Assembly: GCA_009773395.1 (NCBI GenBank)
Contig: WRPI01000004.1
Coordinates: 310,001-374,000, forward strand
DNA from: Hyphomonadaceae bacterium
Lineage (GTDB): Bacteria; Pseudomonadota; Alphaproteobacteria; Caulobacterales; Aquidulcibacteraceae
Direction: 5' to 3'
Length of the DNA: 64,000 bases
Positions 1 to 64,000 of the stretch are shown here, one piece after another; within the stretch, counting starts at the first letter, position 1; each line of letters starts with the position of its first letter. A model generated the notes under the pieces. That model worked only from the letters and a program-made list of their open reading frames with translations, searched no databases and had not been told where the DNA came from. The translations under genes were made by a program, and so were the position numbers.

Positions 1-404
1 AAGCGGTTCTTTTCCCACTTGCCGGCTTGCGTTGAAGCGTCCGCAGCGCCGATTTGGCGAGCAGCCGCGAACAAAAGCGCAATTGCGTGTTCGGCAGTGG
101 TAATAGCATTGCCAAACGGCGTGTTCATAACAATCACGCCTTTTTGCGTGGCGGCAGGTATGTTCACATTATCAACGCCAATGCCTGCGCGCCCAATCAC
201 TTTAAGGTTAGTGGCTGCGGCCAAAACATCGACATCAACTTTGGTATTTGAACGAATGGCAAGGCCCGAATATTCGCCGATTATCGCAATAAGTTCGGCT
301 TTGGTTAGGCCGGGTTTGTAATCAACAGCAACACCACGGCGGGTGAAAATATCAATCGCCGCTTGGCTGATTTCGTCGGAAATAAGTACTTTTGGTTTTG
401 TCAT
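1..404 (-). CDS. serA: D-3-phosphoglycerate dehydrogenase, N-terminal part (cut by window edge)
   Basis: This reading frame starts at an ATG on the minus strand at 404 and runs off the left edge, giving about 134 residues. The protein begins MTKPKVLISDEISQAAIDIF and continues through LKVIGRAGIGVDNVNIPAA and NTPFGNAITTAEHAIALL, which are typical of the N-terminal substrate domain and the start of the NAD domain of SerA. The enzyme oxidises 3-phosphoglycerate to 3-phosphohydroxypyruvate, the first step of serine synthesis. It lies downstream of serC on the same strand with a 149-base gap that contains a palindromic repeat. The C-terminal part, including any ACT regulatory domain, is outside the window. 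Confidence 0.95.
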   Translation of the reverse strand, partial: MTKPKVLISDEISQAAIDIFTRRGVAVDYKPGLTKAELIAIIGEYSGLAIRSNTKVDVDVLAAATNLKVIGRAGIGVDNVNIPAATQKGVIVMNTPFGNAITTAEHAIALLFAAARQIGAADASTQAGKWEKNR

Positions 405-485
405 AATAATGGTCTTTCGATAAATTGGAATTTCTACTTCTTGTCCTCCCTTGCGACCCGTACGAGGTTCGGGCGGGGGAGGGGG

Positions 486-546
486 ACCACACGAAGTGTG
501 GTGGAGGGGGTGGCGCTAAATGCTCCCCCGCAAGCAGGGGAGCATT
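486..546. repeat. Palindromic intergenic repeat between serC and serA
   Basis: Two hairpins lie side by side in a G-rich stretch. One is ACCACAC-GAA-GTGTGGT at 486-502. The other has ten-base arms AATGCTCCCC and GGGGAGCATT at 519-528 and 537-546. Similar G-rich hairpin repeats built around a CCACxCGAAGxGTGG core are, from memory, common between genes in Caulobacter- and sphingomonad-like genomes. It sits inside the serC-serA operon, so it could affect mRNA stability or uncouple serA expression. No U-run follows, so it is not a classical terminator. Confidence 0.7.
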
Positions 547-553
547 GGCGCGG

Positions 554-1750
554 TCATAATTTCGCAATCTCGCTGGCAAAGGCCCAATCGAGCCATGGCA
601 AAAGCGCGGCAACGTCCGAAGTTTCTACGGTCGCGCCACACCAAATCCGCAGGCCGGGCGGTGCTGCGCGGTAACCACCTACATCAAGCGCGGCACCAGC
701 TTTTTCAAGCGTGCTGGCCAAGTTTTTGGCAAAATTTGCTTGACCTTCTTCGTCCAGCGATGTCACGCGGGGGTCAATAACTTTCAAGCAAACGCTGGTA
801 TTTGATTTGGTGTCATCGCGCGCCGATAAATTGGCAACCCATGGAGTTTTGGCGACCCAGCTGTCAATCACCGCCAAATTTGCATCTGCGCGCGCCATTA
901 ATCCTTGCAAACCGCCGACGGATTTCGCCCAATTTAGCGCGTCAATATAATCTTCAACTGCAAGCATAGAAGGCGTGTTGATGGTTTCGCCTTTGAAAAT
1001 GCCTTCAATCAATTTGCCTTTGGAAGTTAGGCGGAAAATCTTGGGCAAAGGCCATTCGGGGGCGTATGTTTCCAAACGCTCTACAGCGCGTGGTGACAAT
1101 ATCAATATGCCATGCCCACCTTCGCCGCCCAATGCTTTTTGCCAAGAAAGTGTGGTTACGTCTAATTTACCCCAATCCAAATCTTGGGCAAAAGCGGCGC
1201 TGGTTGCATCGCAAATGGTAAGGCCTTCGCGGCTATCCAAAATCCAATCGGCATTGGGAACGCGCACACCTGATGTTGTGCCATTCCAGGTGAAAATAAC
1301 GTCTGCGGTTTGTGTGGGGACGGCGGTAAGGTCAGGCAAATCGCCATAGCCGGCTTTTATGACCATTGGATCCAATTTCAATTGCTTGACGGTATCGGTG
1401 ACCCATTCTTCGCCAAAACTTTCGAACGCCACAACGCAAACTGGCTTTGGCCCAAGCAATGACCATAAAGCGGCCTCAACTGCACCAGTGTCGGAAGCGG
1501 GCATAATGCCAATGCGGTAATCAGCCGGTACTTGTAAAACTTCGCGGGTTAAATCAATTGCCAATCCAAGGCGGCTTTTGCCAATTTTGGAACGGTGCGA
1601 ACGGCCAAGGCACTCGGTGGCAAGCGCAGATGCACTCCAGCCCGGACGCTTTTTGGTTGGCCCCGATGAAAATCGTGGGTCTTGTGGCAAAATTGTAGGG
1701 GGGTTCGCGCCATTGTTCACGCCAGCGCCAGCGTTAATTTCATTCGTCAT
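554..1750 (-). CDS. serC: Phosphoserine aminotransferase
   Basis: The 398-residue protein matches the alphaproteobacterial type of SerC (class V aminotransferase fold). It converts 3-phosphohydroxypyruvate and glutamate to phosphoserine, the second step of serine synthesis, and can also serve pyridoxal phosphate synthesis. Visible marks are the N-terminal LPQDPRFSSGPTKKRPGW segment, CDATSAAFAQDLDW (residues 180-193) and the PLP-binding lysine K205 in SWQKALGGEGGHG. The ATG at 1750 follows a structured leader. It is first in a serC-serA operon on the minus strand and is divergent from recQ. Confidence 0.95.
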   Translation of the reverse strand: MTNEINAGAGVNNGANPPTILPQDPRFSSGPTKKRPGWSASALATECLGRSHRSKIGKSRLGLAIDLTREVLQVPADYRIGIMPASDTGAVEAALWSLLGPKPVCVVAFESFGEEWVTDTVKQLKLDPMVIKAGYGDLPDLTAVPTQTADVIFTWNGTTSGVRVPNADWILDSREGLTICDATSAAFAQDLDWGKLDVTTLSWQKALGGEGGHGILILSPRAVERLETYAPEWPLPKIFRLTSKGKLIEGIFKGETINTPSMLAVEDYIDALNWAKSVGGLQGLMARADANLAVIDSWVAKTPWVANLSARDDTKSNTSVCLKVIDPRVTSLDEEGQANFAKNLASTLEKAGAALDVGGYRAAPPGLRIWCGATVETSDVAALLPWLDWAFASEIAKL

Positions 1751-1806
1751 TTAGTCATCCTCACAGATGAGCGCCCTACGGTGGGATAGGGTGGCCCAGC
1801 GCGCTA
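1751..1806 (-). ncRNA. Candidate serC leader RNA (cis-regulatory)
   Basis: The 5' leader of serC can fold into two hairpins: CCCTA/TAGGG at 1774-1778 and 1787-1791, with flanking GCGC boxes at 1771-1774 and 1799-1802, and TCATC/GATGA at 1755-1759 and 1766-1770 right beside the start codon. A conserved serC leader motif upstream of serC in Alphaproteobacteria has been described (Rfam serC family). Position, lineage and two-hairpin form fit it, but I matched it by memory and not by covariance model. Confidence 0.5.
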
Positions 1807-1889
1807 ATGCAGCATATTGATTATTATTGCAAGCGCTCATATGTTTTTGCTGCCTGTATAGGTTCGCCAAAAACACTGAAAAAGAAACA

Positions 1890-3692
1890 ATGACACCGCT
1901 TGAAATTCTCAAAAAGACCTATGGATATGATGCGTTTCGTAGTGTTCAGGCGGAGGTGATTGATCATATTATAGCGGGCGGAAGTGCTTTTCTTGTTATG
2001 CCTACGGGCGGCGGCAAATCGCTTTGTTATCAAATCCCGTCTTTATGCCGTGAAGGTATTGGCATAATAATTTCGCCTTTGATAGCGTTGATGCAAGATC
2101 AAATTATTGCCATGCAGCAAATTGGAGTGCACGCCGCTACCATCAATTCGAGCATGAGTGAAAGTGCCGTTAGCGAAGTTTTTGCTTCTGTGCGGGCCGG
2201 CGATCTCGACATGCTATATGTTGCGCCCGAGCGATTATTGATGCCGACATTTCTGAATTTCTTAGCTGAAATCAAAGTCGCATTATTTGCAATTGACGAG
2301 GCGCATTGTGTTTCGCAATGGGGGCATGATTTTCGCCCGCATTATCAGGCACTTGAAGTGCTCGCAAAGCGCTTTCCCATGGTGCCGCGCATCGCGCTTA
2401 CTGCGACTGCGGACACTCCAACTCGCAATGATATTATCCTCCGTTTAGGGCTGCAAAATGGCCGCACCTTCATTACAGGGTTTGATCGCCCAAATATCCA
2501 CTATGAAATCGCAGCCAAGGAAAATACAAAAAAACAAATTCTGAATTTCATAAAGAGCAAACACCACAATGACAGCGGCATTATTTACTGCTTATCGCGC
2601 AAGAAAACCGAAGAAACTGCGCAGTGGCTTTGTGATGAAGGCTATCAAGCGCTTCCCTATCATGCAGGCATGAACCCGCAGAATCGTAACCATAATCAAG
2701 CGCGATTTTTGCGTGAAGATGGCATTATTATGGTTGCAACAATTGCATTTGGTATGGGTATTGATAAGCCAGATGTGCGCTTTGTAATCCATTTAAGTTT
2801 GCCCAAAAATATCGAAGCCTATTACCAAGAAACTGGCCGTGCGGGCCGCGATGGATTGCCGGCAAATGCCTTGATGATTTATGGAGTCGGGGATTTATCC
2901 CAATTGCGCATCTTCATTGACGAAGGCAATTCTTCGCAAGTTCAAAAGCGCATTGAACATCAAAAACTGAATTCTCTAATTGGTTTATGTGAAACTACTT
3001 CGTGTCGGCGGCAGGTTTTGTTGCAATATTTTGGCGATAATTGTTCACCTTGCAATAATTGCGATGCCTGTTTGAAGCCTGCCGAAGTATTTGACGCAAC
3101 AATAGCCGCGCAAAAAGCAATTTCATGCGTTTTTCGAACCCAAAACCGCTTTGGCATTGTCTATTTGATTGACGTTTTATTGGGCAAAGCAAATGAGCGG
3201 ATGATTGGTTTTGGCCATGATAAAGTAAGCACATTTGGAATTGGCAGTGAATATAATAAAAGCGAATGGACGAGCATTTATCGGCAATTAATTGCCAAAA
3301 ACCTGTTGCAAATCAATGCCGAAACTAATGGCTTGCAAATCACTCAGGCGGGGCATGATTTCCTAAAATCGAAAAGTCAATTATTCTTGCGCAAATTCAC
3401 CGAGCGCAAAGCCGAACGCAGGCGTAAAAATGCAACTGCGTGGCTTGATAACGCAAATGATTTTGCCGCACGGAGTCTTTTCGACCAACTTAAAGCCGCG
3501 CGAACCGCCGTCGCCAAAGCCCAAAACCTACCCCCCTATGTGATTTTCCACGACAAAACCCTTTTGGAAATGGCAAGCAAAAGACCCATGTCACAGGACG
3601 ATTTCGCGCAAATAAGCGGGGTAGGTGAGGTTAAAATTGCAAGATATGGCGAGGTATTTCTTGAGGTGATTCGAAAGTTTGATGGGGGTTAA
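1890..3692 (+). CDS. recQ: ATP-dependent DNA helicase RecQ
   Basis: A 600-residue superfamily 2 helicase that unwinds DNA 3' to 5' in recombination and fork repair. Helicase motifs are in order: Walker A MPTGGGKS near residues 37-44, the DEAH box at 136-139 inside FAIDEAHCVSQWGHDFRP, and motif VI QETGRAGRDG. Four cysteines (CRRQ...CSPCNNCDAC) form the RecQ zinc site, followed by the winged helix. The C-terminal HRDC domain (about 525-600) ends with ISGVGEVKIARYGEVFLEVI. The ATG at 1890 was chosen because homology begins at MTPLEILKKTYGY; an upstream in-frame start at 1827 would add 21 unlikely residues. Confidence 0.95.
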   Translation: MTPLEILKKTYGYDAFRSVQAEVIDHIIAGGSAFLVMPTGGGKSLCYQIPSLCREGIGIIISPLIALMQDQIIAMQQIGVHAATINSSMSESAVSEVFASVRAGDLDMLYVAPERLLMPTFLNFLAEIKVALFAIDEAHCVSQWGHDFRPHYQALEVLAKRFPMVPRIALTATADTPTRNDIILRLGLQNGRTFITGFDRPNIHYEIAAKENTKKQILNFIKSKHHNDSGIIYCLSRKKTEETAQWLCDEGYQALPYHAGMNPQNRNHNQARFLREDGIIMVATIAFGMGIDKPDVRFVIHLSLPKNIEAYYQETGRAGRDGLPANALMIYGVGDLSQLRIFIDEGNSSQVQKRIEHQKLNSLIGLCETTSCRRQVLLQYFGDNCSPCNNCDACLKPAEVFDATIAAQKAISCVFRTQNRFGIVYLIDVLLGKANERMIGFGHDKVSTFGIGSEYNKSEWTSIYRQLIAKNLLQINAETNGLQITQAGHDFLKSKSQLFLRKFTERKAERRRKNATAWLDNANDFAARSLFDQLKAARTAVAKAQNLPPYVIFHDKTLLEMASKRPMSQDDFAQISGVGEVKIARYGEVFLEVIRKFDGG

Positions 3693-3823
3693 CTCTCAGG
3701 TATTCACCCACCGCTGTGATTAGGTGGCACGAGGTCGCTGTTGAGGAAGGCGAGGGGCAAGAAAAAGTGGTGGCGAGGGACTGCCAATTAGGCTCAACCA
3801 CCTTTAGACCGCGAAAGAGTAAG

Positions 3824-4351
3824 CTATTCCTGGGTATAAATGCCCTCTCTAACTATTTCATAGTGATTGACTATGTCCCAAAAGACACCATCATCCAGGC
3901 TATTCAAATTGTCACAATATTGGTTTCCCCACCGTTCGGGGAAATCATTGTATTTCTTCCATGAACCCATATGCGCAACTGAGCAAAACGCCTCTAATTT
4001 TTCCCCGTTCACCCATTGCTTGATTATCTTTTTTTGCATATCAAATTTGAGCTTAAAACCCCTTGGAATTTCCACAGCGTATGTATCCGTCTGCCCAGTC
4101 TTTCGCCAAAGGGCAAGGGCAACTGACCAGATTGAACTGACTGAGGCAATGGCTTCGTAAATTTCGTTAGGAATTGGGCGCAAAATAGAAACAGGACTGT
4201 AATCATCGGCCTCATGGTCCCAAGTAAATTCAAAATAGCATTTGCGACCTTGAAACTCAGTAACACCGCACCTTGGCCTGTCATAGAAGTTAGTAACTTC
4301 CAATATTTTTTCAAAGAGTGGTTTGCCTGCTTGATTTTCAATTTTCATCAC
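3824..4351 (-). CDS. Hypothetical protein, 175 residues
   Basis: I do not recognise this family. The product is soluble and mixed in composition, begins MMKIENQAGKPLFEKILEVT, and is rich in aromatic residues (several Trp and Tyr) with features such as CYFEFTWDHEADDYSPVSILRPIP. There is no signal peptide or membrane span. A second in-frame ATG lies one codon in. It stands alone on the minus strand between recQ and the small-membrane-protein/toxin patch. The size, composition and location in a variable-looking stretch would fit an accessory protein, for example an immunity or stress protein, but no motif supports a specific role. Confidence 0.6.
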   Translation of the reverse strand: MMKIENQAGKPLFEKILEVTNFYDRPRCGVTEFQGRKCYFEFTWDHEADDYSPVSILRPIPNEIYEAIASVSSIWSVALALWRKTGQTDTYAVEIPRGFKLKFDMQKKIIKQWVNGEKLEAFCSVAHMGSWKKYNDFPERWGNQYCDNLNSLDDGVFWDIVNHYEIVREGIYTQE

Positions 4352-4530
4352 CGCATTATATCATATTTGATTTCCGACAAAACTCATTGCAAAATTATTA
4401 AGTTTATAGTGTTTTCTTGGTTAGTAGGAAATGCCCTTTTAGTCTGTTGAGACTATTGCTTGAAATGCTCTTGCAAAATCGTGTCTCATTTTGCCGACCC
4501 TGCGTCCATCTTTTTAGTTAAATCAATTCT

Positions 4531-4902
4531 TCAAACCGGCTTCCTCTTTTGAAGCGAACTTGGCAATAATTTCGACATTCTGAAATATAATTCAACGATG
4601 AAAGCCGCAGCGAAAAATTGGAATTCAGCGAGCAATTTATGAAGCTGCATAGCGAATGTTTGTATTGTTCTACCCCAAAAAACATCGAACTCGTCTCGTC
4701 GCTGATGCATGGACGTGAGTTCGCCAAACGGGCCATAGCCATCCATGATTGAGGTAGTTTCAATTGGTCGAAGCTGCCAATATTCGAAACAAACGCCAAT
4801 CAAATCGTTCAACTGAAAAGTAACAATCACTGCGCCAGCGATGAACAATATTTGCGCGATTGGGTGATATTTTTCAAATGGGAGAGATGTTTTTTTATCC
4901 AT
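4531..4902 (-). CDS. Hypothetical small membrane protein, 123 residues
   Basis: Unrecognised family. It has two likely membrane segments: one near residues 15-36 (IAQILFIAGAVIVTFQLNDL) and a second near 92-108 (FQFFAAAFIVELYF). A polar loop of about 50 residues lies between them, containing MDGYGPFGELTSMHQRRDEFD. The tail is basic (SSLQKRKPV). It lies 6 bases after the next upstream gene (4909-5166) on the same strand, so the two small membrane proteins are probably co-transcribed downstream of the toxin-antitoxin pair. Function unknown. Confidence 0.6.
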   Translation of the reverse strand: MDKKTSLPFEKYHPIAQILFIAGAVIVTFQLNDLIGVCFEYWQLRPIETTSIMDGYGPFGELTSMHQRRDEFDVFWGRTIQTFAMQLHKLLAEFQFFAAAFIVELYFRMSKLLPSSLQKRKPV

Positions 4903-4908
4903 AATGGA

Positions 4909-5166
4909 CTATTCTTTTGTTGCTTCTAAAGCCGCAAGAATTTTAAGCAATATCTCAATTACCGCAACAGAGCCTAAGAAACCAACACCATAAGCCATAT
5001 TAGTTATGAGACCGGTTATAGTCTGTGGAATATTTTCGACCATGAGTACGCTGTTGGTATTGTATTGCACAACATAACTCAAACCTTCTAGCAACGAGAC
5101 CAATATTATCGCAAAACCGGCCCATAGCAGCACTTTTGAAACAATGAGTAGATCTTTATACTTCAT
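4909..5166 (-). CDS. Hypothetical small membrane protein, 85 residues
   Basis: Unrecognised family with two hydrophobic segments, LIVSKVLLWAGFAIILVSLL near the N-terminus and GLITNMAYGVGFLGSVAVIE later, joined by a short polar loop. The start at 5166 (MKYKDLL) was chosen because a strong ribosome site, GGGGAG, lies just upstream in AGGGGAGATAAAG. A longer frame from 5199 would overlap the toxin gene. It begins 11 bases after the end of the Doc toxin gene and precedes another small membrane protein, so the four genes from the antitoxin onward may form one transcript. Confidence 0.6.
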   Translation of the reverse strand: MKYKDLLIVSKVLLWAGFAIILVSLLEGLSYVVQYNTNSVLMVENIPQTITGLITNMAYGVGFLGSVAVIEILLKILAALEATKE

Positions 5167-5177
5167 CTTTATCTCCC

Positions 5178-5555
5178 CTAACAATTCACCCGCAACCAAG
5201 CCGCTAAGCCTTCTTCGCTTAAGTTACCAGCGGCAAGGTTCACAAACATAGTTACACACTCTGCATCGCTTGCATTAAGTTCACAACCGTTCAAAATCAA
5301 AAAAGTTTCCATAACTACGAAGGCAGTGCGCTTATTCCCATCTATAAACGGGTGGTTTTTGGCGATTCCGAAGGCATAGCCGGCCGCCAAATCGAAGACA
5401 TCGGGCTTGCCGTAATTTGCCAAATTTTCAGGGCGCGCCATAGCGCTTTGAAGAAGCCCGATATCGTGAATACCAACTCCGCCGCCATGCGCCAATAATT
5501 GTTCATCATGCATAGCAAGGGCAATGTTTTCTTTTATCCAAGTCCAGTTTCTCAA
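5178..5555 (-). CDS. doc: Doc-type Fic-fold toxin (death on curing)
   Basis: The 125-residue protein carries the Doc/Fic signature HPFIDGNKR at residues 68-76, which matches the HPFx(D/A)GNK(R) core of Doc proteins, together with the N-terminal helix IHDIGLLQSAMARP that is usual for the family. Doc phosphorylates EF-Tu in the P1 phage system and stops translation. It starts 6 bases after the AbrB-type antitoxin gene on the same strand, a typical type II toxin-antitoxin layout. The active-site motif is intact, so the toxin is probably functional. Confidence 0.9.
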   Translation of the reverse strand: MRNWTWIKENIALAMHDEQLLAHGGGVGIHDIGLLQSAMARPENLANYGKPDVFDLAAGYAFGIAKNHPFIDGNKRTAFVVMETFLILNGCELNASDAECVTMFVNLAAGNLSEEGLAAWLRVNC

Positions 5556-5561
5556 AGCAAA

Positions 5562-5786
5562 CTACTTCGCCAATTCATGCAAAACTGCACGTCGCTTTTT
5601 CATAACTTTGCGAGCAACTTCCATTTGCGCTGCAAATTCAGGGTCATAGGGCGTAAGTTCGATACCGTTTTTAGTGTCAATAATATGCAGACTATCGCCA
5701 CTCTCTACCATTAAGCGATCAATCACGTTTTTTGGCAAAATAACGCCCATGCTGTTGCCGATTTTTGTTATTTTTACTTGCGCCAT
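5562..5786 (-). CDS. AbrB/MazE-type antitoxin of the Doc toxin
   Basis: The 74-residue protein has an N-terminal SpoVT-AbrB swapped-hairpin DNA-binding domain (VKITKIGNSMGVILPKNVID, then LMVESGDSLHIID) and a C-terminal basic, helical tail (about residues 50-74) that would bind the toxin. The ribosome site GAAGG lies upstream of the ATG at 5786. It is the first gene of the toxin-antitoxin operon. The classical partner of Doc is Phd, so the AbrB type is the alternative antitoxin found with chromosomal Doc toxins. It probably represses its own promoter through the inverted repeat at 5800-5821. Confidence 0.88.
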   Translation of the reverse strand: MAQVKITKIGNSMGVILPKNVIDRLMVESGDSLHIIDTKNGIELTPYDPEFAAQMEVARKVMKKRRAVLHELAK

Positions 5787-5799
5787 TTTATCGCCTTCG

Positions 5800-5821
5800 T
5801 GTTATTACACAAGTTATAACA
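5800..5821 (-). promoter_or_regulatory. Probable operator of the antitoxin-toxin operon
   Basis: The inverted repeat TGTTAT (5800-5805) and ATAACA (5816-5821), separated by ten bases, lies 13 bases upstream of the antitoxin start codon. AbrB-type antitoxins normally bind such symmetrical sites in their own promoters, so autoregulation is inferred from position and symmetry only. Confidence 0.45.
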
Positions 5822-5845
5822 TGCTTTTGGGGATTTGCAACAAAA

Positions 5846-6265
5846 TTATATTGCCGCCCAAGCTTTCCAGGTGCCAATCGCGTAACATAGACCAATGATG
5901 ACGCAAATTGCACTTGATCCCAACCAAAATGCTAGGCTTAAATTGGGAAAGGTTTTCATTATTAAAAACGGCATCGTGCCGCGAATTAGATAAACCGCAC
6001 TTATTCCGACAAGGCAAAATCTCATGAAGGGGAGGCGGGCAACAAGGCCCGCGCCTGCAAACGCATATAGCCCCCAAACCGCCAAAATGCCTGCGATGAA
6101 CATGGTAATTATTGGCGGATACCAATGTCCGCGCGCCGCCATTTGCGCCATTTTCTCGCCCGCGCCAAAGAAAATATACCATTTGGGGCCACCAAAAATT
6201 ATGGCCAAATGCAATGCACTCGCGCAAAAACTCAAAATGCCCCCAGAAATTAGAAAATAATTCAT
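5846..6265 (-). CDS. Small integral membrane protein, divergent from TetR gene
   Basis: A 139-residue protein with four predicted membrane helices: FLISGGILSFCASALHLAII, MFIAGILAVWGLYAFAGAGL, FMRFCLVGISAVYLIRGTM, and AFWLGSSAICVIIGLCYAIG. I do not know its exact family. The start at 6265 was chosen for the GGGGTGA ribosome site just upstream; an earlier in-frame start at 6316 lies within the operator region. It is divergent from a TetR-family regulator gene, and an inverted repeat lies between them, so it is the most likely target of that regulator. Confidence 0.7.
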   Translation of the reverse strand: MNYFLISGGILSFCASALHLAIIFGGPKWYIFFGAGEKMAQMAARGHWYPPIITMFIAGILAVWGLYAFAGAGLVARLPFMRFCLVGISAVYLIRGTMPFLIMKTFPNLSLAFWLGSSAICVIIGLCYAIGTWKAWAAI

Positions 6266-6313
6266 AAAATCACCCCAAAACGTACTCTTCAGTATGTAAA
6301 AACCAATTGGCAG

Positions 6314-6374
6314 CATACGCTTAAGTATTTACAATAAAACCTAAGCAATTTGGTTGTCAATACCTTAGCGTATG
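6314..6374. promoter_or_regulatory. Inverted-repeat operator between membrane protein and TetR regulator
   Basis: The arms CATACGCTTAAGTATT (6314-6329) and AATACCTTAGCGTATG (6359-6374) are near-perfect inverted repeats that flank the divergent start region by 29 bases. Each arm would be one binding half or one separate site. Such sites between a TetR gene and a divergent target are the usual operators of this family. The regulator binding them is inferred. Confidence 0.6.
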
Positions 6375-6391
6375 GAATACAGAGGCGGGAT

Positions 6392-6967
6392 ATGAAAAAT
6401 TTACCGAAATCAAATCAAACCGCAAAATTATCCAAACAAGATTGGATAAAGGCAGGCTTTCGCGCTTTATGTAATGGCGGTGCCAATGCCATAAAAATTG
6501 AAGTTATTGCCCGTGAAATTGGGGCAACCAAGGGCAGTTTTTATTGGCATTTTAAGGATTTGCCAGCGCTTCAAGAGGCTATGCTTGATTTATGGCAAGA
6601 TATTGGAACCAGCCAAGTTATCGATATGGCCGAAGAAATCCCACATCCGAAATACGCTTTATTGGCAATAGTGCGTTTTAGTTTGGCGCCGCCCGAAGTC
6701 GAATTTGGTGGCACTTTGGCTGAAATTGCCATCCGAGATTGGGGACGTTGGAATGAAATGGCCAATGCGAGGATTATCCATGTCGATAAGTCTCGCATAG
6801 ATTATATATTTGAGCTTTTTAGAAAAATTGGTTTTGATGCGGCAACCGCTAAGCAAAAGGCGAATATTCTGTATGCGTCCTATGTTGGTGCAACCCATTT
6901 GCGCGCCACTGGCAACGAAATTAAAGATGGCTTGTTAATCGCATTCGCAAGATCTTTGCTAACTTAA
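6392..6967 (+). CDS. TetR/AcrR family transcriptional regulator
   Basis: The 191-residue protein has the TetR helix-turn-helix at about residues 14-58, with ALCNGGANAIKIEVIAREIG followed by ATKGSFYWHFKDLPAL, the recognition-helix region of the family. The rest is the variable ligand-binding helical domain. The start at 6392 (MKNLPKSNQ) follows an AGAGGCGGG ribosome site; an earlier TTG at 6350 lies in the operator. It is divergent from a four-helix membrane protein and probably controls that gene and itself. The ligand is unknown. Confidence 0.88.
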   Translation: MKNLPKSNQTAKLSKQDWIKAGFRALCNGGANAIKIEVIAREIGATKGSFYWHFKDLPALQEAMLDLWQDIGTSQVIDMAEEIPHPKYALLAIVRFSLAPPEVEFGGTLAEIAIRDWGRWNEMANARIIHVDKSRIDYIFELFRKIGFDAATAKQKANILYASYVGATHLRATGNEIKDGLLIAFARSLLT

Positions 6968-7124
6968 TTTGCCATTACCCATATTCAAATTTTGTCACAA
7001 AATTGTCGCGAAAACTTCATGATGAAATTTACTTCTTAGAAACCTCAGACACCCTATTTAGCCATAAACATAGGTCTAAATGGATTTCATTTTGTGACCA
7101 CAAATTGGGTATAAAAGGGTCAAA

Positions 7125-8753
7125 ATGTCTATTGCAATTGCTACAAATTTCATCGAACCATTGTTGGAAAGCGCAGTTGGAGCCGAAGCAAGCCAAATAT
7201 TTACCAGTGACAAAGGCATCCGCACAATTCCGGTCGCAGATCTTGAAGGAAACATTATTGGCACTTTGAATAGGGCAATATTTCTGGCCAAAATGTCAGA
7301 GAAGTTCGGCTATGATATTTATCATAAACGCCCAGTGACTCACTTAATGCAGCCTGTTGGTCTAAAAATAGATGTAGAAGAAACCATAGAAGCCGCGGCG
7401 CTCGTGATAGTTAAAGCAGGGAACTTGACTGAAACACCGAGTATCATGGTTACGAAAGACGACGAATATTTCGGCTATGCTTCGTCAATCGATATCTTTC
7501 GTATTTTGGCAGAATCGATGATGGAAAAGTCAAAAGACCTCGAAATTGCGAAAAGCCTTGCTGATGCCGCGGCAATCGCTAAGTCAGATTTTGTATCAAC
7601 CATGAGCCATGAAATTAGAACCCCATTAAATGGCGTTATTGGAATGGCGCAAGCTTTATCAAGGGCGGAACTGCGTCCAGATCATGCTAAAATGGTTGCA
7701 ACTATTTCACAATCGAGCAAATTATTACTTCGACTCGTCAATGATGTTTTAGACATGTCAAAAATTGAAGCTGGGATGCTCGAAATTTCGCCAACAAAAA
7801 CTCACTTGTTTGAAATATTTCAAAGCTCAGTTGATTTATTTGGGAGGCAAGTAAGTGAAAAAAATCTTGAATTATTGCTTGATCTTGAAAATCTTTCGCG
7901 TGACTATTTCATAATCGATGAATTAAGGCTGCAACAAATATTATTGAATTTGATATCCAATGCAGTCAAGTTTACCAAAAAAGGCTCGGTCAAAATTGTC
8001 GCTAAGACTATTCAACAATGCGGTGTCGATTTTAGTTTGAAAATAGAAGTCGCAGATACTGGCATAGGGATGAAGCAGTCATTTATGGACGATATGTTTC
8101 AGCCATTTACCCAAGCCGATTCGACCATATCGCGAACTCATGGTGGGACTGGATTAGGCCTTTCGATAACGAAGAAATTGGTTAGCCTAATTGGCGGCAA
8201 TATTTCAGTGGCATCGAAGTTAGGCGAAGGCACAACGTTTAGTATAACATTGCCCATAACCAAATGGCAATCGAACGAAACTACCGATGCTATCGAGAAC
8301 AATGAACCCGACAAATCAGCAGGCACATCCTATCAAGATTCGCAAGCAGAGTGCCTCAAAATCCTTGTAGTTGAAGACAATGCAACCAACCGATTGGTTA
8401 TCAAAACTTTGTTTGACGAGCTGGACGTTCATTTGGTTTTTGCCGAAAATGGCAAAATTGGCCTCGAAACTTTCCTTCAAGAAGACTTTGATTGCGTTCT
8501 AATGGATTTACAAATGCCTGTCATGGATGGGTTAACCGCAATTCGCGAAATCAGGAAACACGAGAAAACGAAACTTTTGAAGCGGACGCCAATTGTCGCG
8601 CTCACAAGCAATGCTCTGCCGATCCATTACGAAGAGTCAAAAGCTGCTGGTGCAGATGCGCATGCAACCAAACCAATTGATTTTTCGAAATTGCTTGATT
8701 GCTTAGAACGGGTACTCGCCGAAGTTGAAGCGACCAACCGAGCTGTGGCATAA
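7125..8753 (+). CDS. Hybrid sensor histidine kinase with N-terminal CBS-like region
   Basis: A 542-residue cytoplasmic kinase. Residues about 1-130 look like a CBS-pair or related sensory module (RPVTHLMQP, IMVTKDDEYFGYASSIDIFRIL). A coiled linker of about 25 residues leads to the HisKA domain with phospho-accepting H162 in STMSHEIRTPLNG. The ATPase domain follows, with the N box near residues 266-285 and the DTGIGM and GGTGLGL motifs. The C-terminal receiver begins near 411 (LKILVVEDN), with phospho-acceptor D461 in LMDLQMPVMDG and K516. There is no membrane segment and no partner regulator adjacent, so the phosphorelay partner (possibly ChpT-like) is unknown. An inverted repeat (GTCACAAAAT at 6994-7003, ATTTTGTGAC at 7089-7098) lies in the upstream region. 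Confidence 0.88.
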   Translation: MSIAIATNFIEPLLESAVGAEASQIFTSDKGIRTIPVADLEGNIIGTLNRAIFLAKMSEKFGYDIYHKRPVTHLMQPVGLKIDVEETIEAAALVIVKAGNLTETPSIMVTKDDEYFGYASSIDIFRILAESMMEKSKDLEIAKSLADAAAIAKSDFVSTMSHEIRTPLNGVIGMAQALSRAELRPDHAKMVATISQSSKLLLRLVNDVLDMSKIEAGMLEISPTKTHLFEIFQSSVDLFGRQVSEKNLELLLDLENLSRDYFIIDELRLQQILLNLISNAVKFTKKGSVKIVAKTIQQCGVDFSLKIEVADTGIGMKQSFMDDMFQPFTQADSTISRTHGGTGLGLSITKKLVSLIGGNISVASKLGEGTTFSITLPITKWQSNETTDAIENNEPDKSAGTSYQDSQAECLKILVVEDNATNRLVIKTLFDELDVHLVFAENGKIGLETFLQEDFDCVLMDLQMPVMDGLTAIREIRKHEKTKLLKRTPIVALTSNALPIHYEESKAAGADAHATKPIDFSKLLDCLERVLAEVEATNRAVA

Positions 8754-8778
8754 AACACTTTTCACGGCAAAATCATTG

Positions 8779-10662
8779 CTAACTTAAAACGCGCAAACTT
8801 GGTGTGGTCTCTTCGACTTTCGCCAAGGTTTCACGGGCCTCATCGGCGGTGCGTTGGCGTTCCCACATGGATTTGTAAATGCCGTTTTGGGCAATTAAGT
8901 CATCGTGGCGGCCACGTTCGGCAATCAAGCCTTCTTTGAGCACGATAATTTCATCGGCGTTTACAATTGTTGAAAGCCTATGGGCAATAACTAGTGTTGT
9001 GCGGTTTTTGGAAACTTCGTCCAAAGCCGCCTGAATTTCGCGTTCGGTATGAGTATCCAATGCGCTTGTGGCTTCGTCCAAAATCAAAATTGGCGGGGCT
9101 TTTAATATGGTGCGGGCAATTGCCACCCGTTGTTTTTCACCGCCCGAAAGTTTAAGGCCGCGTTCGCCAACTTCGGATTTGAAACCCTGCGGCAGAGTGT
9201 GAATAAAATCAATTATTTGCGCGCGCCGCGCCGCTTCTTCAATTTCTGCCTCAGTTGCACCCGACCTACCATAGCCAATATTATAGCCAATCGTGTCATT
9301 AAACAGCACAGTATCTTGCGGAACCATGCCAATTGCGCGGCGCAGCGAGGCTTGAGTTACGTCTTGTAAATTTTGGCCATCAATGGAAATTGAGCCGCCT
9401 TTCACATCATAGAAGCGGAACAAAAGCCGTGAAATTGTGGACTTACCGGCGCCCGATGGCCCGACAATTGCAACAGTTTTGCCAGGAGGGACTTCAAAAC
9501 TAATGCCACGCAAAATCGTGCGATCCTCATCATAAGAAAACGCCACGTCTTTGAATGAAACAGCTCCAGTGGTAACAACAAGTTCCTTGGCATTTGGCGC
9601 GTCAATTACTTCTTCGGGTTCATCAAGAAGTTTGAACATTGCGTCCATATCGACAAGGCCTTGCGCAATTTCGCGGTAAAGTGTGCCAATGAAGTTTAAT
9701 GGTATAGCCAATTGCGCCATGAATGCGTTTATCATCACAAAATGGCCAATGGTCTGCGTGCCGGCCACAACTTCGCGCGCCGACATTAACATAACCAGCA
9801 ACATGCCAATTCCGAAAATCAGCCCTTGGCCAAAATTCAACCAAGCCAAAGATGTGTAAGTTCTGGTGGCGGCTTTTTCGTATTTCGCAGTGGCGCGGTC
9901 ATAACGCGCGCGCTCTAAATCTTCATTATTGAAATATTTTACGGTTTCAAAATTTAGCAAACTATCGACAGCTTTGCTCATGCCATCTGTATCGGCTTCG
10001 TTCATGTCTTTGCGAATTGTAATGCGTTGGTTCGATGCCCAAACCGAAAACCAAACATAAATTACCACTGTGAATGCGACAATTACAACATAAAGCGGGC
10101 TGAATTGTTGCGCCAAAATCACCGAAGTTAAAATGAATTCCAAAATGGTTGGCACGCCAAACATCATGGCAAGCCGCACAATGGTTTCAATGCCAACTTT
10201 GCCACGTTCAATAACCCGTGACAGGCCACCGGTGCGGCGCTTCAAATGAAAACGCAAGGACAAATTATGGAGGTGATGAAACGCGCGGTTTGAAAGCCCA
10301 CGCACCGCATGTTGACCCACGGCGGCAAACAAAGCATCACGCAATTGATTGAGACTAACCGAAACAAAGCGCGCCAAATTATAGGCCACAACCATTATTA
10401 TTGGCGAGGCAATGAGCAAATTCCAAAAACCAATTTCAGGCAGGGCATTTGGCGCGGCGAGCGAATTAGTTGCCCATTTATAAGTATAAGGAATAAGCAC
10501 CACAACAATTTTACCAAAAACCATCGCCACCAAAGCCATTACAACTTGCCACTTCAAATCAGCTCGGTTCGCGGGCCATAAATATGGTTGCAAAAAAGCT
10601 ATGGTTTCTTTGATGTTGGCTTCAGGCTTTGGAAAATCTTTGTTGTTATTGGGTGCGGTCAT
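8779..10662 (-). CDS. atm1: Atm1/HMT-type ABC exporter (fused permease and ATPase)
   Basis: The 627-residue half-transporter has a six-helix membrane domain (about residues 40-330) and an ATPase domain with Walker A GPSGAGKST (401-409), signature LSGGEKQR (505-512) and Walker B ILILDE (525-530). The segment NFETVKYFNNE (237-247) is characteristic of the mitochondrial Atm1/ABCB7 and bacterial homologues. These export glutathione-linked sulphur species or metal conjugates and support cytosolic Fe-S assembly and metal resistance. It works as a homodimer in the inner membrane. It stands as its own unit on the minus strand. The substrate here is inferred from the family. Confidence 0.9.
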   Translation of the reverse strand: MTAPNNNKDFPKPEANIKETIAFLQPYLWPANRADLKWQVVMALVAMVFGKIVVVLIPYTYKWATNSLAAPNALPEIGFWNLLIASPIIMVVAYNLARFVSVSLNQLRDALFAAVGQHAVRGLSNRAFHHLHNLSLRFHLKRRTGGLSRVIERGKVGIETIVRLAMMFGVPTILEFILTSVILAQQFSPLYVVIVAFTVVIYVWFSVWASNQRITIRKDMNEADTDGMSKAVDSLLNFETVKYFNNEDLERARYDRATAKYEKAATRTYTSLAWLNFGQGLIFGIGMLLVMLMSAREVVAGTQTIGHFVMINAFMAQLAIPLNFIGTLYREIAQGLVDMDAMFKLLDEPEEVIDAPNAKELVVTTGAVSFKDVAFSYDEDRTILRGISFEVPPGKTVAIVGPSGAGKSTISRLLFRFYDVKGGSISIDGQNLQDVTQASLRRAIGMVPQDTVLFNDTIGYNIGYGRSGATEAEIEEAARRAQIIDFIHTLPQGFKSEVGERGLKLSGGEKQRVAIARTILKAPPILILDEATSALDTHTEREIQAALDEVSKNRTTLVIAHRLSTIVNADEIIVLKEGLIAERGRHDDLIAQNGIYKSMWERQRTADEARETLAKVEETTPSLRVLS

Positions 10663-10742
10663 CTGTTTTTCGTTTCTACAATCCCGATATAGATACCCGT
10701 ATCAAAATAACCAATAGTTTTGCGAACTAATTGCAGGCAGGT

Positions 10743-11993
10743 TTAATTATAATAACCAGTTCTTGGTGGACAGGCATAATCGCCACCTGCTTGTGGGCGG
10801 CAATCAAGTTCATACCACATCGCAATAGTTTCTGCCGCCAAAACCGCGCCCATGCCAGATTTTCGCGAAAGCGCTAGTAATTTTGGCCGCGCAATTGCAA
10901 GTTGGTTTTCGGTCATGCCGTCAATGGCCTTTGACCATATTTCACGATATTCACTCAAGGTTGGGTCGGAAGTTGCTTTGAGCCTTATCCATTGCGCGAG
11001 CGGGCTGGTATCTTCATCGTCAAACAGGCCAGTGAACATCAGGAACAAATCTGGATAAATTGGGCCAACCCGCAAATCAAATGCTTTTTTCGCCCAATCA
11101 AACGCCTTGTCATAATCGCAAGGTTCGTTTTCGCAAAAAGCATGATACGCGCTTAAGTTCGACATGGCTGGAATATGCCCAAGGTTCGCGGCACGCATAA
11201 GCAGCGCGAATTGTTCGTCTCGCCGATTTCGTGGACCATAAAAATTGGCAAGCCGAACCATGGCGCTTGCATCGCCCATATCTATCGCCCTTTGATAGCT
11301 AGCTGACGCAGTAGCAGGCTCCACCCCCGGCACCAAATTGCGTTCGACCAAGTGGGCATATTCGGCAATCGCGCGCGAACTTCCTAAATCAGCGGCTTGC
11401 TTGAAGTATTCATTGCGCAGGCTAGCGCCATTTGCAATCTTCTGTGAAATAGCGAAACTCTGCCCCAATAAAAGCAATGCAATTATGTCGCCATTTTTGG
11501 CTGATTCTATTGCGTCTAAATAAAAATATTCGATTTGTGATTTGCGAGTCAATGATTCTAAATCAAGGTTTTGGAATTCTCGCTCGCTAAATCCCCACCG
11601 CCCGAAGTCTGTAAATCCTTCGCTGATCATTGTATTCGCCAGGCTTGCATCAACATCGATGATAATCGGGGCGCAAATTCCATCTACGTCGCAATTTTGG
11701 GAAAAATCTTTGCGCAAAATTTCAACAATTTCGCGTCTTTGGCTTTCATTTGCCCGCCTTTCCAAAAGTATGGTTAGGTAAGTTCCAAACGCCCTGTTCA
11801 TATCGACATCGGTGCCAACGCCTTTTGCCAAAGCGTGGGCGATAAAAAGCTGCGCCGCAAGATTGCCGCGTTCAGATTTCGCGAGATTTTCGGCGAAAAC
11901 GGCGCTTGGTGCTTGCGGCGAAGTTTGTGCGCGCGACTGCACCGGTATGAACATAAGTGAAAAAATACAAATGACTTCGAAAAATCGTTTCAT
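10743..11993 (-). CDS. Secreted Sel1-like repeat protein
   Basis: The 416-residue protein has a cleavable signal peptide (residues 1-22, ending QSRA) and a helical body with Sel1/TPR-type repeats such as YFKQAADLGSSRAIAEYAHL, YQRAIDMGDASAMVRLANFYG, LLMRAANLGHIPAMSNLSAY and YDKAFDWAKKAFDL. Such proteins usually serve as periplasmic scaffolds. Cysteines cluster in CENEPCD and near the C-terminus (CRPQAGGDYACPP), suggesting disulphides. It lies 14 bases downstream of the rluA-type gene on the same strand and may be co-transcribed with it. Specific role unknown. Confidence 0.75.
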   Translation of the reverse strand: MKRFFEVICIFSLMFIPVQSRAQTSPQAPSAVFAENLAKSERGNLAAQLFIAHALAKGVGTDVDMNRAFGTYLTILLERRANESQRREIVEILRKDFSQNCDVDGICAPIIIDVDASLANTMISEGFTDFGRWGFSEREFQNLDLESLTRKSQIEYFYLDAIESAKNGDIIALLLLGQSFAISQKIANGASLRNEYFKQAADLGSSRAIAEYAHLVERNLVPGVEPATASASYQRAIDMGDASAMVRLANFYGPRNRRDEQFALLMRAANLGHIPAMSNLSAYHAFCENEPCDYDKAFDWAKKAFDLRVGPIYPDLFLMFTGLFDDEDTSPLAQWIRLKATSDPTLSEYREIWSKAIDGMTENQLAIARPKLLALSRKSGMGAVLAAETIAMWYELDCRPQAGGDYACPPRTGYYN

Positions 11994-12007
11994 GTTCTGC
12001 TTTCGAA

Positions 12008-13051
12008 TTAGTGGGTTAAGGTTTGCAATGCTTTTTCCAATTCAATCATATCCGCTGGATATTCGCTTTCAAAGCTCATGCGTTCGCTGGTTTTGGGGTG
12101 GGTGAAGGCCAGGGTTTTCGCGTGCAGGGCTTGGCGGGTAATTTGTGCGGCTTCGGGCAATGAACGGAGCAAAGCGCGGCCAATATTATTATCGCCATAC
12201 ACCAAATCGCCAATAAGTGGGCAGCCAATATGTTTCATATGCACTCTGACTTGATGGGTGCGACCAGTTTCCAATTTGCATTCCATTAGGCTGGCAAAGA
12301 TTTTTTTGGTCTTTTTGTCTTCGAACATTTCCAGTGTTCGGTAATTGGTGGCGCAATTTCGGCCAGCCACAGCGTCGTCTTTTACCACTGTCATGCGTTT
12401 TCTATCGACGCTATCGCGGGCAATGCGGGTTTCAACGCGGCCGTCCCGAAACCATGGATTGCGCGGCGCACCGACCACAAAGGCATGGTAAAGGCGATCA
12501 ATGGTGCGGTTTTGAAATTGATGGCCAAGGCTCGACATTGCAAAAGCCGATTTGCAAACCACCATCACGCCTGATGTTCCTTTATCAAGGCGGTGAACAA
12601 TGCCCGGTCGCCCCATTGCGCCGATTTGCAATAATTCCTTACCGCAATGAAACAAAATCGCGTTGACCAAAGTGCCAGTCCAATTGCCAGGGGCAGGGTG
12701 GCACGAAAGGCCGGCGGGCTTATCAATAACCAAAATATGATCGTCTTCGAATAAAATATTTAGCGGAATATTCTCGGGTTCTGGTTCGGCTGGCGGTGGG
12801 GCGGGAACATTAAGGTGAAAAACTTCGCCGCCTTTTATTTTATATGAAACATTGGTTTGCCGATTTTCGCCATTATACACCAACCCTTTTTCGACCAATA
12901 TTTTAATGCGCGAACGCGACAACATTGGCAAAGCATCCGCCAAAAACTTATCGAGCCGTTCACCAATTGCGGCTTCGGGCGCAATAATGTCGTGCGTCTC
13001 GAAACCTGAATCCGAGACTTCATCTTCAATTATTTCTATATCTTTGCTCAT
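12008..13051 (-). CDS. rluD: Ribosomal large-subunit pseudouridine synthase, RluA/RluD family
   Basis: The 347-residue protein has an N-terminal S4 RNA-binding domain (GERLDKFLADALPMLSRSRIKILVEKGLV) followed by the pseudouridine synthase domain, with the catalytic aspartate in GIVHRLDKGTSGVMVV. Other family marks are LVIDKPAGLSCHP, METGRTHQVRVHMKHIGCPLIGDLVYG-type sequence, and HAKTLAFTHPKT. RluD modifies helix 69 of 23S rRNA. The start at 13051 (MSKDIEI) is preferred; an ATG at 13072 would add seven residues, and the frame further upstream reads into the BI-1 terminator. RluD versus RluC cannot be settled by eye. Confidence 0.88.
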   Translation of the reverse strand: MSKDIEIIEDEVSDSGFETHDIIAPEAAIGERLDKFLADALPMLSRSRIKILVEKGLVYNGENRQTNVSYKIKGGEVFHLNVPAPPPAEPEPENIPLNILFEDDHILVIDKPAGLSCHPAPGNWTGTLVNAILFHCGKELLQIGAMGRPGIVHRLDKGTSGVMVVCKSAFAMSSLGHQFQNRTIDRLYHAFVVGAPRNPWFRDGRVETRIARDSVDRKRMTVVKDDAVAGRNCATNYRTLEMFEDKKTKKIFASLMECKLETGRTHQVRVHMKHIGCPLIGDLVYGDNNIGRALLRSLPEAAQITRQALHAKTLAFTHPKTSERMSFESEYPADMIELEKALQTLTH

Positions 13052-13082
13052 GTGGGTTCTGTAACATGGCATGATTTCCCAA

Positions 13083-13116
13083 GCACAAAAAAAAACAGCC
13101 CCCGAAAACGAGGGCC
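13083..13116 (-). terminator. Rho-independent terminator of the BI-1 gene
   Basis: Read on the minus strand, an eight-pair stem (GGCCCTCG with CGGGGGCT, two G-U pairs, loop TTTT) is followed by a run of ten T residues. It lies 25 bases downstream of the BI-1 family stop codon and just upstream of the rluD-type gene. Confidence 0.85.
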
Positions 13117-13139
13117 GTTTGATTTTGAGATTGACTCGA

Positions 13140-13892
13140 TTAGCGACGATCGCCCATGAAGCGGAGCAAGAATTGGAATAAATTGATAAAATCAAGATAT
13201 AGGTTCAATGCTCCAAAATTGGTCGCAACTGACAAAGCGGTGTCATTCCCGCCAAGTGAATAATAGGTATATTTCAATTTTTGAGTGTCAAATGCAGTAA
13301 GACCCGCAAAAATCAAAACCCCAATCCCTGAAATAATCAAATCAAACATTGAGTTTTGTAAAAACATATTGACGATGCTAGCAATGATAAGGCCAACCAA
13401 CGCCATAATCAAAAACGTGCCAATGCCAGTTAAGTCCTTTTTGGTGGTATAGCCAAACAAAGAAAGCCCGCCAAATGCCGCCGCAGTCACGAAAAATGTA
13501 GTGGCCAAACTAGTGCCAGTATAGACAAGCCCCAAAACACCAAGGCCCGCACCAATCAAACTAACGACTGTCCAATACATAATGCCAGCACCAGTTTTGG
13601 AAGGGTTGCGCATTGCAAAGCCGCCAACCAATAACACCGCCAAAGGCGCAAATGCCACAATCATGCCAAGGCCAGTATAGCCAGCAAATGCGCCGCCTTC
13701 GGTGCGAAACAGCAAATTGGTTATTGCAGGAACTGACGAAGTTAAATAAGCCAAAATGCCCGAAAGCACTAAACCCAAACCCATTTTATTGTAAACACCA
13801 AGCATGAACGAACGCAGACCTTGGTCCATCGCCATGTCCATTGTCCCACTGCCAACCGCGGAACCTTGATATTGGTTATTAAAGTCGTTCAT
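13140..13892 (-). CDS. Bax inhibitor-1 / YccA family membrane protein
   Basis: The 250-residue protein has seven predicted membrane helices and the BI-1 family marks: an N-terminal cytoplasmic segment (MDQGLRSFMLGVYNKMGLGL), and near the C-terminus FAGLTAFDTQKLKYTYYSLGGND followed by GALNLYLDFINLFQFLLRFMG. Family members influence calcium or proton leak and membrane-protein quality control through FtsH in E. coli (YccA, YbhL). The start at 13892 (MNDFNNQY) sits after the ribosome site GAAGGAA, which is part of a folded leader. It ends before a strong terminator, so it is monocistronic. Confidence 0.9.
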   Translation of the reverse strand: MNDFNNQYQGSAVGSGTMDMAMDQGLRSFMLGVYNKMGLGLVLSGILAYLTSSVPAITNLLFRTEGGAFAGYTGLGMIVAFAPLAVLLVGGFAMRNPSKTGAGIMYWTVVSLIGAGLGVLGLVYTGTSLATTFFVTAAAFGGLSLFGYTTKKDLTGIGTFLIMALVGLIIASIVNMFLQNSMFDLIISGIGVLIFAGLTAFDTQKLKYTYYSLGGNDTALSVATNFGALNLYLDFINLFQFLLRFMGDRR

Positions 13893-13931
13893 AATATTTC
13901 CTTCAAAAAACCTGTGGCCGATGCCAAAGGA
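13893..13931 (-). ncRNA. Candidate ybhL leader RNA upstream of BI-1 gene
   Basis: The leader can form a stem of TCCTT with AAGGA (ends 13899-13931) enclosing a tight hairpin TGGC-ATCG-GCCA. The AAGGA strand is part of the ribosome site of the BI-1 gene, so folding would hide the start signal. A ybhL leader motif upstream of alphaproteobacterial ybhL (BI-1 family) genes is known in Rfam, and gene family, position and compact shape agree. I have not run a covariance search. Confidence 0.5.
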
Positions 13932-14008
13932 TATGCACATATATTGCCATTGATTATGGAAAATGCAAGGTGTTATTATTATTCTAAATCAAAATTTAGG
14001 CTTAAACC

Positions 14009-14647
14009 ATGAAACTATATTCCTTCGCGCAATCTTCGGCTTCTTATCGCGTGCGCATTGGTTTGGCGCTTAAGGGATTGGAGGCCGAAATAATCCCGAT
14101 TTCACTTTTGGATAATAGTCACCAAAGCGAAGAATATCGGTCGATTAATCCACAAGGCCGCGTTCCGTTTTTGGTTGATGGTGACGTGCGGCTTTCGCAA
14201 TCTTTGGCGATTTTGGATTATTTAGAAGAAACAAATCCAGCCTCAAGCCTTTATCCTGAAACACCGTATGAGCGTGCCAAGTGCCGCGCATTTGCCCATG
14301 TGATCGCCTCCGACATTTTCCCATTGCAAAATCTGAGCACCCGCAAAAAACTTGCCGCCGATTTTGGGGCTGATGAAGCGGCACAGGCGAACTGGTCCGC
14401 TGATTGGATTGCCAAGGGTTTCGCATCATTAGAGCACGAACTATGCCGCGAAAACAAAATCGCCGATAATGGCTATTTATTCGCCGAATATCCGACGCTT
14501 GCCGATATTTGCCTTGTCCCGCAAATGCGCAATGCGCGGCGCTATGGTGTTGATTTATCATTATTCCCGCGCCTTGTTAGCTTTGATGCCAAGGCGAGTG
14601 AGCATGAAGCGTTCACTTCAACCGCGCCCGAAACGCAGGTGGGGTAA
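14009..14647 (+). CDS. maiA: Maleylacetoacetate isomerase (zeta-class glutathione transferase)
   Basis: The 212-residue protein has a GST fold with the zeta-class active-site motif SSASYRVRIGLALKG (residues 9-23) and the downstream NPQGRVPFLVDGDVRLSQSLAILDYLEE segment. It isomerises maleylacetoacetate to fumarylacetoacetate with glutathione as cofactor, the penultimate step of tyrosine and homogentisate breakdown. Its stop overlaps the start of the MarR regulator gene (TAATG), and hppD and fahA follow, which supports the assignment over a generic GST. Confidence 0.92.
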   Translation: MKLYSFAQSSASYRVRIGLALKGLEAEIIPISLLDNSHQSEEYRSINPQGRVPFLVDGDVRLSQSLAILDYLEETNPASSLYPETPYERAKCRAFAHVIASDIFPLQNLSTRKKLAADFGADEAAQANWSADWIAKGFASLEHELCRENKIADNGYLFAEYPTLADICLVPQMRNARRYGVDLSLFPRLVSFDAKASEHEAFTSTAPETQVG

Positions 14648-15084
14648 TGAAACTCACGCTCGACAAATATCTTCCCTATCGGCTTTCGGTCGCATCCAAT
14701 AAAGTGTCTGCATTGGTCGCGAAAACTTACCAAGCACGCTTTGGCCTTTCAATTGCAGCGTGGCGAGTATTGGCGATATTGAACGAAAAATCGCCGCTTA
14801 GCCAATTGGAAATCACCCAATTTGCGGCAATGGATAAAGTATCGGTGTCACGCGCTGTGTCCGCGCTTTTGGAGCGCAGTCTTATTGTGCGTAAAATTGC
14901 CGAAAATGACAAACGCACCCAATCGCTTTCGTTAAGCCATGATGGACAATCAATTGTCGATGAAATTATCCCATTGGCAAAAGATATAGAACGGCAATTG
15001 ATTGAAGCCTTGGGCGCCGAAAAATCCAACAGTTTGGCAAGCATTTTGCGCGAAATCGAAGCAGCAGCAGAAAAAATCAAATAA
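14647..15084 (+). CDS. MarR family regulator of the tyrosine catabolic genes
   Basis: The 145-residue protein has the MarR winged helix: LSIAAWRVLAILNEKSPLSQ, LEITQFAAMDKVSVSRAVSALLERSLIVR, and the wing segment KIAENDKRTQSLSLSHDGQ with the usual D-x-R. The gene overlaps maiA translationally and ends two bases before a 20-base near-perfect palindrome (15086-15105) upstream of hppD. Regulators of this kind (HmgR/HpdR-like) repress homogentisate genes. The target is inferred from position and the operator. Confidence 0.88.
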   Translation: MKLTLDKYLPYRLSVASNKVSALVAKTYQARFGLSIAAWRVLAILNEKSPLSQLEITQFAAMDKVSVSRAVSALLERSLIVRKIAENDKRTQSLSLSHDGQSIVDEIIPLAKDIERQLIEALGAEKSNSLASILREIEAAAEKIK

Positions 15085-15085
15085 A

Positions 15086-15105
15086 TTAGTTGCAAATGAA
15101 ACTAA
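15086..15105. promoter_or_regulatory. MarR-type operator upstream of hppD
   Basis: TTAGTTGCAAATGAAACTAA is an interrupted palindrome of the form TTAGTT-n-CA-nn-TG-n-AACTAA. It lies between the MarR stop codon and the hppD ribosome site, where a dimeric MarR protein could block transcription. MarR operators are commonly 16-20 base A/T-rich palindromes of this form. An equivalent site is not visible upstream of maiA. Confidence 0.65.
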
Positions 15106-15136
15106 TTATAGCTAAGCAGTGATTAGGGAGAATCTA

Positions 15137-16216
15137 ATGGCTGATTTGTTTGAAAATCCACTTAATACTGATGGTTTTGAATTTGTTGAATTTACCGGGC
15201 CAAATCCTGCTGAAATTTTGGCAAAATTGCGCTCAATGGGTTTTGTTATTGCCGGCAAACACCGCAGCAAGGACGTGCTTAGGCTCAAACAAGGCGATAT
15301 TAATTTCATATTGAATATGGAAACCCAAGGCCAGCCCAGCGAATTTGGCCAAAAACACGGCCAAAGCGCCAATGCCATGGCTTTTCGGGTCAAAGATGCG
15401 GCATTTGCCTTGCTTGAAGCCGCAAAACGCGGCGCTGAAGTTGTCGAAAACAAAAAAGGCCCATTGGAGCTTGATATCCCTTGTATTCGCGGCATTGGCG
15501 GAAGCTATGTATATTTGGTGGACAGATATGGCGATAAATCTATTTATGACATTGATTTTGAACCAGTATCAGGCGCAGCCGAAGACGAGGCCAAACATAA
15601 TTTGGGCTTCACTTGGCTCGATCACTTAACCCACAATGTTTACAAAGGCGAAATGGAAAAATGGGCCGATTTTTACGAGCGGGTGTTTAATTTCCGCGAA
15701 ATCCGTTATTTTGACATCGAAGGCAAAGTTTCGGGACTTACTTCTAAGGCCATGACTTCGCCTTGCGGTAAAATCCGAATTCCAATCAATGAAAGCAAAG
15801 GCGTTCCCGGAAAACTCGACCAAATCGCCGAATATTTGCAAAAATATAATGGCGAGGGGATTCAGCACATCGCCCTTGGCACCAATGATTTGTATAAATC
15901 GGTTGATGGCCTTCGCGCCAATGGCGTTGAGCTTCAAGACACTATCGATACATATTTTGACCTTATCGACAAGCGCCTTCCAGGGCATGGCGAAAATGTT
16001 GAAGAATTGCGCAAGCGCCGCATATTGATTGACGGCGCACCGTCAGACGGCCAAGGGCTTTTGCTGCAAATTTTCTCTACTGAAATGCTGGGTCCAATTT
16101 TCTTTGAATTTATTCAACGCAAGGGCAATGAAGGTTTTGGCGAAGGCAATTTCCGCGCATTATTTGAATCAATTGAGCTTGATCAAATTCGTCGCGGCGT
16201 ATTGGCGGAGGCATAG
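15137..16216 (+). CDS. hppD: 4-hydroxyphenylpyruvate dioxygenase
   Basis: The 359-residue protein is a two-domain VOC-fold dioxygenase that turns 4-hydroxyphenylpyruvate into homogentisate using Fe(II) and oxygen. Iron ligands are H163 (WLDHLTHNV), H244 (GIQHIALGTND) and E324 (FFEFIQRKG), all intact. The C-terminal GFGEGNFRALFESIE is typical. The start at 15137 (MADLFENP) follows the ribosome site TAGGGAG; an upstream in-frame ATG at 15119 is less likely. It follows a MarR-type operator and lies 3 bases before a VOC-family gene. Confidence 0.96.
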   Translation: MADLFENPLNTDGFEFVEFTGPNPAEILAKLRSMGFVIAGKHRSKDVLRLKQGDINFILNMETQGQPSEFGQKHGQSANAMAFRVKDAAFALLEAAKRGAEVVENKKGPLELDIPCIRGIGGSYVYLVDRYGDKSIYDIDFEPVSGAAEDEAKHNLGFTWLDHLTHNVYKGEMEKWADFYERVFNFREIRYFDIEGKVSGLTSKAMTSPCGKIRIPINESKGVPGKLDQIAEYLQKYNGEGIQHIALGTNDLYKSVDGLRANGVELQDTIDTYFDLIDKRLPGHGENVEELRKRRILIDGAPSDGQGLLLQIFSTEMLGPIFFEFIQRKGNEGFGEGNFRALFESIELDQIRRGVLAEA

Positions 16217-16219
16217 AAT

Positions 16220-16747
16220 ATGGTCGAGCTTAAAAAAATCCACCACGTTGCATATCGTTGCAAAGATACCAAAACCACGGTTGAGTTTTACAAAAAAGCC
16301 CTAAACATGGATTTTGTCTTGGCAATTGCCGAAGACCATGTGCCATCGACTGGGGAATATGACCCTTATATGCATATTTTTCTAGATGCCGGTGGCGGCA
16401 ATATTTTGGCGTTTTTTGAACTGCCAATGCAGCCCGAAATGGGCAAAGACCCCAACTCCCCCGAATGGGTGCAGCATATTGCGTTTGAAGTGGCGGATAT
16501 GACGGCACTTTTGGAAGCCAAAACCCACGTCGAAGCTATGGGCCTGGAGGTTATTGGCCCCACCAATCACGGCATTTTTCACAGCATTTATTTCTTTGAT
16601 CCCAATGGTCATCGGCTCGAACTCGCCGCCAATTGCGGCACGCCTGCGCAAATGGCGGAACTTAACCGCGTTGCACCCTTGATGCTCGAAGAATGGGATA
16701 AAACTCGCAAAGCCCCACGCCACGCGGCTTGGTTGCATGAGCATTGA
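16220..16747 (+). CDS. VOC family protein in the tyrosine catabolic cluster
   Basis: The 175-residue protein has the paired beta-alpha-beta-beta-beta modules of the vicinal oxygen chelate fold. Likely metal ligands are H8 or H9 (IHHVAYRCKDT), a histidine in VQHIAFEV, and E in GHRLELAANC. It is glyoxalase or dioxygenase-like. It starts 3 bases after hppD and overlaps the next gene, so it is part of the operon. One possibility is an additional ring-cleaving or isomerising step; it cannot be assumed to be homogentisate dioxygenase, which is a cupin. Confidence 0.85.
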   Translation: MVELKKIHHVAYRCKDTKTTVEFYKKALNMDFVLAIAEDHVPSTGEYDPYMHIFLDAGGGNILAFFELPMQPEMGKDPNSPEWVQHIAFEVADMTALLEAKTHVEAMGLEVIGPTNHGIFHSIYFFDPNGHRLELAANCGTPAQMAELNRVAPLMLEEWDKTRKAPRHAAWLHEH

Positions 16748-17085
16748 GATTGGCGAATATATTATTTGTTTGCTCGCGAAATAAATGGCGCAGCCCGACT
16801 GCAGAGCAGATTTTTTCCGGCATAGACGGCATTTTCACGTCGTCGGCAGGCACAAGCAACGATGCCGAGCATATAATTTGCATCGAAGATATTGAATGGG
16901 CGGACGCTATATTCGTTATGGAGCAAAAGCACCTATCAATATTGAAAAAGACATTCGGCGACAAAATGAACGACGTTAGCACTCATTGCCTCAATATCTC
17001 AGACCAATATAGGTATATGGATAAATCGCTCGTGAATGAACTCAAAACAAAATTCGCAAAATATGCTGCGCTCTATTCGCGATAA
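16744..17085 (+). CDS. Low-molecular-weight protein tyrosine phosphatase-like protein
   Basis: The 113-residue protein has the LMW phosphatase P-loop variant FVCSRNKWRSPTAEQIF (Cys, Arg-Ser-Pro) near residues 8-24. This resembles the shortened family of phosphatase-like proteins in which the canonical CxGNxCRSP is altered to CSRNKWRSP. The start is a TTG, either at 16744 (overlapping the VOC stop) or at 16750; neither has a clear ribosome site, suggesting translational coupling. The general acid segment typical of full LMW phosphatases is not obvious, so activity is uncertain. Confidence 0.75.
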   Translation: MRLANILFVCSRNKWRSPTAEQIFSGIDGIFTSSAGTSNDAEHIICIEDIEWADAIFVMEQKHLSILKKTFGDKMNDVSTHCLNISDQYRYMDKSLVNELKTKFAKYAALYSR

Positions 17086-17133
17086 AATCACATTCCCATT
17101 TGACCTTTTGCAAACTCGCCTTAGTGTAATTTT

Positions 17134-18144
17134 ATGAAACTTGCTTCTTTGAAATCTGGCCGTGATGGTCGTCTTGTTGTGGTCTCTAATGACCTTAATT
17201 ATTATACCGATGCTGGCCTTATCGCCCCAACATTGCAGGCTGCGCTTGATGATTGGGAACATTGCGAACCCCTGTTGCGAGGGCTGTTTGAAAGCCTAGA
17301 GCATGGTTCTGTGCCGCGCGAACGCTTTCACGAACGTGACGCCCATTCACCATTGCCACGCGCCTTTCAGTGGGCTGATGGTTCGGCGTATTTGAACCAT
17401 GTGCAATTGGTGCGCCAAGCACGCGGCGCAACCATGCCTGAAACATTTTGGACTGACCCACTTATGTATCAAGGCGGCTCGGACAATTTTATTGCCCCGC
17501 GTGATTCAATTTTATTGGCAGACGAAGCTTGGGGTTGCGATCTTGAAGGCGAAATTGCGGTGATTACTGACGATGTTCCCCAAGGCACAAGTGCACAAGA
17601 TGCGCTCTCCCATATTAAATTAGTGATGCTGTGTAATGACGTCAGTTTGCGCAACTTAATTCCCGCCGAACTTGCCAAAGGCTTTGGATTTTTGCAATCC
17701 AAGCCCGCCAGTGCGTTTTCACCAGTTGCAGTTTCGCCAAATGGGCTAGGCAAATATTGGCAGGATGGGCGGCTTTGTTTGCCACTGATGGTTGATATTG
17801 ATGGCGCACCATTTGGCCGTGCCAATGCTGGCGTCGGTATGGTGTTCGATTTTGGGCAATTGATTGCGCATTTGGCAAAGACGCGCACGCTTTGCGCTGG
17901 AACGATAATTGGCTCTGGCACCGTGAGCAATTTAGACGAAAACCAAGGGCCAGGCCGGCCAATAAAAGATGGCGGCCTTGGCTATTCTTGCATTGCTGAA
18001 GTGCAAATGGTCGAAAAAATACAGAATGGCGAAGTCAAAACACCATATCTAAAATACGGGCAAAAAGTGCGGATTTGGGCGGAAGACGAAAAAGGCCATT
18101 CAATTTTTGGCGCAATTGAGCAAAAAGTCAGTATGCTGACTTAA
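17134..18144 (+). CDS. fahA: Fumarylacetoacetase (fumarylacetoacetate hydrolase family)
   Basis: The 336-residue protein is of the shorter bacterial FAH type and would hydrolyse fumarylacetoacetate to fumarate and acetoacetate, ending tyrosine breakdown. Visible marks are FHERDAHSPLPRAFQWADGSAYLNHV at the N-terminus, the metal-binding E-x-E in GCDLEGEIAVITDDV, LCNDVSLRNLIP, FLQSKPASAFSPVAVSP, and GTIIGSGTVSN. It lies 48 bases after the phosphatase-like gene and 11 bases before malic enzyme, consistent with a continuous maiA-to-fahA transcription unit. Homogentisate dioxygenase (hmgA) is not in the window. Confidence 0.92.
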   Translation: MKLASLKSGRDGRLVVVSNDLNYYTDAGLIAPTLQAALDDWEHCEPLLRGLFESLEHGSVPRERFHERDAHSPLPRAFQWADGSAYLNHVQLVRQARGATMPETFWTDPLMYQGGSDNFIAPRDSILLADEAWGCDLEGEIAVITDDVPQGTSAQDALSHIKLVMLCNDVSLRNLIPAELAKGFGFLQSKPASAFSPVAVSPNGLGKYWQDGRLCLPLMVDIDGAPFGRANAGVGMVFDFGQLIAHLAKTRTLCAGTIIGSGTVSNLDENQGPGRPIKDGGLGYSCIAEVQMVEKIQNGEVKTPYLKYGQKVRIWAEDEKGHSIFGAIEQKVSMLT

Positions 18145-18155
18145 TTAAGAGACAG

Positions 18156-20426
18156 ATGATGGAAACTGAACGCAAAACATTTACCGATCAAGAAGCGCTC
18201 GATTTTCACGCGCTGCCGACCCCTGGTAAAATCTCAATTACGCCTTCCAAGCCAATGGCGACCCAGCGCGATTTATCGCTTGCCTATTCCCCCGGCGTCG
18301 CAGTTCCAGTTTTGGCAATCGCAGCTGACCCAGATTTGGCCTATGATTATACAGCCAAGGGGAATTTGGTTGCGGTAATTTCCAATGGTACCGCGATTTT
18401 GGGCTTGGGCAATTTGGGGGCATTGGCATCAAAACCCGTGATGGAAGGCAAGTCGGTTTTGTTCAAACGATTTGCCGATATTGATAGTATTGATATTGAA
18501 ATGTCTTCCACCGATATTGAAGAAATTATCACTACGGTAAAAAATATTTCCCCAACTTTTGGTGGAATAAATCTTGAAGATATTAAAAGCCCTGAATGTT
18601 TCATTATTGAAAGTCGCCTTAAGGAGCTTTGCGACATTCCAGTTTTTCACGATGACCAACATGGAACCGCAATCATCGCCACGGCCGGCCTAATCAATGC
18701 CTGCGAAATAACGGGCCGCAAAATGTCAGATTTGAAAGTCGCGGTTTCGGGTGCGGGCGCGGCGGGCCTGTCGTGCATTTCGCTTATTAAAAGCCTTGGT
18801 GTGAAACATGAAAACGTCATTGTCTGCGACCGTGAAGGCGTGGTTTATCGCGGCCGCCCAAATGGCATGGATCAGTTCAAATCTGCCCATGCAGTTGATA
18901 CGCCGTTGCGGACTTTGGCCGAAGCAATGCGCGGCGCGGATTGTTTTTTGGGATTATCGGCGAAAGGCGCGGTGACCAAGGAAATGGTCGCTTCAATGGC
19001 CAAGAACCCCATAATATTTGCGATGGCGAACCCTGACCCCGAAATCCGCCCCGAAGAAATTCGCGAAGTGCGCGATGATGCGATTATCGCAACTGGGCGT
19101 TCGGACTATGCAAATCAAGTCAATAATGTATTGGGTTTCCCCTATATTTTCCGTGGCGCTTTGGATGTCCGTGCACGGACGATAAATGAAGAAATGAAAT
19201 TGGCTGCGGCGCAAGCCTTGGCAAAACTTGCGCGCGAAGACGTTCCCGATGAAGTGGCAGCGGCCTATCATGGCACACAATTACGTTTCGGACCCAATTA
19301 TATTATCCCCACTCCGTTTGACCCACGTTTGCTGGCGAGTATTCCACCCGCCGTTGCCCAAGCCGCGATGGATACAGGGGTTGCCCGCAAACCAATTGCC
19401 GATATGGAAGCATATAAAGGCTCGCTTGCGCAAAGGCTGGATCCAACGGCTTCATTGCTGCAACGCTTGCAAGAAAATGTTCGCAACAACCCCAAAACCA
19501 TTGTATTTTGTGAAGGTGAAGATGAAGCGGTCATTCGTGCCGCAGTTCAATTTCAACAATTGGAATTGGGCAATGCAATTTTGATTGGCCGAGAAGAACT
19601 TATCCGTCGGAATATGGGTTTGCTTGGGGTGGACCCCGACTATAACATAACAATTCACAATGCGCGGCTTTCAGAGCGAAATCCCGAATATACCGATTTC
19701 CTCTATAACCGCTTGCAACGCCAAGGCTTTTTGCTGCGTGATTGCCAACGTATGGTGAATAATGATCGCAATATTTTTGGTGCCTGCATGGTTGCTTACG
19801 GCGATGCTGATGGATTGGTTACTGGTGTTACGCGTACCACTAATCAAGCGCTCACCGAAGTTATGCGGGCAATTGATGCCAATCGCAAACAAAGCCCAAC
19901 TGGTGTCACCTTGCTGATTGCCAAAAATCGAACCTTATTTGTTGCTGATACGGCATTTAATGAAATGCCCAATGCCGAAGAATTGGCACAAATTGCAATT
20001 CAAACCGCGGGTTGTGCGCGGCGTTTGGGCTTCACGCCGCGCGTTGCCTTTGTCGCATTTTCAACTTTTGGCCGCCCAATGGGTGAACGCAGCGAAAAAT
20101 GCCGCGAAGCAGTGGCGATTTTGGATCGGCGCGAAGACATTGATTTCGAATATGAAGGCGAAATGTCCGCCGACGTCGCCCTCGATGAAGACGCAAGAAG
20201 GCTTTACCCGTTTTCAAGATTAAGCGGCCCCGCAAATGTCCTGGTAATGCCGGCAATTCACTCAGCCCATATTTCCACCAAAATGGTCGAAACTTTGGGC
20301 GAAGCCACTGTGCTTGGGCCAATGATCGTCGGCTTGCGTAAATCGGTCCAAATTTGCTCACTCGGCGCACCAGTAAGCGAAATTGTGACTGCGGCGACCT
20401 TGGCCGCCTACGACGTCAACGGCTAA
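18156..20426 (+). CDS. maeB: NADP-dependent malic enzyme with phosphotransacetylase-like domain
   Basis: The 756-residue protein has the malic enzyme region (about residues 1-430: SLAYSPGVAVPVL, GNLGALASKPVMEGKSVLFKRFADID, HDDQHGTAIIATAGLINA, SGAGAAGLSC) and a C-terminal phosphotransacetylase-like region (about 435-756: FCEGEDEAVIRAAVQF, GLVTGVTRTTNQAL, GMxx-type MVETLGEATVLGPM). This fused form is usual in Proteobacteria; the second domain is generally regulatory (acetyl-CoA response). It decarboxylates malate to pyruvate and NADPH. Two adjacent ATG codons at 18156 and 18159 could start it. Fumarate from fahA just upstream feeds malate, a sensible pairing. Confidence 0.95.
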   Translation: MMETERKTFTDQEALDFHALPTPGKISITPSKPMATQRDLSLAYSPGVAVPVLAIAADPDLAYDYTAKGNLVAVISNGTAILGLGNLGALASKPVMEGKSVLFKRFADIDSIDIEMSSTDIEEIITTVKNISPTFGGINLEDIKSPECFIIESRLKELCDIPVFHDDQHGTAIIATAGLINACEITGRKMSDLKVAVSGAGAAGLSCISLIKSLGVKHENVIVCDREGVVYRGRPNGMDQFKSAHAVDTPLRTLAEAMRGADCFLGLSAKGAVTKEMVASMAKNPIIFAMANPDPEIRPEEIREVRDDAIIATGRSDYANQVNNVLGFPYIFRGALDVRARTINEEMKLAAAQALAKLAREDVPDEVAAAYHGTQLRFGPNYIIPTPFDPRLLASIPPAVAQAAMDTGVARKPIADMEAYKGSLAQRLDPTASLLQRLQENVRNNPKTIVFCEGEDEAVIRAAVQFQQLELGNAILIGREELIRRNMGLLGVDPDYNITIHNARLSERNPEYTDFLYNRLQRQGFLLRDCQRMVNNDRNIFGACMVAYGDADGLVTGVTRTTNQALTEVMRAIDANRKQSPTGVTLLIAKNRTLFVADTAFNEMPNAEELAQIAIQTAGCARRLGFTPRVAFVAFSTFGRPMGERSEKCREAVAILDRREDIDFEYEGEMSADVALDEDARRLYPFSRLSGPANVLVMPAIHSAHISTKMVETLGEATVLGPMIVGLRKSVQICSLGAPVSEIVTAATLAAYDVNG

Positions 20427-20676
20427 TATGCCTTTGCATTGTAATTTAGGCTGGCTGCAAATGGCAATTTTCTGCGCTCCGATGCTCGTGTATTTTTCAC
20501 ATACACTCCGCTTCGGTGCTCAAAAATTACCATTTTCGCTCCGCCTAAATTGCAATTCAAAGGCATATTCAAGATTTTCAGTGAAAATGGCCGATTAGTG
20601 CGTCGGCTGCGCTTGCAAATATTCCAATATTTGCTGCGCTTGCCTTCTTCTACTCGACTCATTTTGACTGAAAATC
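20425..20676. repeat. Two adjacent long inverted repeats between convergent genes
   Basis: The first element has 27-base arms (20425-20451 and 20543-20569, 25 of 27 matching) that begin inside the maeB stop codon. It contains inner arms AAATGGCAATTTT/AAAATTACCATTT and a GTGTAT/ATACAC tip. The second has 17-base arms (20573-20589 and 20660-20676, one mismatch) around GCAAATATT-CC-AATATTTGC. Both share a TGAAAATGG-like word, which also occurs near 20688. The stretch lies between the convergent maeB and 20706-21170 genes and may act as a two-way terminator. It holds no gene. Confidence 0.85.
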
Positions 20677-20705
20677 AAGATTGTGGGTGAAAATGGCAAT
20701 TTTTG

Positions 20706-21170
20706 CTACTCTACGGGGCGCACAGCTTTCATGCCATATGGCGGTTCGGGTGCGCGCGGCACATTTGGTGCGCCCCAAGTCCAACCCGCTTCACTAAAAG
20801 CAAAAGCGGCGAGGCGGGCGGTGTCTCTAATATTGTCATTTGGTTCGCGCCCAACCAACCAGCGTAAAGCCGCAATGAAGGCTTCTTGGTCATGATGTTG
20901 TGCCGCCGACAAAACATTAAGCAAGCTCCTTTCGTCTGGAGTTGCTTCTAGCTCACCAATCGCCCCTAAATTCAAATGCCGACCATCGTTCAAAAGCATA
21001 TTGGCAAAATCACGCATCCGAAGTTGCGCGGAAATCACTTTTTCAGTTCGCACCGGACACGACTTGCCATCTTGCAATGCTGCGCGGCGCATAGCATGGA
21101 GTGCAAGCTGAGCCCCAGATTCTAAAGCCTTAATCATAGCTAATCTTAGACCATTGTCTAAAATCTGCAA
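20706..21170 (-). CDS. Hypothetical protein, 154 residues, linked to XpaC/TelA genes
   Basis: Unrecognised family. The protein is helical and soluble, beginning MQILDNGLRLAMIKALESGAQ, with a central SAAQHHDQEAFIAALRWLVGRE segment and a C-terminal proline-rich stretch RAPEPPYGMKAVRPVE. It has no signal or membrane segment. It begins 4 bases after the XpaC-like gene at 21175-21891, so it is co-transcribed with two XpaC paralogues and TelA. A helper role in that system is inferred from position only. Confidence 0.65.
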   Translation of the reverse strand: MQILDNGLRLAMIKALESGAQLALHAMRRAALQDGKSCPVRTEKVISAQLRMRDFANMLLNDGRHLNLGAIGELEATPDERSLLNVLSAAQHHDQEAFIAALRWLVGREPNDNIRDTARLAAFAFSEAGWTWGAPNVPRAPEPPYGMKAVRPVE

Positions 21171-21174
21171 CCAA

Positions 21175-21891
21175 TTAAACCTTGTCCTTGGATTTGGAGC
21201 CTATCGGTGAAAACACCAAATCTTGTGCAAGTGATTGCTCCAATAACTTCAAATCAATATCAACCGAGCGCCCATCTTGGCCATGTATTCTTAGTGCAAA
21301 ATCGGCGAAGGCGGCATCGAGGCGTGAAATCATGCCGTCAATTTCATTCACTCTAACATTGTCATTAGCACTTACGGCGCGGCCGCGTGCTTGCAATAAA
21401 TCGGCGCAAGACGGCAAATAATACGTGAAAAGCCTTTGCACTTGCGAAAGTTTGGAAGGGTCAGACAACAGGCCACGCTCAACTTTTTCGGCATTGATAA
21501 CCATATTGCGCAAATGACTACCAAGATCACCCGATGCCGTATTCGAAGCCGCGCGGATTTGCGTAAAAGCGTCTTTGGCGTCGTCAATTACTTGTTGATG
21601 CAATGGCAACATTGGCGCTTCATTTTGCGCTACTTCTGGGATGCTGGTTTGTGGTTGTTGTGGCTCCATAAGCTCTTCAATTAGAATATCGTCTTCATGG
21701 ATTTTGCGTTTACCGCGCAGCCCCAATATTCCCATAACTGGAAAAGCCAAGCCAAAACCAACCCACGGATTGAAACCCAATAATGCCCAAAGAACGAAAA
21801 ACATCGTAATTGGCAAAAGCCGCTGCGGTTGTTTCGCGCGGCGCCACACTTCGTCCCAAGTCGTATGCGGTCTAACTTGATATCTTCTCAT
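21175..21891 (-). CDS. XpaC-like protein (5-bromo-4-chloroindolyl phosphate hydrolysis family)
   Basis: The 238-residue protein has two close membrane helices (about residues 26-58, ITMFFVLWALLGFNPWVGFG and following) and a cytoplasmic helical domain of about 150 residues with IRAASNTASGDLGSHLRNMV, RLFTYYLPSCADLLQARGRA and RLDAAFADFALRIH. XpaC family proteins are found beside TelA-type tellurite and toxic-anion resistance proteins, as here. The next upstream gene is a paralogue, with the shared blocks RAASxxASG, QVERLFTYYLP and AFxDFALRxH. Biochemical role unknown. Confidence 0.8.
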   Translation of the reverse strand: MRRYQVRPHTTWDEVWRRAKQPQRLLPITMFFVLWALLGFNPWVGFGLAFPVMGILGLRGKRKIHEDDILIEELMEPQQPQTSIPEVAQNEAPMLPLHQQVIDDAKDAFTQIRAASNTASGDLGSHLRNMVINAEKVERGLLSDPSKLSQVQRLFTYYLPSCADLLQARGRAVSANDNVRVNEIDGMISRLDAAFADFALRIHGQDGRSVDIDLKLLEQSLAQDLVFSPIGSKSKDKV

Positions 21892-21905
21892 TTCTGTTTG
21901 TGTTC

Positions 21906-22505
21906 CTAATTTTCCGTTTTTGCGGGTAGGTTTTCAAAACCAAATTCGCTGGCCAAAGCTTGGTCTAATAATTTAATATCGATTTCTATCGCTTTATCAT
22001 CTTTGGAGTGCAACCTTAGCGCAAAATCCCTAAATGCACTAGCTAGTCTGCCCATAATAGCATCTATCTTGGCTAATTTCGTGTCGTCCAAATCTTGGGC
22101 TGCGCGTCCCCGCGCTTCTAATATTTTAGTGGTGGCAGGAAGATAATATGTAAACAGCCTTTCAACTTGCATAAGGCCCGATGAATCCGCAATTAAATCG
22201 CGCTCTATCCGATCTAAGCTCATAACCATCGCTCGCAAATTCTCACTCATTTCGCCTGAAGCTGCATATGAAGCAGCGCGCAAATTCTGAATATCTTTGC
22301 GGGCTTCTTCAATCACAATAAGGTGCAAAGGCATTGGCCCATCAATGGCCATTGGTTGCGGCATTAGTGGCGAAGGCCGTAGTTTTTTCGGCGCTGGCGC
22401 GTCGCCGTTGCTTTCGAACTTAATGCCCCTTGTTCCCCCAATAATCCAAGGGGCAATTGCAAAGCACAAAAACAGCAAAACCAATTCAGGGTTGAAGCGT
22501 GTCAA
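21906..22505 (-). CDS. XpaC-like protein, second paralogue
   Basis: A 199-residue paralogue of the adjacent downstream gene, sharing LRAASYAASGEMSENLRAMV, QVERLFTYYLPATTKILEARGRA and RLASAFRDFALRLH. The only ATG/GTG/TTG start is TTG at 22505, which would cut the first membrane helix in half. Homology with the neighbour continues upstream (WALTRFNP against WALLGFNP) and the frame stays open to the telA stop. Translation may therefore start at a rare ATT (22547) or ATC (22556), or the T8 run at 22523-22530 may hide a frameshift. It follows telA directly on the same strand. Confidence 0.78.
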   Translation of the reverse strand: MTRFNPELVLLFLCFAIAPWIIGGTRGIKFESNGDAPAPKKLRPSPLMPQPMAIDGPMPLHLIVIEEARKDIQNLRAASYAASGEMSENLRAMVMSLDRIERDLIADSSGLMQVERLFTYYLPATTKILEARGRAAQDLDDTKLAKIDAIMGRLASAFRDFALRLHSKDDKAIEIDIKLLDQALASEFGFENLPAKTEN

Positions 22506-22560
22506 AGCCCAAATCGCAACCCAAAAAAAACTATTTAAGACAGCAATGTTTTTGATTGTC

Positions 22561-23685
22561 TTATATCCGCGAAGATTGAACCAAGGCTTGCCGCAATTCT
22601 TCGGTCATTTGCCCCATGCGAATTTCGATTTCGGCGCGGCGAGTGCGCCCCTCTTCTTGGGTTTGAATAACGCCAGAAATTGTATCAATCAAATCGCGAT
22701 TTGCCTGTTCCAAAGTTTCAACATCAACAATGCCTTTTTGGCTTTGTTCTTCAATTGCTATGGCTTGGTTTTTCATCATGGCCGAAGTTTCGCGCAGCAT
22801 TTTATTGGTGGCGTCGGTAACTGCTTTTTGCATTTCCAGCGCGTCTTCTTGCCGGCGTAGCCCAAGCACCAACACCATTTTTTGTTTCCACAAAGGTATG
22901 GTGAGGCGGGTAGAAGCTTGCAAACTCTCAATCAAGGTTTCATCACCTGATTGCACAATGCGAATTTGCGGTAATTGTTGAATACCGATTTGCCGCGCTT
23001 GGCGCAGATAAAATACACGCTTTTCGAGCCTATCGAGCGCTTGCTCTGCGTCCTTAAAAGTCTGCGCTTCAATTAAGCCATCGCCCGCGACAGCTGCTGC
23101 TTCGGCTGTGGCTTTTAGTTCGGGCAGGCGGGTGGCGCGCATGTCTTTGGCAAATTCCTCACCGGCTTCAATATAGGCGAGGAGTTGCACAATTGAGGCG
23201 GCGGTTTGTTCATGCAAATCGTCCAAAACCGCTATGTCGCGCCGCAGGCCGTCTTTGCGCTTTTCGAGTTGAATCCCAATCGCGTCAATTTGACTGGCAA
23301 CGTCCTCATATTTGCCTTTGAATTTTTCGATTTCGGCGCGTGCGCCGCCAAATAATTTGCCGAAGAAGCCTTTTTTCTCAAGCGCATTTGGGTCAAGGCC
23401 CTTGGCTTTGGCGATGATGTCGGTCAATAATTTGCCAGTTTCGCCAAGTTCTTTATTGCGAGTCTGCGCGAGAATACGATCGGCATAAGCCACAACATTG
23501 CGCTGGGCTTGGTCGCCAAAAGTTGCAATACTGGCGCGGTCATCAAGTGAAATTTGGGCGCGAATTTTTGTAAGCTCGGTTTTTGCTATTTGCACAGACG
23601 GTAGTGTTTGCATTTCAACCGGCGCAAGCTCTATTGCTGCCTGTTCATCTATTTCCTTGCCCGTTTCGTTTTCTGAACCGCTCAT
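22561..23685 (-). CDS. telA: TelA/KlaA family toxic anion resistance protein
   Basis: The 374-residue protein is predicted to be almost all helical and soluble, with the family marks LDPNALEKKGFFGKLFGGARAEIEKFKGKYEDVASQI-like region (about 100-140), LPQIRIVQSGDETLIESLQAS, and IPLWKQKMVLVLGLRRQEDAL. TelA proteins are linked to tellurite, antibiotic and bacteriophage tolerance, with the mechanism unclear. The start at 23685 (MSGSENE) follows a good ribosome site GGGAGAG; an upstream start at 23703 is less likely. It heads an operon with two XpaC-like proteins and a 154-residue unknown. Confidence 0.9.
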   Translation of the reverse strand: MSGSENETGKEIDEQAAIELAPVEMQTLPSVQIAKTELTKIRAQISLDDRASIATFGDQAQRNVVAYADRILAQTRNKELGETGKLLTDIIAKAKGLDPNALEKKGFFGKLFGGARAEIEKFKGKYEDVASQIDAIGIQLEKRKDGLRRDIAVLDDLHEQTAASIVQLLAYIEAGEEFAKDMRATRLPELKATAEAAAVAGDGLIEAQTFKDAEQALDRLEKRVFYLRQARQIGIQQLPQIRIVQSGDETLIESLQASTRLTIPLWKQKMVLVLGLRRQEDALEMQKAVTDATNKMLRETSAMMKNQAIAIEEQSQKGIVDVETLEQANRDLIDTISGVIQTQEEGRTRRAEIEIRMGQMTEELRQALVQSSRI

Positions 23686-23765
23686 TCTATCTCTCCCGCA
23701 CATAAGGCTTTCGTATATTTAATTATTAGTTTTCAAAATAAAAGGATTATTCTGTGCAATATTGT

Positions 23766-24758
23766 TCAAGATCGCCCAAAAATCATATTTTGATTAATTA
23801 AGGGAATGGAGCGCCCATTAATCTGATTGAGTTCATCAATGCGGTCACGTTGGTTTTTTAAGCACCAATCAAAAAACATTGAAGAAGTGGCAATACATGC
23901 CGACAAAGTTTCTTTGCGATATTTTTCGCCGCGCGATGCCGCGCTTGGTTGTGAACTTGGTAGCAAGTTACCGAAGCTGGGGCTGCTTAGCGGCAATCCC
24001 AACCCCATTAGTGCGGTGCCATGTGGCAATCTGGCGATACCATCGTAAGAATTTACCACCATGCCACGGCCATAAATTGCAGGTGAAACCGCATTTGCCG
24101 GGCGTGCTTGATAATTTGGCGCAATTGTCGGGGTTATACCAACCGCCGCCTTAATTCTGGCATCAGCCATATCAAGCGAGCGACCATAGCCGCGGCCCCA
24201 ACCAATAAGTTCCAAAGCAGTCCAAGCGCCATCACCATGACCAATCGCGCCCATTGAGTTAAAATCTATGCTGGTGTCATCATCGCCCAAAACCCGCAAT
24301 ATTTCGGTTTTTCTATCCAATGCAAAACGCATATATTGGGCGCGAAGGGTGTTTCTTCGTAAAATGGCTTCAACGCTATTGCGGCTTGGTGCCATCTGCG
24401 GATCGATTATTATTACCAAATATCCTAATGACGCGATTGCGCCTGTCAAATTATCGTAATTTTGTGCAGTGGTTCCAAGATCTGGACAGAAGATAATTAT
24501 CGGCCAATGACCGCGACTTTGGACTGGCGATGCTATGCGTATTTTTAGCACTATTCCGTCAATCGCAACGATTTGTGTGTTGGTAAATTGTGCCATATTA
24601 ACGCCCATTGCGGCGTTGTAATAATCAAGAAAAATGTCCCTTGATTTATTAGGGACAATTGAAGGCAAATTGATTTTTGGGCCAGCGCTACATGAAGTCA
24701 AGAACCCAAGCGCCAGCCCTGAAAGCAAAATATCACGGCGTGGCGCTCTATAGCACAT
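23766..24758 (-). CDS. Alpha/beta-hydrolase-fold lipoprotein with altered nucleophile elbow
   Basis: The 330-residue protein has a short signal with twin arginines (RAPRRDILLSG) and a lipobox ending at C23 (LTSC), so it is probably a lipoprotein. The rest resembles the PAF-acetylhydrolase or dienelactone hydrolase type: PIIIFCPDLGTTAQNYDNL (oxyanion strand), LGYLVIIIDPQ, and an elbow AIGHGDGAWTALEL at 171-184. The normal G-x-S-x-G is here G-H-G-D-G (173-177), so the nucleophile position holds glycine. It may be a non-catalytic relative. It stands alone, 80 bases downstream of nothing but intergenic sequence toward telA. Confidence 0.7.
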   Translation of the reverse strand: MCYRAPRRDILLSGLALGFLTSCSAGPKINLPSIVPNKSRDIFLDYYNAAMGVNMAQFTNTQIVAIDGIVLKIRIASPVQSRGHWPIIIFCPDLGTTAQNYDNLTGAIASLGYLVIIIDPQMAPSRNSVEAILRRNTLRAQYMRFALDRKTEILRVLGDDDTSIDFNSMGAIGHGDGAWTALELIGWGRGYGRSLDMADARIKAAVGITPTIAPNYQARPANAVSPAIYGRGMVVNSYDGIARLPHGTALMGLGLPLSSPSFGNLLPSSQPSAASRGEKYRKETLSACIATSSMFFDWCLKNQRDRIDELNQINGRSIPLINQNMIFGRS

Positions 24759-24819
24759 TTTCTAGCTTCCTTCAGTATTACTACGAATTATTGGATTTGT
24801 GGCTAAAAGTGATTCCTTG

Positions 24820-26439
24820 TCAAGAAAAGCCTTCACGCAAAAAATCGATCAATGCTTTTGTGGAAGGATCCCGTGCCGAGCTTGCGCCAGTTTCTAGGTC
24901 ATCATTTATTTCAAGCGCGATGGTTTTCCCCAATTCAACCCCCCATTGGTCGAAAGAATTAACGCCATAAATCACACCTTCAACAAAACAGCGATGTTCA
25001 TAATACGCGAGCAAAGCACCCAAATTAAATGCATCAAGTTTTGGCAAAATAATTGTATTTGATGGCCGATTGCCGTGAAATACGCGGTGCGGCGCAGTTT
25101 TGCTGATTTCCAAACTGCTTTGCCCTTGTGCCAACATTTGCGACATTACACTATCAAGGCTTTTGCCGCGCATCAATGCCTCACCTTGGGCAAGCGCGTT
25201 GGCGTGGGTTAGCCGTGTCGAAGCGGCATTGTTCAAACCGTCATTGGCGACCAAAACAAACTCGATTGGCGTGACAATTGGGCTTTGATGCAAATGTTGG
25301 AAAAACGCATGCTGGGCATTGGTTCCTTCCGCGCCCCAAACAATTGGGCCAGAAATATTAATCGGTGCGCCATCAACACCAGTGCTTTTGCCATTGGATT
25401 CCATATCCAATTGTTGCAAAAATTGTGGCAATAATTTTAGCTTCGTCGAATATGGAATGCTGGCGCGGGTTTGATAATCCATGTATTTGGCATTCCAAAC
25501 TGCGATAAGCCCCGCCAAAATCGGTATATTTTCGGCCAAAGGTGCGGTTTCGAAATGCTCATCCATTGCCTGTGCGCCAGCCCGAAGTGCCGCAATTATA
25601 TCTCCTCCCAATGCCATTTCGAGCGATAGCCCAACCGATGACCAAAGTGAAAACCTTCCGCCAACCCAATCTTCAAAACCGAAAATGCGATTTTCGGCGA
25701 AACCTTGCGCAATTGCCTTGGCTGGCGCTGCGCTTATGGCCACCAAATGCGAAGTGTCGTCAACTATGCCACCTTGTTTCAACCAATCACGCGCCAAATT
25801 AAGATTGGTCAGGGTTTCGATGGTGGTGAAAGTTTTGGAAACGCAAACAATGAGAGTGGTTTTTGGGTCGAGGCCACTAATGGCTGTTGCAAGTTCATTA
25901 GGTTCAATATTGGCGCAGAAACGAATTTCGATGAAATCATTATCTGATGATTTAAGCGCTTCATATACCAGCCTTGGACCTAAGTCAGAACCACCAATGC
26001 CGATGTGAACAATAGATTTGAAGCGTTCGCCATTATTTGTGCGAATAATTCCACTGTGAATTTTTTTTGCAAACTCGCTCGCGCGAACCATTTCTGCTTT
26101 GAGCGTGCTACTAACGTCTTGGCCTTTAGCTTGCCAATTACGCCCCGAATCGCGCAAGGCCATGTGCAGAACTGCGCGGTTTTCGGTCAAATTAACCTCG
26201 CCACCGCCAAACATTTGCGCCCGCTTTTCTTCAAGCCCCATGGCGCTTGCTAAATGCAATAGGCCGATAAGGTCATTTTCACTGAGCTTGGATTTGGAAA
26301 AATCGAATAAAATACCGCCAAATTGCTTCAAAAATGCGCTTAATCGGTTGGCATCAGATTTGAAATAATCTTCAATCGCGGCAAAGCGGGCGGCTCTGGC
26401 GCAATTTATCAATTCTTCGTTCAAATTTTCAACGCCCAT
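24820..26439 (-). CDS. pgi: Glucose-6-phosphate isomerase
   Basis: The 539-residue protein interconverts glucose-6-phosphate and fructose-6-phosphate. Signatures include VHIGIGGSDLGPRLVYEAL, SKTFTTIETLTN, GGRFSLWSSVGLSLEMALG (family signature), SNGKSTGVDG, GTNAQHAFFQHLHQ with catalytic His, and INSFDQWGVELGK-type VNSFDQWGVELGK with the catalytic lysine near the C-terminus. The ATG at 26439 was chosen because GAGGTG lies at proper spacing; a GTG at 26448 overlaps that ribosome site. It is divergent from a hybrid kinase gene with a 53-base gap. Confidence 0.96.
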   Translation of the reverse strand: MGVENLNEELINCARAARFAAIEDYFKSDANRLSAFLKQFGGILFDFSKSKLSENDLIGLLHLASAMGLEEKRAQMFGGGEVNLTENRAVLHMALRDSGRNWQAKGQDVSSTLKAEMVRASEFAKKIHSGIIRTNNGERFKSIVHIGIGGSDLGPRLVYEALKSSDNDFIEIRFCANIEPNELATAISGLDPKTTLIVCVSKTFTTIETLTNLNLARDWLKQGGIVDDTSHLVAISAAPAKAIAQGFAENRIFGFEDWVGGRFSLWSSVGLSLEMALGGDIIAALRAGAQAMDEHFETAPLAENIPILAGLIAVWNAKYMDYQTRASIPYSTKLKLLPQFLQQLDMESNGKSTGVDGAPINISGPIVWGAEGTNAQHAFFQHLHQSPIVTPIEFVLVANDGLNNAASTRLTHANALAQGEALMRGKSLDSVMSQMLAQGQSSLEISKTAPHRVFHGNRPSNTIILPKLDAFNLGALLAYYEHRCFVEGVIYGVNSFDQWGVELGKTIALEINDDLETGASSARDPSTKALIDFLREGFS

Positions 26440-26492
26440 TTTTATCACCTCGCCAACTCAGTTTCTTAATAATCTTATGCTTTAGTGCATGC

Positions 26493-28232
26493 ATGGGAAA
26501 TATTCAAATAAGCATAGAAGACTTGCCAGAAGTCACTATTATCACTTCCAAAACTGGCCGCGTGGTATCGTCTAACCAAGCCGCGAAAAATCGTTTTGGT
26601 GCTGCGGCCAATTTAAGCAGCTTTGCGCCTTGGTTTGATAATCGCCATGGCTGGACTTTTTGCGAACGTGAAGACGGCACAACCATTGGTATCTTTCGCC
26701 CCGATGCTGATGAAACCGCCCGCGCCAAAACCATGTTGTTCGCAACCCTAAGCCATGAAATCAGAACCCCATTAAACGGCATTTTGGGCATGGCGGGCCT
26801 ACTTGGAATGTCAGAGCTTACTTCGGCGCAAAGGTCTTGGTTGCAATCGGTCGAAGATTCTGGTCAGCATTTATTGTCACTTCTCAATGATATTTTAGAT
26901 TTTGCCAAACTTGAAAGCGGCAAAATTGAATTGGAAAATCTAGTATTTGATCCAATTCATACTTTGCAATCGGTGGCCGAAATTTGTTCACCACGCGCGC
27001 ACGAAAAAGGTTTGGAAATTGCGGTTGCGGTAGAGAAGAATATTCCGCGAAAAATCGTTGGCGATGATGGCAGGCTAAGGCAAATAATTTTGAACTTGAC
27101 TTCCAATGCCGTAAAATTCACGCAAACTGGCGGTATTATTTTGCGGCTTTCTGCGCCAAAGCCAAATTGGTTGCGCTTTGCGATTGAGGACACAGGTATT
27201 GGGGTTCCGAAATCCAAGACCGACCTCATTTTTGAGGAATTTTCGCAAGCTGATAGCTCACATACTCGCCAATTTGGCGGCACTGGCTTGGGTCTCGCAA
27301 TCGTAAAAAAATTGGCGACTGCAATGTCTGGCGATGTAGGAATTGAAGCTCGCAAAGGTGGCGGCAGCATTTTTTACGCCAATATTCCATTTGAAGTCGT
27401 TGAAGCCGCGAAAGTGGTGGGCAATGAATTATCGTCGGTCAAAGTCGCAGTCGCGAGCAATTGCGACGTTTTATTTGACGCGATTCACACCAATTTATCG
27501 AGTTATGGCGCCAAAGTTGCACGGATTTCTGAAGCTAAATCCGCCAACAAAGCCCAAGTTATTTTGCTCGATGCCGATTTTGACAGCACCAAAGCGCAGG
27601 AAATAATAAAGTCCAATAGCCGCGTTGTAGCGCTTATCGGCCAAGAACGACGCGATTTAATCGAAACCTACCGCCAAGACGGTGCATTTGGCTATTTAAT
27701 AAAACCGCTGCGGCTTGGTTCGCTTTTGGAACGTGTGAAATTGGCTGTAAATAACCAAGCCTATGAAGCAGATGCCAAATCCCCTGCCAATGATGAGCGC
27801 GCGCAAATCGAAAAATCGCACTTAGGGCTTCGCGTGTTGCTGGCTGAAGATAACCGCATCAATGCGCTTTTGGCTAAATCATTACTCGAAAGATCCGGCT
27901 GTGATGTTGCGCTGGCACTAGATGGTAGTGAGGCTCTCGAAGCCATTAAGACCGCGCCATATGATATTGTCTTCATGGATTGCCACATGCCAAATATGGA
28001 CGGTTTTGAAGCCACAAGAGCGATTCGTGCGCTTAAAGGCAAATATCTTGAATTGCCTATCGTGGCTTTGACTGCGGCGGCGATGGAAGAAGACAGACGC
28101 AAATGCGCAGCAGCTGGCATGAGTGATTTCATCACCAAGCCGCTCGACCCTAACGCTATTGGGCAAATCCTCAATAAATGGTCGCAAAAGCCAATTGAGG
28201 CTCAAAAACCGCGTGATGAAAGTGCCGCTTAA
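26493..28232 (+). CDS. Hybrid histidine kinase with two receiver domains (ShkA-like layout)
   Basis: A 579-residue soluble kinase. Residues 1-70 look like a short PAS-type sensor. HisKA has H88 in ATLSHEIRTPLNG. The ATPase domain has N208-region NAVKFT, EDTGIGVP and GGTGLGLAIVKKL. Receiver 1 (about 316-418) has D360 but lacks the N-terminal acidic pair (VASNCD), so it is probably a pseudo-receiver. A linker at 425-443 contains NDER. Receiver 2 (about 446-565) is intact, with E452-D453, D496 (VFMDCHMPNMDG) and the K of FITKPL. This order matches Caulobacter ShkA, where the first receiver binds cyclic di-GMP. It precedes carA by 72 bases. Confidence 0.85.
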   Translation: MGNIQISIEDLPEVTIITSKTGRVVSSNQAAKNRFGAAANLSSFAPWFDNRHGWTFCEREDGTTIGIFRPDADETARAKTMLFATLSHEIRTPLNGILGMAGLLGMSELTSAQRSWLQSVEDSGQHLLSLLNDILDFAKLESGKIELENLVFDPIHTLQSVAEICSPRAHEKGLEIAVAVEKNIPRKIVGDDGRLRQIILNLTSNAVKFTQTGGIILRLSAPKPNWLRFAIEDTGIGVPKSKTDLIFEEFSQADSSHTRQFGGTGLGLAIVKKLATAMSGDVGIEARKGGGSIFYANIPFEVVEAAKVVGNELSSVKVAVASNCDVLFDAIHTNLSSYGAKVARISEAKSANKAQVILLDADFDSTKAQEIIKSNSRVVALIGQERRDLIETYRQDGAFGYLIKPLRLGSLLERVKLAVNNQAYEADAKSPANDERAQIEKSHLGLRVLLAEDNRINALLAKSLLERSGCDVALALDGSEALEAIKTAPYDIVFMDCHMPNMDGFEATRAIRALKGKYLELPIVALTAAAMEEDRRKCAAAGMSDFITKPLDPNAIGQILNKWSQKPIEAQKPRDESAA

Positions 28233-28304
28233 TTTCAAACTGCCTCCAGCCATTGACCTTATTGGACATTGGCTTTAGCAGGTGCGCAGCTTTCGGAGAC
28301 CAAA

Positions 28305-29453
28305 TTGACAAGTTCGCCAATTTTTGCGCGGCCAAAAACCGCAGCCCTTGTGCTTGCTGATGGCACTGCCTTCATCGGCGAAGGTTATGGTGCTATTGGC
28401 GAAAAAATTGGCGAAGTCTGTTTCAATACTGCGATCACTGGTTACCAAGAAATACTAACCGACCCGTCTTATTCAAATCAGATAATTGCGTTTACAACGC
28501 CACATATCGGCAATGTCGGCACAAATGATTTGGATGATGAAGCTTTCAGCGAACCCGCAAGCAGCGCCGCAATTGGTTGCATTTCCAAAGCCTATCCGAC
28601 CAAGCCTTCCAACTGGCGCTCGGAATTGGGGTTTGATGAATGGTTGCAAGAGCGCGGTATTATTGGCCTTGCTGGCATTGATACTCGCGCCCTAACCCAT
28701 ATTATCCGCGAAAAAGGCATGCAACATGCGAGCATTTCCCATAATGCGGACGGCAATTTCGATATTGCACAATTAGCGCAAAATGCAGCCAATTGGTCAG
28801 GGCTTGAAGGCCTTGATTTGGCTAAAGACGTTTCCACCGAAGTGGCTTATGATTTTGAAGCATTAGCTGGCAATATGGCCGAGGCAGCCAAATTTCATGT
28901 TGTTGTGATGGATTTTGGTGCCAAAAGGAATATTATGCGCGATCTTGCGAAAATTGGCGCACGGGCGACAGTTGTTCCGGCTGCCACAAGTTTTGACGAG
29001 ATTATGGCATTTGCGCCCGATGGTGTTATGCTTTCCAATGGCCCTGGCGACCCCGCAAAAACCGGTGAATATGTTGTGCCAGTGATTAAGCAGCTAATCG
29101 CGGCAAATATTCCAATTTTTGGAATTTGCTTGGGCCATCAAATGTTGGGCATTGCTTTGGGCGGTAAAACCAAAAAAATGAAGCAAGGCCACCACGGTGC
29201 CAACCACCCAGTGCAAGATTTGCGAAGCGGCAAAGTTGAAATCGTATCCATGAATCATGGGTTCGCTGTGGATACAAGCTCACTGCCTGAAAATGTTGTC
29301 GAAACCCATGTTTCATTATTTGACGGCAGTAATTGTGGCCTTGAAAGTAAAACCGCCAAAGCGTTTTCAGTGCAATATCACCCTGAGGCAAGCCCAGGGC
29401 CTCAAGATTCGTTTTATTTATTCGAAGAATTTGCAAATTTAATGCAAAAATAG
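28305..29453 (+). CDS. carA: Carbamoyl-phosphate synthase small (glutaminase) subunit
   Basis: The 382-residue protein supplies ammonia from glutamine for carbamoyl phosphate, used in pyrimidine and arginine synthesis. The N-terminal domain has TAALVLADGTAFIGEGYG, GEVCFNTAITGYQEILTDPSY and GIAGIDTR-type LAGIDTRALT. The class I amidotransferase domain has the catalytic cysteine in IPIFGICLGHQMLG, and HPVQDL, MNHGFAVD and VQYHPEASPGP carry the His-Glu pair. I chose the TTG at 28305 because GGAG lies six bases upstream; an earlier TTG at 28269 is in frame. The large subunit carB is not next to it. Confidence 0.95.
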   Translation: MTSSPIFARPKTAALVLADGTAFIGEGYGAIGEKIGEVCFNTAITGYQEILTDPSYSNQIIAFTTPHIGNVGTNDLDDEAFSEPASSAAIGCISKAYPTKPSNWRSELGFDEWLQERGIIGLAGIDTRALTHIIREKGMQHASISHNADGNFDIAQLAQNAANWSGLEGLDLAKDVSTEVAYDFEALAGNMAEAAKFHVVVMDFGAKRNIMRDLAKIGARATVVPAATSFDEIMAFAPDGVMLSNGPGDPAKTGEYVVPVIKQLIAANIPIFGICLGHQMLGIALGGKTKKMKQGHHGANHPVQDLRSGKVEIVSMNHGFAVDTSSLPENVVETHVSLFDGSNCGLESKTAKAFSVQYHPEASPGPQDSFYLFEEFANLMQK

Positions 29454-29509
29454 CGGTTTTTCGAGCTTTGGGCTTGACGAAACAAGCATTATTCTTGTCT
29501 AACTTCAAA

Positions 29510-31081
29510 ATGACATATTTTCAAAATTCAGATTTCAATAAATTGCCGCGCCGTAAATTGCTTGGCATGTTTGGTATAGGCCTCCTTGGTTTTGGCGGCT
29601 TGGCTGCCTGTTCCAAGGGCAAAACTGGCAAAGGCGAATTGCGGGTTGCGCTAATTGGCGGCCCCGATAGCTTGGATCCATTTGAAGCTGAATTTGCAAT
29701 TTCAGCGCTTTTGTTTCGCCAATATTTATTGCCAGTGGTGGGTTATGGGCCGCATGGTGCGGCATCGCCTTCGATTGCGAAATCTTGGACCTCGACGCCA
29801 GATTTTACGAATTGGACTTTTGAAATTGCTTCGGGTTTGAAATGGTCGGATAATACCCCTCTCACTGCGCTTGATGTTGTCAAAAGCCTGCAATTGGGCG
29901 CAGACCCAAAAACTGCCTATCCCGATGCTACTGAGCTTTTTTCAATTAAAGGCTATCGCGATGCTGTTGTGAATGGCGCAGACCCAAAAAAAATCGCTGT
30001 GCGCCTTGAGGGCGAAAATAAAGTTGTTATCGAACTTGAAGGCGCGGATGCAAATTTCCCGCTGCGAATGCAGGAGTTTTATCCGGTTCCAATGCAGACC
30101 ATTGCAACTTATGGCGCGAATTGGACTGACATTGGTAAGATTGTAGTTTCGGGGCCATTTATTCCGACTTCACGCACCCAAACTCGAATCGTTTTTGACA
30201 AAAACCCTTCTGGTGGCTGGACCGAAAACATGCCAGCCAAAATATCGGTCGAAACTGTTGAAGATGCTTCTACCCGTGTGCGCATGTTCCAGTCCAAAGA
30301 TGTGGACTTGGCGCAAGACCCGCCTTTACTACGTTACACCCATTTGGCCCGCGAATATGGCGCAAACTTTGAACGGACAAAAGCGCCGCGCTTCATTTAT
30401 ATGAGCATCAATACCAAACGCGCGCAATTTAGGGATAAGGACATAAGGCGTGCGCTTTCCATGGGCTTTAATCGCGATTTGATTTCCCACAATATTATGC
30501 GCGATGCAGTAAATCCAGCAACCAGGTTCATTCGTGATTTACCAGCGATTCCGTATGATAAAGCAGGCGCGCAAGCCCTATTGTCAGCCAAGGGTTTCAG
30601 CCCCACCAATCCGCTTAGGTTTGAACTTTTGGTTGCCAAAAATGAACGCGAACGGGCGGCGGTGCAAATTGCGTCCATGTGGAAAGAAATCGGCGTAGAA
30701 GCAACCATCGGCACAGTTGATGGTAGCGCAATATCAACCAGACTTAATGGCTTTGATTTTGACGCAGCGATTGTGCAAATCGACAAAGGTATGAAATCGG
30801 ACCCGCTTGATTTAATGGCGAGTTTTGGCAGTGGCGGCAACGCCTATTCCCACGGTTGGAAAAACCCCGATTTTGACAAAGCATTGGTCGAAGCCGCCGC
30901 CTTGCCGACTGGCGATGCACGCAATGCAGCGCTTGCAAAAGCGGAGTCATTCTTATTAAGCGAAGTCCCGTTGGCACCAATTTGGTTCGGCGACAGCGCT
31001 TGGCTGCGCGCAGAGCGGGTAACGGGCGGCATTGAAGGAATGGCACCAATTATTTGGCCAAGTCTGCACGTTAATGATTAG
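29510..31081 (+). CDS. Peptide-type ABC transporter substrate-binding lipoprotein
   Basis: A 523-residue protein of the SBP_bac_5 (DppA/OppA) family: LRVALIGGPDSLDPFEAEFA, LYxx-type YLLPVVGYGPHGAASPSIAKSW, FEIASGLKWSDNTPLTALDVVKSL and IYMSINTKRAQFRDKDIRRALSMGFNRD. Near the N-terminus PRRKLLGMFGIGLLGFGGLA precedes the lipobox C of AACS, so it may be exported by the Tat route and lipidated. Such proteins bind peptides, nickel-like chelates or sugars. No permease or ATPase genes are next to it, so it is an orphan binding protein. The ATG at 29510 is preferred; a TTG/ATG frame from 29468 gives 14 more residues. Confidence 0.88.
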   Translation: MTYFQNSDFNKLPRRKLLGMFGIGLLGFGGLAACSKGKTGKGELRVALIGGPDSLDPFEAEFAISALLFRQYLLPVVGYGPHGAASPSIAKSWTSTPDFTNWTFEIASGLKWSDNTPLTALDVVKSLQLGADPKTAYPDATELFSIKGYRDAVVNGADPKKIAVRLEGENKVVIELEGADANFPLRMQEFYPVPMQTIATYGANWTDIGKIVVSGPFIPTSRTQTRIVFDKNPSGGWTENMPAKISVETVEDASTRVRMFQSKDVDLAQDPPLLRYTHLAREYGANFERTKAPRFIYMSINTKRAQFRDKDIRRALSMGFNRDLISHNIMRDAVNPATRFIRDLPAIPYDKAGAQALLSAKGFSPTNPLRFELLVAKNERERAAVQIASMWKEIGVEATIGTVDGSAISTRLNGFDFDAAIVQIDKGMKSDPLDLMASFGSGGNAYSHGWKNPDFDKALVEAAALPTGDARNAALAKAESFLLSEVPLAPIWFGDSAWLRAERVTGGIEGMAPIIWPSLHVND

Positions 31082-31426
31082 TGACCTAGCAGTTTGTTGA
31101 AAAACTACGAAAAACGGACACCTTGGCACTAATGCGATGCATTAGCAAACGAGATTAAAGACGCTTGAACGAATTTGCTTTGGAATGGTCTTAAGAACAG
31201 GTTTGCCTTAAGCCCATTCTGTAATTATCCCTTCGCGTCCTAGGTTTTTGTCAAGTCCTCGCGCATGGCGCGACCGCGAAGCGGCTTCGGGACTTGACAA
31301 AAACCTAGGTGATGAATGGTTTTGGGGAACAAGTTCCTCCATAAACCATTCCTAGACCACTTGTTCTTTCTTTCCTAAACAATACACCAAATATAGATAT
31401 TTGGTGCAACTTGAACGTCCGATGCG
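31082..31426. other. Gene-free region packed with hairpins between convergent genes
   Basis: This 345-base gap separates the convergent binding-protein and WYL genes and carries no credible coding frame. It is made largely of successive inverted repeats, listed under the repeat entry for 31129-31406. I see no promoter or RNA gene that can be named. Its likely job is two-way termination or it is a mobile palindromic element that has degenerated. Confidence 0.7.
31129..31406. repeat. Series of inverted repeats including a perfect 20-base stem
   Basis: In order: CTAATGC-GAT-GCATTAG (31129-31145); 13-base arms GAATGGTCTTAAG and CTTAAGCCCATTC with one mismatch (31183-31195, 31207-31219); a perfect 20-base stem CCTAGGTTTTTGTCAAGTCC with its complement (31239-31258 and 31290-31309); AATGGTTT/AAACCATT (31315-31322, 31343-31350) enclosing GGAAC-AA-GTTCC; and CACCAAATAT-AG-ATATTTGGTG (31385-31406). 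The last is followed by GCAACTTGAAC, a word also found in the arms of the element at 43373-43536. Confidence 0.85.
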
Positions 31427-32404
31427 CTAGAGTCCATTCGCCAAATCCAACGCCATTCGCATTTCATTTTTCAATTCTTGCGGTTCGAGTATTTCCAATT
31501 TCCCACCCCAACGGAACAGGCCCCACGCCAATTCGCGTAATCCGCCGCCGTGCATTTGGATTTCGAGGCTGCCGTCGCCCAATTCATCCATCGTTTGATT
31601 TGGGTGGAAAACCCATCTTTTGGCTTCATCGGCATATTCTTTGAATACATGAAGTTTCACTTTGTGCATTACGTCATCTTGAAAGACGCCAAAACTGCGG
31701 TGGGAAAATTCTTTAAGTGAAAAATCTTCGGGAGCGGCACCGATTTTATCGGACAATTCAATTTCACGAATTTTGTCAACTCGCCAAACTTGCGGCCTCC
31801 CGCCTTTATATTTTGAAGGTTCAACCCCAATTAAATAGGCTTCGCCGCCAAATAAAATGCCATAAGGAATAAGATCACGCAAAATATTGGATTTTGAACC
31901 GCCATCATAAACAAAACTAACTTGGCGCATCATCAATATCGCATCACGCAGCACATTCAGCGTGAAAGTGTTGAAACTTGGGCGTGGCCCTGGGCTAACC
32001 GCAATGGCTTCGGCCTGCATAAGGGCTTCAATATCTGGTTCTAATTTTGATATTTTGGGGCCAATTGCTGCCATCATTTTTGTTTCAAGCCCTTTTAGGG
32101 TGAAAGCAGCATCAAGCGAATGGTTTTCAAAATGCAATTGCGCCGATTTAAGCGCGGCAATTTCCTTTGAGGTAGGCACTTGCAAGAACCCATCCAGCCG
32201 CCCATTGATGCGCCAGCGTTTGGTTGGCGGATCGGGAATTTCTTCCATCGTATCAAACATTTCAAGCAATCGATCACGCATACGCTCAATCGTGCGGCGC
32301 TTCACCGACATTTTTTCGGCCATTTCATCGAGCGTAAGGCCCATGCGCGTATTCGCCAGCTCACGCGCTAATTCAATCAATTGTGCCGATTTTTCGTGTC
32401 GCAT
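31427..32404 (-). CDS. WYL-domain transcriptional regulator
   Basis: The 325-residue protein has an N-terminal helix-turn-helix of the DeoR/HTH_11 type (LTLDEMAEKMSVKRRTIERMRDRLLEMFD, residues about 22-52), a helical linker, and a WYL sensor domain with VSFVYDGGSKSNILRDLIPYGILFGGEAYLIGV (the WYL core here reads AYLIG). A C-terminal WCX-like extension follows, ending ELAWGLFRWGGKLEILEPQELK. WYL regulators often bind nucleic-acid ligands and control defence or DNA-repair genes. The start at 32404 (MRHEKSA) follows GGGGAGTG. It is divergent from a DUF4258 protein with an 80-base gap, its likely partner or target. Confidence 0.88.
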   Translation of the reverse strand: MRHEKSAQLIELARELANTRMGLTLDEMAEKMSVKRRTIERMRDRLLEMFDTMEEIPDPPTKRWRINGRLDGFLQVPTSKEIAALKSAQLHFENHSLDAAFTLKGLETKMMAAIGPKISKLEPDIEALMQAEAIAVSPGPRPSFNTFTLNVLRDAILMMRQVSFVYDGGSKSNILRDLIPYGILFGGEAYLIGVEPSKYKGGRPQVWRVDKIREIELSDKIGAAPEDFSLKEFSHRSFGVFQDDVMHKVKLHVFKEYADEAKRWVFHPNQTMDELGDGSLEIQMHGGGLRELAWGLFRWGGKLEILEPQELKNEMRMALDLANGL

Positions 32405-32484
32405 TTTCACTCCCCGTAATGGGAGCTTACGATACGTCCTTAATTGACGCAATGGTGTTTTATATTGAAGCTAGGAGAAATATC

Positions 32485-32817
32485 ATGGCTTACGCGATAC
32501 AAGAATATTACTGCCCCACCCAATTCCAACTTTCAATTCATGCGCAAAAACGCGTGCGGCAGCGCGGAGTTTCTGGTCATCTTTTGGCGCTCGTTTTGGC
32601 CCATGCCGATGTTGAAACTGAGTTGGGTGGGGGCTGCGTAGGATTACGGGTCTCAAAGCGCCTTGCCAATCGCCTCGATATGCGGCTATCTTTGGGCTCA
32701 AATATAGAGAGAATAACCAATATTGTCGTTGTTTGGAGCGAAATTACCGCTTCCATTGTAACAGTGTTGCATCCCGATAATAATGGCCAAAGCAATCGTT
32801 ACTTACGCGCACATTGA
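32485..32817 (+). CDS. DUF4258 family protein
   Basis: The 110-residue protein shows the DUF4258 signature: FQLSIHAQKRVRQRGVSGHLLALVLAHAD followed by a beta region with RITNIVVVWSE and IVTVLHPD. The family has a small alpha/beta fold related to BrnT/RelE-type toxins. The conserved H-A-x-x-R-x-x-Q-R-G is intact. The start at 32485 (MAYAIQEYY) follows AGGAG; an in-frame start at 32383 overlaps the WYL gene. No antitoxin follows. It is divergent from the WYL regulator, and a toxin-like or RNA-processing role is possible but unproven. Confidence 0.75.
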   Translation: MAYAIQEYYCPTQFQLSIHAQKRVRQRGVSGHLLALVLAHADVETELGGGCVGLRVSKRLANRLDMRLSLGSNIERITNIVVVWSEITASIVTVLHPDNNGQSNRYLRAH

Positions 32818-32918
32818 AAAGCACCTTTATCACCAATAACCATTGACTTTTGACGCCCTTGCCTTTAATCGCGCCGTTCGATATTGTTTTTGAACTCGTT
32901 TTATGAAAAGAGAATAAG

Positions 32919-33203
32919 ATGTCTCGCCGTTGCGAACTTACTGGTGTTGGCCCTATGGTTGGGCATATTGTCAGCCACTCAAATGTTAAAACCAAACGCC
33001 GCTATCTTCCTAATTTGCAGGACGTGACTTTGGCTTCCGATGCTTTGGCGCAAGGTTTTCGTTTGCGCATTGCGGTTGCTGCTTTGCGCTCGGTTGACCA
33101 TAATGGTGGCCTTGATAATTTCATTCTAAAAGCTGATGAAAATAAAATGTCAGATAGAGCGCGTAAAATCCGCTCGAAAATCAAAACTGCTTTAGCGGCT
33201 TAA
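32919..33203 (+). CDS. rpmB: 50S ribosomal protein L28
   Basis: The 94-residue protein begins [33 protein letters not shown], the standard L28 N-terminus, and has the length usual for Alphaproteobacteria. It is a structural protein of the large ribosomal subunit. Codon usage agrees with high expression. It is a single-gene unit with a strong terminator directly downstream. Only one cysteine of the zinc-type CxxC pattern remains (C5), so it is the zinc-free form. Confidence 0.97.
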
Positions 33204-33228
33204 CTTGCCACCAGCTTGGACGGATATT

Positions 33229-33254
33229 AGGGGCCTTTTGGCCCCTTTATTTTT
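33229..33254 (+). terminator. Rho-independent terminator of rpmB
   Basis: A perfect seven-pair stem AGGGGCC-TTTT-GGCCCCT is followed by TTATTTTT. It begins 26 bases after the rpmB stop codon. It also lies just after the end of the opposite-strand lipoprotein gene at 33261, so it may stop transcription from both sides. Confidence 0.9.
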
Positions 33255-33260
33255 GACAAA

Positions 33261-33770
33261 TTAACCGTGGGTACAAGTCGTGCCATTGCTTTGATTGTTG
33301 GAATGTTGGTGTTCGCCGGCGCTACGGCAATCACAATTGGGTTGGAAAATCAAACTTTGGCCCATCACATTATTTACAACTTGGCTGGTGCGGTTGCCGC
33401 GTCCATCAAGAACAATAATGCCTTGTTGGGTGCTAATGCCTTGGCCAGCAATCAATACTCGGCCCGAATTCTCATCAGCTAGCGAAAAACTACCCGAACA
33501 ACCATCAAAATGAGTTACATGCTCATAATGCGCATGATGCTGCGGCGCAGGCGCAACATATTCTTCACGAGCTTGGTCTTGCACTGGCGGGTTCGCATGA
33601 ATTGGAAGCGGATTTATCACAGCGACTTCAGAACCGCGATTATGGTGATAATAATCACGATTGGTTTTTGAAATTCCACCCGGAGTTTCGCATGATGCAA
33701 GCGCCAAAACTGAAACCAAGGCAGCGCCAACCAAAATCGATTTTGAATAAGATCTCGAAAAATAAATCAT
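33261..33770 (-). CDS. Hypothetical histidine-rich lipoprotein
   Basis: A 169-residue protein with a signal peptide and lipobox (LVSVLALASC), so it is probably anchored to the outer or inner membrane. After a low-complexity region with many His, Pro and Tyr (DYYHHNRGSE, APAPQHHAHYEHVTHFDGC) comes a beta-rich domain, with SLADENSGRVLIAGQGISTQQGIIVLDGRGNR. The tail is Cys/His/Asn-rich (NCDCRSAGEHQHSNNQ). The start at 33770 follows GGGTGATG; an upstream start at 33782 adds four residues. The His/Cys content might bind metal, but no family is recognised. Confidence 0.65.
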   Translation of the reverse strand: MIYFSRSYSKSILVGAALVSVLALASCETPGGISKTNRDYYHHNRGSEVAVINPLPIHANPPVQDQAREEYVAPAPQHHAHYEHVTHFDGCSGSFSLADENSGRVLIAGQGISTQQGIIVLDGRGNRTSQVVNNVMGQSLIFQPNCDCRSAGEHQHSNNQSNGTTCTHG

Positions 33771-33970
33771 AACATCACCCACTAATACTGTAATTATTGG
33801 ATAATATCACATTGAAAATGAAATTAACCCCTGTTCGTGAAAAAGACGAAATCGCTGCGCGGATATTCACCAATTTAACGTAATTCTACCTTTTGCAGTG
33901 AAGCCAATGAAATTTGCAAGATAATGATATAGGAACATATTCGAAAATTTAAGAACCCAAAGTAAAATAA

Positions 33971-35044
33971 ATGAACCACCAATCAGAACGCCTTTTGCGC
34001 GTAATTGACAGATTTGAAGAAATTGACGCTCGCCTTGCAGTGGCCAGTGATGGCGCTGAAATAATCCGCTTGTCCAAAGAGCGCGCCAAACTCTCGCCCG
34101 TTGCCGAAGCAATTGCAGCGGTTAATGCTGCGCGAAGTGAAAAGGCTGACCTTGAAGATTTAATTGATAGCTTGCCCGCCTCTGATGAAATGGCACTTAT
34201 GGCGCAAGACGAATTGCCCGAAGTTAAGGAAAAACTCGAACGCCTTGAAACCGAATTGCAAATCCTGCTTTTGCCTCGTGATGAAGATGATGACGCGTCG
34301 GTAATATTGGAATTACGCGCTGGAACTGGCGGTGATGAAGCCGCGCTTTTTGTTGGTGATTTATTTCGCATGTATCAAAGATATGCGGGCATTATGGGTT
34401 GGAAAATTGAAGTCGAATCGCTGTCCGAGGGCGATGCGGGCGGATTTAAGGAAATCATTGCCACCATCAATGGCGATGGCGTGTTTGGGAAAATGAAGTT
34501 CGAATCTGGCGTGCACCGTGTGCAAAGAGTGCCAGCCACCGAAGCGCAGGGGCGAGTGCATACGTCGGCGGCAACTGTGGCGGTTTTGCCGATTCCCGAA
34601 GAAACCAACATCGAAGTCTTGGACAAGGACATTAGAATAGACACCTATCGCGCATCGGGCGCAGGCGGCCAACACGTCAATAAAACCGATAGTGCGGTGC
34701 GCATTACCCACTTGCCATCGGGAATAGTGGTGACTGCGTCGGAAAAATCGCAACACCAAAATCGCGCCAATGCAATGAAAAACCTTATCGCCCGCCTTTA
34801 TGAAAAAGAGCGCGAAGAAAAAGACAAAGCGCGCTCAGATTCGCGTTCGTCCCAAGTTGGGTCAGGCGACAGGTCCGAAAAAATCCGCACCTATAATTTT
34901 CCGCAAGGCCGAGTATCCGATCACCGCATCAATTTAACGCTCTATAAGCTCGATGATGTGTTGGCAGGCGCTGGGCTTGGCGATTTTGTAACCGCGCTTA
35001 TCGCCGATGACACCGCGAAGAAATTGGCTGAGGCGGAGGATTAA
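33971..35044 (+). CDS. prfA: Peptide chain release factor 1
   Basis: The 357-residue class I release factor recognises UAA and UAG and triggers peptide release. It has the codon-recognition tripeptide PAT (residues 188-190, in [24 protein letters not shown]) that distinguishes RF1 from RF2, and the catalytic GGQ (232-234, in [21 protein letters not shown]). The usual neighbour prmC, the methyltransferase that modifies the GGQ glutamine, does not follow here; the next frame encodes an unrelated membrane protein. Confidence 0.97.
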
Positions 35045-35161
35045 ATGCGTCACCGCCGCCCCAGTCGAAAAGCGTGCGCGGAAGGCGATTATTACGTATT
35101 TGATTGGTTTCGCCTGTGTGGCCACGGCCGGATAATTTCCGACTTTACTGCACCCGAAACA

Positions 35162-35677
35162 ATGGAAATATTAATGAAAAAGACTTTGCCGCAGAAGCTT
35201 TTTCCTTGGTTTCATTTTTCTAAGCCACAGCCATTCCACGGCGTCGTTTCAGGAAATTATTTTTCAATCCGCACTTTCCAAGTCGAAACTTTTGGTCGAT
35301 TTATTAATTTCAATCCGCAAATACAAGGCAAAGTGTCAGAAACCGAAAGCGGTAGTATTATCGAATTTGTTGTTTCAATTGGATGGTCGTTTGTGAAAGT
35401 GCATGCTTTTATTTATGGAAGCCTAGTGGCTTGGATTGGCCTCCATATGACTATACCCGATAACGATGTGAATGTTCCCTTTAACATTGGTGAAGAATTG
35501 AAGACTTTGTTTGAGCTTGCAATGTTAATTGGCCTAATTATGTCTCTTAACTTTATAGTAAGCCTATTTTATCTTCCAAAACAGGCGCGCTCCCGTTATT
35601 GGCGCTTGCGCAAGTTATTTGCTCGGAAACAGAGAAATGCTCTGCGAATCCGTGTTGTTGGCGAAACCAATCCTTAA
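35162..35677 (+). CDS. Hypothetical membrane protein downstream of prfA
   Basis: A 171-residue protein of unrecognised family. A soluble N-terminal part (FHGVVSGNYFSIRTFQVETFGRFINFNPQIQGKVSETESGSIIEFVV) precedes two membrane segments (about AFIYGSLVAWIGLHM and LAMLIGLIMSLNFIVSLFY) and a basic tail (RSRYWRLRKLFARKQR). The start is uncertain: the frame opens immediately after the prfA stop (ATG at 35045), but residues coded by 35045-35161 look unlike a natural N-terminus, so I use ATG 35162; ATG 35174 is also possible. It resembles small bacterial membrane proteins with a G-x-I/V...E-x-x-x-G-S domain. Confidence 0.6.
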   Translation: MEILMKKTLPQKLFPWFHFSKPQPFHGVVSGNYFSIRTFQVETFGRFINFNPQIQGKVSETESGSIIEFVVSIGWSFVKVHAFIYGSLVAWIGLHMTIPDNDVNVPFNIGEELKTLFELAMLIGLIMSLNFIVSLFYLPKQARSRYWRLRKLFARKQRNALRIRVVGETNP

Positions 35678-35740
35678 CTTCACAACGAAGGCTGATATTT
35701 ACTGAAATGCTATATGATGACCCGGAAAATGGGCGGGGCT

Positions 35741-36170
35741 ATGAATTACCTAATTCCAAATCACAAATTTGAATTTGACCTGAATAAACCAAGGGCGGAA
35801 GTACAGGCACAAAAATCGCTTTTCGCATTGAAGGTGTCGGTGCCTTAAGTCGCGTGAAAGCTCGGGTCTATCAATCTTTTTGGGACAGTTTTGGAAGGTC
35901 GCGATTTTGGCATATTTGGGAATTGTGTGGCTCGGTTTATGGAGCGAGCCGCAAATTAATAGTGTTCTATTGGCTGCGCAACTTTGCATTGGCGTGGTGT
36001 GGTGTAGCATTTACGCTTTCGCACTATTTCGTTTCTGGCGCAGCGCCCATGAAACGGAAACTATGTTGCGACAAATTCTTGATGTTCCCACTTTGACAAC
36101 GCCAGACCTATTTGTCGGCCAATATTGCCAAGAGGCACGCTTTGGCCATTCCAACCAATTAGTGCAGTGA
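35741..36170 (+). pseudogene. Probable frameshifted small membrane-protein gene
   Basis: An ATG at 35741 after a GGGCGGGG ribosome-like site opens a 35-residue frame (MNYLIPNHKFEFDLNKPRAE onward) that ends at 35848. A second frame at 35880-36170 encodes two membrane segments (WKVAILAYLGIVWLGLW and LLAAQLCIGVVWCSIYAFAL) with a natural-looking C-terminus but a weak start. A third frame links them (VKARVYQSFWDSFG before 35885). This is best explained as one gene broken by indels, possibly at the T5 run near 35876-35880. It lies next to another membrane protein of similar build and could be its decayed relative. A short genuine gene at 35880-36170 is the alternative. Confidence 0.45.
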
Positions 36171-36195
36171 AACCATTTCGGAAAAAATGCGGCCT

Positions 36196-37032
36196 CTATG
36201 CCGCCCGAGTCATCGCAGTGCGGGCTGGGTCGATACTGTAGAGTCCGCGTGAGTTTTGCACTGGTTTGAAGGCGTCGGTTACGCCCAAAACAGTTTCCGC
36301 CGCGCCCATCAATAAATAGCCCGGCGCTTCCATTTGTTGTGCCATTCTATCTAACACGCGCTTTTTGGTCGGCGTGTCAAAATAAATGAGAACATTGCGG
36401 CAGAAAATAACGTCAAAACGCCCTAAAGTTCTGAAATCATCAAGCAAGTTCATATGGCGGAAGCGGATATTGGCTTTCAGGCTGTCGGCAATTTTCCAAG
36501 CATCGCCTTCTTTGCGGAAATATTTCATCAATTGCGTTACCGGCAAGCCGCGCTGCACTTCAAATTGGGTATAAATGCCAGCTTTGGCTTTTTCCAAACA
36601 GCGTTCGGAAATATCGGTTCCCAATATTTCGACACGGCTACCCGCCAATTTATGGCCCAATTGGTCAATCACCATTGCGATTGAATATGGTTCTTGCCCA
36701 GTTGAAGCGGCGGCACACCAAATTTTAATCGGTGCACCACGTTTTTTGGCGATCAAATCCGGCAAAATCACGTTTTCCAATATTTCAAATGGTGTTTTGT
36801 CACGAAAGAAAAAAGTCTCATTGGTGGTCATCGCGTCAACCACAGCTTCGATCAGCTTTTGATTGCCAGATAGCCGCAAATTGGACACCAAATCGTCCAA
36901 AGTGGCAATGCCTTCGCGGCGCGCAATTGGCCCCAAACGGCTTTCAACCAAATAGGCTTTTTCGGGCGTAAGGACTAGGCCAGATCGCTCCTTTACCAAT
37001 TTGGAAATGAAATCAAAGTCGGTCGGCTTCAT
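36196..37032 (-). CDS. cheR: Chemotaxis protein methyltransferase
   Basis: The 278-residue protein methylates glutamates of chemoreceptors with S-adenosylmethionine. It has the N-terminal helical domain (FDFISKLVKERSGLVLTPEKAYLVESRLGPIAR) and the Rossmann methyltransferase domain with WCAAASTGQEPYSIAM, ILGTDISERCLEKAKAGIYTQFEVQRGLP and FDVIFCRNVLIYFD. It is last in the cheA-W-Y-B-R operon, overlapping cheB by four bases. No receptor gene is in the window. Confidence 0.96.
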   Translation of the reverse strand: MKPTDFDFISKLVKERSGLVLTPEKAYLVESRLGPIARREGIATLDDLVSNLRLSGNQKLIEAVVDAMTTNETFFFRDKTPFEILENVILPDLIAKKRGAPIKIWCAAASTGQEPYSIAMVIDQLGHKLAGSRVEILGTDISERCLEKAKAGIYTQFEVQRGLPVTQLMKYFRKEGDAWKIADSLKANIRFRHMNLLDDFRTLGRFDVIFCRNVLIYFDTPTKKRVLDRMAQQMEAPGYLLMGAAETVLGVTDAFKPVQNSRGLYSIDPARTAMTRAA

Positions 37033-38171
37033 GGCGCTACTCCACGCAAAATTTTCAAAATAGAAGGTGCAATTTCGTTTATCGGCTTAATTGCGCTCGC
37101 AAGCCCTGCTGCGGCAACTGACCCAGGCATTCCCCAAACCACGCTCGATGCCTCATCTTGCACAATGATGTTCGCTCCGCGTTCAACCAATTTACGGCCG
37201 CCTTCGCGGCCATCATGGCCCATGCCAGTGAGGACGACAGCCAAAACATGATCCCCATAAACTTGCGCTGCGGATCTGAATAATGGATCTACCGCTGGTT
37301 TGCAGAAATTTTCAGGTGGGTCATCATTCAGATGAATGCGCACGCCACTTGCTGTTCGTGCAACTACCATATGCTTGCCACCGGGTGCCAAATGGAATTG
37401 GTCGGGAACAGGTATCATATTATGTTCGGCTTCAACGACTTTGGCATTGCATTGTTTTGCCAAATGGTCCGCCAAGATTTTGGTGAACAAAACTGGCATA
37501 TGTTGTGTAAGAAATATCGGGACTTTCACTTGCCCGACTAATCCTTGCACGACTTGTCGTAGGGCTTCGGGGCCGCCAGTGGATGAACCAATGAACAAGG
37601 CTTCAATTCGTGTGCGCAAATTCAGTGGTCGCAATTCAGAAGGCTTATTATCGGCAAATGGCTGCCTTGGAACTGGGGCGCCAACCAATACCGGTCTCGC
37701 TGGTTGGGCTGCGGCCCTTCCATTCGGCTTTTTTCGCCCGAGGCCACGCAATTTGGTGAAAAGCTCTTGCTTATATTCTTCAGCGCCAGCGATACGCCCA
37801 GCATCGGGCTTGGGAATATAATCTGCTGCGCCCAAAGTAAGCGCTTTTATGGTTACTTCAGCACCACTTTTGGTCAAAGTTGATGCCATTATCACTTTGA
37901 CACCGGGAACTGCGGCCAATAATTGGGGCAAAGCAGTAAGGCCGTCCATCTCTGGCATTTCGATGTCTAAAATAATTATGTCGGGGTCAAATTTTGGCGC
38001 GCGCATTAAGCCGTCACGGCCATTTATGCCACCGCCAACATATTCAAAATCCGCCTGATCGCCAATCCAACGTGAAACCAATCCTCGGATTATTGCTGAA
38101 TCGTCAATAATCATGACCTTTATTGGTCGTTGGTTTGAAGCTGTTGGAGTGGGCGTGGAATAAGCAATCAT
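37029..38171 (-). CDS. cheB: Chemotaxis response regulator / protein-glutamate methylesterase
   Basis: The 380-residue protein has an N-terminal receiver (D69 in IILDIEMPEMDG, with IIDDSAIIR and the K region MASTLTKSG), a linker rich in Pro/Arg, and a C-terminal methylesterase. The catalytic Ser lies in FIGSSTGGPEAL, His in THHM-like LTQHMP, and Asp in VLTGMGHDGREG. It removes methyl groups from receptors when phosphorylated by CheA. It shares a base with cheY and overlaps cheR by four, implying translational coupling. Confidence 0.97.
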   Translation of the reverse strand: MIAYSTPTPTASNQRPIKVMIIDDSAIIRGLVSRWIGDQADFEYVGGGINGRDGLMRAPKFDPDIIILDIEMPEMDGLTALPQLLAAVPGVKVIMASTLTKSGAEVTIKALTLGAADYIPKPDAGRIAGAEEYKQELFTKLRGLGRKKPNGRAAAQPARPVLVGAPVPRQPFADNKPSELRPLNLRTRIEALFIGSSTGGPEALRQVVQGLVGQVKVPIFLTQHMPVLFTKILADHLAKQCNAKVVEAEHNMIPVPDQFHLAPGGKHMVVARTASGVRIHLNDDPPENFCKPAVDPLFRSAAQVYGDHVLAVVLTGMGHDGREGGRKLVERGANIIVQDEASSVVWGMPGSVAAAGLASAIKPINEIAPSILKILRGVAP

Positions 38172-38536
38172 TATACCAAGCCAACCTCGGCGAATTTTGA
38201 TTGAACAATTTCACTGTCAAATGGTTTCATAATATATTCGTTTGCGCCCGCTTCCATTGCTTCGACAATTGCCGTCATGTCATTTTCGGTTGTGCAAAAA
38301 ACTACCACTGGTGCTTCGCCACCTGGTGATTTGCGCAATGCCCGCAGAAACTCAATGCCATTTAATACTGGCATGTTCCAATCCAGCAAAATCGCGTCTG
38401 GCATGTGCTGCTCACAATTGCGCATTGCAACCGAACCGTCCTCAGCTTCAATTACTTCAAACGCCATATCTTCTAGGATGCGGCGGGCGACTTTGCGAAT
38501 TACGCGGCTATCATCAACTACTAAACAGGTTTTCAT
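38171..38536 (-). CDS. cheY: Chemotaxis response regulator CheY
   Basis: The 121-residue single-domain receiver begins MKTCLVVDDSRVIRKVARRI and has D54-region ILLDWNMPVLNG and the lysine in YIMKPFDSE. It would carry the phosphate from CheA to the flagellar motor or other target. The ATG at 38536 was chosen for the AGGAG upstream and the ATGA overlap with cheW. Its place in the operon between cheW and cheB supports a chemotaxis role over a generic receiver. Confidence 0.95.
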   Translation of the reverse strand: MKTCLVVDDSRVIRKVARRILEDMAFEVIEAEDGSVAMRNCEQHMPDAILLDWNMPVLNGIEFLRALRKSPGGEAPVVVFCTTENDMTAIVEAMEAGANEYIMKPFDSEIVQSKFAEVGLV

Positions 38537-39024
38537 GTTGATACTCCTAAATCTATTGTGCTGAGCATGGCTTCGATGTCGAGTGACATCAATAATTTTC
38601 CGTCGAGGCGATAAATGCCTTTGGAAAAAATTTTCCAATTTGGATCCATGTTTAATGGGTTAAGTTCAAAGCTCGTGTCATCGAGGCGCAATACTTCGCC
38701 AACTTTGTCAACCAGAATGCAATAATCATCACCCTTATATTGAACCCCGACAGCCATTACATTGGCGTAGCCTTCCGCGCGGGGTTCAAGGCCAAGCCGA
38801 ACTCTGGCATCAATGGCAGTGACGATACGACCACGCAGATTTAATACGCCTGCAATTTCTTTTCGTGCACCGGGGACTGGGGTTAAATCATGCAAGGAAA
38901 AAACATCTTGAATGGATTTTACTTCAACACCCAATAATTGATCTGCAACATAAACCGTTACAAATTCTTGGCTATTGGAATTGTGGAAGACCGTGGGGTC
39001 AGTTTTTTGTGCAAGGGCGCTCAT
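38533..39024 (-). CDS. cheW: Chemotaxis coupling protein CheW
   Basis: The 163-residue SH3-like adaptor links receptors to CheA. Visible marks are EFVTVYVADQLLGVEVKSIQDVF, LTPVPGARKEIAGVLNLRGRIVTAIDARVRLGL and DKVGEVLRLDDTSFELNP. It overlaps cheA by four bases at its start and cheY by four at its end. Confidence 0.96.
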   Translation of the reverse strand: MSALAQKTDPTVFHNSNSQEFVTVYVADQLLGVEVKSIQDVFSLHDLTPVPGARKEIAGVLNLRGRIVTAIDARVRLGLEPRAEGYANVMAVGVQYKGDDYCILVDKVGEVLRLDDTSFELNPLNMDPNWKIFSKGIYRLDGKLLMSLDIEAMLSTIDLGVST

Positions 39025-41714
39025 GCTGCCATTCCTTTTCCTGTGGCATATTCAACCGTGGATATTAGGCCATATCTGTCGGATTTACGGACAATGGCGG
39101 CAAAACCTTCGCCGTCACTTTCTGCTGAACCTGACAGCGCGACCACTGGCGCGCCTTGGGCTCGTTCATCACTTAACAAACGACGGGCGGAATTTTCATC
39201 TTCGTCAATGTCAGCTAGAATGGCAGAAGGTTTGCTATATTCGGCGCAGATTAAAGCTGCTGAGACCGTATCAACTGCCTCAACATCATAACCCGCAGCA
39301 CTCAAAAGCGGGCTTAAAAGATTGCGGAAGAACGGGTTTTTCTCGACCAACACAATGCTTTTGCGCTTGATTTGCTTTGTCGGCTCGTCCCAATTGCCAA
39401 GGGCTTGGGTTAAATGATAGCCAACGTCCAATATCTCAGTAGCTTTGCCTTTAATAACAGCAACACCAAGCGAGCCGCCTCTGTCAGTTGCCATTTCAAT
39501 GTCCAATTTTTCATCGACGATATCGAGGATTTCATCAACCGCCAAGCCAACGGCATGTTGATTATGGGTGAAGACCAATATTGCTTGGCTGCCATATGAT
39601 TTTATTTCAACGCCCATATCGGCAGGGACAATTGGCATAAGTGCGCCGCGATATTGCACCAAAATGCGGCCGTCCGATTGCTCGAAAGTTGCTGCGTCCA
39701 AATCTTCAAGCCGTGTAACAACGCCCAATGGCACGGCTTTCGGTTCATTGCCGCCTGCACGGAAGACAATGAGCGAAGTATTGCCATTTCCTTTGGCATG
39801 GCCAATTTTGCTGGTGGATTCGCTTTCTTCGGCGATGGCTTCGGATTGACCAACTGCGCGTGAAATTGTGGCGGGATCAATAATCATAATAACTGAACCA
39901 TCGCCCAATATGGTTGCGCCCGAAAACGCTTTAGCACCAGCGACCGCTGATGATAGCGGTTTTACAACAATTTCTTCGGTGTCAAATACTTCATCAACCA
40001 CAATGCCAAACGATAAACCTGCTTGCTGCATCACTACAACAAATTGAGTGCATTCGCGGTTTAATGCATCACCTTGGGATTTGGATTGAATGCCCAAAGC
40101 TTCGGCTAAATCCATCAATGGCAATAAGCGGTCACGCAAGCGCAATACTCGTGCTTGGTTCAAAGTTTCGACGCGGTGGCTTGAGGTGCCGCCAGCCGAC
40201 ACCAATTCCACCACGCTCAACTGCGGAATGGCAAATCTTTGCCCTTTTGCGCCAACCACAAGTGCCGAAACAATTGCCAGAGTGAGCGGTATTTTGATGT
40301 AGAATTTTGTGCCTTTGCCTTCGGTCGATAAAAGGTCAACTTCGCCGCCGATAAGTTGGATATTGGTTTTAACAACATCCATGCCAACGCCGCGCCCAGA
40401 CATGGACGTTACTTCAGCCGCAGTTGAAAATCCGGGGGCAAAAATGAAGCGGTGGATTTGCGCGTCTGGCATTGTCCAGGCTTGTTCTTCGCTTACAATG
40501 CCGTTCTTAACCGCTTTATCGCGAATTCGCGCAGTGTTAAGGCCGGCGCCGTCATCGGTTAGTTCAATAACAATTTGCCCGCCTTCATGATAGGCTTTAA
40601 GGCGAATAGTTCCGGTTTCATCTTTACCCGCCGCTGCCCGAACTTCCGGAACTTCAATTGCGTGATCGCAACTATTCCTAATCATGTGGGTCAATGGGTC
40701 TTTGATAAGTTCTAAAACCTGCCTGTCTAATTCAGTGCTTTCGCCTTCCAAGACAAGGTCAATTTTCTTACCCAAATCACGCGCCGCATCACGCACTATT
40801 CTTGGCAATTTTTTCCAGGCTGAACCAACTGGTTGCATACGAGTTTTCATGACGCTGTCTTGCAATTCGGCAGTAACCGAAGACAGACGCTGCAATGGTG
40901 CTTTGAATTCGGAATTGGAAGAATTGCGCGCCATTTGCATCAATTGATTGCGGGTAAGAACCAGTTCCGACACCATTGTCATCAATGATTCAAGCACATC
41001 AACATTTACGCGAATTGCCGCCGCTGCAACTCCGCCCGCCTTTGCGCCCGCATCATCTTCGTCATCGCGTGCTGCGCGCCGTTCGGGGGCCATACGGCGT
41101 TCAACTTCAGCTGGTTTTTCTTGGACGGCGGCGGGTATTTCTTCAGTCTCAGCGGACAAGAATGCCGCTTCTAAATCTGCTAATGAAACTTCGCCCGGTT
41201 TCAAGAAGCGCCCCAAATCAGCGTCCCATTTTTGACCCTTGTCATCGACCAATGGAACTGACTCAACTGTTTCGCTCACTACTTCGACAATTGGTGCTGG
41301 CTCGGGTGCAGCTGGAGTGGCAGTGCTTTCACCAAGGATACCTTCGGCAGCTCGCTCCAAAGCGCCAATAAGTTCGCTATCGTCACCCTCTGGTTCAACG
41401 CCAGTTGATTCGATATCGCCGAGGATTTGTTTGATGCGGTCAATTGATTCCAGAACCAATTGCACCGAATCAGGAGTTGCGTTCAAAGATCCATCGCGGT
41501 ATTTGCCCAATAAAGTCTCGCCAGCATGGGCGACAAATTGCAAACGTGGCAGGCCCAAAAACCCGCAAGTTCCCTTTATTGTATGGACAAGGCGGAAAAT
41601 ATTATTCAGTGTCGCGCTATCATTGGGGTCCGCTTCGAACTGTACCAACTGCGTATCCACGGTTTCCAAAAACTCGTTGGTTTCGGCTATGAACTCTGAA
41701 AGCAATTCGTCCAT
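39021..41714 (-). CDS. cheA: Chemotaxis histidine kinase CheA with two CheW-like domains and a receiver tail
   Basis: An 897-residue kinase. The Hpt domain has H44 in FRLVHTIKGTCGFLG. No clear CheY-binding P2 domain is seen, only a long acidic and proline-rich linker (about 110-225). Dimerisation helices (IRVNVDVLESLMTMVSELVL) and the ATPase domain (NSCDHAIEVPEVR, DDGAGLN, GRGVGMDVV) follow. Then come two CheW-like domains (about 470-600 and 640-765) and a C-terminal receiver (about 775-890) whose first acidic pair is changed to VEKN, though ILADID keeps the acceptor position. It phosphorylates CheY and CheB. It is the first gene of the operon. Confidence 0.95.
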   Translation of the reverse strand: MDELLSEFIAETNEFLETVDTQLVQFEADPNDSATLNNIFRLVHTIKGTCGFLGLPRLQFVAHAGETLLGKYRDGSLNATPDSVQLVLESIDRIKQILGDIESTGVEPEGDDSELIGALERAAEGILGESTATPAAPEPAPIVEVVSETVESVPLVDDKGQKWDADLGRFLKPGEVSLADLEAAFLSAETEEIPAAVQEKPAEVERRMAPERRAARDDEDDAGAKAGGVAAAAIRVNVDVLESLMTMVSELVLTRNQLMQMARNSSNSEFKAPLQRLSSVTAELQDSVMKTRMQPVGSAWKKLPRIVRDAARDLGKKIDLVLEGESTELDRQVLELIKDPLTHMIRNSCDHAIEVPEVRAAAGKDETGTIRLKAYHEGGQIVIELTDDGAGLNTARIRDKAVKNGIVSEEQAWTMPDAQIHRFIFAPGFSTAAEVTSMSGRGVGMDVVKTNIQLIGGEVDLLSTEGKGTKFYIKIPLTLAIVSALVVGAKGQRFAIPQLSVVELVSAGGTSSHRVETLNQARVLRLRDRLLPLMDLAEALGIQSKSQGDALNRECTQFVVVMQQAGLSFGIVVDEVFDTEEIVVKPLSSAVAGAKAFSGATILGDGSVIMIIDPATISRAVGQSEAIAEESESTSKIGHAKGNGNTSLIVFRAGGNEPKAVPLGVVTRLEDLDAATFEQSDGRILVQYRGALMPIVPADMGVEIKSYGSQAILVFTHNQHAVGLAVDEILDIVDEKLDIEMATDRGGSLGVAVIKGKATEILDVGYHLTQALGNWDEPTKQIKRKSIVLVEKNPFFRNLLSPLLSAAGYDVEAVDTVSAALICAEYSKPSAILADIDEDENSARRLLSDERAQGAPVVALSGSAESDGEGFAAIVRKSDRYGLISTVEYATGKGMAA

Positions 41715-41837
41715 TTTACTATCCTAAACATGCCAAACGCACTTTTGGCGCTACTTTAAGATGATAGTTTTGAACGCTGACCGTTAAGGCTAAGCTAATA
41801 AAATTGCTAAAACTGCAATTTATTTGGAGAAATGTGG

Positions 41838-42479
41838 TTAATTTATTTCTTTCAGCCTAGCAATTAAAGTGACGCTTTGCTCATCTTCCCTCGCTGCAAG
41901 TTCAATTTGGTGTTTGGAAGCCGCCAAATAAGCCAAATAAGGTTGAATTGAACGGCCGTCATAGCCTTCTTCTGGCGCAAGGCCCTGCAAACCCAAACGC
42001 ATGGCGGGCTTTAATACAACTCTCGGCCCTTGCGCTTTGATCGCAAATTCCAACACATCGCCTTGGTTAGTGTGATTGACAAAAATCTCACCGCCGCGTG
42101 GTAAGCAATCGATCGCAATCATGATGAAATTCATAATAATGCGGGCAAGTGGGCGCGAGGCCATTTCCTGGCTGCTCTGCCAAACTAAATCTGGTTTCAA
42201 AGTGGCAATATATTTTGCGGCGATATTTTTGAGATCTATTAAGTTGGCTTCACCATTGCCAGCAGTCAAAGATCCGAAAGTTGCGCGCATAAAATCGACT
42301 TTGGCGCTCGCTTGTAGCGTGCTCTCGCGGATAAGTTCAACTGCGCTTTTGTGCATTTCTGGGCCATTATCGCCTTCCAATACATCAAGTGCAGTGGTCA
42401 ATGCCTGCAGAGGCGAAGCCAAATCGTGGCAAACCCGCGACGCAACAAGTGCGATTATCATATCATTATCAATAGCCAT
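41838..42479 (-). CDS. chpT: Histidine phosphotransferase ChpT
   Basis: The 213-residue protein has the HisKA-like helical hairpin with H18 in ASRVCHDLASPLQALTTALDVLEGD and a degenerate ATPase-like domain (PLARIIMNFIMIAIDCLPRGGEI) lacking ATP-binding boxes. This is the ChpT pattern, which passes phosphate from CckA to CtrA and CpdR in Alphaproteobacteria. It is 123 bases upstream of cheA on the same strand. The match to the ChpT family is good in length and motif, but a related C-terminal-domain phosphotransferase dedicated to the kinases in this window is not excluded. Confidence 0.88.
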   Translation of the reverse strand: MAIDNDMIIALVASRVCHDLASPLQALTTALDVLEGDNGPEMHKSAVELIRESTLQASAKVDFMRATFGSLTAGNGEANLIDLKNIAAKYIATLKPDLVWQSSQEMASRPLARIIMNFIMIAIDCLPRGGEIFVNHTNQGDVLEFAIKAQGPRVVLKPAMRLGLQGLAPEEGYDGRSIQPYLAYLAASKHQIELAAREDEQSVTLIARLKEIN

Positions 42480-42525
42480 TCCATGCTTATGCGCGGGAAT
42501 TGGAAAAGATAAGTTAATAATGTCG

Positions 42526-42554
42526 AATAGCCGCAGTGATTAACTGCGGCTATT
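42526..42554. terminator. Perfect hairpin after ydbL
   Basis: An 11-pair perfect stem, AATAGCCGCAG and its complement around TGATTAA, lies 22 bases past the ydbL stop and 46 bases before chpT. No U-run follows on the minus strand, so it could be a weak or Rho-assisted terminator, or an mRNA-stabilising hairpin. Confidence 0.5.
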
Positions 42555-42576
42555 GAATTTCGTGAATTTAATTAGC

Positions 42577-43008
42577 TTATTGCGCAGCGCAGGAAATGAT
42601 AATTGTGCCGTCCGCGGCTTGCAGTGAGCGCGTAGTTGCACTTTTTGCGCACCAAACATTGGCGGTATCACGAAAATAATCACCAATTGCGGCTTTTTGA
42701 ATCTGCCTTAAAGCTTGAAGCAATGCCACACGGTCCACAGTTTCATTTTGCGACGTTGCAACTTCAGTATAAACCGCACGCCGCCTTATATTGATTTCAT
42801 TGATGGTGCGTTGCAAATCGGCTTGCGCAGTCGTTGGGGTGCGCACAAAACCCAAATAACCATTGGCCTGCTCACCAATAATACGGCTCGCAATTGCGGC
42901 ATCCACTGGGCCGCCATTATCGACAGCGAGGGCAGCGGTTGCCGCAAAACCTGCAAAAACCGCGCCGATTACTATTTTAGGCAAAAACTTAGAAACTGAA
43001 TTCATCAT
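42577..43008 (-). CDS. ydbL: YdbL family periplasmic protein (DUF1318)
   Basis: The 143-residue protein has a signal peptide (residues 1-27, ending AALA) and the DUF1318 pattern: GEQANGYLGFVRTPTTAQADLQRTINEINIRRRAVYTEVATSQNETVDRVA. In E. coli YdbL acts with YdbH and YnbE, which bridge the inner and outer membranes for lipid transport. It lies 24 bases downstream of ynbE. The large partner ydbH is not adjacent, which is unusual. Confidence 0.85.
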   Translation of the reverse strand: MMNSVSKFLPKIVIGAVFAGFAATAALAVDNGGPVDAAIASRIIGEQANGYLGFVRTPTTAQADLQRTINEINIRRRAVYTEVATSQNETVDRVALLQALRQIQKAAIGDYFRDTANVWCAKSATTRSLQAADGTIIISCAAQ

Positions 43009-43032
43009 AATAAATATCCGTAAAAACCTTTG

Positions 43033-43269
43033 TTAAAAAATGCCGGGGTTTGCTTGATTTGCGCGGTCTAATTCGCGCTCAACCCGCACCCGAACATTTT
43101 GTTCAATTTTCATATTGATGTTGAGGTTGATTTCAATTGGCTTGTCGGGCGCAACAATCTGCACAGTTGGTGTGCAGGCCGCAGCAATAAAGCCCACCGC
43201 AATTATACCTGGAGCAATCCACAATATTTTAGCAATTTGGCGCACTTGACGCTCCTCTACTTCAACCAA
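43033..43269 (-). CDS. ynbE: YnbE family lipoprotein
   Basis: The 78-residue protein has a short signal, lipobox ending at the Cys of AAAC, and the family core CTPTVQIVAPDKPIEINLNINMKIEQNVRVRVERELD. YnbE is an outer-membrane lipoprotein that caps the YdbH bridge in E. coli. The start at 43269 has a long N-region (MVEVEERQVRQIAKILW); a shorter start is not obvious from the sequence. It is the first gene of a ynbE-ydbL pair. Confidence 0.85.
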   Translation of the reverse strand: MVEVEERQVRQIAKILWIAPGIIAVGFIAAACTPTVQIVAPDKPIEINLNINMKIEQNVRVRVERELDRANQANPGIF

Positions 43270-43372
43270 AAAGCGGCTATGAACAATTCATTGCCTCCGC
43301 ATATAATAGGATAATAGACTGAATGGCGGCTGAACCAAAGCAATAAATGTGGTTCACAATGATAAATTGGCT

Positions 43373-43536
43373 TAGAGCGCCCAATGTTCAAGTTGAATCG
43401 AATTTGCCGCAGCAATTTTGTGCTAGTTTTGGCGGCAAATATGCGGTGAATACTGGGGTATTCGCCAAGTATTTGTTGCCGAAAATGGTGCAAAAGGGCG
43501 CGGCAAAGCGATGCAACTTGAACATTGGGCGCTCTA
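43373..43536. repeat. 164-base palindromic element with perfect 23-base ends
   Basis: The ends at 43373-43395 and 43514-43536 are perfect 23-base inverted repeats (outer bases TAGAGCGCCC). The interior continues as an imperfect inverted repeat: the left half (AATTTGCCGC..., GGCGGCAAATATGCGG) pairs with the right half (TTTGTTGCCG..., GGCGCGGCAAAGCG) up to GTGAATAC/GTATTCGC at the centre. The right end overlaps the TAG stop of the M16 peptidase gene. No coding frame of value lies inside. A short related word, GCAACTTGAAC, occurs near 31407. It resembles a miniature inverted-repeat element or a large terminator hairpin. Confidence 0.85.
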
Positions 43537-44790
43537 GCCCCAATTTGAGACCAGTTTTTCAACTTTGGAATTGCCAATTGCACTCGCGGTTCGGCGTGAT
43601 GGGTCACGGGTAAATACCGCTAATTCTTGAATTTGTTTAAGCGTAACATTTCTGATGCCTTGCGATATTTCGTCAATATTTATGGTTTCACCAAAAACAA
43701 AAATTTGGCCAACCATAGACAAAAGCCGCGATGACGGGTTTTCAAATGCCAAAAGAATCGAAGTCTCTAAGGTTTTCTTGGCGCGTGCGAGTTCGATCTC
43801 ATTGGGGCCGTTTTGCGCAATATCATCCAAATGATGTTCAATGATATTTAGCGCTTTGGCAGCATTATTTGCCGCGCAGCCGAATGATATATTGAGCCTT
43901 GATACATCAAAATAATTTTCACAATAGGCATCAATATTATAAACAAGGCCCTGTTTTTCGCGCAAATCCGACAATAATCGCGACGCCATGCCACCGCTTA
44001 AAATGCTGCTGAATATTTGTGATATGAATAAATCTTTGCGGTTTGGTTTGGGCAAAGCAAATGATAGCGCAATTTGCGATTGTTCGATTTTACGGCCTTC
44101 AAACAAGACGTTTTTAGTAAACTGCGCATTGATAGGCGCTGTCGCAGGTTTTGGGTGTAATGCGCCAAAAGTGCGCGAGGTTAAGTCCAATATTTCATTT
44201 TCATCAAACGCGCCGCTTACACCAATAATCAGGTTTAGGGGGGCGCTATACATGGCGTGGAATTGCTCAATTTGTGCTTTATTGATATTATTGAGGCTTG
44301 CTGCGTCGCCAAGAATTGGCATACCAAGGGGCTGGGCATGATATGAAGCCATTTGGCACAAAACGCTGGCCCTATCTTCGGCATCATCGAATGCTTCGTT
44401 GATTTCGCTGATTACGACATTTTTTTCAAGCTCAAAGTCACGGGCATCAAGATGAGGGGATAGAACCAAATCAGTGCAAAGCCCCAATGCAAATCCGACT
44501 TCGTCAGAAAGGCAACGCGCGAAAAAGCCTGTGCGTTCATGCGAAGTAGCCGCGTTCAAATAGATTCCGCGCCCTTCAGCGTCTTCGGCCAAAGCGTTTG
44601 CGCCGCGCCCGCCCGCGCCTTTGAATACTAAATGCTCAAGCAAATGGGCCACGCCATTATTTTGGCTGTTTTCATGACGTGTCCCGACATTGGCCCAAAC
44701 CCCGACACTTGCACTTTTCAGATGGCTAATGGGGTCAAGGACAATTCTTACGCCATTATCAAGTCTTATTAGTTTTGGGGTTTTTTCCAA
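43534..44790 (-). CDS. M16 family zinc peptidase (processing peptidase-like)
   Basis: The 418-residue protein is an alphaproteobacterial relative of mitochondrial processing peptidase beta. It has the inverted zinc motif HLLEH (residues 49-53, in NGVAHLLEHLVFKG) and the downstream VVISEINEAFDDAEDR segment carrying the third ligand. Homologues cleave peptides in the cytoplasm or periplasm. No signal peptide is visible. It begins 5 bases after thrC, the usual order behind the cytochrome oxidase operon in this lineage. Its stop lies within a palindromic element. Confidence 0.93.
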   Translation of the reverse strand: MEKTPKLIRLDNGVRIVLDPISHLKSASVGVWANVGTRHENSQNNGVAHLLEHLVFKGAGGRGANALAEDAEGRGIYLNAATSHERTGFFARCLSDEVGFALGLCTDLVLSPHLDARDFELEKNVVISEINEAFDDAEDRASVLCQMASYHAQPLGMPILGDAASLNNINKAQIEQFHAMYSAPLNLIIGVSGAFDENEILDLTSRTFGALHPKPATAPINAQFTKNVLFEGRKIEQSQIALSFALPKPNRKDLFISQIFSSILSGGMASRLLSDLREKQGLVYNIDAYCENYFDVSRLNISFGCAANNAAKALNIIEHHLDDIAQNGPNEIELARAKKTLETSILLAFENPSSRLLSMVGQIFVFGETINIDEISQGIRNVTLKQIQELAVFTRDPSRRTASAIGNSKVEKLVSNWG

Positions 44791-44795
44791 TGAAT

Positions 44796-46190
44796 TTATG
44801 ACCTAGCACGCAAATAGGTTTTGATATTGGCTTCATTGGCATGCATTTTTTCAAAATGTTCAGGGCGTTGAAATAAGTCCACTGCTTGCGGCGGCAATGA
44901 AGGGACAATGCCCAATATTTCGGTCACGGTTTCGGGGAATTTCGCAGGGTGGGCAGTGGCGAGAATAATCTTTCCGCCTTCTCCTGTACAATGTCGAGCC
45001 GCCCAACCAACTGCAGTGTGCGGACAAATAATTTCGCCAGTTTGCGTTTTACAATCAATAATCGCCGCCGATGTAGCGCTATCATCAATATGGCAAGCTG
45101 CAAAATCGGTGCGCAAAGCGGCAAGGCAATGTGCTTCGATAATATAGCTTTTTTCGGTCTTTAGGGCGCTATAGGCTGCATTTACGCTTTTTGCTTTTTG
45201 GGCTGCATCGCCAGCGCTTAATTCATAAATGATGCGCTCAAAATTGCTGGCTATTTGGATATCCATTGCTGGCGAAATAGTGGCAATTGAGTGTTCGCCA
45301 GTGGCAAACTTTCCAGTTTCGAGGGCCAAAGCGATGCTGTTATTGGCATTATTGGCGATGATTATTTTACCAATATTCGCGCCGAGTTTTTTGGCTACCC
45401 AAGCCGAAAAAGCATCACCAAAATTGCCCGTTGGGATAATAAAATCAATTGGTTTGGCAGCGCCCAATTTTGCAGCGCTGGTAATAAAATAAACGCATTG
45501 TGCCACAATCCGCGCGAAATTAACTGAATTGACGGGTGTCAAATTAACTTCGGCAACAAAGGCATAATCTGCGAACAAATTCTTCAAAATCGCTTGGGCT
45601 TTATCGAAATCACCGTCCAACACCAAGGCATGAACATTGGCTGCACCTGATGCGGTCATAAAGCGCTTCTGCACTTCTGATACTCGGCCATCGGGGAGCA
45701 TAACAAAAAGCGAAACATTCTTCTTGTTTTTCAGGGCTTCAACTGCGGCCCCGCCAGTATCACCCGATGTTGCGCAAATAACGCTTAAATGTTTGCCAGA
45801 TAAATTGAGAAAATATTCGTAAAGCTCAGCAATCAATTGCATCGCCACATCTTTGAACGCCAAAGATGGGCCGTGGAACAGTTCCAATAAGTGGAGATTA
45901 TTCCCTAGGTCGCGCAATGGAACAATGTCCTTATCGCCCCAATTATCGCCATAAGCGGATTTTGTTAGTTTGCGCGCGGTCTCGATATCTAAATCATCGC
46001 CTGCAAAAGCCTTCAACACAATTGCGGCGGTTTCAAAATAGGGCGCGGTCGCCGCGGCTTCGAGAACCGATTTATCAAGCCTTGGCCAAGTTCTTGGCAC
46101 ATAAAGCCCACCATCAGGCGCGAGGCCTTGGGTTATGGCTTCGGTAAATGAAACTGCGGGCGAAGCACCGCGGGTAGAAATATATTGCAT
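44796..46190 (-). CDS. thrC: Threonine synthase
   Basis: The 464-residue PLP enzyme makes threonine from O-phosphohomoserine. It is of the longer bacterial and fungal type, starting MQYISTRGASPAVSFTEAITQGLAPDGGLYVP, with the PLP lysine in FHGPSLAFKDVAMQL, SGDTGGAAVEAL and PTGNFGDAFSAW. It lies one base after the SURF1 gene and is followed by the M16 peptidase. Confidence 0.96.
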   Translation of the reverse strand: MQYISTRGASPAVSFTEAITQGLAPDGGLYVPRTWPRLDKSVLEAAATAPYFETAAIVLKAFAGDDLDIETARKLTKSAYGDNWGDKDIVPLRDLGNNLHLLELFHGPSLAFKDVAMQLIAELYEYFLNLSGKHLSVICATSGDTGGAAVEALKNKKNVSLFVMLPDGRVSEVQKRFMTASGAANVHALVLDGDFDKAQAILKNLFADYAFVAEVNLTPVNSVNFARIVAQCVYFITSAAKLGAAKPIDFIIPTGNFGDAFSAWVAKKLGANIGKIIIANNANNSIALALETGKFATGEHSIATISPAMDIQIASNFERIIYELSAGDAAQKAKSVNAAYSALKTEKSYIIEAHCLAALRTDFAACHIDDSATSAAIIDCKTQTGEIICPHTAVGWAARHCTGEGGKIILATAHPAKFPETVTEILGIVPSLPPQAVDLFQRPEHFEKMHANEANIKTYLRARS

Positions 46191-46191
46191 T

Positions 46192-46896
46192 TTATTCTTT
46201 TTTGGATCTGAAGGTTATTAGGCCAGCTTTAATATGCATGGCGATATAGACGCCAATTAAGCCAATTGCCAGCCCCCACCACGTCAGAGCATAGCCCAAA
46301 TGCCGTGCCGGTTCGATATAACTCGCGCCTTTGGAATCCGCCCAAGGGTTTGGGGTGGGATTGCCAGTGTATTTCAAATCAGAATGTGAAACCGCGATAT
46401 AAAATTCTTGATAGCTTGAATCCACAAATTCGTGCGCCAATGAGTTAAGTTCGGGCCAATAATATAAGTGTTTTTCTGGGTTATTGGCAGCAATAAAGGC
46501 ATTGGGGCGATGGCTGGACCGCAAAACACCTTCAATTGTTTTGGTTGCTTTTTCATGGGCAAATGCCTTGGAATCGGCTTCATTTAACCAGCCAAGATCA
46601 ATTAAATAATTGCGCCTTTCGGTTTTGAATTGTGCGAAATGGCGATAGCCAGTTTGCCCATTTGCAGTGGCGAATACGCCAATTGTTTTTTCACTTATTT
46701 CGCCTTTTAGTTTGACTTTCATAAATTCGCGCGGAAAATTTTGTGCCATTTGTGCGGTGGCATAAGGCACGGGTGGGGCGGCTTCACTCGCCAATTTATT
46801 TTGATAACGCCGCCATTGCCAATTCCCGAAACTGAGCAAGAAGCAAAACAGCACCAAAGTGAAGATAGTCAAAATTGGCATCGGTTTGAACTTCAT
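46192..46896 (-). CDS. SURF1 family cytochrome oxidase assembly protein
   Basis: The 234-residue protein has an N-terminal helix (ILTIFTLVLFCFLLSFGNWQWRR), a periplasmic domain with GYRHFAQF, YLIDLGWLNE and YYWPELNSLA, and a C-terminal helix (HLGYALTWWGLAIGLIGVYIAMH). SURF1 helps insert heme a into subunit I of aa3 oxidase. It overlaps the DUF983 gene by four bases inside the cta operon. Confidence 0.92.
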   Translation of the reverse strand: MKFKPMPILTIFTLVLFCFLLSFGNWQWRRYQNKLASEAAPPVPYATAQMAQNFPREFMKVKLKGEISEKTIGVFATANGQTGYRHFAQFKTERRNYLIDLGWLNEADSKAFAHEKATKTIEGVLRSSHRPNAFIAANNPEKHLYYWPELNSLAHEFVDSSYQEFYIAVSHSDLKYTGNPTPNPWADSKGASYIEPARHLGYALTWWGLAIGLIGVYIAMHIKAGLITFRSKKE

Positions 46897-47258
46897 TGGT
46901 CCGAATTTTTCTTTCCAATAATTTCGCCCGCTTTATTGTGGCGCTGCAAGGCAAATAAGGTCGATTTGAAAGGTCTTAAAAGGCCAATACTAGTAATCAA
47001 AACTAGGGGTGCCATTATCAGCATCAATATTAAAGGCGAAAGGTGAAAGCCAAACATCAGTATCAATAATATCGGTACCAAAATTGTGCCAGCAACCGCA
47101 ATTACGATTACCGCCGGCCCATCGCCTGCATCGGCATCGGCAAAGCTATTTCCGCAAGCTGGACACTCAGCGCGGAACTTTAATAGGCCGTCAAATAATT
47201 CGCCTTTGCCACATTCAGGGCATTTGCACAAAGGCCCAGCTTTCCACCATTTTGTCAT
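46893..47258 (-). CDS. DUF983 family membrane protein
   Basis: The 121-residue protein has an N-terminal zinc-ribbon-like part (CKCPECGKGELFDGLLKFRAECPACG) and two membrane helices (AVIVIAVAGTILVPILLILM, LILMLIMAPLVLITSIGLLR), as in the DUF983 family, which always sits near cytochrome oxidase assembly genes. Role in oxidase biogenesis is inferred from conserved context. It overlaps the SURF1 gene. Confidence 0.9.
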   Translation of the reverse strand: MTKWWKAGPLCKCPECGKGELFDGLLKFRAECPACGNSFADADAGDGPAVIVIAVAGTILVPILLILMFGFHLSPLILMLIMAPLVLITSIGLLRPFKSTLFALQRHNKAGEIIGKKNSDQ

Positions 47259-47276
47259 ATTAAATGCCTATTTAAT

Positions 47277-47486
47277 GCAGTTCGCAAATTCGAAGAATTA
47301 AGTCCTTCCCTTGAGGGAAGGTGCTGAGCAAAGCGAGGCGGAAGGGTGACGCGAACGAAGTGAGCCACCAAAAAGAGCGGCTTTGCCGCACATTTTATTA
47401 GGCTCGCTACGCTCGCGTCACCCTTCACCGCTTCGCGGAGCTTCCCTCAAGGGAAGCACGTAGAATTCTTCTAATTTGCAAACTGC
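47277..47486. repeat. 210-base nested palindrome inside the cytochrome oxidase operon
   Basis: Three nested inverted repeats are visible. Outer arms of 23 bases (47277-47299 and 47464-47486) match at 21 positions. Two local hairpins, CTTCCCTTGAGGGAAG (47305-47320) and CTTCCCTCAAGGGAAG (47441-47456), face each other and are also mutually complementary. An inner perfect pair, GAAGGGTGACGCGA (47341-47354) and TCGCGTCACCCTTC (47413-47426), encloses a third layer. The element lies between ctaE and the DUF983 gene on the same strand, in a 297-base gap that otherwise holds nothing. Confidence 0.9.
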
Positions 47487-47555
47487 GTAAATTTATTAAA
47501 TTTAACGGGCGCAATAGCGCCTCCGAATTTAATAAGTCAACGGATGGAACGCAAT

Positions 47556-48596
47556 TTACCCAAATGTTACATAAATAAATGTGAATAGGAACAGCCACAC
47601 CACATCAACAAAATGCCAATACCAAGCCGCAGCTTCAAATCCGAAATGTTGCTTGGGCGTGAAATGACCCAATAACAAGCGAACCAGACACACAATTAGG
47701 AATATAGTTCCAATAAATACGTGCGCCCCGTGAAAGCCTGTCGCCATAAAAAATGATGAGCCATAAATGCCGACATTTTCACCACCAAAACCGAAAGCAT
47801 GATGGTTCAAAATATGACCATATTCATTGACTTGAATTCCAGTAAATAGCGCGCCCAAAGCAATCGTCAAAGCCAAGCCAATTGCGGTTGCCTGGCGATT
47901 GCCTTCCTGCAAAGCATGGTGCGCCCAAGTGACTGTTGTCCCTGACAGCAACAAAATCAAAGTGTTCATCAAAGGCAAATGCCAAGCATCAACAGTTTCA
48001 ACACCCGCAGGTGGCCATGATTTCCAAGCTTCGGCAACTTCAGGGATTGTCGATAATGTGCGGGCTTCATTCCAAATTGATTGTTCAAAGAACATCCAAA
48101 ACCAAGCGACAAAAAACATAACTTCGGACAAAATGAACAAAATCATGCCATAACGCAAACCAATCCCAACCACGGGGGTATGATCGCCTGCATGGGCTTC
48201 TTTGACGACATCAGCCCACCACATGCCAGCTATAGTGCAGATGCTCAAAAGACCAAGCCCCAAAACCAAAAATTGAGATTTGCCAAGCAACCAAAACCAC
48301 TGCTTTGAACCCGCATATTTGTCTAAAAGCGCGGCTTTATTGGCCGCATCAAGATTATTATAGTCCGCATTGGTTTGCAAAGCTGCTTGCACCGCGTCAG
48401 ACCCTTGACCCATCGCAGATATAGCCGCACCTTCATTAGCAAAATAGCTGCTTATCAGCGACAAAGGATCGCCAACCAGCCCCTTCATAAAAATTACCAA
48501 GCCCACCGCAGTTATGAACAGTGCAAGCGAAGCAAGTGTTGGCCACGGGCTGGGATTAACCAGATGATAGTCGTGCTTTACAGCTGCATGTGACAT
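47556..48596 (-). CDS. ctaE: Cytochrome c oxidase subunit III with enlarged first loop
   Basis: The 346-residue protein is the seven-helix subunit III of aa3 oxidase. Core marks are DYHLVNPSPWP at the N-terminus, YGMILFILSEVMFFVAWFWMFFE, LPLMNTLILLLSGTTVTWAHHAL, and GFEAAAWYWHFVDVVWLFLF at the C-terminus. Between helix 1 and helix 2 it has about 65 residues (40-107, with GDPLSLISSYFANEGAAISAM and a charged helical stretch), where related proteins have about 15. The start at 48596 (MSHAAVKHDY) follows GAGGGAAC. It is downstream of ctaG in the operon. Confidence 0.94.
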   Translation of the reverse strand: MSHAAVKHDYHLVNPSPWPTLASLALFITAVGLVIFMKGLVGDPLSLISSYFANEGAAISAMGQGSDAVQAALQTNADYNNLDAANKAALLDKYAGSKQWFWLLGKSQFLVLGLGLLSICTIAGMWWADVVKEAHAGDHTPVVGIGLRYGMILFILSEVMFFVAWFWMFFEQSIWNEARTLSTIPEVAEAWKSWPPAGVETVDAWHLPLMNTLILLLSGTTVTWAHHALQEGNRQATAIGLALTIALGALFTGIQVNEYGHILNHHAFGFGGENVGIYGSSFFMATGFHGAHVFIGTIFLIVCLVRLLLGHFTPKQHFGFEAAAWYWHFVDVVWLFLFTFIYVTFG

Positions 48597-48647
48597 AGTT
48601 CCCTCTTTCCTCAAAAATATTGCGCAATGCGCAATAATTATTGCTAA

Positions 48648-49202
48648 TTAACTTGGTCCAGTTTGAAGTTCCACTGTTTGTTTTGGTACTTCAAAAAAAG
48701 TGTAAGATAAAGTCACTTGTGAAATTTCTTTTGTTTTCTCATCGCTGGCAAGGCGCGGATCGACATAAAATATCACAGGCATTTCACGAGTTTCGCCAGC
48801 CGCCAATGTTTGGTTTTTGAAACAAAAACATTCCAGCTTTTGAAAATAAATCGCGGCTTTGTGCGGTGTTACATTATAATTCGCAACCGCAGTTATTGGG
48901 TGATCCGAAGTATTAGTAACGCGGTAAAACGCTAAACCATTTTCACCTAATCGAAGTGAAACTTCGCTTTGCTCAGGAGTGAAACGCCATGGCACATTTG
49001 GCATGATATTGGCATCAAACCTAATTTTGATTTGGCGGCTTAAAACTTCGCTGGCTGCATCTTTGGCAATTGAAGTTGTGCCATTATAGCCAGTTTTTTC
49101 GCAAAATAATTTATATAAAGGTACACCCGCAAATGCCATTCCGAACATGGCCAACGGTGCAAAACCCGCAATCAATGCAATTTTGGTTTTACTGGCCATC
49201 AT
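48648..49202 (-). CDS. ctaG: Cytochrome c oxidase assembly protein CtaG/Cox11
   Basis: The 184-residue protein has one N-terminal membrane helix (IALIAGFAPLAMFGMAFAGVPLY) and a periplasmic domain with the copper-binding ECFCFKNQTL and FYVDPRLA. It delivers copper to the CuB site of subunit I. Two ATG codons overlap at the start (49202 and 49199), the first overlapping the stop of the preceding small gene. Confidence 0.95.
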   Translation of the reverse strand: MMASKTKIALIAGFAPLAMFGMAFAGVPLYKLFCEKTGYNGTTSIAKDAASEVLSRQIKIRFDANIMPNVPWRFTPEQSEVSLRLGENGLAFYRVTNTSDHPITAVANYNVTPHKAAIYFQKLECFCFKNQTLAAGETREMPVIFYVDPRLASDEKTKEISQVTLSYTFFEVPKQTVELQTGPS

Positions 49203-49333
49203 CGGTTCACCAAAAACTTGGCAATTGAAGTTACAAAAATCAGCGCAACCAAAGCAAAAAGACTTATCCCAATGGCCTTGGAGCGCCCATTTTTTGCTTT
49301 CTCGATTGCTTCGACGCTTGGTGGATTTAGCAT
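49199..49333 (-). CDS. Small single-helix protein in the cytochrome oxidase operon
   Basis: A 44-residue frame between ctaB and ctaG begins MLNPPSVEAIEKAKNGRSKA and continues with a hydrophobic helix (IGISLFALVALIFVTSIAKF) and a short basic end (LVNR). It is separated from ctaB by one base and overlaps ctaG by four (ATGA). Its position matches the small coxF-like genes reported between ctaB and ctaG in other Alphaproteobacteria. Translational overlap on both sides supports real expression. It may be an oxidase assembly factor; function is not known to me. Confidence 0.75.
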   Translation of the reverse strand: MLNPPSVEAIEKAKNGRSKAIGISLFALVALIFVTSIAKFLVNR

Positions 49334-49334
49334 C

Positions 49335-50333
49335 TTAAGATCCCCAACCAAATGAATATAACATGCCAAAACCATTTTCGAGCAAAAGGGTTGCGAATAA
49401 TGAAGTCAAATATAAAAGCGAAAACGCAAATAAATCTCGGGCAGGGCGATTGCTTATCGCGCTATCTGTGTAAAGCGCACCATCTTGCGCGCGCCCATCT
49501 TCGTCACCGGCATGCGAAATCAAAAGCCGATAGGCAAGGCCAAGAAATGCAATTCCGCCAAAGGTCGAAACTATAAAATAAATTAAGCCGCCAAGACCAG
49601 TGAAAGCTGGCGCAATGCCAATTGGCACCAATAAAAGCGAATAGATAAAAATCTGCAATTTTGTGGTTTTTGGCCCCTTGGCTACTGGCAACATCGGAAC
49701 GCCAGCTTTGGCATAATCACCTGCTTTATACAGCGCCAATGCCCATGAATGCGGCGGTGTCCACATAAAAATAATCGCGAATGGCAATATTGCATTCAAG
49801 CTCAAAGCGCCGCCCGCCGCAAACCAAGCTATCAATGGTGGTAATGCCCCTGCCAAACCGCCAATCACAATATTCATTGGCGTGCTGCGTTTAAGCCACA
49901 TCGAATAAACCACGGTATAAAAAACAATAGTAAATGCCAATAGGCCAGCAGCAATATAGCCACCCGAAATCGCCAATAATAACACCGCAACAATAGAGAA
50001 AATAATCCCCATATTTAGGGCTTCTTGCCCCTGAACTTTGCCAGCAGGAATTGGCCGCATTCTGGTGCGGGTCATAAGGCCGTCAATATCGGCATCATAC
50101 CACATATTAAGGCAACCAGCAGCGCCCGCGCCAAGGGCAATTGCAAAAATCGAAATAAGTGCCAAAATTGGGTTAGTTTGAGTTTTGGCGCAAACAAAAC
50201 CTACCAAAGCAGTAAACACCACCAACGACATTACACGTGGCTTTAATAAGGAAAAATAGTCTTTCCAGCCAGCAAGTTTCAACCCGATTTCAGGGTTGTT
50301 GCTTTGACTTAAAACTTCACTATTGATGCTCAT
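49335..50333 (-). CDS. ctaB: Protoheme IX farnesyltransferase (heme O synthase)
   Basis: The 332-residue integral membrane enzyme adds a farnesyl group to heme b, giving heme o for aa3 oxidase. It has the prenyl-diphosphate-binding motif NMWYDADIDGLMTRTRMRPIPAG and the second acidic region YKAGDYAKAGVPMLPV, with about nine membrane helices. It is located between ctaD and the small gene in the operon. Confidence 0.96.
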   Translation of the reverse strand: MSINSEVLSQSNNPEIGLKLAGWKDYFSLLKPRVMSLVVFTALVGFVCAKTQTNPILALISIFAIALGAGAAGCLNMWYDADIDGLMTRTRMRPIPAGKVQGQEALNMGIIFSIVAVLLLAISGGYIAAGLLAFTIVFYTVVYSMWLKRSTPMNIVIGGLAGALPPLIAWFAAGGALSLNAILPFAIIFMWTPPHSWALALYKAGDYAKAGVPMLPVAKGPKTTKLQIFIYSLLLVPIGIAPAFTGLGGLIYFIVSTFGGIAFLGLAYRLLISHAGDEDGRAQDGALYTDSAISNRPARDLFAFSLLYLTSLFATLLLENGFGMLYSFGWGS

Positions 50334-50397
50334 GGTTTCAATTCATCTCAATCGATTGGAGAAAAGGTCCGGCGGGACGTGCCCGCCAGGCAATTTA

Positions 50398-52889
<2,492 letters not shown>

Positions 52890-53174
52890 TTACTCCCCCT
52901 TCGGGCATTTGCCCTTGGCCCTCATTTTTATTTTTGACTTGGCGTCCGCGATTTTATCGTTTTATTTTGCCATTAAGTCACGCCACAAAAGGCGTTCTTA
53001 GGCTTAGCTGCGTCAAATCATCTCATATTCCTAATTGCATGAAGCAAAAAAAAAAGAAAGTAGGTCAGTGCATCAATTTTCGCGCAAAAAGCAAATTATG
53101 TTTTATTTTGTCAGGCTTTGCCTTATTGAGCCATTGGTTCCCAATTTTAATGCCTCCAAACCGAGAAAGCCGAT

Positions 53175-54602
53175 ATGCCAATCAGTTCGCAACAATCTGA
53201 AATGACGCTTCTGGCGCGCGCCAAAAGCGAAAACGCCAGCCAAGTATTGAAAAATGCACTTATCGGGGCGGACGATGGCGAAATTTATCTTGAAAATTCC
53301 AAGTCAGAAAGTTTCTTATGGGATGATGGCCGCTTAAAAAGCGCATCATACGATTCGGAAGAAGGATTTGGCCTTCGCGTCATTGCGGGTGAGACAACTG
53401 GTTATGCGCATTCAAATGAAATAAGTCAGGCAGCTTTTGATCGAGCGTCACTTGCAGCGGTTCAAGCCAAACGCGGCTATGAAAGCAGTTTTGATTTATC
53501 CCCCGCAAAGACTAACCAAAAACTTTATGCGGCAGTGGATCCATTATCCGAGCCTTCATTTGAAGCAAAAATCAAGAGCCTCGGCGAAATTGATGCTTAT
53601 GTTCGCGGCAAAAATTCCAACATAGTCCAAGTATCGGTGTCATTTGCCGCTTCAAAACGCGATATTGCCATTGTTCGCCTTGATGACGACATAAGGTATG
53701 ATGAACGACCATTAGTGCGTGTAAATGTGTCAGTCACCGCCGAAAAAGACGGAAGGCGCGAAACTGGAACCGCAGGCGGCGGTGGGCGCCAAGAATATGG
53801 CGATTGGTTATCGGAAGCGAAACTTAAATCACTGGCTGACGAAGCATTGCGAATTGCCGAGGTCAATCTTGACGCGATTCCCGCACCCGCAGGTGAAATG
53901 GATGTGGTTTTGGCCGCAGGTTGGGCCGGCGTTTTATTGCATGAAGCTGTTGGGCATGGTTTGGAAGGCGATTTCAACCGAAAAGAGACCAGCGCATTTG
54001 CGGGCAAAATTGGGCAACAAGTGGCAGCAAAAGGCGTTACGGTGGTTGATGATGGCACAATTGCGGATCGCCGTGGCAGCCTCAATTTTGATGATGAAGG
54101 AACGCCAACATCGCGCACTGTCCTGATCGAAGATGGTGTTTTGGTTGGCTATATGCAGGATCGCATGAATGCGCGGCTTATGGGCGTGAATGCAACAGGC
54201 AACGGGCGGCGCGAGAGTTTTTCCCATGCACCATTGCCACGTATGACCAATACTTTCATGGAATCTGGCTCCCACGACCCCCAAGAAATAATCGCATCGC
54301 TTAAGCGCGGCATTTATGCGGCACAATTGGGCGGTGGACAGGTGGACATTACCTCTGGCAAGTTTGTTTTCCAATGCACTGAAGCCTATTTGGTTGAAAA
54401 TGGCAAAATAACCGCGCCAGTAAAAGGTATCAGCCTAATCGGTGATGGCCCAAGCTGCCTGACCCGTATTTCAATGATTGGCAATGACAGCAAGCTAGAC
54501 GACGGCGTCGGCACATGCGGCAAAGGCGGGCAGTCTGTGCCAGTCGGCGTTGGGCAACCAACGCTGAAATTGCATGGGCTTACGGTCGGTGGGGCAGGCT
54601 AG
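53175..54602 (+). CDS. tldD: Metalloprotease TldD
   Basis: The 475-residue protein is the TldD subunit of the TldD/TldE peptidase, which trims peptides such as microcins and unstable proteins. The zinc motif is HEAVGHGLEGD (HExxxH) in ILLHEAVGHGLEGDFNRK-like context, and C-terminal marks are YLVENGKITAPVKGISLIGDGP and CGKGGQSVPVGVGQPTLKL. The start is taken at 53175. It faces the cta operon divergently. Confidence 0.96.
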   Translation: MPISSQQSEMTLLARAKSENASQVLKNALIGADDGEIYLENSKSESFLWDDGRLKSASYDSEEGFGLRVIAGETTGYAHSNEISQAAFDRASLAAVQAKRGYESSFDLSPAKTNQKLYAAVDPLSEPSFEAKIKSLGEIDAYVRGKNSNIVQVSVSFAASKRDIAIVRLDDDIRYDERPLVRVNVSVTAEKDGRRETGTAGGGGRQEYGDWLSEAKLKSLADEALRIAEVNLDAIPAPAGEMDVVLAAGWAGVLLHEAVGHGLEGDFNRKETSAFAGKIGQQVAAKGVTVVDDGTIADRRGSLNFDDEGTPTSRTVLIEDGVLVGYMQDRMNARLMGVNATGNGRRESFSHAPLPRMTNTFMESGSHDPQEIIASLKRGIYAAQLGGGQVDITSGKFVFQCTEAYLVENGKITAPVKGISLIGDGPSCLTRISMIGNDSKLDDGVGTCGKGGQSVPVGVGQPTLKLHGLTVGGAG

Positions 54603-54606
54603 CGCT

Positions 54607-54693
54607 CAAGTTGTCGCCCTCGCTACGCTCACTTAACAACTTGGTTTTAAGCGGACAAGGATTTCCAAAAAGCGTGGTTTTTGGAAATCCTTG
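54607..54693. repeat. Two adjacent stem-loops between tldD and the VanX-like gene
   Basis: The first pair is CAAGTTGT/ACAACTTG (54607-54614, 54636-54643). The second is a perfect 16-base stem CAAGGATTTCCAAAAA with its complement around GCGTGG (54656-54671 and 54678-54693). The second is long and could stop transcription or bind protein. It lies 4 bases after tldD and 36 bases before the next gene. Confidence 0.8.
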
Positions 54694-54728
54694 ACATTTT
54701 CACTTAAATTTTCCAAATTTGATCCAAT

Positions 54729-55445
54729 ATGCAAATAAGATTGTTTTTCGCGATATTGGTGTCGCTTGTTTCGGGAATTGCCGTCGCCCAAACTCTCCCC
54801 GACAATTTCGTCTATCTGCGCGAAATAGACCCGCGAATTGTGCAGGATATGCGTTATGCCAGCGCCAATAATTTTATGGGTCGGCCTTTGGCGGGCTATC
54901 AGGCAAGTGAATGCATATTAAAGCGTGAAACGGCGCTGGCATTGAAAAATGTTCAAGATGGCCTCGTTGCCAAAAACCAAACATTGATTGTGTTTGATTG
55001 CTACCGCCCGAAAATGGCGGTGAATGATATGGTGAATTGGGTAAATTCGGGCGATGAAACTAATTTTCGTTATTACCCCAAAACTTCGCGCGCGCATTTA
55101 ATTGAGCTTGGTTATATTTCCGCTACGTCCAACCATTCGCGTGGCTACACTGTTGATCTGGCAATTGGCCCAAAACGAGCGCCTTGGTTCACATTTGGCC
55201 GCCAAAATGTCTGCGGCAATCGCAAAGACCGGCGCACATTTGATTTCGGCACACCATTTGATTGTTTTGATATTGCCGCTAATACCGCGCACCCAAATAT
55301 TTCCGCGCACGCAAGGCGAAATCGGCAGCATTTAGTGGAAATCATGCAAAACGCAGGCTTTCGAAATTTGCCTGACGAGTGGTGGCATTTTACATTGAAC
55401 ACACAGCCGCAAGGCGCACCGATGTATGAATTTGAAGCCCGGTAA
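54729..55445 (+). CDS. D-alanyl-D-alanine dipeptidase (VanX/DdpX-like, M15D)
   Basis: The 238-residue protein has a signal peptide (1-20, ending IAVA) and the M15D motif set: FDCYRPKMAV, zinc-binding SNHSRGYTVDLAI (SxHxxGxAxD form), and the C-terminal PDEWWHFTL (ExxWH). These enzymes hydrolyse D-Ala-D-Ala in the periplasm. No vancomycin-resistance genes are nearby, so it is probably for peptidoglycan recycling. A shortened insert with Cys residues (CGNRKDRRTF, FDCFD) is present. Confidence 0.92.
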   Translation: MQIRLFFAILVSLVSGIAVAQTLPDNFVYLREIDPRIVQDMRYASANNFMGRPLAGYQASECILKRETALALKNVQDGLVAKNQTLIVFDCYRPKMAVNDMVNWVNSGDETNFRYYPKTSRAHLIELGYISATSNHSRGYTVDLAIGPKRAPWFTFGRQNVCGNRKDRRTFDFGTPFDCFDIAANTAHPNISAHARRNRQHLVEIMQNAGFRNLPDEWWHFTLNTQPQGAPMYEFEAR

Positions 55446-55516
55446 TAACAGCCCTCCAAATTGCAAAACTGTCACATTAACCCTATATGCAGTGTTGGAT
55501 ATTGATGGAGGCCAAA

Positions 55517-55996
55517 ATGGCATTTGATGTGAATGAAGTTATGAATAAAATTGGCGCTAATGACATGGTTAAGGGCCTTTCCGAGAAATTGGGCGTTGGC
55601 GCCGAGCAAGCGCAATCAGTTGCCACAGATCTTTTAGCAAAAGCCCAAGAAACTGGTGGCGGCCTTTTGGAAAATGCCAAAGAAATCGCCGAAAAAAATG
55701 GGATTTCAGTTGAAAAAGTTGAAGAAATCGCTGCCGGCCTCGGCAGCAAAATGCAAGAACAAGCGCATTTATTGGGCGATACCGTAACTGGTGCATTGGG
55801 CGGCGTTATGGCAAAATTGAACGAAAGCCCACTTGGTGGCCTTATGACGGGCCTCGACAAAGACGGTGACGGTAATCCATTGAATGATATTTCCGAAACT
55901 GCTGGAAACCTAGCTGATGCAGCTACCGATGCGGTTAAAGAAGCTGCGGAAAAAGCCAAGGGAATGTTGGGCGGCTTGTTTGGCAAGAAAGACTAA
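55517..55996 (+). CDS. Small helical acidic protein with EF-hand-like loop
   Basis: The 159-residue protein (MAFDVNEVMNKIGANDM onward) is rich in Ala, Gly, Glu and Lys and predicted helical, with a calcium-loop-like DKDGDGNPLND near residues 116-126. The C-terminus is a helix rich in Lys/Glu with GMLGGLFGKKD. I do not recognise the family; it is not a known enzyme. The start at 55517 follows GGAGG; an upstream start at 55487 is unlikely. Two terminators follow, suggesting strong, isolated expression. Confidence 0.7.
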   Translation: MAFDVNEVMNKIGANDMVKGLSEKLGVGAEQAQSVATDLLAKAQETGGGLLENAKEIAEKNGISVEKVEEIAAGLGSKMQEQAHLLGDTVTGALGGVMAKLNESPLGGLMTGLDKDGDGNPLNDISETAGNLADAATDAVKEAAEKAKGMLGGLFGKKD

Positions 55997-56008
55997 TTAA
56001 GCAATGTC

Positions 56009-56044
56009 ATCCCCGAAAATCGGAACGATTTATCGGGGATTTTG
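56009..56044 (+). terminator. Terminator 1 of the helical-protein gene
   Basis: Stem ATCCCCGA/TCGGGGAT (56009-56016, 56033-56040) followed by TTTG. It begins 13 bases after the stop codon. Its stem is identical to that of the next hairpin. Confidence 0.7.
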
Positions 56045-56062
56045 TTGCTTATGTATTGAAAG

Positions 56063-56101
56063 ATCCCCGAACGTCCGGTTGGATGTGTCGGGGATTTTTT
56101 T
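56063..56101 (+). terminator. Terminator 2, with the same stem
   Basis: Stem ATCCCCGA/TCGGGGAT (56063-56070, 56088-56095) followed by TTTTTT. This is the better of two tandem terminators. It lies 52 bases before the next gene. Confidence 0.85.
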
Positions 56102-56152
56102 GATTTTTCTTAGCCTATTTCTTTTCGCAGGACATTGCATTACGATATCGGC

Positions 56153-56749
56153 ATGAAATTCTTCAAATTATCGTTGATATTTTTTCTAATGGCCATCGCT
56201 TTGGTCATATATTTCTATATTTGGCCAAACCTTAGCGGAAATTGGGTCAAGAAAATGGATAGGTCGCATCCTGAACTTGTGTTTTCAAAATACAAGATTG
56301 GTGACCCCATTTCCAAATTGCCAAGGCCACTGGTTCCTTTAAATGGCTCACCACTCGCTCCAACAAAGGCGAAATGTGATTTTTATTCCGAACACGTTGT
56401 TGAGGCACTTGAACCTTGCGAACATAGAGCGAGCGATGGGCTAGTTTATGAAAATAATGGCGATGCCATTGAAGGCATAATTGTGCCTCTGGATCGATTT
56501 AGGTCTTTGACGCCGCTTCCTTGGGGAATTATGCCGAGCGAAAAACCCACACAACTCATGGAAAGGCTTAAGAAAAGCTCTTTCGATGTCGAAGTGATTT
56601 TTAGATATGGCTCAAATCAGAATCCTCGTGTAGTCGGGTGGCAAATTGATAAACGCGCAGCATTCGATGAATCGCCTTTCGGCTGGATCGAATTTGATGA
56701 AAATCAGAAAATGACCGCGATTGGCGCGGGCTATATTAATTTTGACTAA
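56153..56749 (+). CDS. Hypothetical membrane-anchored protein
   Basis: A 198-residue protein with one N-terminal membrane helix (LSLIFFLMAIALVIYFYIWP) and a soluble domain outside or inside the membrane, with VFSKYKIGDPISKLPRPLVP, two Cys (CDFYSEHVVEALEPCEH) and ESPFGWIEFDENQKMTAIGAGYI at the end. Family not recognised. The start is uncertain: ATG 56153 lacks a good ribosome site, and a TTG at 56135 lies too close to AGGA. Its end lies 13 bases before the next gene. Confidence 0.6.
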   Translation: MKFFKLSLIFFLMAIALVIYFYIWPNLSGNWVKKMDRSHPELVFSKYKIGDPISKLPRPLVPLNGSPLAPTKAKCDFYSEHVVEALEPCEHRASDGLVYENNGDAIEGIIVPLDRFRSLTPLPWGIMPSEKPTQLMERLKKSSFDVEVIFRYGSNQNPRVVGWQIDKRAAFDESPFGWIEFDENQKMTAIGAGYINFD

Positions 56750-56762
56750 GTCTAACGAAAAT

Positions 56763-57479
56763 ATGCACAATTCCTTCCAAATCATAAATGAAAATGGCGC
56801 AGGCGGCACAATTATTTTGTGCTGCCACGCGTCCAACCATTTCCCGCCCGAATTTGGTGATTTGGGCTTATCGCATGACGAACGTCACGAACATATCGCG
56901 CATGATATTGGCGCGCTTGAATTATCTGTTGCGCTTTCCAAAATAATTGATGCGCCAATTGTCCATTCCAAAGTCTCGCGCCTTGTTATAGATTGCAACC
57001 GCGACCCGACAGATTTTGATGCTATCCCCGATGTTTCGGCGGGCGTTGTGATTGTTGGCAATCAAAACCTTGATGAAGCAGCAAGGCAAGCGCGGGTTCG
57101 CCATGCTTATCACCCGTATCACAATGCAATTGATGGGCTGATAAGTCGCCATGCCCATAAAGCCGAATTAAGACTTCTCGCAATCCATAGTTTTACACCC
57201 AATTATATGGGGCAAAAGCGCGAACTTGATATTGGCGTATTGATTGGCGACAATAGCGGGTATGGCGACAGAATCCTTGCGAACTTGCAAGCTCAGCAAA
57301 ATCTGAACGTCGAACGAGACGCACCCTATGACCCCAATGATAGGGTTTATCACACCCTAAATCGCCACGCCAAACCGCGCAATTTGCCTTCAGCAATGCT
57401 AGAAATTCGTAATGATTATTTGCAACAAAATGACAATATTGAAAAATGGGCGCGCGTAATTGCAAGGGTTTTACCCTAA
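56763..57479 (+). CDS. N-formylglutamate amidohydrolase family protein
   Basis: The 238-residue protein has the FGase fold: TIILCCHASNHFPPEFGDLGL near the N-terminus, then a metal-proximal HIAHDIGALELSVALSK, RLVIDCNRDP, YHPYHNAIDGLI and IHSFTPNYMGQKRELDIGVL. Known members hydrolyse N-formylglutamate in histidine breakdown, and many cluster with gamma-glutamyl-amine genes. Here hut genes are absent and the neighbours are a permease, a GS-like ligase and (further on) an aldehyde dehydrogenase. The start at 56763 is chosen by homology; an earlier one overlaps the preceding gene. Confidence 0.85.
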   Translation: MHNSFQIINENGAGGTIILCCHASNHFPPEFGDLGLSHDERHEHIAHDIGALELSVALSKIIDAPIVHSKVSRLVIDCNRDPTDFDAIPDVSAGVVIVGNQNLDEAARQARVRHAYHPYHNAIDGLISRHAHKAELRLLAIHSFTPNYMGQKRELDIGVLIGDNSGYGDRILANLQAQQNLNVERDAPYDPNDRVYHTLNRHAKPRNLPSAMLEIRNDYLQQNDNIEKWARVIARVLP

Positions 57480-57575
57480 TTGCTACTGCCTATAATTTAG
57501 GCATTGACTAAAATGTCATAACATTTTCAATTTCTTATTGACCAATCCAATTCTCGTGTTAACTTCCCCCCCAAT

Positions 57576-57610
57576 CCGTGCCTGAGACACGGCAATTTAA
57601 TGACTAATTG
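57576..57610 (+). promoter_or_regulatory. Structured 5' leader of the permease gene
   Basis: Two small hairpins, CCGTG-CCTGAGA-CACGG (57576-57592) and CAATT/AATTG (57593-57597 and 57606-57610), lie immediately upstream of the permease ribosome site. There is no U-run. The position suggests control of translation or mRNA processing, but it does not match a riboswitch class I know. Confidence 0.35.
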
Positions 57611-57628
57611 AGTCTAATGGGGGCTATT

Positions 57629-59182
57629 ATGGCGGGACAAGACGTCGATGACGACGTAAAAACACTACACTCTATGGGATATGCGCAAGAACTTTCGCGC
57701 TCCATGGGGCAATTTTCTAACTTTGCAATTTCATTTTCAATTATTTGTATTTTGTCAGGCGGTATCAATTCGCTTGGGCAAGGTGTCGCGAGCGCAGGCG
57801 GAGCGTCGGTTACATTTGGTTGGATTATCGGCGGCCTTTGTGCGTTGTTGGTAACTTTTGGTATGGCGCAAATTGCGTCAGCCTTTCCAACTGCTGGTGG
57901 GCTTTATCATTGGTCTTCAATTCTTGGTGGTCGCTTTTGGGGTTGGTTAACCGCTTGGTTCAATTTATTCGGCTTGATAACTGTTTTGGCCGCTATCAAT
58001 GTGGGGACATTTAATTTTTTCCTTGGAAGTTTTGGCCCGCAATTCGGCGTAACGGCAGAACATCAATTGCTTTTTGTAGGCTTGATGACGGCTTCGCACG
58101 CCTTAATTAACCATATGGGTATTAAGGCCACTACAAGGCTCACTGATTTTTCGGGATATCTAATTTTGTTTGGCGCCGTTCTTTTAGCTGGCAGTTTATT
58201 CTATTTCGCAGGTAATGACGCAGGTGAAACTCGCGATTTCGGTAGAATGATCAAGTTTGAAAATTATACTGGGGATGCGTCTGGGGGCGTGTGGCCAACT
58301 CGTTTTGAAAATATGTGGATGGTTTTTGCGGTTGGCCTATTACTGCCAATTTATACGCTAACTGGCTATGACGCATCTGCCCATACTTCGGAAGAAACAA
58401 AAAGCGCTGCGATTAATGTGCCAAAAGGCATTATCAATTCTGTGCTTTATGCTTCGATTTTCGCTTTGCTTTTTTCCGTAGCTTTTGTTTTGGCTATTCC
58501 AGATATGGCGGAAGCAGCGAAAGCAGGCTGGGGCGTTTTCTTTTATGTTTTGGACGCGCAAATTCCAGCACCATTGCGCTATTTGATTTATGCAATCGTT
58601 TTCGTAGCACAATATATTTGTGGCTTGGCTACGGTTACGTCGGTGTCACGAATGATTTTTGCTTTTGCAAGAGATAAAGGCCTTCCGCTTTCGTCAGTTT
58701 GGGCGAAAATCAGTCCCAAATGGCGGACGCCGGTTGCCGCAATTTGGGTCGGCTCAGCACTTGCCGTTGCTTTTACTGCCTACGCCAAACTTTATGGCCT
58801 TATCGCAGTGTCTTGTGTGATAGCTCTTTATTTCTCATATGTTATGCCAACAATTGCTGGCTTCTTTGCTTATGGTAAAACCTGGACGAAAATGGGGCCT
58901 TGGGACATTGGCGGACTTTATAAAGTTGTCGCAGTAGTGGTCACGATTTTGGTCGCAATTATCATTTATGTTGGTATTCAGCCACCGAATGATGCGGCAG
59001 TGACCGTGTTTAAGTGGTTTATAGGTACGACAATTGTGGTTTGGGCTTCTATTGAATGGATATTGCCTGCTTTGGGTATGAAATCCGCGAAGTTCCAAGG
59101 CCCACCAACGGGTGCCAGCATTGAAGCTCGTGCCAAAGCAATTGAGGAAGCCGAAAAAGCGCTTAATGCTGCTTTGAAATAG
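57629..59182 (+). CDS. APC family amino-acid/amine permease
   Basis: The 517-residue protein has 12 predicted membrane helices and the amino-acid permease core: SRSMGQFSNFAISFSIICILSGGI, FPTAGGLYHWSSILGGRFWGWLTAWFN, and TGYDASAHTSEETKSAAINVPKGIINSV. It belongs to the eukaryote-like APC branch (GABA/choline/polyamine permeases). The start at 57629 follows GGGGG; ATG 57617 is also possible. A terminator follows, yet the GS-like gene is near. The likely substrate is an amino acid or amine that feeds the ligase. Confidence 0.9.
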   Translation: MAGQDVDDDVKTLHSMGYAQELSRSMGQFSNFAISFSIICILSGGINSLGQGVASAGGASVTFGWIIGGLCALLVTFGMAQIASAFPTAGGLYHWSSILGGRFWGWLTAWFNLFGLITVLAAINVGTFNFFLGSFGPQFGVTAEHQLLFVGLMTASHALINHMGIKATTRLTDFSGYLILFGAVLLAGSLFYFAGNDAGETRDFGRMIKFENYTGDASGGVWPTRFENMWMVFAVGLLLPIYTLTGYDASAHTSEETKSAAINVPKGIINSVLYASIFALLFSVAFVLAIPDMAEAAKAGWGVFFYVLDAQIPAPLRYLIYAIVFVAQYICGLATVTSVSRMIFAFARDKGLPLSSVWAKISPKWRTPVAAIWVGSALAVAFTAYAKLYGLIAVSCVIALYFSYVMPTIAGFFAYGKTWTKMGPWDIGGLYKVVAVVVTILVAIIIYVGIQPPNDAAVTVFKWFIGTTIVVWASIEWILPALGMKSAKFQGPPTGASIEARAKAIEEAEKALNAALK

Positions 59183-59220
59183 CGCAAGCTAAATACTAAC
59201 AATTGCAATTGTGCTAAGAC

Positions 59221-59260
59221 TTACAGCAGGAATCAAATATTGGTTCCTGCTGTAAATTTT
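59221..59260 (+). terminator. Terminator after the permease gene
   Basis: A perfect 12-pair stem (TTACAGCAGGAA with its complement, loop of 11) is followed by ATTTTT. It begins 39 bases after the permease stop and lies just before the 73-residue gene. Confidence 0.8.
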
Positions 59261-59278
59261 TAATTTGGGAAACCTAAA

Positions 59279-59500
59279 ATGGACACTTATGATCGCGCTC
59301 GTGATATTATCGAATATTGCCTTAAACCACTTGATTTAGACAAAACAAGCGATGCCTATAAAGATGCTTATCGCCGCCTTGAACATGTGGTTAAATCATA
59401 TCAGAAAGTTATGATTGCCGAAAAACGCCCAATCGCGGTCGATTTCTCCAAAATGGCAACCATCACAATCAATGAATCCGCACATGGGCAGGATGATTAA
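59279..59500 (+). CDS. Small hypothetical protein, 73 residues
   Basis: The protein MDTYDRARDIIEYCLKPLDLDKT onward is helical and soluble, ending with VDFSKMATITINESAHGQDD. It has no recognised domain. It lies between the permease and the GS-like ligase, with a terminator before it and a 24-base gap after it. The frame and codon use look natural. It might be a small regulator or partner of the ligase. Confidence 0.65.
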   Translation: MDTYDRARDIIEYCLKPLDLDKTSDAYKDAYRRLEHVVKSYQKVMIAEKRPIAVDFSKMATITINESAHGQDD

Positions 59501-59524
59501 ATAAATACTCCATAGGGGAATTGC

Positions 59525-60898
59525 ATGGAATTGCCAGTAATAACAAATGGCGAAGACGCCATAAAATACGTGATTGATAATGAAATTGATTTTGTCAAAC
59601 TTGGCATTTTTGATGTCGATGGCGTTCTGCGCGGCAAATATCTTAATCGTGACAAGTTCATATCGGCAATTATTCATGGATTTGCCTTTTGCGACGTGGT
59701 GCTCGGCTGGGATAGTAATGACCAACTTTATGACAATGTAACCTTCACTGGCTGGCACACGGCATACCCCGATGCACCAGCGCGTATCGTGCCGCAGACC
59801 ATGCGCTTGTTGCCATTCGAAAATAATATTCCTTTTTTCATTGGTGAATTTGCTGGTCATGCCGAACCAATTTGTCCTCGTGGCCTGTTAAAACGCGTTT
59901 TGGCCAAGGCCGATGACATGGGCTATAAAGTCACAACGGCTGCTGAATTTGAATTTTTCGTGTTTGAAGAAACGCCCGAAAGCGTTCGCGAAAAAAATTA
60001 TAAGAACCTCAAAAGCCTAACCCCTGGATATTTTGGTTATTCTGGTTTGCGTTCTTCAGTTCATGCCGATATTTATCACGAGCTTCTGGACATGTGCCTC
60101 GCAATGGATATGGAAATTGAGGGCTTGCATACTGAAACCGGCCCTGGCGTTCTCGAAGCCGCGATAAAATATGATGAGGCCATGCGCTCCGCCGATAAAG
60201 CTGCACTTTTCAAAACTTTTGCCAAAGTGATGTTCCAACAACGCGGATTAATGGCGACATTTATGGCGCGTTGGAGCAATGATTGGCCAGGGCAATCGGG
60301 CCATTTGCACATGTCTATGGCAGATAAGACCAGCGGCAAAGGCGTGTTTTATGATGCCAAAGAGCCAATGCATATGTCTAAAACTATGCGCCATTTTATT
60401 GGCGGGCAGCAAGCATTATTGCCAAATATTTTGGCGATGATTTCACCAACTGTGAACAGCTACACTCGCCTTGTTCCCGGCCTGTGGGCGCCAACTTCGG
60501 CGACATGGGGTTATGAGAACCGCACCACAGCATTGCGGGTAATTGGCGGCTCTGAAAAATCACAGCGGGTTGAAGTGCGGATTGCCGCCGCCGATATAAA
60601 CCCATATATCGCAATGGCTGCTGGCATTGGCGCTGGGCTTTGGGGCATTGAAAATGCCATTGAGCCGGAACCCGCAATTGTCGGCAATGCCTATGCAATC
60701 GAAGAAACTCGCCCCGAACGCCGCCTACCAACCACATTAACCGAAGCCGCAAACCGCCTTTTGGCATGTAAGCCAGCGCGCGAAATTTTTGGCGATGCTT
60801 TCGTGGATCACTATGCCCAAACTCGGATATGGGAAGAACGTGAGGCGCGTAAGGCAATTACGGATTGGCAATTGGCAAGGTATTTTGAGATAATTTAG
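59525..60898 (+). CDS. Glutamine-synthetase-like gamma-glutamyl ligase
   Basis: The 457-residue protein has the GS catalytic domain (AAEFEFFVFEETPES; LHTETGPGVLEAAIKYDEA; GQSGHLHMSM; NSYTRLVPGLWAPTSATWGYENRTTALRVI; RVEVRIAAADINPYIAMAAGI) but a shortened, altered N-terminal domain that begins with FVKLGIFDVDGVLRGKYL. This is the PuuA/GlnA3/gamma-glutamyl-amine branch and not the core GlnA. It would join glutamate to an amine. It follows the small gene in the permease cluster. Confidence 0.88.
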   Translation: MELPVITNGEDAIKYVIDNEIDFVKLGIFDVDGVLRGKYLNRDKFISAIIHGFAFCDVVLGWDSNDQLYDNVTFTGWHTAYPDAPARIVPQTMRLLPFENNIPFFIGEFAGHAEPICPRGLLKRVLAKADDMGYKVTTAAEFEFFVFEETPESVREKNYKNLKSLTPGYFGYSGLRSSVHADIYHELLDMCLAMDMEIEGLHTETGPGVLEAAIKYDEAMRSADKAALFKTFAKVMFQQRGLMATFMARWSNDWPGQSGHLHMSMADKTSGKGVFYDAKEPMHMSKTMRHFIGGQQALLPNILAMISPTVNSYTRLVPGLWAPTSATWGYENRTTALRVIGGSEKSQRVEVRIAAADINPYIAMAAGIGAGLWGIENAIEPEPAIVGNAYAIEETRPERRLPTTLTEAANRLLACKPAREIFGDAFVDHYAQTRIWEEREARKAITDWQLARYFEII

Positions 60899-60953
60899 TA
60901 TTGATAATTGCTGACGACTAGTTCGTTGAAAACGCAAACAAAAGGGTGCAGCT

Positions 60954-61481
60954 ATGGCGATACAAGGCAAGATTCTTGCACTTGCCGCAACATTGGTTGG
61001 TTTGGCAATCTGCAATGCCGCCCTTTCGCAAACACCACACTTAGGTCTGCTGGGAAATGAACCTTCTCCAAATTCGAAAGCTGCAATGGCTGGCCAATGC
61101 GAAGTCAAGAATGCGCCAGCGGAATTTGTCCAATTTGATGCGGCCAGAATAATTCCGCTTCATTGGGATAATGAGCCGCGACCGCCATTCGAAATTGATA
61201 TTTTAGCGGATTTGGATGCACGTGGGCGGAATTGGACCGCTAAAATCGTTCGTAAAACACCATCGCTAATAATTCTTGAGGGCGCAGCAATTCGTGAATC
61301 GCAGAGAATGGCGTATCGGCCTGCAATTGTAAATTGTGTTGCTGACCCAATGCCAATCCAAATTCTAGTTGAACTCAGATACACGCCTTTCGAAAGCGGT
61401 GAATATTCAGGACAATTCATAGTAAAGCGAAGTTTCATTTATTGGCGCTTTGGCGAACGCCCTAGAATTCCAAATAATTAG
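60954..61481 (+). CDS. Secreted protein with TonB C-terminal-like domain
   Basis: The 175-residue protein has a signal peptide (1-25, ending ALS) and a domain (about 80-160) that resembles the TonB C-terminal fold: DILADLDARGRNWTAKIVRKTP, LEGAAIRESQRMAYRPAIVN, and ILVELRYTPF. It lacks the membrane anchor and proline-rich spacer of true TonB. It may be a periplasmic binding domain. It lies 55 bases after the GS-like gene. Confidence 0.65.
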   Translation: MAIQGKILALAATLVGLAICNAALSQTPHLGLLGNEPSPNSKAAMAGQCEVKNAPAEFVQFDAARIIPLHWDNEPRPPFEIDILADLDARGRNWTAKIVRKTPSLIILEGAAIRESQRMAYRPAIVNCVADPMPIQILVELRYTPFESGEYSGQFIVKRSFIYWRFGERPRIPNN

Positions 61482-61587
61482 TGAAGTTGGGTTAGCGCCG
61501 CCTCGCAATGTATAGGCGAATTTCAGATTGCGCCTTTCATGAAATCCAATTACTGTAATCCAAAACAAACAAGAATGGGATTTGGAA

Positions 61588-62739
61588 ATGGCGAAAGTCG
61601 CTTTGGTATCGCTCGCGCTCTTAATTGCGTTCTTCCGCCCCGCCCACAAAATCCCAGCCCCAAGTGAAATAGATGTGCGGGTTAATCAAGTCATGACGGA
61701 AACATCGGCGCAGGGTATGGCGATTGCGGTTATTGACAATGGCCGAATAAATTACATCAAAGCCTATGGTATTCGCAATGTCCGCAATGAGCCATTGACC
61801 AATGACACCGTAATGTATGGCGCATCACTTACCAAATCGGTATTTGCAGCACTTGTGATGCAACTCGCTGATGAAGGCAAAATTGACCTTGATGCTTCAA
61901 TTGCAAATTATTTGCCGCAACCTTTGCCGCGCTATAATGAAGATGAGAAATATGCTGATTATACCGCGCTTGCAGGTGATGAGCGCTGGCGAAAATTAAC
62001 CCCGCGCATTTTATTGACCCATAGTTCTGGCTTTTCTAACTTTGGCTTTTTGGAACCTGATGGCAGGCTGAAATTTCATTTTGACCCGGGTTCGCGTTAT
62101 GCTTATTCGGGCGATGGCATAATATTATTGCAATTCGTGCTTGAAAAAGGGCTCGGCCTTGATGTTGGCGCTGAATTGCAAAACCGATTTTTCGCGCCCA
62201 ATAATATGCGCAAAACCAGCCTAATTTGGCGGCCCGATTTTAACGAAAACCTTGCCGATGGCTGGGATGATGTTGGCGCAACCGAAGTCCATGATGAGCG
62301 TAGCAAAGTTCGCGCGGCTGGCTCAATGGATACAACAATTGCCGATTTTGCCAATTTCACGGCAGCCTTCATAAATGGCAACATAATTTCCACCAGATTA
62401 CGCCGTCAAATGACAAGGCCGCAACTAAAAATAACCACCAAAACCCAATTCCCATCATTGCAGGACGAATTACCAATTGCTGAACAACGCCAAGACATTG
62501 CCGCTGGCCTTGGCGTAATTGCTTTCAACGGCCCGCAAGGTCCTGGCTTTTACAAAGGCGGCCACAATAATATAACCGCCAACACATGGGTATGCATAGA
62601 GCGCCGCCGCAGATGTGTGGTTATTCTTGCCAATGATGTCCGCGCAGAAAAAGGATTTACCGAATTGGTGACATTTATTTTGGGCGATACTGGTGTACCA
62701 TTTGACTGGGAATATGGCGATTATGCAGGCAAATCATAG
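61588..62739 (+). CDS. Serine hydrolase of the beta-lactamase (class C) fold
   Basis: The 383-residue protein has an N-terminal hydrophobic segment and the catalytic S-x-x-K in YGASLTKSVFAALVMQLADEG, the Y-S-x motif RYAYSGDGIILLQFVLE, and the HTSSG-type LLTHSSGFSNFG. The third motif appears as FYKGGHNN. This is the EstB/DD-peptidase/esterase branch, not a resistance enzyme by itself. The start at 61588 is preferred to a TTG at 61582. It ends 9 bases before a VOC gene. Confidence 0.88.
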   Translation: MAKVALVSLALLIAFFRPAHKIPAPSEIDVRVNQVMTETSAQGMAIAVIDNGRINYIKAYGIRNVRNEPLTNDTVMYGASLTKSVFAALVMQLADEGKIDLDASIANYLPQPLPRYNEDEKYADYTALAGDERWRKLTPRILLTHSSGFSNFGFLEPDGRLKFHFDPGSRYAYSGDGIILLQFVLEKGLGLDVGAELQNRFFAPNNMRKTSLIWRPDFNENLADGWDDVGATEVHDERSKVRAAGSMDTTIADFANFTAAFINGNIISTRLRRQMTRPQLKITTKTQFPSLQDELPIAEQRQDIAAGLGVIAFNGPQGPGFYKGGHNNITANTWVCIERRRRCVVILANDVRAEKGFTELVTFILGDTGVPFDWEYGDYAGKS

Positions 62740-62748
62740 GAGGCGAAA

Positions 62749-63123
62749 ATGGCGGTTTTAGGTTTGGGTGTTTTCATACGGGCGCAAAATCAAGCAGCGC
62801 TTGCTAATTGGTATCGCGAATTTTTGGGAATTGATATTGATACGGAATATTTCTTCAAAAATTTCGACGCGGTGGCAATGGCAAAACTGCCAAATTCGGC
62901 GCAGGTTCTTTCGATAATGGCAAGTGATACCGATTATTTTGAGCCTTCAAAATCTAGTTTTATGCTCAATTTATGTGTTGATAATATTGACGAGGTGATT
63001 GCAAACCTCGAAGCCAAGGGCGTTGAAATTTTGTGGCGAGATTTGGAAAATGATTATGGCAAATTTGCCCATATTTTGGATTTCGAAAGCAATAAAATAG
63101 AACTTTGGCAGCCGCCTGAATAA
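62749..63123 (+). CDS. VOC family protein (glyoxalase/bleomycin-resistance fold)
   Basis: The 124-residue protein has the glyoxalase fold with FIRAQNQAALANWYREFLGIDI near the N-terminus and AHILDFESNKIELWQP near the C-terminus, the latter carrying the usual glutamate ligand. The substrate is unknown. GGAGG lies upstream of the ATG, and the gene is nearly joined to the beta-lactamase-fold gene. Confidence 0.82.
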   Translation: MAVLGLGVFIRAQNQAALANWYREFLGIDIDTEYFFKNFDAVAMAKLPNSAQVLSIMASDTDYFEPSKSSFMLNLCVDNIDEVIANLEAKGVEILWRDLENDYGKFAHILDFESNKIELWQPPE

Positions 63124-63196
63124 ATTTTGGACATTTGCCCTTTGCAATTTCTTTGGTTTTGTTATAACAATTTGGAACAACTCCCAAGGAATCCCA

Positions 63197-64000
63197 ATGT
63201 CTGAAATTATTTGCACTTCACCCATCGACGGCAGTATTTATCACGCGCGCGAAACATTTGCCGCCGCCAAAATCGATGCCGCAATTGCCGCCGCCCGAAT
63301 TGCGCAAAAACAATGGCGCGAAGTCGATGTTGCCACCCGCGCAAAAATTGTGTTCGAATTCAAAGAAGCAATGCTTGCGATGGCACCGGAAGTCATTCCC
63401 GAAATTGCGTGGCAAATGGGTCGGCCAGTTCGTTATGGAGGCGAATTTGGGCCAATGGTGGCGCGTGTGGATTTCATGTCAAAATATGCGGGTGAATTTT
63501 TGGCACCAATTATTCCGCCCGATGAAATTGCAGGAATTGAAAGATTTATTGAGCGTGAACCATTGGGGATAGTGTTTACAATCGCCCCATGGAATTACCC
63601 ATATTTAACCGCCGTCAATTCTATTATCCCGGCGCTTATTGCCGGCAATGCAGTGATATTAAAACATGCCGCGCAAACGATTTTGGTTGGTGACAGGTTC
63701 CAAGCTGCGTTTGACAAAACTGGCCTGCCAAAAAATCTGTTCCAAACCCTAACCCTTTCGCATGATGATACTTCACGCATTATCGAAAGCAATTTGGTCG
63801 ATTTGGTGTGTTTCACTGGCTCAACTTCTGCGGGGCAAGTGATTGAACGCGCAGGCGCCGGCACTTTCACCAATATCGGGCTTGAACTTGGCGGCAAAGA
63901 CCCAGCTTATGTTCGTGCCGATGCCAACCTTGAACATGCCATTGAAAATCTGGCCGATGGTGCATTTTACAATAGCGGCCAATGTTGTTGCGGAATTGAG
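63197..64000 (+). CDS. Aldehyde dehydrogenase, N-terminal part (cut by window edge)
   Basis: The frame starts at ATG 63197 after AAGGA and runs off the right edge (268 residues). The protein begins MSEIICTSPIDGSIYHARET and has VFTIAPWNYPYLTAVNSIIPALIAGNAVILKHAAQT-type residues, FTGSTSAGQ, the general base in LELGGKDPAYV and the active-site cysteine in FYNSGQCCCG. It belongs to the NAD-dependent aldehyde dehydrogenase family. In a gamma-glutamyl-amine pathway it would oxidise the aldehyde intermediate. Confidence 0.92.
   Translation, partial: MSEIICTSPIDGSIYHARETFAAAKIDAAIAAARIAQKQWREVDVATRAKIVFEFKEAMLAMAPEVIPEIAWQMGRPVRYGGEFGPMVARVDFMSKYAGEFLAPIIPPDEIAGIERFIEREPLGIVFTIAPWNYPYLTAVNSIIPALIAGNAVILKHAAQTILVGDRFQAAFDKTGLPKNLFQTLTLSHDDTSRIIESNLVDLVCFTGSTSAGQVIERAGAGTFTNIGLELGGKDPAYVRADANLEHAIENLADGAFYNSGQCCCGIE

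Follow-up and report, generated by a model that had tools for sequence, protein, structure and literature searches.

Correia/NEMIS, ERIC and RUP elements are described as non-coding repeats of ~100-200 bp with inverted-repeat ends, a TA at both termini and hairpin-forming transcripts (PMC2229807). ERIC is listed there as occurring in E. coli, and ERIC/RU-1 copies have been reported at the 3' ends of genes, where in one case the stop codon was removed and the protein extended (PMC2759123). BOX repeats of Streptococcus pneumoniae are reported to encode the stop codon of 36 genes, with orthologues giving no strong evidence of truncation in the account of PMC3049150. Two alphaproteobacterial examples are described in PMC2229807: the intergenic CIR repeats of Caulobacter and Brucella, built of two hairpin arms and a linker with the CcrM-type motif GANTC in the loop, and the Rickettsia palindromic elements, which measure 105-146 bp, form a long stem-loop and also occur in frame inside conserved protein genes. 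The units of REP are given as 20-40 nt (PMC3733652).

Here we analyze a palindrome in a 64,000-nt stretch of DNA, called the window throughout (positions 310,001 to 374,000 of contig WRPI01000004.1, assembly GCA_009773395.1, Hyphomonadaceae bacterium). It is very probably one copy of a non-autonomous, MITE-like mobile hairpin that targets TA, and represents a new family, here family A, of a kind known in other bacteria. Among the open-licence papers listed by our literature searches, none dealt with family A.

Results

A 164-nt hairpin ends in the stop codon of an M16 peptidase gene

The initial annotation of the window had described a 164-nt palindrome with perfect 23-nt inverted repeats, foldable over its whole length and overlapping the stop codon of the M16 gene, and these points were borne out to the base. 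The arms (TAGAGCGCCCAATGTTCAAGTTG) lie exactly where claimed, and the final CTA on the plus strand reads TAG on the minus strand, as the M16 stop (Table 1). The DNA fold of the plus strand reaches -65.3 kcal/mol (z -14.35, equalled by none of 200 shuffles), against -54.8 kcal/mol for the minus strand, and -70.2 kcal/mol (z -13.33) when the flanks are included. Twenty mononucleotide shuffles of the window yielded only 5 inverted repeats even of 14 nt within 450 bp. The palindrome is not a chance occurrence, because there are 36 related copies in the genome.

Table 1. Positions of the features discussed (window coordinates unless another sequence is named).
Feature	Position	Strand	Remark
Family A copy, 164-nt hairpin	43373..43536	+ (best-folding strand)	23-nt perfect ends, fold, 36 copies, covariation
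Left terminal inverted repeat	43373..43395	+	starts TAGAGC
Right terminal inverted repeat	43514..43536	-	final three bases are TAG on the minus strand
TAG stop codon of the M16 peptidase gene, probably element-supplied	43534..43536	-	would combine a target TA with the element's G
GAATC, a GANTC site	43395..43399	+	element position 23
M16 peptidase gene	43534..44790	-	stop codon inside the element
Next same-strand gene, the element's other neighbour	43033..43269	-	79 codons including stop
Family B copy, multi-hairpin	31087..31429	-	end TAGCGC...GTTCAAG in common with family A; boundary at 31087 weak
TAG stop codon of the WYL gene	31427..31429	-	supplied by the family B copy
serC leader RNA (RF00517)	1750..1801	-	above gathering score
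Regions with the GTCATCCCCGA...TCGGGGATGAC repeat	G000:C7 491-1249, 2697-2902, 8566-8789, 76214-76438, 130087-130254, 218501-218936, 323062-323324		

Family A has 36 dispersed copies with shared ends

The 164 bases, used as query against the genome that carries them (2.63 Mb in 17 contigs), returned 61 matching pieces, many of which are one copy matched on both strands, as expected from a palindrome. Additional divergent copies were recovered with a covariance model of 23 full-length sequences. The count of 36 copies, which settles against a single-copy palindrome, leaves out C8:240141, weak pieces with E above 0.01, and C7:343182 (E 0.495). The 39-nt match to the element at C8:240141 turned out to be a family B terminus (see below).

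Copy lengths are tightly grouped, with 29 of 36 measuring 162-164 nt (25 of 164 nt, 3 of 163, 1 of 162); the others are 206 nt (three copies), 148, 131, 50 and 38 nt (one each). Ends of the form TAG[A/C]GC are present at 31 of 36 left and 32 of 35 right termini, or 63 of 71 in total, the 38-nt half copy having no right end, and in 5 of the 8 exceptions the outermost base is altered. When the flanks of each copy were joined, only the copy's own locus matched across the junction in the sequence stretches compared. Family A thus consists of short, non-coding, multicopy and dispersed units with unlike flanks, and has terminal inverted repeats and a TA at both ends, as bacterial MITE-like palindromic elements do. 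Copies of 164 nt differ from one another at a median of 26 sites and a maximum of 66; as 5 differences separate even the most similar pair, the family, judged on its sequences, is probably dormant now and gives no sign of recent spread.

Three copies (L022 1397-1602, L024 1501-1706 and L025 1413-1618) carry a 42-bp insert (CTTTCGCTTCGCT...CGGCT), which sits at two different element positions, each between TTT and GT. A 41-base pattern of the insert, with up to 3 mismatches allowed, has no other occurrence in the genome. It may represent either a size variant or a mobile unit nested in the element.

The stem shows compensatory changes

We aligned 23 copies, excluding those of 206, 163, 162 and 148 nt, the truncated copies and two divergent 164-nt copies. 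The aligned sequences share one 72-pair hairpin, predicted from the same sequences on which it is assessed and so somewhat favoured, in which 26 pairs are altered on both sides. Across the 23 copies 96.7% of the paired cells can pair, compared with 37-46% (maximum 45.6%) when the pairing is slid by 1-3 columns, and 0 of 500 shuffles reached any of five measures.

Contrasts between nearest copies (25 copies of 164 nt, giving 12 pairs and one unpaired copy) contain 41 double changes, of which 35 are still canonical, where random placement predicts 15.4 and never exceeded 26 in 500 trials; the other 6 lose a pair. One-sided differences in the same contrasts comprise 61 G.U, 11 A.C and 31 other mismatches, with a further 2 G.U/mismatch and 1 mismatch/mismatch changes.

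Such a record could also arise by mutation, if one arm of a quasi-palindrome was copied onto the other by template switching. Double changes do sometimes come in blocks, as in columns 8-11 between two close copies, and intermediates are often missing from the alignment. Template switching should, however, erase G.T and A.C alike, which is not what the 61 G.U against 11 A.C and 31 other differences look like, although this argument is weak for the 57 pairs that form on both strands, where the ratio is 20 to 10 (p = 0.10). The double changes are also spread across the stem, with 18 in columns up to 16 and 23 beyond. On balance we regard template switching as an unlikely source of the conserved pairing.

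One strand folds better in every long copy

In RNA folds, the plus strand was the more stable one in all 34 copies longer than 100 nt, copies that share ancestry and are therefore not independent counts. Consensus folding of 25 copies gave 72 pairs on the plus strand and 58 on the minus strand, with 57 in common, 15 on the plus strand only and 1 on the minus strand only. Because the one-sided differences in the common pairs reach only p = 0.10, polarity rests mainly on the strand-specific pairs. RNA and single-stranded DNA are indistinguishable by these measures, since G.T wobble is tolerated in DNA as well.

The plus strand folds better whatever the orientation of a copy to host genes, so a constraint on polarity would belong to the element's own cycle. 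One could imagine that family A moves by way of a folded single-stranded intermediate whose polarity is fixed, either RNA or ssDNA, instead of by double-stranded cut-and-paste, and that several repeat families of this genome with the ends TAG[A/C]GC...GTTCAAG use the same machinery; we put this forward as a speculative and rather improbable proposal. If it is true, the end-sharing families would together account for rewritten stop codons in a few per cent of all genes.

Copies are enriched at stop codons

Genes were called with a simple purpose-written caller, and a few of the neighbouring calls are small or have low scores, among them one of 59 codons that extends into the copy at C7:34218. 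By these calls, the copies fall in equal numbers (12 each) between convergent, divergent and co-directional genes; the last group has 6 sense and 6 antisense copies. This distribution bears on the idea that the hairpin is a host regulatory structure at gene ends, such as a bidirectional terminator or a hairpin for mRNA processing or stability. A very stable fold with conserved pairing, often immediately at stop codons, is what such a structure would look like, but the contexts are evenly mixed and the co-directional copies split equally between sense and antisense, even though one strand always folds better. We consider a host structure very unlikely, and terminator or 3'-UTR function was set aside on the strength of the placement contexts of the 36 copies.

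Stop codons are nevertheless a frequent location, as the initial annotation had anticipated. At the very end of the element, 11 of the 36 copies donate the TAG of a neighbouring gene, serving 12 gene ends. Since 268 of 2784 permissible TA sites in a 400-kb sample fall in stop codons (9.6%), ~3.5 copies would be expected there, compared with the 11 found (p = 4e-4). Two of the 11 rest on genes that have no family match or were not scanned (C11:96476, 115 codons; C7:410766, 73 codons), and restricting the count to genes matched by a family or an orthologue leaves 9 of 36 copies at stops (p = 0.006). Seven more gene ends stop 10 or 11 bases inside the element, which adds a few codons to them, and two called genes begin inside a copy.

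The suggestion that a mobile palindrome inserts at gene ends is therefore supported: 36 copies with unlike flanks and the enrichment at stops agree with it. It needs one refinement, since 12 copies sit between divergent genes: the element seems to target TA as such, with gene ends favoured or tolerated but not exclusive, and the enrichment at stop codons could reflect tolerance as opposed to target choice. Past mobility of family A and its harmless insertion at stop codons are backed by good evidence.

At C15:310143, one copy between two convergent genes serves as TAG for both. These two intact stops are explained by duplication of the TA, if both genes formerly shared one TA, and from this copy we infer that insertion duplicates its TA target. 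No empty site was found at base level in the sister species, which are 52-53% identical in M16, or as a paralogous site in the stretches compared. When genome contigs were scanned with an M16 alignment, the best 80 of at least 558 relatives, headed by uncultured Alphaproteobacteria and Caulobacteraceae, were ~40% identical or less, too distant to be usable for empty sites.

In the 400-kb sample, [AC]GC follows 20 of 113 TAG stops, compared with 6 of 169 TAA and 2 of 79 TGA stops (TAG against the other stops, 8 of 248, p = 6e-6), and in the window it follows 4 of 19 TAG and 1 of 43 other stops; these are counts of stops with this continuation, not each one shown to be an element.

Proteins that end in a copy are complete where this can be judged

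Comparison of the M16 C-terminus with relatives, a check suggested together with the palindrome, found the length to be within one residue of four sister orthologues: the protein continues for 12 residues past the last conserved glycine, and the orthologues for 13 each. The sister genes stop with TAG in two cases and TAA in two. A small gene similar to the next one in the window (43033..43269), as judged by eye, follows M16 in all four sister loci too.

Ten proteins with element-supplied stops were scanned against families, and 4 of them match to the last or next-to-last profile position near the C-terminus. The acetolactate synthase-like protein, encoded by one of the two genes at C15:310143, matches to position 514 of 514 at residue 486 of 486 and so ends where its family ends; the others match PRK11087 to 237 of 238, Peptidase_M24_C to 62 of 63, and B_lactamase-like_C to 46 of 46, followed by 14 residues. 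A match to CcmH extends to 139 of 143. The remaining scanned proteins have partial matches or none and are uninformative on the C-terminus. Going by these alignments, an element-supplied stop leaves the protein end where relatives end, wherever this can be judged.

A rival reading is an in-frame coding insert, like a Rickettsia palindromic element, the net 162 bases being equal to 54 codons. The frame from element position 2 is free of stops in 12 of 33 long copies, and three called genes (C10:109051, C8:134084 and C8:64738) read through a whole copy at their start, two of them long (an M23 peptidase of 363 aa and an MltA-like protein of 489 aa). Against this, the same frame contains a stop in 21 of the 33, four divergent copies measure 162-163 nt, and no copy was seen to separate two conserved parts of the same protein. 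The family matches (NCBIfam, Pfam) of the M23 and MltA-like proteins start at residues 169 and 215, far past the element, so that the true starts of both genes may lie downstream of it. A coding insert is the least probable of the alternatives, and hardly credible, although the called genes starting next to copies raise its likelihood slightly.

Other repeat families of this genome share the ends of family A

An 11-base word near 31407, which had been linked to the palindrome, is real: at 31405, a short distance ahead of the WYL gene's TAG, 12 bases (TGCAACTTGAAC) are shared with the palindrome. It belongs, however, to a larger family, B, that has the same terminal sequence. Family B repeats are ~340-415 bp long and have several hairpins around CCTAGGTTTTTGTCAAG...CTTGACAAAAACCTAGG between family A ends; further examples are at L079, L092, L093-L096 and L050. 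The family B mark GGAATGG/CCATTCC appears in 12 regions of the 400-kb sample, and some other regions have the family B layout with altered sequence. Families C/D (L084-L091) are ~104-bp repeats of two hairpins joined by CGACCAAGAAAGAAC. Families B and C/D both carry the family A ends, complete or in large part. Another palindromic repeat, GTCATCCCCGA...TCGGGGATGAC, was seen in seven intergenic regions of the G000:C7 sample (Table 1).

Altogether, 48 of 217 intergenic regions in the 400-kb sample share repeats. The end pattern TAG[A/C]GC, 7 bases, GTTCAA occurs 47 times in the genome and once for the reversed control; four sister species have 0, 1, 1 and 0 occurrences, with controls of 1, 2, 1 and 0.

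GANTC is present in 20 of 33 long family A copies, at position 23 in 15 and at the mirrored position 137 or 138 in 5. The motif is depleted about threefold in the 400-kb G000:C7 sample, with 533 occurrences where base composition predicts 1543. GC skew in the 400-kb sample gave no clear replication direction.

Family A is found in one genome, which lacks three common transposase families

Among 60 genomes of the taxonomic family, the covariance model, under stricter filters, found family A in its own genome only; the 59 negatives include four genomes of the same genus, and blastn likewise found it in 1 of 5 genomes of the genus. This restriction is a second argument against the host regulatory structure considered above. 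Searches of phages, plasmids and E. coli genomes gave no match to family A, and, as regards a relationship to ERIC, blastn of the element against 20,395 E. coli records found none at E 0.01. The exact core pattern of family A had no occurrence in genome or viral contig collections, nor the family B core in the viral contig collection, from all of which our genome may have been left out.

The element matches no Rfam family at gathering score. A permissive Rfam scan of six loci returned two weak matches of one copy to microRNA precursors, far below gathering score, which we dismissed as noise from the hairpin; a flank also gave a weak match to Alpha_RBS.

REP/RAYT systems have a Y1 (RAYT) transposase. 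The genome of family A has no match to the transposase profiles PF13358, PF01797 and PF01609, which were found in 3, 5 and 9 of 14 control genomes, respectively, and no longer element with family A ends was recognised among the matches listed.

Discussion

In family A, two TA dinucleotides enclose ~160 bp that pair along their whole length as a single hairpin; we propose that a putative trans-acting enzyme once moved such units into TA dinucleotides, most likely duplicating the TA. Where the target TA opened a TAA or TAG stop codon, the G that comes next in the element would restore TAG; the gene end would be kept and the insertion would be harmless. Purifying selection would then spare insertions into stop codons as well as those into other intergenic TAs. 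Pairing may have been retained during the active phase if the element's own cycle depended on one particular strand, as RNA or ssDNA.

Family A offers a countable case of repeats entering stop codons harmlessly, and in numbers that appear large enough to shift stop-codon usage. The hairpin set, so far from one species, combines strong covariation, a constant better-folding strand and mixed gene orientation. In a genome without matches to the three usual transposase families, what moves such hairpins, and which strand is used, becomes a testable question.

Among known systems, Correia/NEMIS, ERIC and RUP resemble family A in size, non-coding character, inverted-repeat ends and terminal TA, NEMIS and RUP being compared by description only. 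Correia elements are described in two sizes with an internal 50-bp difference (PMC2229807), as family A has a 42-bp difference (164 vs 206 nt). Whereas the ERIC/RU-1 case removes a stop, family A restores one. Family A does not fit REP/RAYT systems, having a 164-nt unit in a genome with no PF01797 match. The Rickettsia palindromic elements are likewise palindromes with a long stem-loop in an alphaproteobacterium, but they include in-frame insertions in conserved protein genes, of which no copy was found for family A. CIR is, like family A, an alphaproteobacterial intergenic repeat with a GANTC site; by description, its two hairpin arms and linker recall the layout of families C/D of this genome, whereas family A is an end-to-end hairpin with GANTC in the stem and not in a loop. 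Finally, stop-codon donation by repeats is already known from BOX and is not new here: BOX repeats are, like family A, dispersed and non-coding, and are a direct precedent for repeat-supplied stop codons, but they are modular (boxA, boxB, boxC) and come from another phylum, a comparison made by description only.
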